A stretch of DNA of 23,545 nucleotides from the IMG/VR virus record IMGVR_UViG_3300048837_000386, positions 1-23,545 of that record; one strand, 5' to 3'. Below are positions 1-23,545 of this stretch, one piece after another; position 1 is the first letter of the stretch, and the number at the start of each line of letters is the position of its first letter. The notes beneath the pieces were generated by a model. That model did not search any database. It worked only from the letters and a program-made list of their open reading frames with translations, and was not told the origin of the DNA. Made by a program: the position numbers and the translations under genes. The stretch is from a virus.

Positions 1-86
1 AAATTGAAAAACGATTCGTTTTCATATAGATACGACGATAAAACAGATTCTTCAACATCGACATTGAACAATTTTTCGGTTGACAT
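1..86 (-). CDS. DnaB-like replicative helicase, N-terminal fragment (runs off window)
   Basis: Only the first 28 codons lie in the window. The translation begins MSTEKLFNVDVEESVLSSYL and continues YENESFF. The pattern D-x-E-x-S-V-L-x-x-x-L is the start of the DnaB N-terminal domain, which in hexameric 5'-3' replicative helicases forms the collar that meets primase and loader. The ATG overlaps the stop of the upstream 85-aa gene (TAATG), so the two are translationally coupled. The gene order organizer - small loader-like protein - helicase is common in phage replication modules and supports the call. The helicase core lies outside the window, so ATPase motifs cannot be checked. Confidence 0.72.
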   Translation of the reverse strand, partial: MSTEKLFNVDVEESVLSSYLYENESFFN

Positions 87-343
87 TAGAAGTCCCTCGG
101 AGCCGGTTCAAGAATTGGATAGCTTGTTTCTTCTTTGATTTTACGCTGTGTCTCGAAAAAAACACAGATGGCCGGGAAATAACGCTCTGAAAGGATGATT
201 CGTTCGCAGATATCGACGAATTCGTCATCTTTGAAATCTTTAAGATGCTTCCAGTATTGATCCAAACGCTTTTCAGAAAGTTCTTTCAGGCCATATGTTT
301 CAAAAAGATCGGTAATACATGATTCAAAGGTTTTTTCTTCCAT
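86..343 (-). CDS. Small phage helicase loader-like protein
   Basis: This 85-aa acidic, helical protein sits between the replisome organizer and the DnaB-like helicase. Its core (YWKHLKDFKDDEFVDICERI, then a segment containing FPAICVFF) has the feel of small phage helicase loaders and inhibitors of the G39P type, which bind the replicative helicase and deliver it to the origin. Family membership is inferred mainly from size, position and this helical pattern; there is no catalytic motif to confirm it. The start is close behind the organizer stop (349), and its own stop overlaps the helicase ATG. It could also be an unrelated small accessory protein. Confidence 0.5.
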   Translation of the reverse strand: MEEKTFESCITDLFETYGLKELSEKRLDQYWKHLKDFKDDEFVDICERIILSERYFPAICVFFETQRKIKEETSYPILEPAPRDF

Positions 344-348
344 GGAAT

Positions 349-1125
349 CTATCCCTTAAAGTTGAATTTTAGTTTGTTTTGTGTTTCTTTATTCCTTGGT
401 ATTGAAAAATCATCGTCACTAAATTCATCTTCCCATCTGCGCTGATTTAAAAAAGTTGAAGCAAGCGGGATATATTGTTTATTCTGCCATTTGTTTGTTT
501 TTTTATGTATTTCAATTGAATCAAGAATAGTTTTTAATGTTGGGCGTGGCGCTTTTATTTTTTGATATGCTTTATATGCTGCTCCTATACCCTCCCTTTT
601 CGGATATGCTTCCCAAAATTTCAAAAATGATTCTGGATAATCCCCCTTCACATTTTGGTCTGATTCGTGAGAATCAGATAATATATCATTCTTTCCATTC
701 TTTTCTTTCTTTCCATTCTTGTCTGTCTTCGGTCCCGTTTCGGTCCCGTTTCGGTCCCGTTTCGGTCGTGTTTCATAACTGTTACGCTTTGGATCATATG
801 ATGAATAATTCAATATAGTTATGCGTGTTGTAACTGTTTCGTTTTTATAACGGATTTGATTCATTTTTGCAAGTAAATCAAAAAATCTTTTGACCTTTGC
901 CTCGCCCCAACCCCAACGTGATCCCCATGTTCGAATGCTTTTTAGGCTTTCACCATAACCGCTTTTAAAAACTCGCATTTTTATAACAACATCTTTTTCT
1001 GTCTCACAATGTTGGGCCTCCATTAACATGTCAACCCATGCTTCAAATTTTGAATATTGTCTTTTTTCCTTATAGAATGCATGATCCTGTATTTTTCGCC
1101 ATATAGCGATATATCCACGGTCCAT
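349..1125 (-). CDS. Phage replisome organizer / replication initiator (lambda O-like architecture)
   Basis: This 258-aa protein probably binds the phage origin and recruits the helicase. Residues 1-110 look like the winged-helix N-domain of phage replication proteins: an opening MDRGYIAIWRKI, an aromatic segment FEAWVDMLMEA (27-37), and WGSRWGWGEAKVKRFFDLLA (67-86), where an HTH reads as W-x-W-x-x-x-K-V-x-x-F. Residues 111-160 are a hydrophilic Lys/Asn/Gly/Asp linker. Residues 165-235 (FLKFWEAYPKREG, then HKKTNKWQNKQYIPLASTFL, ending in RRW) match the C-terminal segment seen in many phage replication proteins. The DNA of the linker carries four 11-bp direct repeats, a purine-rich tract and a palindrome, listed separately as a candidate origin. 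The helicase loader and helicase follow directly. Confidence 0.78.
   Translation of the reverse strand: MDRGYIAIWRKIQDHAFYKEKRQYSKFEAWVDMLMEAQHCETEKDVVIKMRVFKSGYGESLKSIRTWGSRWGWGEAKVKRFFDLLAKMNQIRYKNETVTTRITILNYSSYDPKRNSYETRPKRDRNGTETGPKTDKNGKKEKNGKNDILSDSHESDQNVKGDYPESFLKFWEAYPKREGIGAAYKAYQKIKAPRPTLKTILDSIEIHKKTNKWQNKQYIPLASTFLNQRRWEDEFSDDDFSIPRNKETQNKLKFNFKG
659..678. repeat. Perfect 8-bp-arm inverted repeat in candidate origin
   Basis: TCTGATTC and GAATCAGA flank a 4-nt spacer (GTGA on the plus strand). It lies inside the replisome organizer gene, just beyond the AT- and purine-rich tract that follows the iterons. It is placed like the palindrome that ends lambda ori. It could equally form an mRNA hairpin. 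Confidence 0.6.
679..774. other. Candidate replication origin: four 11-bp iterons plus purine-rich/AT-rich tract
   Basis: Four directly repeated 11-mers lie head to tail at 731-741, 742-752, 753-763 and 764-774. The plus-strand unit is GGTCCCGTTTC; the fourth copy differs at two bases (GGTCGTGTTTC). The period is 11, not a multiple of 3, so the repeat is read in successive frames and the protein is not periodic. That argues for selection on the DNA. About 11 bp is one helical turn, so bound initiators would line up on one face. Next to the array, 688-730 is almost all pyrimidine on the plus strand (purine on the coding strand) with a repeated CTTTCCATTC, then ATATAT. An initiator gene containing iterons, an asymmetric AT-rich tract and a palindrome is the known layout of lambda ori. 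Confidence 0.62.
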
Positions 1126-1136
1126 AATTTTTCCAG

Positions 1137-1745
1137 TTATTCAAATATTTTTTTGAGTATACTTGAAATCTCGTCTGGGCATGAATCAATTTTTTTATAC
1201 CAAAAATATTGTGTTTCATGCTCATCATAACTAATACATGACTTTATTTTATTTAAATTAAAATTCGTTGTTATTTTTAATGGTTCTGTTTTTTTTTCCG
1301 TGAAAAGAATTCCGTTTATTCCGATATCATATTCTGCAACTCTTACACATTCATTATCCGAGGTTGTAGCTTTTGATATTTGCTGGAATAATCCATTAGA
1401 TGAATCGAATCTTGAACCTATTAAAAAAATATTTATAGGCAAATTTTCTTCTTGAAATTCATATAGTAGAGATCTTATTCCTTGTTTATATCTAAGAGCT
1501 TGAATCAGAGTATCTATTCCAACAACATCTTTTTTTAATTCATAAACATTTACATTGTATCCAAAATAAATATCATAAGATATTGTTACAATATCAGGTA
1601 TCCCATAATTGCTTAAATTTAATTGTCTAAAAACAATGTCAGAATGTTCAAGAAAATTAAATTTATCAGGATATTTATCTGGATTTTTAAGAATCTCAAA
1701 AACCATATCTTCAAGTTTTCCCTCGCTTATCTCTATATCTTTCAT
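1137..1745 (-). CDS. PD-(D/E)XK nuclease-like protein
   Basis: This 202-aa protein carries a convincing PD-(D/E)XK signature: E12 in the first helix (SEGKLEDMVFEIL), G-I-P-D at 48-51 on a beta-hairpin, E-L-K at 69-71 (VNVYELKK) and Q82 in the following helix (DTLIQALRYKQG). Such folds cover restriction enzymes, Holliday resolvases, recombination nucleases and inactive relatives, so the substrate cannot be assigned. It lies between a Cro-like HTH gene and the replisome organizer, separated from each by only a few bases, in a conserved slot for replication or accessory genes. Its DNA looks more AT-rich than that of its neighbours, as in a recently acquired cargo gene. A role in recombination, exclusion or counter-defence is speculative. 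Confidence 0.55.
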   Translation of the reverse strand: MKDIEISEGKLEDMVFEILKNPDKYPDKFNFLEHSDIVFRQLNLSNYGIPDIVTISYDIYFGYNVNVYELKKDVVGIDTLIQALRYKQGIRSLLYEFQEENLPINIFLIGSRFDSSNGLFQQISKATTSDNECVRVAEYDIGINGILFTEKKTEPLKITTNFNLNKIKSCISYDEHETQYFWYKKIDSCPDEISSILKKIFE

Positions 1746-1748
1746 TCA

Positions 1749-1922
1749 TTACCCCTTAAATAGTTTTATGAGTTTTTCCATGTTTTCAGGCTTTGGTTCT
1801 GTTACGCCTCGCTCCCATAGCTGGTAAGTTGTAAGCGAAACCTTACAAGCTATCGCTACATCTGTCTGTGACATTTTTTTCCCAGCCCTAAAAATTCTCA
1901 AATTTTTAATAAAATCATTCAT
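1749..1922 (-). CDS. Small XRE/Cro-type HTH regulator
   Basis: The protein is 57 aa if it starts at the ATG giving MNDFIKNLRIFRAGKKMSQT. This start is preferred because AAGGAG lies 10 nt upstream; another ATG 9 nt earlier would leave only one base after that site. It is a single HTH_3 domain. The helix-turn-helix is MSQTDVAIACKVSLTTYQLW, followed by E-R-G-V-T-E-P-K-P, the usual loop after the recognition helix of Cro/CI-like proteins. At this size it would be a DNA-binding dimer with no effector domain, like Cro. It is the first gene behind a consensus promoter and leads the replication operon, so it may autoregulate it. An in-frame extension upstream to 1976 is open but less likely to be translated. 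Confidence 0.78.
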   Translation of the reverse strand: MNDFIKNLRIFRAGKKMSQTDVAIACKVSLTTYQLWERGVTEPKPENMEKLIKLFKG

Positions 1923-1954
1923 CCTTGTCATTCTCCTTGTTATCATTATCACAA

Positions 1955-1983
1955 ATAATACAACGCCATGAAACATCTGTCAA
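1955..1983 (-). promoter_or_regulatory. Consensus sigma70-type promoter for the replication operon
   Basis: On the minus strand, TTGACA (1983-1978) is followed by a 17-bp spacer and TATTAT (1960-1955). The -35 is perfect and the -10 matches 5 of 6. Transcription would begin near 1948 and read the HTH gene with a short leader. The leader region carries a direct repeat TTATCATTATCA (plus strand, around 1940-1951) that could be an operator. It is the best promoter match in the window. Confidence 0.72.
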
Positions 1984-1984
1984 G

Positions 1985-2362
1985 TTACGCCAAAATATTG
2001 TATTCTTTTTTCAAAACCTTGTCCCATTCAAAACAAAGGTCAACCCAGAATTCCCATCCTTGAGACGTGTTTCTGAACAGGAAAGCTTTTGCAAGATAAA
2101 GCGATGGATCTTTAATTTTAGTACTATTCCCATTAAAAACAGGATCGCAGTTCATTACATACATGTTATAAACCCCATGGTCCTTTAGGAATTTTTTAAA
2201 TCTTGGAACAATCCTCATTTTTTCACGTTTGCATGAGTGCTTTTTCGTGGGGAAATGTTGTTTTAACGCGCAATGGTAAACCGGGATTCTAACGGTTCTC
2301 AAAATACTTTTGCATGTCTGGCAACATTTTGGAAGTTGTTCGAATTGTTCTATAATTTTCAT
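1985..2362 (-). CDS. Hypothetical protein: Cys-rich N-terminus plus small phage domain duplicated at 14296
   Basis: The first ~50 residues of this 125-aa protein carry a Cys/His set (CCQTCKS, YHCALKQHF, KHSCKRE) that could bind zinc. From residue ~50 a second part begins with RFKKFLKDHGVYNMYVMN and ends GWEFWVDLCFEWDKVLKKEY. This part aligns with almost all of the 86-aa protein at 14296-14556 (RFIKFLKDNGIFYLYRFN, then YDFWEKQHEKWIEILKEEFD), so the two are intragenomic paralogues, one with an added Cys-rich module. No function is known to me for this small domain, though similar short proteins occur in phage early regions. A strong promoter for the next gene starts just past its stop. Confidence 0.6.
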   Translation of the reverse strand: MKIIEQFEQLPKCCQTCKSILRTVRIPVYHCALKQHFPTKKHSCKREKMRIVPRFKKFLKDHGVYNMYVMNCDPVFNGNSTKIKDPSLYLAKAFLFRNTSQGWEFWVDLCFEWDKVLKKEYNILA

Positions 2363-2389
2363 TTTTCACCTTTCTTTTTTTGACAAATG

Positions 2390-2656
2390 TCATGATTTAT
2401 GAATTATTTCAAAATTTGGATATTCTCCCTTTATATTGATTTTTTCATCGTGTACTTTCCGATGACATTCCATGCAAAGAGTTATTAAATTTTCGTTTGT
2501 GTCTGATCCTCCACGGCTTTTAAATAAGACATGGTGTGGGTAATCAAGACCGTATTTTTCTTTACCACAAATCTGACATGTGTAGTTATCCCGTTCATGA
2601 ACTTTTTCAAATAATTTCAACAGGATTGATCTTGAAAGACGTTTTACTTTCTTCAT
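2390..2656 (-). CDS. HNH endonuclease
   Basis: This 88-aa protein is a compact HNH nuclease. The features in order are a first zinc pair CQICG (35-39), the catalytic region YPHHVLFKSRGGSDTNENLI (59-78), and a second zinc pair in ITLCMECHRKVHD. H-H at 61-62, N75 and the final CxxCH set make a standard beta-beta-alpha-metal site that nicks or cuts double-stranded DNA. The basic start MKKVKRLSRSILLKLFEKVH is typical of McrA-like phage HNH proteins. Such proteins act in packaging with terminase or as free homing or nicking enzymes. There is no terminase nearby, so the homing or accessory role is more likely. Its ATG overlaps the stop of the upstream gene by 4 nt. Confidence 0.85.
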   Translation of the reverse strand: MKKVKRLSRSILLKLFEKVHERDNYTCQICGKEKYGLDYPHHVLFKSRGGSDTNENLITLCMECHRKVHDEKINIKGEYPNFEIIHKS

Positions 2657-3075
2657 AAATAATCCGTTTCTTCAAGTTCTCCGTTTTTGAAAAAACAATC
2701 GGAACATAGGAATCTATGAGTCGTCATGTTTTTGCATGACGGAACAGAACAAGGGTGTTCTGGATATGGCCCAGGACCACGCCTGTCTTGTTTGCCCCAT
2801 GGCATTTGATTTATGCTTACGGTACCTCGCTTAATGGGCTTGATCCGCATATACATTCGCACCGCTGCGTTTTTTATGGTATCCGCGATCAATCCCGTTG
2901 AATCTGATATTTCCTTGATGTTTTCTCCGTTCATGATCTTATCACGTAGGCACATATGGATTGAATTGTATCCGAGTTTTTGAAATGGTTCTTTATCGTA
3001 TTTTCCCGTCATTTTGTTGTCAAACTCAATGCACCTTTCATCGGACGGGCCAGATGTAGAATGTAGTGTTTCCAT
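2653..3075 (-). CDS. HTH plus zinc-ribbon protein of unknown function
   Basis: The preferred start gives METLHSTSGPSDERC (140 aa), because AAAGGA lies 7 nt upstream of that ATG. An in-frame GTG at 3111 sits inside a hairpin and is less likely. A central segment (DKIMNGENIKEISDSTGLIA, then DTIKNAAVRMYM) reads as a helix-turn-helix like those of phage regulators that scan for kinship with sigma-region-4 folds. The C-terminus has a zinc knuckle: C-S-V-P-S-C, then H-R-F-L-C-S-D-C. I do not recognise the family. DNA binding is the natural guess, as a late regulator or a partner of the HNH enzyme encoded next, with which it overlaps by 4 nt. It follows thyX after a 42-nt gap. Confidence 0.6.
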   Translation of the reverse strand: METLHSTSGPSDERCIEFDNKMTGKYDKEPFQKLGYNSIHMCLRDKIMNGENIKEISDSTGLIADTIKNAAVRMYMRIKPIKRGTVSINQMPWGKQDRRGPGPYPEHPCSVPSCKNMTTHRFLCSDCFFKNGELEETDYL

Positions 3076-3091
3076 AAAAAATCCTTTTTTT

Positions 3092-3111
3092 GTGGCCCGG
3101 TTAGGGGCCAC
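3092..3111 (-). promoter_or_regulatory. Intercistronic hairpin between thyX and the Zn/HTH gene
   Basis: GTGGCCC and GGGCCAC form a perfect 7-bp GC-rich stem with a 6-nt loop. On the minus strand it falls just after the thyX stop and just before the AAAGGA ribosome site of the next gene, with an A-rich, not T-rich, stretch next to the stem. It therefore looks less like a terminator than an mRNA stability or processing element, or an attenuating structure. A T6 run does follow 10 nt later. Confidence 0.5.
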
Positions 3112-3117
3112 GATGTA

Positions 3118-3708
3118 TTACATTTTTTCAAAGATTGAAGGGGCATGGTCGGCCAGGATGTTATTGATTTCAATGGCAATAGGCCGGATCTGAGGATGTG
3201 CCGCTTTTGAACTTCTGAGATTTACAAAATGGAGAAATTCCCGAAAATTGGCCGTCATAGCAAGCTCTGCGGCTGTGCAATTTGGCAAAACAGATCTTGC
3301 TATTTGTGGTGAACATCCAGTTGATAAAAGCTTTTTATATTTTTTTTCAGAAAAAACACACGCTTCTATCCATTCTCTCCGTTGTTCTTCGTTTAAATCT
3401 GGAGGCTCAATAAATGGGACATCGTCTTTGTATCGTATATATCTTGTTGATGACATGCTAAATGAAGCAATTCTGTGCCTTACAATTTCCATACATATTG
3501 CCCTATCAGCTACAATTTTAAATGATGCATTGGCGTGTTCGATGACAGAATGGTGACCAAGACGGATCAGTTTTGATATGAATTCATGAGCTGAATTTTC
3601 CGTCATTTTATCATATGACCCCCAACAAATCCGGCCGTGTTTTTCAATGAGACGTTCTGGGTTTTCGGTCACGCTTTCAAGTTTTACAGATTGACTCAAT
3701 ATCTTCAT
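3118..3708 (-). CDS. thyX: Flavin-dependent thymidylate synthase ThyX
   Basis: ThyX methylates dUMP to dTMP using methylene-tetrahydrofolate, FAD and NADPH, and so supplies thymidine nucleotides for phage DNA synthesis. The 196-aa sequence is full length for the family. The signature RHRxxS is present as RHRIASFSMSSTRYIRY (77-93), including the S-x-x-S-x-R-Y extension. The FAD- and dUMP-binding helix GHHSVIEHANASFKI (51-65) and the C-terminal block ARSVLPNCTAAELAMTANF (137-155), followed by H-x-x-N-L-R-S and H-P-Q-I-R, are intact, so the enzyme should be active. The ATG overlaps the stop of the upstream homing endonuclease by 4 nt. The N-terminus MKILSQSVKLESVTENPERL is echoed at the start of that endonuclease (see findings). 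Confidence 0.96.
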   Translation of the reverse strand: MKILSQSVKLESVTENPERLIEKHGRICWGSYDKMTENSAHEFISKLIRLGHHSVIEHANASFKIVADRAICMEIVRHRIASFSMSSTRYIRYKDDVPFIEPPDLNEEQRREWIEACVFSEKKYKKLLSTGCSPQIARSVLPNCTAAELAMTANFREFLHFVNLRSSKAAHPQIRPIAIEINNILADHAPSIFEKM

Positions 3709-4400
3709 AACAATCCAAGCTCCTTATTCGTCGCCGCATGATTTCCAAAATATATTAATGCTGCTTTATCGTATGCCATTGCCGCTTCTTTTTGTTTTTT
3801 ATAATAGCCAAGACTTATGAATTTACCATTTACTGTTATATATGCCCTCCATAATTTTGCGTTTTTAAACCATGACACACCCTTGTATCCGCTATTGTTT
3901 CTTGAGTTCAATTTAGAGTTCGCCGCATTTAATGACACATTTGTTGGTCTCAAATTACATTTTCTGTTGTCAAGTCCGTTTCTGTTTATGTGGTCAATGT
4001 TGCAATCTTTTCTTAAAATAAATCTATGTAACCATCCCATTTTTTTGTTGTAGACATATTTTTTTGACAGTGACCATTTATACTCTTTAACTCGGTCATA
4101 ATCGCATGTGTCTATAATTGCGTTACAAATTTCATTTTGGCTTCTATCCCTGATAATAATCTTACATACACCGTCTTCAAATATAAACTCATTTAGATCT
4201 GTATTTGTTAGCCGTGTTGTTTTGCCATTATGGCGCATTTGGTCATAATGTTTTTGGCATAGAATATACTTTTTAACATGAACTTTTCTATTACAACCAT
4301 CAACAGAACATTCCTTGGATCGCCACTCTTTATTTAAATCTTTTTTCTCATGGCCATTAGTTATCGGAAATAATTCAACAGATGGTTTTACAATCTTCAT
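3705..4400 (-). CDS. HNH/AP2-domain homing endonuclease with a ThyX-like N-terminus
   Basis: The 231-aa protein has several parts. Residues 1-14 (MKIVKPSVELFPIT) resemble a ThyX N-terminus. A zinc knuckle follows at 31-52 (CSVDGCNRKV, then CQKHY). An HNH_3 nuclease core lies at about 123-160: WLHRFILRKDCNIDHINRNG then LDNRKCNLRPTN, with H125, the D-H-I-N motif and the late N. An AP2-type DNA-binding domain covers about 170-225 (SGYKGVSWFKNAKLWRAYIT, then LGYYKKQKEAAMAYDKAA). HNH plus AP2 is the classic set-up of free-standing phage homing endonucleases, which cut intron- or gene-free alleles and copy themselves in. An AAGGAA site lies just before the ATG. Its stop overlaps the thyX ATG, so it has invaded the thyX transcription unit without breaking it. 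Confidence 0.88.
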   Translation of the reverse strand: MKIVKPSVELFPITNGHEKKDLNKEWRSKECSVDGCNRKVHVKKYILCQKHYDQMRHNGKTTRLTNTDLNEFIFEDGVCKIIIRDRSQNEICNAIIDTCDYDRVKEYKWSLSKKYVYNKKMGWLHRFILRKDCNIDHINRNGLDNRKCNLRPTNVSLNAANSKLNSRNNSGYKGVSWFKNAKLWRAYITVNGKFISLGYYKKQKEAAMAYDKAALIYFGNHAATNKELGLL

Positions 4401-4411
4401 TTATAATTCCT

Positions 4412-4672
4412 TTATTTTAGTATTGAAACAAATGCAAGGGCAAAAGAAATAAAGACAAGTAAAATAGAAAGTGGCCTTGTATTGTGAAGATATCCATCAT
4501 CGAATCCCTGAGAATATCCTTCATGGAATCCCTTGTTGTATGCGTCTTTAAGCATTTCAGGAGATGCGGATATAAGCCTGGCTTTTATGGCCTGCAAATG
4601 CTCCCATTCATCAGGCGTCCCATTGTATCTTTTCAGCAGCTCTTCGGCGTATTGTAATACTGTCTCGTTCAT
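4412..4672 (-). CDS. Small membrane-anchored protein
   Basis: The 86-aa protein has a soluble helical N-terminus (MNETVLQYAEELLKRYNGTP), a Gly/Tyr-rich centre (GFHEGYSQGFDDGY) and one hydrophobic C-terminal segment (PLSILLVFISFALAFVSILK) long enough to cross a membrane once. It would be tail-anchored in the inner membrane with its N-terminus in the cytoplasm. It is not a recognisable holin: there is only one segment and no endolysin nearby. Its central D-A-Y-N-K is shared, at DNA level as well, with the next gene upstream (4980-5000), which may be chance or a trace of exchange. It overlaps that gene's end by 4 nt. Confidence 0.55.
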   Translation of the reverse strand: MNETVLQYAEELLKRYNGTPDEWEHLQAIKARLISASPEMLKDAYNKGFHEGYSQGFDDGYLHNTRPLSILLVFISFALAFVSILK

Positions 4673-5049
4673 TTCAGTTTATCTCCTGTTTGTTGGTGAA
4701 TAATTTTCCTTCCCATGTTCGACACACGCACAATGTTGTACGCCTTAAAATCTTCATGACCATCGTGCCAGTACGCAAAAGCAAATTCTCTTGCGTGGTG
4801 CAAGTGTCCAAACTTGCGAGTTTCGTTTTCTCCATAGTTCACGATGTAATACTTCGCCCTATCCAAACTACGGCAATGCTCGTAGTCAGCACGTTTCATT
4901 CCGCAATTTTCACAAACCCATCCACTTTTCCAATGGTGCCGCTTACACCTTATTTTCGGCAATGGTATTTCCATAAAATCCTTGTTGTATGCATCTTTGC
5001 GGATCTTATGGCTTTTCATTGTTGTAAAATCATGATCATCGTCGGTCAT
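4669..5049 (-). CDS. Hypothetical protein with small zinc-binding motif
   Basis: The only clear motif in this 126-aa protein is HHWKSGWVCENCGMKRADYE with a later H-C, in which H, C-x-x-C and H-C could hold one zinc ion. This H-x-W-x(4)-C-x-x-C type of knuckle recurs in small phage proteins. The rest is mixed alpha/beta, with an aromatic-rich stretch (FGHLHHAREFAFAYWHDG) and no catalytic signature I know. A GAGG site is 7 nt or so upstream of the ATG. It overlaps genes on both sides by 4 nt, so it is part of the early operon. Confidence 0.5.
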   Translation of the reverse strand: MTDDDHDFTTMKSHKIRKDAYNKDFMEIPLPKIRCKRHHWKSGWVCENCGMKRADYEHCRSLDRAKYYIVNYGENETRKFGHLHHAREFAFAYWHDGHEDFKAYNIVRVSNMGRKIIHQQTGDKLK

Positions 5050-5297
5050 TCAATCACCTCAAAAATTTTTTTTGAAAGAATATCCCATTCATTATCTGGT
5101 GTCCGGCCCTTTAAACCATCGAACAAATGTGTGGTTTCTGCATGAGCGTGGACGACTATTGACGCTTTTCTTAGTAATGGGATTAAATATTCACAAGCTG
5201 ATTCAAAGCCAAGCATAAAGTCTACTTCCATTGTGTCTCTTTTTGGATATAAAAAACACCACTTATCTTTCATTATATTTGTTAATTTTTTATTCAT
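5046..5297 (-). CDS. Hypothetical early protein
   Basis: The protein is 83 aa from the ATG at 5297 (MNKKLTNIMKDKWCFLYPKR). This start is preferred over an in-frame GTG three codons earlier, because it makes a 4-nt ATGA overlap with the upstream gene and has GGAG 8 nt before it. The protein is mostly helical with a hydrophobic centre (FMLGFESACEYLIPLLRKAS). There is no motif I can name. Its stop overlaps the next ATG as well. Confidence 0.5.
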   Translation of the reverse strand: MNKKLTNIMKDKWCFLYPKRDTMEVDFMLGFESACEYLIPLLRKASIVVHAHAETTHLFDGLKGRTPDNEWDILSKKIFEVIE

Positions 5298-5515
5298 TCG
5301 AAACACTCCATAACTCGCCGCTCGAAATCATTCTGGGCGATGGTTTTTGCTGATTCAAGATCCGCATGTTCTGAAAGAAAGTGTTTGTTAAATTCAACTC
5401 TGAAATGCCTGTTCAGCGGATTTTTATAGATATAATATTTGCCGAAATGCCCATTTGCAGTTTCAACACTGAACAAATGGTTTTCCCATTCAAGCTTTTT
5501 TATTTTTCTGTTCAT
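5294..5515 (-). CDS. Small conserved-looking phage protein
   Basis: The protein is 73 aa. The N-terminal half is beta-rich (KLEWENHLFSVETANGHFGK, then YYIYKN), and the C-terminal half reads VEFNKHFLSEHADLESAKTI followed by AQNDFERRV. The pattern of a short beta-sheet followed by a helix that begins L-E-S-A-K and ends in E-R-R is common among small phage proteins annotated only as hypothetical. No enzymatic residues stand out. It is packed between the DUF1937-like gene and the 83-aa gene in the same operon. Confidence 0.5.
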   Translation of the reverse strand: MNRKIKKLEWENHLFSVETANGHFGKYYIYKNPLNRHFRVEFNKHFLSEHADLESAKTIAQNDFERRVMECFE

Positions 5516-5519
5516 TTTT

Positions 5520-5885
5520 TCACCTCATTGTCTTTGATTTTAAGAACATTATTTCGTCAAACCCATACCTTTTAATTGGTATATCATGTTTGACGCAAAA
5601 GTCAATCTCCTTCTTGATTCCCTTTGATTCTTCCCAGCCGTCAAGCTCGATGATCCACATTTCATCTGCCCATTTTTCAAGGAATGTCACATCTTGTTTC
5701 AAATAAAAATCTGTTTCAGTCGGATTCCCGATATAGTTTGAAATCGTATGGCTATGGGCTATCGGTGAAAATACGGTATATCCGCATTCCATTAGAACAC
5801 CTGCGACATGGCAGATGCTCTGGAATCGTGTTTCGCGTATCGTGCGTGAATCATGGCTGTATGGGCTTGCAAGGTAAATGTTCAT
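5520..5885 (-). CDS. DUF1937 family protein (nucleoside 2-deoxyribosyltransferase-like fold)
   Basis: The protein is 121 aa. It opens MNIYLASPYSHDSRTIRETR, and continues VAGVLMECGYTVFSPIAHSH, then EKWADEMWIIELDGWEESKG and EIDFCVKHDIPI. That order (Y-L-A-S-P-Y-S-H, L-x-x-G-Y-x-V-F-S-P-I, D-E-x-W-x-x-x-x-D-G-W-x-x-S-x-G-x-x-x-E) is the DUF1937 layout, a branch of the nucleoside deoxyribosyltransferase-like fold. Members are often in phages and are thought to work on nucleotides or related metabolites, but no activity is established that I can cite. ThyX nearby makes a nucleotide link plausible. It overlaps the methyltransferase stop by 4 nt. Confidence 0.8.
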   Translation of the reverse strand: MNIYLASPYSHDSRTIRETRFQSICHVAGVLMECGYTVFSPIAHSHTISNYIGNPTETDFYLKQDVTFLEKWADEMWIIELDGWEESKGIKKEIDFCVKHDIPIKRYGFDEIMFLKSKTMR

Positions 5886-7801
5886 ATGATTTCCTCTCCA
5901 AATAAATCAAGTTGTTTTGGTCTGTTTTCGACTTGCATGAGATGTTTCACGGCGTGTTTATAATATGATTCTTTAAGTTCAATACCTATATATTTTCTTC
6001 CCATTAAAAGAGACTGATAACCTTCAGACCCTATTCCACCAAAGGGGCTTAAAACGGTATCGCCTTTGTTTGTCCATAATTCAACGCAACGGGCTATTGT
6101 TTGTAGTTGTAGGGGACAATTTTTAACAATACACCCCTCAGCCGTGTAAGATTCATCATCAAGAACTCTAATATTCCACACATGAGAAAAACCAGCATCT
6201 TGAATTTTTGACACTCTTTTCCATGCCCCATCTTCAACAATTTTCCCGAATGAATGATGTGCATTATCCTTAGGAATAAGCATTATCCATTCTTGTCTTT
6301 TATAGACTTTTCTTCCTTCAATGATTTTATACCCGGGTTTTCTTCCTGGGTAAATAGATACAATCTTGTTTTTGCATCTTTGAATAACAATGGACATTCC
6401 AAGCAAAAGAGCCCTTGAGACAGAAGTAGCATGTGTTTTTCCATGTTTATCTACATGGCCATCGCCTGATAAATAACCTGACAACAAAAATTCCGATTGT
6501 CTTTCATTCAAACAAATGCCCTCAATAGGGACATGTTTCTCGTGGGCAAGTTTTCCGCATTTTTCAAGGATTGTTTTCAAATTGTTTGAAACTTTTTTTA
6601 ATCTGAATTGAGTTGAATTGCCTATGATATGTTTATTCCCAAAAAAATCAATCCCAACATTGTCTTCAAACTCCTGATATTTGTGGTTCCCAACACTTAT
6701 GAAAAAATCATTTCGTGTTCCGACATGGCCATCCGCAAGAAACCGACCCACTACCCACCATTCTCTATCCGTCAAAATTTCTTCACTTATTACAGGTGGA
6801 AGTTTTTGATTCACATAGCACTTTTCAAGATCTTTAGCGTCTTTCCATTCGGGGTCATTAAACTTCTTTGTTGGATGATATTTATATTGCAAAGATCTTG
6901 ACCATATTTTATGTGTAGGAGTTGTTATAAGATTAGGTACGCCAGTGGCTTTAGTCCTTACAACCTCTTTGAATCCAGTGTACTCCTTGGCTATAACGGG
7001 TTTCCAGTCCCCATTGTGTGTTAGTACAAGATCCCCGATGTTTATGGATTCGATAGATTTAAAACCTTCGTTTGATAAAACAAGGGAACCTTCAGAAAGA
7101 CAAATATGCCTCTCATCTTCCTTGTCTCTTGCCATTCTATAATTCAAAGTTTTTGTTTGGTCAATGTCAAGCCAGATGGGATCAGCATATCGTCGCCAAA
7201 CATTGTGACTGTATTTTATCCCTTTTTCTGTAGGTTCATTTTCTCCATGGAATGATTCGAACCCATTAGGATGTCCAATCCTTTCAGGATTTTCTCCGGG
7301 CTTTCTGAACGTGCAAATATAGTCTGGGAGACCTTGGCGACACATGGAGCTGTCTTTCTGGATTTGTTTGTGCATAAGACCAAGAGATTTTGTTCTCGTG
7401 GCTTCAATCAAGGGGTCTTTCCAAATACAAACTTCTGAGTGATATATAAAACCAGCCTTTTGAAACAACCGGATTATATCACCCCTGAAATCTTTTAGCC
7501 CAATCACTCCGTCTCTTTCTTTCATACTTGGAATATTCATACAATGCACAGAAACAAGACGTCCATTCATGATAACACGGTATAGATCGTTTACAAGAAA
7601 TGAAAAGTGGGTATTAAATTCTTCATCAGTTTTGCAATTTCCCATATCTCTATCAGAATTTGAATATGTGAACAACGACGCGAACGGGGGCGAGAAAATT
7701 GAATAATGGATTGAATTGTCTGGTATTCCCTTTATAACCTCAACGCAATCTCCGTGATACATTGCAAAGTTGTCTGTAATTGTTTGATCGATTATTTCCA
7801 T
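5882..7801 (-). CDS. DNA methyltransferase (amino-methylating, permuted class) interrupted by a LAGLIDADG intein
   Basis: The 639-aa product is a 311-residue methyltransferase split by a 328-residue intein (C234-N561). In the host protein, motif IV is FSPPF (36-40), followed by ASLFTYSNSDRDMGN, while motif I (SPFGGIGSEG, 585-594) comes at the C-terminus. This order (IV before I) defines the beta-type amino methyltransferases; the SPPF tetrapeptide is compatible with N4-cytosine or N6-adenine. Extein segments such as VSVHCMNIPSMKERDG, QKDSSMCRQGLPDY and DERHI/CPLQLQTI are typical of phage enzymes encoded beside a SNF2-like helicase. The intein sits between I233 and the Cys of CPLQ, in a very conserved block. 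The gene starts 2 nt after the helicase stop. It probably marks phage DNA against host restriction. Confidence 0.92.
   Translation of the reverse strand: MEIIDQTITDNFAMYHGDCVEVIKGIPDNSIHYSIFSPPFASLFTYSNSDRDMGNCKTDEEFNTHFSFLVNDLYRVIMNGRLVSVHCMNIPSMKERDGVIGLKDFRGDIIRLFQKAGFIYHSEVCIWKDPLIEATRTKSLGLMHKQIQKDSSMCRQGLPDYICTFRKPGENPERIGHPNGFESFHGENEPTEKGIKYSHNVWRRYADPIWLDIDQTKTLNYRMARDKEDERHICLSEGSLVLSNEGFKSIESINIGDLVLTHNGDWKPVIAKEYTGFKEVVRTKATGVPNLITTPTHKIWSRSLQYKYHPTKKFNDPEWKDAKDLEKCYVNQKLPPVISEEILTDREWWVVGRFLADGHVGTRNDFFISVGNHKYQEFEDNVGIDFFGNKHIIGNSTQFRLKKVSNNLKTILEKCGKLAHEKHVPIEGICLNERQSEFLLSGYLSGDGHVDKHGKTHATSVSRALLLGMSIVIQRCKNKIVSIYPGRKPGYKIIEGRKVYKRQEWIMLIPKDNAHHSFGKIVEDGAWKRVSKIQDAGFSHVWNIRVLDDESYTAEGCIVKNCPLQLQTIARCVELWTNKGDTVLSPFGGIGSEGYQSLLMGRKYIGIELKESYYKHAVKHLMQVENRPKQLDLFGEEII
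6119..7102 (-). mobile_element. Intein with LAGLIDADG homing endonuclease domain inside the methyltransferase
   Basis: The 328 codons run from Cys (residue 234) to Asn (561), followed by an extein Cys. Block A is CLSEGSLVLSNEGFKSIE. Block B is GVPNLITTPTHKIW with T-x-x-H. Two dodecapeptides mark the endonuclease: VVGRFLADGHVG (350-361) and LSGYLSGDGHVD (440-451). Block F is VWNIRVLDDESYTAEG and block G is CIVKN before the +1 Cys. The penultimate residue is Lys instead of the usual His. The flanks close seamlessly as DERHI-CPLQLQT, a natural methyltransferase sequence. It should be both a self-splicing protein and a mobile element. Confidence 0.93.
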
Positions 7802-7803
7802 TG

Positions 7804-9177
7804 CTATCCCCTTATAAATGATGGAATATTCATTTTTGTTTTTGTTTCATATTTGGTTTCATTTCTTGTCGTCTTCAGTATATCTTTTCTCATTATTTCT
7901 TTCATATGGGAAATCATACCGGACTTCATTATTTCCATATCCCTTTCTTTCCTTTTGATATTTTCTACGACAAGCCCCTCTCTTTCTCCTGTTATGATAT
8001 TTACATGCACTTGTTTTTTTTGACCGAAACGCCAGCATCTTCTAACTGCTTGATACATCTCCTCAAATGAATCAGACAGTCCAACAAATGACATATTGTT
8101 ACAATTCTGCCAATTCATACCATGGCCACAAATAGACGGTTTTGTGATAAGGACTTTTATCTTGTTGTCTTGAAAATCAAGCATGGATTGTTCTTTGTGG
8201 ATTTCTGAGTCAGATCCCTTGACCTCAACGCAATCTTTTATGAGTCTTTTAAGCTCGGAACTTTCGTCGTTTAAATTGCACCATACTATATGATTATCAG
8301 TTGATGAATTTACGACTTCAGCGGCACGAACACATCTTTCTTTTAGAGACTCTTTTCTTGCATGATTCCTTTCGAGCATTGTTTTTGCTGGTTCGACAAA
8401 AAGAGATGAATTTTCACCGGAATATGGGATTACATGATTATGATATATGAGATCTGGCAAATCATACATTGAACCATCGAATCCTATATCATATGGAGAC
8501 GAAATCATCAACGCCCATGATGAAACAAACTCCCAGAACCTATGATCTTTAACATGGCCCATCAATCTCCAATTACCCGTATCTTTTGTATCATTCACAA
8601 AAAACATTGAAAGCATTTCAGACCGAGTCATAATGTTCAAAAAATGCGATGTTCCACCAAGTTCTGTATAATCATTAGGCGAAGGTGTGGCCGTGGCGCA
8701 TAATTTATATGGGGTTTTTGAAAAAACCTCAATAAGATAATTTCTTGTTTTGCCTGCGAAATCCTTGAGTATCCCTGATTCATCCAGAATAATTCCACCG
8801 ATATCTGAAATATTGAAATTTTTTATTTTTTCATAGTTTGTTACATTTATTCCATTTTTAAGATCATTTGAATCTTTGCATACATTTACATCATATCCGA
8901 ATTTCTCGCCCTCTCTTTTCGTTTGTTTTGAAACAGCAAGAGGTGCCAGTATCAAGACTGGTTTATTTGTATGCCTGTTGACATGAAACGCCCATTCAAG
9001 AGATTGTATTGTTTTGCCAAGTCCAGTACCTTCAAACAATGCTGATTTCCCCTTAAATAAAGACCATCGAACACATGCCATTTGCCAATCCATCAATAGT
9101 GGATTAAAAGTATCAACCTCAAAACCAGAAGGATTATGCACTATCCTTTTTTTAAATAAAAAATCATGATAGTCCAA
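7804..9177 (-). CDS. SNF2-like superfamily 2 helicase/translocase
   Basis: The 457-aa protein has all main SF2 motifs: Q-like MDWQ (29-32), Walker A EGTGLGKT (49-56), motif Ia LILAPLAV (75-82), Walker B ILDES (130-134, with S in place of A/x-H), motif III TATPSPND (162-169), motif V GHGMNWQNC (351-359) and motif VI QAVRRCWRFGQ (376-386). The R-x-x-R-x-G-Q finger is the SNF2/Swi2 form. It is short for a SNF2 protein and has no accessory nuclease. It directly precedes the methyltransferase, a pairing frequent in phages. The first codon is TTG: AAGGAGG lies 5 nt before it and no ATG fits. It may remodel or load the methyltransferase or replication proteins; this is inference. Confidence 0.88.
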   Translation of the reverse strand: MDYHDFLFKKRIVHNPSGFEVDTFNPLLMDWQMACVRWSLFKGKSALFEGTGLGKTIQSLEWAFHVNRHTNKPVLILAPLAVSKQTKREGEKFGYDVNVCKDSNDLKNGINVTNYEKIKNFNISDIGGIILDESGILKDFAGKTRNYLIEVFSKTPYKLCATATPSPNDYTELGGTSHFLNIMTRSEMLSMFFVNDTKDTGNWRLMGHVKDHRFWEFVSSWALMISSPYDIGFDGSMYDLPDLIYHNHVIPYSGENSSLFVEPAKTMLERNHARKESLKERCVRAAEVVNSSTDNHIVWCNLNDESSELKRLIKDCVEVKGSDSEIHKEQSMLDFQDNKIKVLITKPSICGHGMNWQNCNNMSFVGLSDSFEEMYQAVRRCWRFGQKKQVHVNIITGEREGLVVENIKRKERDMEIMKSGMISHMKEIMRKDILKTTRNETKYETKTKMNIPSFIRG

Positions 9178-9179
9178 AA

Positions 9180-9389
9180 CTACCTCCTTGATTTCAGATC
9201 ATGGCAAACATCACACAAGCCATCTTTGGCGGGTTTCGACGGCTTGTAAAAAATTCCGATTGTTTGGTGGACATTTGGGCAATATGCCGGTTTTGATGTT
9301 TCGTTTAAAAATTCCGGCCTAACATATCTTCCGCATTTGCACATTGGCGGATATCCGACAGGTTCAAAAACTTTTCCAAGCGAGATCAT
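9180..9389 (-). CDS. Small zinc-ribbon protein
   Basis: This 69-aa protein has several Cys pairs: CKCG (17-20), a single Cys in AYCPN, and CDVCHD near the end (59-64). This suggests one or two zinc sites. There are no other recognisable features. Overlap of its ATG with the upstream stop by 4 nt, and its stop just before the helicase ribosome site, place it firmly in the operon. It may be a nucleic-acid-binding accessory factor, but the sequence alone does not show that. Confidence 0.5.
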   Translation of the reverse strand: MISLGKVFEPVGYPPMCKCGRYVRPEFLNETSKPAYCPNVHQTIGIFYKPSKPAKDGLCDVCHDLKSRR

Positions 9390-9802
9390 AAATATTCCTC
9401 CATGGTTATTGGTGGTGGGATGATTACTCCAAAAAAATCTTTTGCAAATCCGATCACTCTGTTTATGTAGTCGGACATGTCTTTTTCGGTGTAGTCTTTA
9501 TGAGAAACAGTGATTTGAAACGTGCCACATTTCGATATTTTTTTCAAGCCCAATTTTTCCTTTAATGCTTCGTGCCATTCGTCTTTCACCATTCCTGTTT
9601 CATTGAAAAGTGTTTTTTCAAGGAATGGGAGAATCCCGGCATGATAATAACCAAGCTGGTCAAGGCTTTTCATCGGAATATATTTTTCAAAAGTTACTTT
9701 TACCCTTCCGTATTTTGAAAGTTTTTCTGGAAGGTCATTTAGGCTTTTTTCCCAATTAAACCGGCCTTGTTTTGGGTTGCAATATCTTATGTGTTTTTTC
9801 AT
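9386..9802 (-). CDS. NinB-like recombination protein (tentative)
   Basis: The protein is 138 aa from the ATG at 9802; a TTG two codons earlier is possible. The parts are a strand-rich N-terminus (YGRVKVTFEKYIPMKSLDQL, then GYYHAGILPFLEK), and a C-terminus ending YINRVIGFAKDFFGVIIPPP. The phrase K-S-L-D-Q-x-x-Y-Y and the ending F-A-x-x-x-F-G-V-x-I-P-P-P are seen in phage proteins annotated as NinB-like or 'recombination'. NinB/Orf proteins bind single-stranded DNA and help load annealing proteins. A Rad52-like annealing protein and an exonuclease are encoded upstream, so this fits. I would put the family at better than even only for a general recombination role. Confidence 0.4.
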   Translation of the reverse strand: MKKHIRYCNPKQGRFNWEKSLNDLPEKLSKYGRVKVTFEKYIPMKSLDQLGYYHAGILPFLEKTLFNETGMVKDEWHEALKEKLGLKKISKCGTFQITVSHKDYTEKDMSDYINRVIGFAKDFFGVIIPPPITMEEYL

Positions 9803-9804
9803 AA

Positions 9805-10812
9805 TCAAATATATTCCACACTATGTTCAACTTCTGGTTTTGTTCCAGATAGAATAGCATTTCCGCACGTAATTCTTCCGAGGTCTTCGTCATATGAAGG
9901 AACAAAAACAAGAACCTCAAATCCTTCATTTTTCAAATCTTCTTCGACTTTTTTATAAGGTGTGAAATATTCATATCCTCCTGTAGTCGTGATTTTATTT
10001 TCATCACATGATTTTGTTTTATGCAAAGGAGTAATTTTAACCATAAATTTATTCGGATTGAAAAGAGATTTAAGTTTTTTGGCATCAATTTCATAATCAT
10101 CCGCAAGCGCAAAATTCAAAGCATATTTCCTGCCAATTGGATCAATTAAGTTTTTACCAATTTCTGAAATCTCATTAAGAGACAATGAAGATCCATTAAA
10201 CATATCATTTCTTTGATCATCATTGGTTGAATTGATAGAAAATTGAAGCCCGGCGGCACCGCGAAATTTTTCATTTTTAATTTCAATTGTCCACTCATTT
10301 AAAAATTCCATGAGTTTTTTATTTTTCTTTGGCAACATAGTTGATATAACAGGATGCACGTGCGATCTATTGATATAGGGTCTTACGATTTTCAACAAAT
10401 CTTTTCCAAAAGTTATTACATTTTTATTCCAAGTAGGTTCTCCCATTCTTGCAACATGAACATTCAATCTTTTTGTTGCTTGAACTTCTGGATAAAATTT
10501 CAAAGCATTGACAACTTGATTTTTCAAATCATTGTATGTCGCATTAATAGCGCGGCCATTGTTAACTTTTGGCACATCACAGAATTTACAATTCGATGCA
10601 CATGAGTATTGAGAAGAAATTGTAACAACCCATTTTTCTTCAAGCGGCATTATTTTTCCATTCGGAACACCATCAATTTCTTTTGTTAATCCGAGAAAAT
10701 CAGCTTTCACATTATTTATTGCGCCATAATCACCAATTGAAAGAAATTCAAGTTTTCCTTTTTCTCCATCCATTATTGCGATTTTCCCTGTGGGAATGTT
10801 ATAAATTTTCAT
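9805..10812 (-). CDS. RlmN/Cfr-like radical SAM protein
   Basis: The protein is 335 aa from the ATG at 10812 (MKIYNIPTGKIAIMDGEKGK), which has an ideal AGGAG 7 nt upstream; a further 15 in-frame codons upstream are unlikely to be used. The 4Fe-4S motif is SSQYSCASNCKFCD (C71, C75, C78; C-x3-C-x2-C). R-M-G-E-P-T-W-N (GEP at 124-126) and the C-terminal RITCGNAI (C316) match RlmN (SSQVGC, MGEP, ACGQL), which methylates C2 of A2503 in 23S rRNA and of A37 in some tRNAs through a methyl-Cys. The second RlmN Cys, normally a few residues before SSQ, appears to be Thr or Val here, so the reaction may differ. The substrate is unknown. It has its own promoter-like region upstream. Confidence 0.82.
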   Translation of the reverse strand: MKIYNIPTGKIAIMDGEKGKLEFLSIGDYGAINNVKADFLGLTKEIDGVPNGKIMPLEEKWVVTISSQYSCASNCKFCDVPKVNNGRAINATYNDLKNQVVNALKFYPEVQATKRLNVHVARMGEPTWNKNVITFGKDLLKIVRPYINRSHVHPVISTMLPKKNKKLMEFLNEWTIEIKNEKFRGAAGLQFSINSTNDDQRNDMFNGSSLSLNEISEIGKNLIDPIGRKYALNFALADDYEIDAKKLKSLFNPNKFMVKITPLHKTKSCDENKITTTGGYEYFTPYKKVEEDLKNEGFEVLVFVPSYDEDLGRITCGNAILSGTKPEVEHSVEYI

Positions 10813-10824
10813 TTTACTTCTCCT

Positions 10825-10847
10825 ATATAATTTTTTTAAAATTATAT
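10825..10847 (-). promoter_or_regulatory. Extended -10 promoter within a perfect 10-bp inverted repeat, upstream of the radical SAM gene
   Basis: ATATAATTTT and AAAATTATAT are perfect arms around a 3-nt centre. On the minus strand TGATATAAT (10849-10841) is an extended -10 with a consensus TATAAT, but no good -35. Transcription would begin near 10834, right before the AGGAG of the radical SAM gene. The arms could be an operator overlapping the start site, or an mRNA hairpin. A TATAAT also occurs on the plus strand (10826-10831). Confidence 0.5.
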
Positions 10848-10876
10848 CATCTCTCATCCTGGCGCATATGTGTTAC

Positions 10877-10989
10877 GGGCAGAACCAAGAATTGTTTGGG
10901 AAAAACGGGGATGACATGTTGACTGATTGTAACGTAGTTCAGGAACTTAGCATCAGTCGGCTCCGTTGCAGGAGTCTGCCCTATTTTTT
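10877..10989 (+). ncRNA. Candidate structured RNA with nested stems and a T-tract (strand tentative)
   Basis: This stretch lies in the only sizeable gap of the early region. P1 is GGGCA (10877-10881) with TGCCC (10977-10981). P3 is GACTGAT (10921-10927) with ATCAGTC (10952-10958), capped by AGTT-CAGG-AACT. P2 is GGCTCC-gttgca-GGAGTC (10959-10976). A weak stem pairs CCAA with TTGG (10885-10899). P3, P2 and the P1 3' strand abut without a gap, and T6 follows at 10984-10989, as at a rho-independent end. The P2 pair G-T is allowed on the plus strand and mismatched on the minus. There is no clear plus-strand promoter. I match it to no known RNA family. Confidence 0.38.
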
Positions 10990-11388
10990 CTTAAATTCCC
11001 TGACTTTGTGTTTACATTCAGGGCATTCATAAATCGTTTCAGACTGGGTTTTCCCATCTTTCCAGTCTATAATGATCATTTCTTTTTTGCATTTATCACA
11101 GGTCATTTTGAACCGTCCTTTCGTTCGGCTTTTCCATTTTGTCATGGATATACCAAAAAGATCGAATAATTTTTTCCTGTTCTCAAGCCGTGGCTTCTGT
11201 GATTTATCACACCAAAAAACAATGGCTGTAGGTGTTACGTCGATCATTTCGGCCATCCTTCTTGTTGATATCCCATCCGCGATCATAATGCAAGCCAAAA
11301 GGTCATTACTGCAAATGTTTTCATCTTCCATCATTTCACGGGCTTTTTTGATTTGCATTTCCTTGATAATTGATCTTGGTGTAGGCAT
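10981..11388 (-). CDS. HTH regulator with C-terminal zinc ribbon
   Basis: The 135-aa protein has an N-terminal helical part with an HTH (LACIMIADGISTRRMAEMID, then VTPTAIVFWCDKSQKPRLEN) that resembles the XRE group: the recognition helix is V-T-P-T-A-I-V-F-W and is followed by a K-P-R-like turn. The C-terminus (CDKCKKEMIIIDWKDG, then YECPECKHKV) is a four-Cys zinc ribbon. An HTH-ribbon fusion could regulate early or late transcription. Its stop is close to the candidate structured RNA, and the three final Lys codons make up the T-tract on the other strand. The ATG overlaps the upstream stop by one base (TAATG). Confidence 0.6.
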   Translation of the reverse strand: MPTPRSIIKEMQIKKAREMMEDENICSNDLLACIMIADGISTRRMAEMIDVTPTAIVFWCDKSQKPRLENRKKLFDLFGISMTKWKSRTKGRFKMTCDKCKKEMIIIDWKDGKTQSETIYECPECKHKVREFKKK

Positions 11389-11588
11389 TATTCACCCTTC
11401 ATTTTGGCGATTAGATCGTGGTTTTCTTTCAAAGTATGCTCGATGTAGGCCGGTGCATGAATTGAACCTATAAGCCACCATTCTGGACTGGAATCATATT
11501 TTTGGGCATCATTAAGGCTTACGGCTTTTATGTCGCCACGTTCCTTGTGTTCATACACAAAGACAGCGCATTTTTTGCAATTATTCAT
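11388..11588 (-). CDS. Small Cys-containing hypothetical protein
   Basis: The protein is 66 aa from the ATG at 11588 (MNNCKKCAVFVYEHKERGDI). This start makes a 4-nt overlap with the upstream stop, with AAGGA 10 nt before it; a TTG nine bases earlier sits too close to that site. C-K-K-C at the N-terminus is the only motif. The rest (DSSPEWWLIGSIHAPAYIEH) gives no family. It is part of the early operon. Confidence 0.5.
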   Translation of the reverse strand: MNNCKKCAVFVYEHKERGDIKAVSLNDAQKYDSSPEWWLIGSIHAPAYIEHTLKENHDLIAKMKGE

Positions 11589-11800
11589 TTGACCCAAATC
11601 CTTTCATATTTTGCATCATAAAAATCGAACTCACTGCATTCGATTATTTGATATCCGTCATAAACTTTCACGCATTCGTCTTTTGATGTGGACCAATAAA
11701 CAACCGGGATAGTATCTGTTAACATGTGGGCGGCCAATATACATGTAACCCCAATAATCAATCCGCAAGCAATTGATAAGACATAATTTATTATGTTCAT
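11585..11800 (-). CDS. Small single-pass membrane protein
   Basis: The 71-aa protein has one N-terminal hydrophobic segment (INYVLSIACGLIIGVTCILA) and a short polar tail (KDECVKVYDGYQIIECSEFD, then FYDAKYERIW) with two Cys that could form a disulfide in the periplasm if the tail is exported. The segment could be a signal anchor. There is no lysis or exclusion motif I recognise. Its ATG overlaps the upstream stop by 4 nt. Confidence 0.5.
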   Translation of the reverse strand: MNIINYVLSIACGLIIGVTCILAAHMLTDTIPVVYWSTSKDECVKVYDGYQIIECSEFDFYDAKYERIWVK

Positions 11801-12453
11801 ATATTTAACTCCTCCAAAACTTCAAGATTCATCATGTTCCATTTCTGTATAGCTCCGTTGTCAACTCGCTTCACGATTACATCATATTTATATTCTCCGG
11901 TATCTTGAGGCATGACATGAATAACATTCGATTTTAAATGACTTGTTTTGTGGCGAACAACGCAACCCGGTATCGTATTCGAATGATTGCACTCTGCCCA
12001 GATCTCTTTTTTGATGAAAACGACTTTTTCGTTCCGGCAATCAATACCCGTGATATCCCGGACCATTAATTTACAAACATCTCGACCAGGATCATAATTA
12101 TAAAAATGGCAAACCGGGCACTGGCAACCTTCAAGGATTGAAAACTGGTCAAGAAAATGAGGAATAGATATTTTTACGGTTTCATTCTTTCTATTTTCTT
12201 TATTTTTGATAGCATTTTCTCGCAATTCCGGATTTGATGATGGAGCTGGTTTTTTCTCGTCTCTTAAAACAACCCAGTCCTCGGGTTTTATATTGTAAAT
12301 CGTTTCGAACTTGGAAATAATTCTGTCTTTCGTCGGGCGTTTAATTCCCTTCTTATAATAACTAATCATAGGATCTGAAACGCCGATCCTTGACGCGATT
12401 TTTAGATTTGTTTCTTTTATCTTATTCAGCTTGAACATTCCGATTGTTTCCAT
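11797..12453 (-). CDS. CI/XRE-type HTH protein with Cys-rich C-terminal domain
   Basis: The protein is 218 aa. The N-terminal helix-turn-helix is LKIASRIGVSDPMISYYKKG (17-36), followed by IKRPTKDRIISKFETIYNIK, which is the usual XRE/CI layout. A charged linker (residues ~68-92, K/N/E-rich) leads to a second domain with CQCPVCHFYNYDPGRDVCKL and later single Cys and His (DCRNEK, ECNHSN, GCVVRH), which could bind metal. There is no LexA-type Ser-Lys protease motif, so this is not a RecA-cleavable repressor. It may sense another signal. A candidate operator lies 2 kb upstream (14606-14627). The LRR mini-protein gene ends 4 nt before its start. Confidence 0.6.
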   Translation of the reverse strand: METIGMFKLNKIKETNLKIASRIGVSDPMISYYKKGIKRPTKDRIISKFETIYNIKPEDWVVLRDEKKPAPSSNPELRENAIKNKENRKNETVKISIPHFLDQFSILEGCQCPVCHFYNYDPGRDVCKLMVRDITGIDCRNEKVVFIKKEIWAECNHSNTIPGCVVRHKTSHLKSNVIHVMPQDTGEYKYDVIVKRVDNGAIQKWNMMNLEVLEELNI

Positions 12454-12456
12454 TTT

Positions 12457-12822
12457 TTATTTACCTCCCCATTTTGACTCTGCAATTTTGAAACATTTTT
12501 TTATTTTGGCCACATAATCATTTGAATCGTGACCGTATTTTAGCTTTACAGCGTTGATTGCCTCTTTTTTGGTCCCCACAAAACATCCTATATGTATTAA
12601 TTTAGGATTTTGTTTCTTAATATAGATTGTTCTGTTTTCATTGCCGCAGTTATGGACAGCCGGATAATTGGTCAATCCGGTACAACCCTCAAGATCGATA
12701 GAATCACCCACGGAAAGATTCTCAGGCAAAGATGTCAAGCCGATGCAGCCTTCAAGATTGAGAGAACCACTATACATGTATCCATTTTTTGTTTTTTTTA
12801 ATTCATAATTCATAGTTTTCAT
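12457..12822 (-). CDS. Leucine-rich-repeat mini-protein
   Basis: The protein is 121 aa from MKTMNYELKKTKNGYMYSGS, with AAGGAG 6 nt upstream; an in-frame ATG at 12852 would overlap the previous gene more deeply. Two LRR-like units follow: SLNLEGCIGLTSLPENLSVG and DSIDLEGCTGLTNYPAVHNC. The repeat L-E-G-C-x-G-L-T-x-x-P is the short, Cys-containing LRR type common in environmental phage and microbial proteins. A C-terminal helical part (KEAINAVKLKYGHDSNDYVA) caps it. LRRs bind protein partners. The role in the phage is unknown. Confidence 0.55.
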   Translation of the reverse strand: MKTMNYELKKTKNGYMYSGSLNLEGCIGLTSLPENLSVGDSIDLEGCTGLTNYPAVHNCGNENRTIYIKKQNPKLIHIGCFVGTKKEAINAVKLKYGHDSNDYVAKIKKCFKIAESKWGGK

Positions 12823-12832
12823 TTTCTTCTCC

Positions 12833-13066
12833 TTAAAGTTTGAAATATTCATTTTGTGTCTGTTTATACCTTTTTCTTAACCATCTCAAATCATGGTTGT
12901 TTTTATCAATTTCAGACCTTTCAGATGGAAGAAAAAATTTGACAACGGTCAAACGGAAAGTATATTGTGCCGATTGTTTTGAGGCGTATCCGTGTTTATC
13001 TGCTGCTGCTTCAAGGGTCATCCCGTTCAGAACATCACCGGTCATTTTATAATCAAGTTTTTTCAT
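12833..13066 (-). CDS. Small HTH-like hypothetical protein
   Basis: The 77-aa basic protein includes GMTLEAAADKHGYASKQSAQ, a possible helix-turn-helix of the type found in phage terminase small subunits and regulators, and continues YTFRLTVVKFFLPSERSEID. The C-terminus is charged. No further family assignment is possible. It overlaps the exonuclease stop by 4 nt. Confidence 0.45.
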   Translation of the reverse strand: MKKLDYKMTGDVLNGMTLEAAADKHGYASKQSAQYTFRLTVVKFFLPSERSEIDKNNHDLRWLRKRYKQTQNEYFKL

Positions 13067-13668
13067 GATATGGCCCTTACGATCTCGTCAAGTTCATCGC
13101 AAAATATATTGATTTCATTTTCAAGGATTTCAAGAAACTTTTCATCACGGTAGAATCTTTTGATTACCGGTTTCATGCCGGGGCAATATGAAACAAGATC
13201 CCACCATTCAAATCCAGTAGCAAGCAGACAGCCCATAACTTGCCTGTGGTGTTCCGCGCCTGTCCAGCCTTTATGAAGTCTTTCAGCCTGAACATTCGGT
13301 GCGGCTGACTTTGCCTCGAAACCACCTTTAAGATCGATCATAATTCCATCTGGAGAAACTCCGAATCTTCTTATTTCGTCTTTATAAATAAAAGCCACGG
13401 TTTCAACGTTGCAATCTTTTATAAATTCGTATGTTTCTCTAATCTCCTGTTCCATCTCATGACCACGGTCGAAAACGTCCCCATGCCATCCCTTGTAAAC
13501 CTGACCTGTGATACGCTCACCTGCAAGGCGATAAAGATAAGCTTGACGGCTTTTTGAATGCTTGCCATCTGCCGTGATGATATCTCCAAACTTTGAAGCT
13601 GTGGGGATTCCAAGACGGAGTTGGTCCCATTCTGGCTTTCCCTGTTCGATGTCTCGGATGATGATCAT
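13063..13668 (-). CDS. YqaJ-family phage recombination exonuclease
   Basis: The 201-aa protein is a PD-(D/E)XK nuclease of the YqaJ / lambda exonuclease class. The order of motifs is: QGKPEWDQLRLGIPTASKFG (start helix and nucleotide-binding R-x-G-x-x-T-A-S), RGHEMEQEIRETYE (helix with Glu ligands), FGVSPDGIMID with the catalytic Asp, and GGFEAKSA as the E-x-K motif. The Q in HHRQVMG is the Gln of motif III. Such enzymes chew the 5' strand of double-strand ends to give a 3' overhang. The next gene upstream codes for a single-strand annealing protein, so the two should work as a Red-like recombination pair during replication and repair. Reading frames overlap by 4 nt. Confidence 0.9.
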   Translation of the reverse strand: MIIIRDIEQGKPEWDQLRLGIPTASKFGDIITADGKHSKSRQAYLYRLAGERITGQVYKGWHGDVFDRGHEMEQEIRETYEFIKDCNVETVAFIYKDEIRRFGVSPDGIMIDLKGGFEAKSAAPNVQAERLHKGWTGAEHHRQVMGCLLATGFEWWDLVSYCPGMKPVIKRFYRDEKFLEILENEINIFCDELDEIVRAIS

Positions 13669-14306
13669 TTCTTCATCCCTTCTATTTTGGCTAAAAGCGC
13701 TTTTTTGCCTTTTTCGTAGTTATTAGTTGTTATATCTTCAATATTTTCAACCCCCATATATCCCAAAAATTTAGATTCATTCGATGCAGATTCAAGAATA
13801 AGATCTGTCAATTCAGAGACTTGTTTTAAACTTATTTTTTCTATGGGGTCGTTTGTAAGATCAGATGTGTTATTGTATTTTGATCCATCGAATGCGCCTA
13901 AATATATATCGGCGGCCACTCCTATAGATTTCATGGCAACAGACAGAGCATCTGTAAGGGCCATCTTGTATGATTCATCGTTGTTATGTAGACCATTTTT
14001 TTCTTTGACTATAAGCATTGATCCACCCGTCCCTGGTATGGCGTCACTCCATTTTGAATCATGCTTAAAATACAACGAAATGTTAACAAAAGCGAACACG
14101 TTCCCGTCTGAACCTTGCTCTATCCATTGTTTATCAATAGTATATTTCCAACCAACGCCACATGGCCCAAATTGGTTTGTCATGGCCTGGATTCGCCATT
14201 GTGGTTTTATATCGGTCATACCTTTCAGTCGCCCTGCTTGAATTTGTTTGGCGCATGTAGGGGGGACTTGTTTTAGATTCTCCCATATTTTCATATTATC
14301 GTGCAT
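13665..14306 (-). CDS. Phage single-strand annealing protein (Rad52/Sak-like)
   Basis: The protein is 213 aa from the ATG at 14306, with GGAGGA 8 nt upstream; a TTG six bases earlier is less likely. The core reads TCAKQIQAGRLKGMTDIKPQ, W-R-I-Q-A-M-T-N-Q-F-G-P-C-G-V-G-W-K-Y, then GGSMLIVKEKNG and DESYKMALTDALSVAMKSIG followed by V-A-A-D-I-Y-L-G. The D-E-x-Y-K-M-A-x-T-D-A-L-S-x-A-x-K-x-x-G-x-A-A-D-I-Y block is typical of phage Rad52/22-like annealers. They form rings on single-stranded DNA and promote annealing of complementary strands. It pairs with the YqaJ nuclease downstream, which supports the call. The C-terminal ~60 residues are less conserved and may contact SSB. Confidence 0.75.
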   Translation of the reverse strand: MHDNMKIWENLKQVPPTCAKQIQAGRLKGMTDIKPQWRIQAMTNQFGPCGVGWKYTIDKQWIEQGSDGNVFAFVNISLYFKHDSKWSDAIPGTGGSMLIVKEKNGLHNNDESYKMALTDALSVAMKSIGVAADIYLGAFDGSKYNNTSDLTNDPIEKISLKQVSELTDLILESASNESKFLGYMGVENIEDITTNNYEKGKKALLAKIEGMKK

Positions 14307-14556
14307 AGTCAAATTCCTCCTTTAAAATTTCGATCCATTTTTCATGTTGTTTTTCCCAGAAATCATAACTCTCGATGGAATTGAAATATCCGAACATTTC
14401 AGCCGTAGACCACGGGAAAAAATAAAATAATCTTTCAGGCATGGTTTTTATTTTCTTCCCATGCCATTTCATGGTATTAAATCTATAAAGATAAAAAATT
14501 CCATTGTCTTTTAAGAATTTAATAAACCGTTTTTTAATCTGAGCGTTTTTGTCCAT
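14296..14556 (-). CDS. Small phage early protein, paralogue of the 1985-2362 product
   Basis: This 86-aa protein (KKRFIKFLKDNGIFYLYRFN, then WHGKKIKTMPERLFYFFPWS, then YDFWEKQHEKWIEILKEEFD) aligns with the C-terminal part of the protein at 1985-2362. It lacks the Cys-rich extension of that copy. Being the first gene behind the divergent control region, with GGAG 7 nt before the ATG, it should be made early and strongly. The aromatic-rich, mixed sequence suggests a small folded domain. I know of no function for it. Confidence 0.55.
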   Translation of the reverse strand: MDKNAQIKKRFIKFLKDNGIFYLYRFNTMKWHGKKIKTMPERLFYFFPWSTAEMFGYFNSIESYDFWEKQHEKWIEILKEEFDYAR

Positions 14557-14577
14557 GTCGGATCTCCTTTAAAAAGT

Positions 14578-14605
14578 ACAATATCAAAACGGTTTTAAAT
14601 GTCAA
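14578..14605 (-). promoter_or_regulatory. Leftward early promoter
   Basis: On the minus strand, TTGACA (14605-14600) precedes a 16-bp spacer and TATTGT (14583-14578). TGA before the -10 makes it an extended -10 type. Transcription would start near 14571 and enter the recombination and early operon. The -35 abuts a perfect inverted repeat (14606-14627), a natural place for a repressor or activator. Confidence 0.66.
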
Positions 14606-14627
14606 TCACAAAAAGTTTGTTTTGTGA
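14606..14627. promoter_or_regulatory. Candidate operator: perfect 8-bp inverted repeat
   Basis: TCACAAAA and TTTTGTGA flank a 6-bp centre (AGTTTG), a 22-bp site like those of XRE/CI dimers. It touches the leftward -35 on one side and lies 13 bp from the rightward -35 on the other. Partial TGTG/TCACA half-sites recur nearby (TTATTGTG at 14633-14640, TGTGTGAT at 14655-14662). The HTH proteins encoded in the window (11797, 10981, 1749) are candidate binders. Confidence 0.6.
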
Positions 14628-14640
14628 AAAAATTATTGTG

Positions 14641-14668
14641 TTGACTTTTTCGCCCTGTGTGATAAATT
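14641..14668 (+). promoter_or_regulatory. Rightward promoter for the small plus-strand operon
   Basis: TTGACT at 14641-14646 is a near-consensus -35. The best -10 match is TAAATT or an ATAAAT-like hexamer around 14662-14668 at a 15-16-bp spacing, so this promoter is weaker than the leftward one. The GGAGG ribosome site of the first plus-strand gene follows at 14684-14688. Confidence 0.5.
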
Positions 14669-14692
14669 GATTTGAAATAAAAAGGAGGGATT

Positions 14693-14911
14693 ATGGAAAA
14701 AGAATATGTGAGCCCGTTAAAAAGCATCAGGAAACATTGCGTTCAATGTGTAGGGTCTTGGAAAGATGTTGAATCATGCGGAGGTGAAAACTCATGCCCT
14801 CTTTATGATTACAGATTTGGAAAGAATCCGTTTAGGGTAAAACGAGTTCTTTCAGATGATCAAAAACGTGAAATGGCCGAAAGGCTTTCAAAATCGCGTG
14901 AACCAAAATGA
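14693..14911 (+). CDS. Small Cys-rich conserved phage protein
   Basis: The 72-aa protein reads MEKEYVSPLKSIRKHCVQCV, then GSWKDVESCGGENSCPLYDY and RFGKNPFRVKRVLS. The pattern S-P-L-x-x-I-R-x-x-C-x-x-C, C, N-C/S-C-P-L-Y-x-x-R-x-G-x-N-P-x-R is one I recognise from many phages and prophages; four Cys should bind a zinc ion. The function is not known, but such proteins sit near regulatory or replication genes. A perfect AGGAGG lies just upstream. It leads the plus-strand operon of four small genes, opposite to the rest of the window. Confidence 0.75.
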   Translation: MEKEYVSPLKSIRKHCVQCVGSWKDVESCGGENSCPLYDYRFGKNPFRVKRVLSDDQKREMAERLSKSREPK

Positions 14912-15087
14912 ACTTACCAAAAGAATTTAAACCCGGTTATGATGAACCTGGAATAGACGGTCTATACGGATGTCTCGTATACATCATTGATGTCCCGGGC
15001 CATCACAAAGTTTCACGGAAATACACAGTCAAAAAAGGCTGGGATTTAATAGGTCTTGAAAACGTTATAGCATGGAGGGAAAAATAA
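14908..15087 (+). CDS. Small hypothetical protein (59 aa)
   Basis: This short frame encodes MNLPKEFKPGYDEPGIDGLY and continues with a strand-rich stretch to ENVIAWREK. Its ATG overlaps the stop of the previous gene (ATGA) and its TAA overlaps the ATG of the next gene (TAATG), so it exactly fills the gap between them. Those couplings and the bias toward charged and aromatic residues make it a real gene, although no family is recognisable. Confidence 0.7.
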   Translation: MNLPKEFKPGYDEPGIDGLYGCLVYIIDVPGHHKVSRKYTVKKGWDLIGLENVIAWREK

Positions 15088-15380
15088 TGGATGATTGCAA
15101 GCCATACAGCCTAACAGTAGAAACTTTTATATCCGTTCTAAAATCGAATGAAATAAAAATCGAAGGCGGTGTCATTCATGATTTTTTGAAAAAATGTCAT
15201 TGTGTGTTCTATGATGATATGTATTTAATTATATTAAATTGGTTTGGAACTGATATTTGGATTGGTGGTAAATATGATGACTGGTGTGATATTTACCCAT
15301 TGGAAGAGTTGGATTTTGTTGTTTTTAAAAATGATCTGTATTACATAGAAGAATGCCAAGAACAGGAGATTGAAAAATGA
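15087..15380 (+). CDS. Hypothetical acidic protein
   Basis: The protein is 97 aa from MDDCKPYSLTVETFISVLKS; the ATG at 15087 overlaps the stop of the 59-aa gene, and GGAGGG lies about 8 nt before it. An in-frame ATG at 15072 is less likely. The sequence is rich in Asp, Tyr and Trp (NWFGTDIWIGGKYDDWCDIY) and ends with an acidic helix. It may be a DNA-mimic-like or anti-defence protein by composition, but that is only a guess. It overlaps the following gene by 4 nt. Confidence 0.5.
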   Translation: MDDCKPYSLTVETFISVLKSNEIKIEGGVIHDFLKKCHCVFYDDMYLIILNWFGTDIWIGGKYDDWCDIYPLEELDFVVFKNDLYYIEECQEQEIEK

Positions 15381-15565
15381 CAACAGGATACATGCCACTT
15401 GATATGGCACAAGAAAGTGTTGGTGCATTTCCCGAAATTTGCAGATCATGCAAAAGCCGGGCGACATGCACCGTTCATCATTGTGAAGGTTATGAAAAAG
15501 AGGATAAATTCAGTGATTTTATTGACAATCTTGAGATGGAACTTGACCCCAATAAATCAAAGTGA
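15377..15565 (+). CDS. Small Cys-rich hypothetical protein
   Basis: The protein is 62 aa. The segment CRSCKSRATCTVHHCEGYEK carries four Cys and two His in a short space, a likely metal site. The rest is acidic (DFIDNLEMELD). It is the last gene of the plus-strand operon, starts with a 4-nt overlap, and its 3' end overlaps the convergent PLA2-like gene by 9 bp with no obvious terminator hairpin between them. Confidence 0.55.
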   Translation: MTTGYMPLDMAQESVGAFPEICRSCKSRATCTVHHCEGYEKEDKFSDFIDNLEMELDPNKSK

Positions 15566-15943
15566 CTTGTCTTGAAATGCTTCATATCCAGCGTATTTAA
15601 CGGCATCGTAATATCCCTTTGCTATTTTTAACCGGATATATTTCAAGGGCCAGAACTTTGACTCATACTCAATGATCTTTCTCATATTCTCAAGAAATCG
15701 TCGGTCAGCGTTCTTCTTATCTTCGAACGTCTGACCGACGAAATAATCAAAATCATGGATCTGACAAGCCACTGTGATTCGAACTCCAAGAATTGAATCT
15801 GGTACAATTTTATCCCCGATTCCCTTCGGCCCGCAGGAATTTATGATCATTCCAAGAGTTGCGTCATCAAAAAAATACAATCCATTGTTTAATTCAAGAT
15901 TGTATTTTTCTGACGATTCTTTTATTAATTTTGAAATATTCAT
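15557..15943 (-). CDS. Phospholipase A2-like protein
   Basis: The 128-aa protein has CGPKGIGDKIVPDSILG (37-53), then ACQIHDFDYFVG (59-70) and DKKNADRRFLENM (75-87). G-P-x-G as a calcium loop, an H-D dyad (H63, D64) with Y67, and a later N-A-D-x-x-F line up with secreted and parvoviral PLA2 domains (G-P-x-N/G, A-x-x-H-D-x-x-Y, H-A-D-x-x-F). Such enzymes cut phospholipids at sn-2. C60 just before the dyad fits a C-x-x-H-D pattern. It has no export signal. At the end of the tail module it could be a virion or lysis factor that attacks membranes. The catalytic call rests on motif reading only. Confidence 0.55.
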   Translation of the reverse strand: MNISKLIKESSEKYNLELNNGLYFFDDATLGMIINSCGPKGIGDKIVPDSILGVRITVACQIHDFDYFVGQTFEDKKNADRRFLENMRKIIEYESKFWPLKYIRLKIAKGYYDAVKYAGYEAFQDKSL

Positions 15944-16038
15944 TTTGCAAGCTCAAAAATATGCGGCATGAAACACATACTCGCAGTCAAACACGCATGG
16001 CAAATGTTATCGAATGGTTTCATTATGTGAAGCCTCAT
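15940..16038 (-). CDS. Small coupled ORF (32 aa) between spike and PLA2-like genes
   Basis: A 33-codon frame exactly bridges the tail-spike and PLA2-like genes: its ATG overlaps the spike stop (ATGA) and its TGA overlaps the next ATG (ATGA). The product begins MRLHIMKPFDNICHACLTAS and contains CHACLTASMC, which could bind metal. There is no ribosome site, so translation would depend on coupling. The perfect fit, as at most other junctions in the window, is the evidence; the protein has no known relatives that I can name. Confidence 0.5.
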   Translation of the reverse strand: MRLHIMKPFDNICHACLTASMCFMPHIFELAK

Positions 16039-17783
16039 GGGGTTGTAGGCGCGTTATTCTGCGCCGTTATAGTCCATTGACCCGTTTTTATACACTCAAG
16101 AGTAATACAATCGTACTGCGCGGATAACGTGATGGACGTTCCGATCCCGTTAATGGTATGCCCAAATGAGTTTAGCACTCGTATGGTGTATGTTGCATTC
16201 GTTCTATAAAAAGTGTACTTAAGCCCAACCTGCGCCGACGGGAGGTATAGTAGGACATTGGCCGTTGCCGAGTCATTTGTAAAAGTGAATCCGTTATCGT
16301 TTAGTGTTAAATTGTATGTTGCGCTTTTATTCACGTTTTTCGGGCTATCAATACTAACGGTTCCCGTAAAAGCGGAATAGTCCGTGCTCCCGTATTCCAC
16401 AGCGTTTACAAGATAGTCCGGATTGATACCTTTTATCTTATTCCTATAGCCGGCTTGAATATAAACAATAGGGTATGGCACTGTCGCATACGGAGCTACG
16501 CCCAAGGCCGACGATATGAGTGATACCGGTCCTATGCTATTGTCGTTGCTTTTTCCGAGTGTTCCGGATAAAAGCCTAACAGCCTGACATCCTGTCTGAA
16601 TTGTATGATCTGGGACGTACATATTAATTCTATCGAAGACATTATTGATCCCTATACCATTAAAGCCATAAGTATCGGCGTTCTTCGCTTCAATATAAAT
16701 ACCCTCAATGGTAGATTTAGTCATATAACTGCCGTCATTGGCAAGATTAACGCCGTGGCTTTGACCATAGCAGTCTTCGACGTGTGCATAAATCAATACG
16801 GTTTTGGTCCCGTCCACAATAGGTATATCGCCCACATAAACGCGCTTTACAGTTAGATCATCAATCTGGACAGGGTTGTCACTACTCATCTTGATAACGG
16901 AAAGTGTTGTTGAAGAAAGCCCCCAGATATCGTGAATGCTGATAAGGCCCGGATTTGCGCCAGACCCCATCAATGTATTTTGAATGTGCACGACCGAATT
17001 GAAAGCCCCAACGCCAGGTCCACCAACAGTGGATAAAAAGGCGAACTCGTGACCCCAGTGATGATTACCTGTCAACAAGATGCAGTCGTTGATAAAGCCG
17101 CGAAATATGACATTGAGGATTCGTTTCCTGGTGTTGTTTAACGGCCATGGGCCGGATGTGAGCTCAAAACATGCATCAATCTCAGAAGCGGCATACATCG
17201 TTGCGCCTCTAAAGTCGATGATTTGCTGCTTTCGATACAGAGTTGTATTATCCAACGGAGGTAATATTATTTTTTCGCCTATGTTGTAAGTCTTTGTTGG
17301 CCCGCCACCGATAACATTCATTTTAGTGTTAACAGCCGCCTGTATCTGAACATGGTCGTCAATACCGTCACAACCAAACATTTCCGGCGTTACAAAACCG
17401 TTTAACTGCCTAACCCATCTTCCAGTTGCAACACCCGTTACGGCTATCGTAACACCGTTATCGTCTGCTGCTGTCGATGTTGAGTCCCATACAACCATTC
17501 CATGGCCGCCATCTCCAATTGATGTATGATATGTTAGATATCTTGCATCGCCATCAAAATCAGCCATTGTGGTTCTAAGGGCATCGACTCCGAGAACTGG
17601 CTTTGCAAATGCCTCAATTAATGCCCTTTTTTGACTAAATGTCCCGCTTGAAAGAATATCCAAATCAGCATCATACGGCTGGCCTCCGAGATTAGAAAGA
17701 GCTTCACTCGCTGTTTTTGCATTTGTGCCACCAAGGTTTATGTCAATTGCTTTATTCCCGTCTGTGTCAAGCTCAACGGCCAT
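16035..17783 (-). CDS. Tail spike / receptor-binding protein with beta-helix
   Basis: The protein is 582 aa. Residues 1-60 (GGTNAKTASEALSNLGGQPY, then DADLDILSSGTFSQKRALIE) look like a tail-fibre attachment stalk. The segment GFVTPEMFGCDGIDDHVQIQ (129-148), ending in A-A-V-N, is the entry signature of the pectate-lyase-like right-handed beta-helix used by many phage depolymerases and spikes. About 300 residues of short hydrophobic strands with N/G turns follow, as in a parallel beta-helix. The last ~100 residues (SATYNLTLNDNGFTFTNDSA and later beta strands) form a beta-sandwich-like tip. A depolymerase activity is possible but no active-site set is recognisable. The base composition is clearly richer in GC than the early genes. 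Confidence 0.75.
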   Translation of the reverse strand: MAVELDTDGNKAIDINLGGTNAKTASEALSNLGGQPYDADLDILSSGTFSQKRALIEAFAKPVLGVDALRTTMADFDGDARYLTYHTSIGDGGHGMVVWDSTSTAADDNGVTIAVTGVATGRWVRQLNGFVTPEMFGCDGIDDHVQIQAAVNTKMNVIGGGPTKTYNIGEKIILPPLDNTTLYRKQQIIDFRGATMYAASEIDACFELTSGPWPLNNTRKRILNVIFRGFINDCILLTGNHHWGHEFAFLSTVGGPGVGAFNSVVHIQNTLMGSGANPGLISIHDIWGLSSTTLSVIKMSSDNPVQIDDLTVKRVYVGDIPIVDGTKTVLIYAHVEDCYGQSHGVNLANDGSYMTKSTIEGIYIEAKNADTYGFNGIGINNVFDRINMYVPDHTIQTGCQAVRLLSGTLGKSNDNSIGPVSLISSALGVAPYATVPYPIVYIQAGYRNKIKGINPDYLVNAVEYGSTDYSAFTGTVSIDSPKNVNKSATYNLTLNDNGFTFTNDSATANVLLYLPSAQVGLKYTFYRTNATYTIRVLNSFGHTINGIGTSITLSAQYDCITLECIKTGQWTITAQNNAPTTP

Positions 17784-17793
17784 TTTTTACTCC

Positions 17794-19179
17794 TTATTTT
17801 AAAGTGCAACCTTTTATTGAAAAACCAGCGCCTCGGGTTGTATATTCTCCGGGGATGGTTCTTGTGATTGTTATTGAATCGCTTCCTGTTCTTGTCCCAT
17901 CTGATCCTATAAAAATCAGAACGTTTTCCCCGAGAGAAAGATTCGCAAGACAAGTAAACGACTCAACCTGTTCGTCCCATGTTCCATCATTGGGCGTTAC
18001 CGTCTGGCCAGAGCATGTCACACCTGAAATCGTTTGGCCTGTATCGGCTGTTGCGGTTCCCGTTATTATGAAAACTGATGCCGCTGTGGTCTGGCCCGAT
18101 TCTGTGAGTATTTCGACAATCGGATTCGCGATTGACGGATCTCCACCAATCGTCACTGGATAACCATCAGACGGAATACCGTCCTCATCAACCACGAAGA
18201 AATAAACCGTGTCGCCGTTATTAAAACTTCCCTGGTTGAATGTCCCGGTTATGCCGGTATCAGACCATGTAATGGCTGGTTGTATTTCGCGGTGAGTGCA
18301 GTTCGCGAATACGGCGTGGTTGCCGATTTCTATACGTGATCTTGATCTGCTAATATAGATGTCATCATAATATATCTCTGCGTCCCTTATGCCAGCATAA
18401 GGAGAGCTGTCGCTATTCAAAAGATTCCCATAATAATGCCCAAGAAAAATATATCTATACAATTGGTTTTCGTTTGTTGAGTCATGTGTTATGATATTAT
18501 AGTTTGAAACAATAACCTCTCCACTGGCACGGCCTACGCGCCGCCATTCAAAAACCCCATCATTAACACCGAGTGCGCTGCTTTTTTTATAATAAGCCTC
18601 CAATCTTTGCCACTCATTTAAGAGAAAACCATCTTTAACAACAGTACGTTTTGAAGATTGGTCCGTTATAGTATTTCGCATAACCATAACGCTTGTGTTG
18701 CCCCAACCCGTTGTGTCATAGTGCCAATTCTCTCCGTATATAGTTGTCTGAAAATCGTAACCCGGAGTGTCTTTAATTTTCCAATTTTTCCATTGAAATG
18801 TGTGAGCATCATCATTCTTTTGTATTTTTACCCACGCTGTCATGTAGGATTCAGTTACTTCCGTTGCCCCGTAATCAAAAACAAGGGCACGCGCGTATAC
18901 ATTATCATAAAAATCAAATAAAATTGATTTAGATCCACTATGTTTATCAGTGTCCGAATAAGTAGCCTTGTTATTGTAATAATTGTTCCATGATGTTTTC
19001 GTAAAAGGTTCACCTTCAACACCATCCTCTATGTTGTCTCCAAGCCATTCGCCCTCTGAATTGCTCCCAAAATCTGATCCGCTTATTGTGAAACTACCGC
19101 CAACAATGGACACTTCAGATATAGCGCCAAAACAAACCGAAGGGGCAAGTAGTATCAAGATGAGTATTTTTTTTATCAT
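17794..19179 (-). CDS. Secreted or virion-associated beta-sandwich protein with signal peptide
   Basis: The protein is 461 aa. It begins MIKKILILILLAPSVCFGAI, a standard Sec signal: basic start, hydrophobic core and a small-residue cut site after C-F-G. Residues ~24-45 look IPT-like (VSIVGGSFTISGSDFGSNSE), about 45-290 resemble a concanavalin-like carbohydrate-binding or lyase sandwich (DKHSGSKSILFDF, SYMTAWVKIQK), and ~345-440 (VEILTESGQTTAASVFIITG, then WDEQVESFTCLANL and L-G-E-N) match a bacterial Ig-like / glucodextranase-B type domain. The gene lies between tail fibre genes; AGGAG-like GGAG precedes the ATG. A signal peptide is odd for a virion protein, so it may be exported to the cell surface. 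Confidence 0.62.
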   Translation of the reverse strand: MIKKILILILLAPSVCFGAISEVSIVGGSFTISGSDFGSNSEGEWLGDNIEDGVEGEPFTKTSWNNYYNNKATYSDTDKHSGSKSILFDFYDNVYARALVFDYGATEVTESYMTAWVKIQKNDDAHTFQWKNWKIKDTPGYDFQTTIYGENWHYDTTGWGNTSVMVMRNTITDQSSKRTVVKDGFLLNEWQRLEAYYKKSSALGVNDGVFEWRRVGRASGEVIVSNYNIITHDSTNENQLYRYIFLGHYYGNLLNSDSSPYAGIRDAEIYYDDIYISRSRSRIEIGNHAVFANCTHREIQPAITWSDTGITGTFNQGSFNNGDTVYFFVVDEDGIPSDGYPVTIGGDPSIANPIVEILTESGQTTAASVFIITGTATADTGQTISGVTCSGQTVTPNDGTWDEQVESFTCLANLSLGENVLIFIGSDGTRTGSDSITITRTIPGEYTTRGAGFSIKGCTLK

Positions 19180-19182
19180 GTT

Positions 19183-21600
19183 TTACTCCATGTTTGTTTC
19201 GGCCCGAATTGCGTATATATCTCTATCTGGGTCGTTAGAAATAATGATTTGGTCATAGCTGCCGCCCTCTGGGGATGAAGGTAGAGATACTGCCGCCCCA
19301 ACCGATACGGTGCCATTCTCAGTAGCGCCCGTCATGGCAGTATATTGTCCGATTTCAGAAAGAGATTGTGACACTCCATTAATCATTATTCTTACTCCTG
19401 TTACCCCATATGAAAACTCAACGTAATATGAGGTGGAGGGGGATATTCCAGCCGTAAAATATGCTTGGTACGTAACGCCATCCCCTTTCCACAAAACTTC
19501 TAATCCAGAATTTCCACGGTTCCGAAGCCGGACATAGTTAGTTGCATCATAGGCAGCTTCAAAATACGTGGCATCATCCGTTATTGTCGATCCTGTTGTA
19601 ATCCATAAACCAACTCGTCCCCCATCACGGTCAAAAATTGCATCTGATGTGTTAGTCCATTGCACACGGTCATACGCCGACGACGTGTATTTTGCACTAT
19701 ACGACCCGGCCAGTTTTGGGCTTGTTTGGTATGTAAGAGTTGATGTCGTTGCTGTAAGTCCGGCAGGCTTATCAGCGGTTGACGAATTTTCAGCACCCCA
19801 GTAAAGAAGAATATCTGAATAATCCACGCCAGTCTGTGTGCTGTTGTTCGTAACACTCGCACTCGGTATAGAGGCAAGATCAACCCCATCGTCCGAAGAT
19901 TCAAAGCCGTTTGTCGGCTGGGTGTATGAAACAGTCGGCGTGTCTGTTGACAAGATTGTCGATGCAAGATTGAAAACAATCGTGTCTGTTCCTGACCCAC
20001 TTGCGTAGGTCATCGCGTTTGATGGATTGTTGAGCGTCCAGCCGCCAGATCCGCCAGCCCCAAATGAAACAGCCTCTGAAAATACGGCGGTTGCTGTATC
20101 ACCACTTGATGGAATTGTTAGACTTGTTAGTGTCGGAACCGTCGGTGCTGGACTCATGCCAGCCCAAGTAACCGCAAATTTATCCCATGATCCGTTTTTG
20201 TGAGCATAAAAAAAACTTTCATCCCACGAATATTGACCATCTGTTCCCGGATCATCTGAATAGGTCGGCGGCGAGACATAGCCAGCGGCTCCAGAAACCC
20301 CAGATATAAGCTCTTGAATTTTCGATGATGAATAGGTGGTTGTTAAAGCCGATGAAGAGTCGTCGATTTCAAGGAAATCTTTTTCAACGCCATTTTCTGA
20401 ATATTTTAATTGACCGGCTTCGTTGTATATTTCCACAAGGCCAGTGCCCGGTGTTTTTGATGTATTCTCTGGAAGGATTATTCCACGGTCGCCATCTGCC
20501 GCGCTTGATGTATATTCGGAAGCGCTTAAAGTAGTGAAATACCCGATGCCAGGAGTTGTTCCGCCTATTGTCCCTGGGGAGGCTGGATCAAAAACAGTGG
20601 GAAACCATGACTCATCTGTAAAAAGACCATCTCCGTCTGAATCAAAGTTGAACATATAATCACGGAATGAGTTTTTTGTGACAGCCGTATTGACTCCATC
20701 CCATGTTGACACATTGTATGCCGAATCTGGGAAAGCCCATGTCCCGGTTATTGTTTCAGATTCGTTCGCCTTTGTTATATCGGAGTCAGCATCTTCTTTT
20801 AATCCGAGAGCCGTTGAAATTGCGAGTGTTGTAGCATATTTAGTATTATCCGGCGTTGTTAGATCAGTAGCTTTGTTTGATGTGTTTTCAGGCGTATAAC
20901 CTATATTCGCTTGTTTTTCTCCATCGAGTTCTGCTATTGCTCCTTGTACTGTTGTAGCCTCAATGTTTCCATCCGGTGTAAATGAAACAGCGTCAGCGGT
21001 TCCTGTCGGATTGACCCATTGGGTATCATAGTCCGTTTCGGTTTTTTTGGATAAAATTTGCCCCGTTGTGCCTCCGGCTGGAACTCCGATTCCATCCGCA
21101 CCAGCCGGGCCGGTGTCCCCGGTATCGCCCTTCGGACCCTGTGGGCCGGTGTCCCCGGTGTCACCCTTCAACCCCTGAGGGCCGGTGTCCCCGGTGTCAC
21201 CCTTCGGGCCTTGGGGGCCTGTGGCACCAGTTGGCCCAATAAGAGATATAGGGCCCGTCCCCGTCCAAGAACCGGATGTTTTCGGCCCATAGTATGCACT
21301 TGACACCGTATCAAGGTAATAATCGCCATCATTTCCTGTCGCGTCCGAAGGTGCGCCAGATCCGGATAGCCATGTATTTATAGACCCGCCAATTTCCCCA
21401 ACAAGATCCTCAATGATATCGCCAAGAGAGAGCCTAAAATAAGCATTTGGGTTTGAAGAGCCAAGAGATCCGCCGAGAGATGGGCGATATACAGGAACTT
21501 GGTCTGTTGTTTGAGCATCTGTTCGAACAGTATTTGCCGTTCCAGAAAAGCAGATTGACGGAATCAATACTAACAAGATTAAAAGGGCTAATTTTCTCAT
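19183..21600 (-). CDS. Large fibre protein with signal peptide, collagen-like segment, Ig-like and LamG-like domains
   Basis: The protein is 805 aa. MRKLALLILLVLIPSICFSG is a Sec signal with the same P-S-(I/V)-C-F end as the next gene. A linker (TDAQTTDQVPVYRPSLGGSL) leads to a collagen-like segment at 122-170, made of Gly-X-Y triplets in units such as GPQGPKGDTGDT, three times over. Collagen trimers are typical phage fibre stalks. The middle part has repetitive tail-fibre motifs (VQGAIAELDGEKQANIGYTP, then NKATDLTTPDNTKYATTLAI). An Ig/SWM-type domain (~490-590) and a LamG-like sandwich (~605-800) follow, both fit for sugar binding. This should be the main host-binding fibre, or a cell-surface protein given its signal. 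Confidence 0.7.
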   Translation of the reverse strand: MRKLALLILLVLIPSICFSGTANTVRTDAQTTDQVPVYRPSLGGSLGSSNPNAYFRLSLGDIIEDLVGEIGGSINTWLSGSGAPSDATGNDGDYYLDTVSSAYYGPKTSGSWTGTGPISLIGPTGATGPQGPKGDTGDTGPQGLKGDTGDTGPQGPKGDTGDTGPAGADGIGVPAGGTTGQILSKKTETDYDTQWVNPTGTADAVSFTPDGNIEATTVQGAIAELDGEKQANIGYTPENTSNKATDLTTPDNTKYATTLAISTALGLKEDADSDITKANESETITGTWAFPDSAYNVSTWDGVNTAVTKNSFRDYMFNFDSDGDGLFTDESWFPTVFDPASPGTIGGTTPGIGYFTTLSASEYTSSAADGDRGIILPENTSKTPGTGLVEIYNEAGQLKYSENGVEKDFLEIDDSSSALTTTYSSSKIQELISGVSGAAGYVSPPTYSDDPGTDGQYSWDESFFYAHKNGSWDKFAVTWAGMSPAPTVPTLTSLTIPSSGDTATAVFSEAVSFGAGGSGGWTLNNPSNAMTYASGSGTDTIVFNLASTILSTDTPTVSYTQPTNGFESSDDGVDLASIPSASVTNNSTQTGVDYSDILLYWGAENSSTADKPAGLTATTSTLTYQTSPKLAGSYSAKYTSSAYDRVQWTNTSDAIFDRDGGRVGLWITTGSTITDDATYFEAAYDATNYVRLRNRGNSGLEVLWKGDGVTYQAYFTAGISPSTSYYVEFSYGVTGVRIMINGVSQSLSEIGQYTAMTGATENGTVSVGAAVSLPSSPEGGSYDQIIISNDPDRDIYAIRAETNME
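21091..21237 (-). repeat. Collagen-like Gly-X-Y coding repeat
   Basis: Codons 122-170 of the 805-aa protein encode Gly-X-Y triplets. Three 36-bp units (21112-21219, each GPQG-x-KGDTGDT) are nearly identical in DNA, so they arose by recent duplication and can change in number. The region is GC-rich against the AT-rich genome, as Gly/Pro codons require. Confidence 0.85.
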
Positions 21601-21609
21601 GGATGTCCC

Positions 21610-22446
21610 TTAAATGTTAAATATAAAATCAATATTAAATTCATAGCCCGATGAAGCCGCATTGAGGCCGCGAATTGTCCCATCTGATTTCGTTATGTAA
21701 AAGTCATACCATTTTGTTATGTCGTTTCCAGCCGTTATTGATCCTGGAATAGGATGCAAATGTAAAAGGCTTGCACCATAAATAGGTCGATACCCTGACG
21801 GGAATGTAAAAAAAACGGACGATGTGGCAGATGCACCGTCAAGCCCCTGGATCTGGATTTGTACCGAAGTCCCATTGTTTATTTTTCGATACCGCGCATA
21901 ATCGGCAACCCAACTATTTGAAAGTGTCATTGTTTGCCAAGATTCGTTTATGGCTGAGATCTCTTGGTCTATTTTTTGATCAAGATTCACAGGTGTAACT
22001 ATTGTGTTTGTCCCGGTGCCGGTCAAAACTTCCGATAATGTGGCGAGTCTTGCTTTCCCTGCCAAGGACTCGGATGCCTGTAGCAAGGTAATCATGTCCC
22101 ACCAAGGGCTCCCTGTTGTTACAGGATTGTTATTTGTGTTCGCGCCAAGAAGAGATCTGTATGTAAAGCCGTTATATCCAATGCAAAGGCCGCCTTGTTC
22201 ATATGTAGTATTTGGACACCATGGCAGAACCCCATTGGATTCAAGTAAGGTTAAAATCGTTGTTATTCTGCGTAAAATCTCGTTGAATTTTGCTACGTCG
22301 GGAGTTGATTTGTATCCATAAGCATTAATAATGTCGGATTCCGACATATTACTTTTGGCATAAGTTTCGCCCTCTACGGGGGACGACGGGGCATTAGATG
22401 CACCTTCCGCCCAAATTCCACCAATTATTTCAGACCTGTCAGACAT
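21610..22446 (-). CDS. Tail fibre-like protein
   Basis: The protein is 278 aa. After an Ala/Ser/Glu-rich start (MSDRSEIIGGIWAEGASNAP) it has YEQGGLCIGYNGFTYRSLLG followed by ANTNNNPVTTGSPWW, a short fold used by phage fibres and by carbohydrate-binding domains. A tail-fibre repeat, ATLSEVLTGTGTNTIVTPVN, and a beta-rich C-terminus (SVFFTFPSGYRPIYGASLLH) follow. It sits between the DUF2612-like baseplate protein and the larger fibres, which fits a connector or short fibre at the baseplate rim. No signal peptide is present, unlike its two downstream neighbours. Confidence 0.65.
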   Translation of the reverse strand: MSDRSEIIGGIWAEGASNAPSSPVEGETYAKSNMSESDIINAYGYKSTPDVAKFNEILRRITTILTLLESNGVLPWCPNTTYEQGGLCIGYNGFTYRSLLGANTNNNPVTTGSPWWDMITLLQASESLAGKARLATLSEVLTGTGTNTIVTPVNLDQKIDQEISAINESWQTMTLSNSWVADYARYRKINNGTSVQIQIQGLDGASATSSVFFTFPSGYRPIYGASLLHLHPIPGSITAGNDITKWYDFYITKSDGTIRGLNAASSGYEFNIDFIFNI

Positions 22447-22457
22447 GATTTTTTCTC

Positions 22458-23141
22458 CTACCAGTAAACCGAACTGCCATCAAAAAGAGTGGAATCCCCA
22501 CCAAATGTAACCGATTCATGATATCTTACAACTTCAGAGATTTGGTAACCTGCGGGCAATGGAATAAAATACCGTCTATCTGAGTCAATCCCATTTGTTG
22601 TATATCGTCCAATAAAATTTATTGTGTTATCATCGGTTGATTCCTCTACCCATATACGAACTGTCATTATATCAACAAGTTCAACGGATGATTCGATACC
22701 AAAAGATTTCCTTATAAACTCTTGTATTTCAGGAATAGATCCATATTTAATATGGTTACGGTATATTTTCCCTTCTATCAATCGTTTATAGTCAACGTCT
22801 CCAGCAAGATAATTCCCGGTTAAAGGTGCCGTTGAAACCCACATCGGAGCCTGATCAAAACCTTTTCCAGGGGTATCAAAAGCAAACCACGTATAAGCTC
22901 CGGCGTCGATAAGTTCGCGTTTCTGGCCTACAATTTTCCCGAGAACATCTACAATCCATCCTTCAGAACTATACAATGTTCTTTTCTTTATAACATCGTG
23001 TATTGTATCAAGTAAAAACTGAAATTCTGTAGCAAGTTTATTTATGAGATCAACGAAAACAGTCTTGTCTTTCCACTGGTTTAGAATGGTTCCGTGGGCT
23101 CGTGTGGCTAAATCTTCAGTGGTTATCTGGATTTCATTCAT
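22458..23141 (-). CDS. DUF2612-like baseplate protein
   Basis: The protein is 227 aa. The start (THGTILNQWKD-like: ATRAHGTILNQWKDKTVFVD) and the helical N-domain (LLDTIHDVIKKRTLYSSEGW, then IVDVLGKIVGQKREL) match DUF2612, in which the phrase L-D-x-x-G-x-x-V-G-x-x-R is characteristic. DUF2612 proteins are encoded just after baseplate J in many myophages and are thought to join the baseplate to the fibres, in the role of gpI. The C-terminal part has an R-Y-x-P-L-P-A-G-Y-x-I (FIPLPAGYQISE) segment and ends at the last Trp. Its ATG overlaps the stop of the baseplate J gene (TAATG). Confidence 0.78.
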   Translation of the reverse strand: MNEIQITTEDLATRAHGTILNQWKDKTVFVDLINKLATEFQFLLDTIHDVIKKRTLYSSEGWIVDVLGKIVGQKRELIDAGAYTWFAFDTPGKGFDQAPMWVSTAPLTGNYLAGDVDYKRLIEGKIYRNHIKYGSIPEIQEFIRKSFGIESSVELVDIMTVRIWVEESTDDNTINFIGRYTTNGIDSDRRYFIPLPAGYQISEVVRYHESVTFGGDSTLFDGSSVYW

Positions 23142-23545
23142 TAAGCCACCGTGATCAAGATATTATCAGCGTCAAAACTTGCTATTTCATCCCAATCTAT
23201 CGTCGCTGTATTCCCCGTGGGAGAAACTGAAAGGCCGACAAAAACGCTATTTACCTTCATGCCTTGCACTGTGTTTATGGGGATATACAATTCATTCGCA
23301 TAAACTGTTTGGCCCGGGGTGTAACCGTCTTGATCATAAAGACTCGATATTCCAAGGCCTGCGGCACCAGATGAAGTATAAAGAAGAATGGCTTCTTTGA
23401 TTTGATCCGGTCCATCTGTGGGCCAAATACTAAGATTTATTATCTCAATCTCTATTTCGACATACACAGGAACTTCCGTGGGCCTGGAGAATTTTATATC
23501 GTGAGAAAGACCAAGATTATCATAGATTGTGACCGTGGTGGACCC
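23141..23545 (-). CDS. Baseplate J-like protein, C-terminal fragment (runs off window)
   Basis: The frame stays open from the stop at 23141 to the window edge, giving 134 residues. It ends with KFSRPTEVPVYVEIEIEI and then DGPDQIKEAILLYTSSGAAG, and closes with ASFDADNILITVA. F-x-R-P-x-x-x-x-V-Y-V-x-(I/V)-x-(I/V), followed by an I-K-x-A-I helix and a late (F/Y)-D-x-x-N-I, is the usual C-terminus of baseplate J / gp47-type wedge proteins. The GTG at 23467 that opens a shorter frame is only an internal Val codon. The wedge forms the contractile-tail baseplate, which is why this is likely a myophage-type virion. Confidence 0.75.
   Translation of the reverse strand, partial: GSTTVTIYDNLGLSHDIKFSRPTEVPVYVEIEIEIINLSIWPTDGPDQIKEAILLYTSSGAAGLGISSLYDQDGYTPGQTVYANELYIPINTVQGMKVNSVFVGLSVSPTGNTATIDWDEIASFDADNILITVA

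Follow-up and report, generated by a model that had tools for sequence, protein, structure and literature searches.

The closest described counterpart of the locus studied here is that of phage SPP1, in which gp38 binds the direct repeats of oriL (inside gene 38) and of oriR, with an AT-rich unwinding element at each site (PMC6316719). A 350-bp SPP1 fragment, 35,801-36,151, has been used experimentally as oriL (PMC5615212), and the distance between oriL and oriR has been given as about 13 kb (PMC6316719) and as 12 kb (PMC3485210). In phage 80alpha, the origin was inferred to be embedded in ORF20, which encodes a gp38-like initiator, and deletion of ORF20 was not complemented in trans (PMC5499656). 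The replisome organizers of lactococcal phages TP901-1 (ORF13) and Tuc2009 (Rep2009) bind direct repeats within their own genes (PMC8965321), and resemble the present system in this respect. Two further phages have an origin of comparable layout: oriL of P1 lies inside repL, an initiator gene holding its own origin with a different initiator (RepL), and its replication is inhibited by synonymous changes in the AT-rich stretch (PMC9948254), while lambda ori, with iterons and an AT-rich tract in the middle of gene O, resembles the arrangement reported below (PMC7466680). The element described here is of a known kind: intragenic origins of the SPP1 type, in which the initiator gene harbours direct repeats next to an AT-rich unwinding element, are already documented.

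The initiator gene and its neighbourhood

We analysed a stretch of 23,545 nucleotides of viral DNA (the window). It corresponds, in reverse complement and with 99.98% identity, to bases 1609-25153 of a 53,935-bp IMG/VR contig (L004), hereafter the parent contig. The features of the region are listed in Table 1.

Table 1. Features in and around the initiator gene of the window
Feature	Position	Strand	Basis or remark
DnaB-type replicative helicase gene, start only; runs off the window	1-86	-	Full gene at L004 4763-6010, DnaB_C 7e-74
85-aa ORF between initiator and helicase, in the position of the SPP1 gp39 loader (likeness by place)	86-343	-	
Gene of the 258-aa initiator (replisome organizer), with an N-terminal domain like that of SPP1 gp38	349-1125	-	phrog_270 2e-22, phrog_2514 5e-19
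Initiator C-terminal domain, aa 165-238	412-633	-	Helical in AlphaFold model; exchanged between relatives
AT-rich stretch adjoining the tract, possible extension of the predicted unwinding element	674-690	unassigned	Sequence
Purine-rich 9-bp-periodic tract (AAGAATGGAAAGAAAGAAAAGAATGGAAAGAATGA), predicted unwinding element	686-720	-	Repeat analysis; found in relatives and in oriR-position copies
Iteron array	731-774	-	Four head-to-tail 11-bp units; predicted initiator binding sites
Winged-helix DNA-binding domain, aa 8-110	796-1104	-	Modelled by AlphaFold; mean pLDDT per block mostly 85-97
Recognition helix and N-cap, aa 74-87	865-906	-	Helix itself aa 75-87; covariation of aa 74-76 with the repeat unit

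Both the window initiator and SPP1 gp38 matched phrog_2514, and by tblastn the window initiator matched SPP1 gene 38 at 36.6% over aa 3-128 (5e-14). The AlphaFold model of the initiator, built with 31 aligned sequences, shows a winged helix with high confidence (aa 8-110), then a linker with low confidence (about aa 115-164) and a helical C-terminal part; according to this model, it is the predicted disordered linker that is encoded by the iterons and the A-rich tract. A sequence search of solved structures and a PDB fold search returned generic winged helices only (best fold E about 0.05), and thus gave no structural model of binding.

The C-terminal domain of the window initiator is unrelated to that of SPP1 gp38. 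Even for the relative L104, with 66% N-domain identity, a C-terminal match to the window initiator was undetectable, and such a match at E<=0.01 was absent in 2,819 of 3,204 pairs (which are non-independent) with at least 50% N-domain identity. Between the initiator of the window (C-terminal part at 349-633) and its relatives, the C-terminal domain is swapped while the winged helix and origin stay, and the linker has the look of a joint at which recombination took place.

On the parent contig, the initiator is followed downstream by the phage's own replicative helicase, with one short ORF between. Unlike SPP1, the window phage has no recognisable gp39 loader; 80alpha and its relatives encode a DnaC-like loader, whereas the window phage encodes its own helicase. 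Elsewhere in the window, the phage carries a ThyX-type thymidylate synthase (3118-3708; Thy1, 6e-49) and a DNA methylase gene (5882-7801) with Hint and LAGLIDADG matches, which is probably interrupted by an intein. A 36-bp tandem repeat (21107-21223) encodes a collagen-like GPQGPKGDTGDT stretch within the large ORF 19183-21600, the product of which is probably a tail-fibre-type protein.

The iteron array and the adjoining tract

The 11-mer GGTCCCGTTTC occurs in three exact copies (731-741, 742-752 and 753-763), followed by a fourth with two changes, GGTCGTGTTTC (764-774); on the gene strand, the units read GAAACGGGACC three times and then GAAACACGACC. This array occupies nt 352-398 of the initiator gene. 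Tandem Repeats Finder reported period 11, 3.6 copies and 100% matches at 728-767, in agreement with the original prediction of an 11-mer repeated four times head to tail, the last copy with two changes. The period-11 score was 31; across 150 simulated windows from a Markov model, no score at periods 10-12 exceeded 14, and synonymous recodings of the initiator gene gave a maximum of 27, with none of 20,000 reaching 31. A search of viral contigs with an exact 22-mer matched the parent contig alone. The encoded peptide had been described as non-repetitive; strictly, it repeats every 11 residues (33 nt), but only about 1.3 periods fit into the 44 nt (ETRPKRDRNGT-ETGPK).

Directly 3' of the array on the gene strand, we detected a second periodic element that was absent from the original prediction, of the AAGAATGG type with a period of 9/18 bp (about 686-720). 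The AT-rich stretch next to it contains a palindrome at 678-689. The 60 nt past the array of the window are 70% AT, compared with 64% in the gene, a modest enrichment; in relatives, the corresponding values are 74.8% and 62.5%. Within the tract, AAT encodes the second Asn of each triplet in 297 of 337 instances, versus 655 of 1,016 elsewhere, suggesting that the tract too is constrained as DNA.

The GC skew of the 54-kb parent contig gave a cumulative curve that climbs along nearly its whole length, and the detrended curve showed no turn at the array, so that the skew lends the proposed origin no support. The absence of such a pointer would suit an array that is mainly an autoregulatory operator, by which the initiator limits its own transcription or blocks RNA polymerase, with the origin elsewhere; an initiator bound within the gene that encodes it could form a roadblock, and both roles can coexist. 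We nevertheless consider this unlikely, because origin function has been demonstrated for the homologous element of SPP1 (PMC6316719), the 80alpha homolog was not complemented in trans (PMC5499656), and the adjoining AT-rich tract and the downstream helicase suit initiation and not an operator.

Comparison with SPP1 and other origins

For the comparison with SPP1, we used a 44,010-bp IMG/VR record (G003), which corresponds to SPP1 with matching oriL coordinates, together with the relative 049ML003. The SPP1 array lies at 35,937-35,980 (units at 35,937, 35,948, 35,959 and 35,970), within the oriL fragment 35,801-36,151. Units and tract occur once more from 4,876 onwards; counted through the ends of the record, this copy is 12.95 kb away from oriL, in keeping with the distance published for oriR. 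In 049ML003, matching units and tract were found near the oriR position, between two annotated genes (gap 4,469-4,803). Since repeats and tract are kept where no gene is annotated, they are DNA elements and not by-products of the protein. In the same phage (L176, 35330-35359), a short repeat of 10-bp period (TTAGAAACAG) is located upstream of the two genes preceding the array.

The window shares with SPP1 the homologous N-terminal domain of the initiator, the 11-bp direct repeats between the DNA-binding and C-terminal parts (nt 360-403 of the SPP1 gene and 352-398 of the window gene), the periodic A-rich tract directly 3' of the array, and the downstream helicase gene. The unit itself differs, being GAAACGGGACC in the window but AGAAACGACA[G/C] and GAAAAAGACAC in SPP1. 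The initiator genes examined from staphylococcal phages other than 80alpha also contain 11-bp arrays, with units of the ACATCAAAAC or AGAAAAGACAC type, unlike those of the window. A search of the parent contig, which may be incomplete, for a second array with at most one mismatch detected only three exact units, all inside the array; an oriR-like second site as in SPP1 was thus not found in these 54 kb, nor is it required of an oriL-type origin.

Lambda iterons are 18-19 bp long, and the 11-bp period of the window is shorter. A lambda-type ori was rejected, as the window protein has no O-like PHROG or Pfam match, the period is 11 bp and the homology is to SPP1. The shortened or variant lambda design proposed in the original prediction is accordingly replaced by that of SPP1 oriL and gp38, to which homology and period both correspond.

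Spread among relatives and covariation with the recognition helix

We collected 102 non-redundant relatives of the initiator from viral contigs, bacterial and archaeal genomes and phage records, with 234 ORFs from the same loci as controls, and called an array at a period-11 score of at least 11. An array was present in the linker region, just past the winged helix (about nt 340-400 of the gene), in 66 of the 102 relatives, and elsewhere in the initiator gene in none; only 1 of the 234 control ORFs had one. Period 11 exceeded synonymous recoding (p<0.05) in 78 of the 102 relatives, compared with 1 of 102 for period 13. Some relatives have a 12-bp period or alternate between 11 and 12. Among further held-out relatives, 44 of 67 carried arrays. 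At the thresholds used, 25 of the 102 relatives, including the fairly close L029 and L031, had no clear 11- or 12-bp array, suggesting that exact periodicity is not essential everywhere. A separate 11-bp array (TGTCCATGTGA; L144, 1233-1272) lies upstream of the initiator gene of one relative, and is possibly another binding site.

The closest relatives of the window, the comparison of which had been proposed beforehand, differ in unit and linker peptide, while place and period remain constant. This finding, together with the recoding tests and the copy at the oriR position of SPP1-like phages, supports well the predicted selection on the repeats at the DNA level. The polar, Lys/Asn-rich character of the linker is kept in relatives and the 9-bp period of the tract keeps step with the codons, as would be expected if selection acted on a basic, Asn/Lys-rich peptide and the DNA repeat were a by-product. 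We give this explanation hardly any credence: the 11-bp signal is lost on synonymous recoding in the window and in most relatives, the linker peptide differs between close relatives with the period unchanged, and the tract prefers AAT at the second Asn codon.

The T content was 5.3% in 11-bp arrays and 11.3% in 12-bp arrays (p 0.004), compared with 24.9% in the genes. The 11- and 12-bp arrays had similar densities of stop triplets, and the sign of stop avoidance is therefore the low T content. With a period that is not divisible by 3, successive units pass through every reading frame and have to avoid stops in each, which likely explains the T-poor units; binding specificity itself could favour them as well.

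We then compared the similarity of units, irrespective of rotation, with identity at window residues 74-76, corrected for identity in the rest of the domain. The partial r was 0.355 for the 66 arrays and 0.492 for the independent set of 44 held-out arrays, neither value being reached in 2,000 permutations, which leave part of the phylogeny uncorrected. That the correlation recurs in the held-out set speaks against an artefact. In unguided column scans, the two best columns were G74 followed by A76 in the first set, and E75 followed by G74 in the held-out set; in the structural model, the covarying residues 74-76 stand at the start of the recognition helix (aa 75-87). These results suggest that the repeats of each phage are matched to the recognition helix of its own initiator, and lend good support to the original prediction that the repeats would be binding sites for the product of the gene in which they lie.

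The units within the array are nearly identical, as after a recent duplication, and the linker is predicted to be disordered, both of which would also suit a neutral minisatellite generated by replication slippage in a tolerant region. Such an origin of the repeats is highly improbable, since most relatives, over many phyla, have different units but share their place and their odd period, periods divisible by 3 would be expected from neutral slippage in a linker that is translated, and the units both covary with the recognition helix and recur in the annotated non-coding gap of 049ML003.

Constraint at the DNA level, conserved position and period, the adjoining tract, the copy at the oriR position and the unit-helix covariation are all present in the sequences. 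From these, the four repeats are very probably the initiator-binding iterons of a phage replication origin, located inside the initiator's own gene in the design of SPP1 oriL. The N-terminal winged helix would bind each 11-bp unit via its recognition helix, and units spaced by about one helical turn would align the protomers along a single face of the helix. The resulting nucleoprotein complex would then open the A-rich tract of 9-bp period that adjoins the array 3', and the DnaB helicase encoded just downstream may be loaded with the help of the initiator's C-terminal part. As the iteron DNA encodes a disordered linker, it could change at little cost to the fold.

On a broader scale, we lean slightly towards the view that a large, cross-phylum initiator family carries a portable intragenic origin cassette, composed of the winged helix, helical-turn iterons and periodic A-rich tract, joined to unrelated C-terminal domains, in which iteron and recognition helix coevolve by a readable code. 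Family-wide spread and unit-helix matching were not found in the open-access papers searched; older work on SPP1 oriL may already describe parts. One stretch of DNA would serve as both protein code and predicted binding-site array, the non-triplet period forcing the units to be readable in three frames. An 11-bp array just past the winged helix of a gp38-like initiator provides a rule for locating origins in uncultured phages, and the unit-helix covariation makes origin specificity directly testable. If true, the origin sequence of a phage would be predictable from, and matched to, about three residues of a helix, and this matching may bear on phages, satellites and plasmids that share or compete for an initiator.
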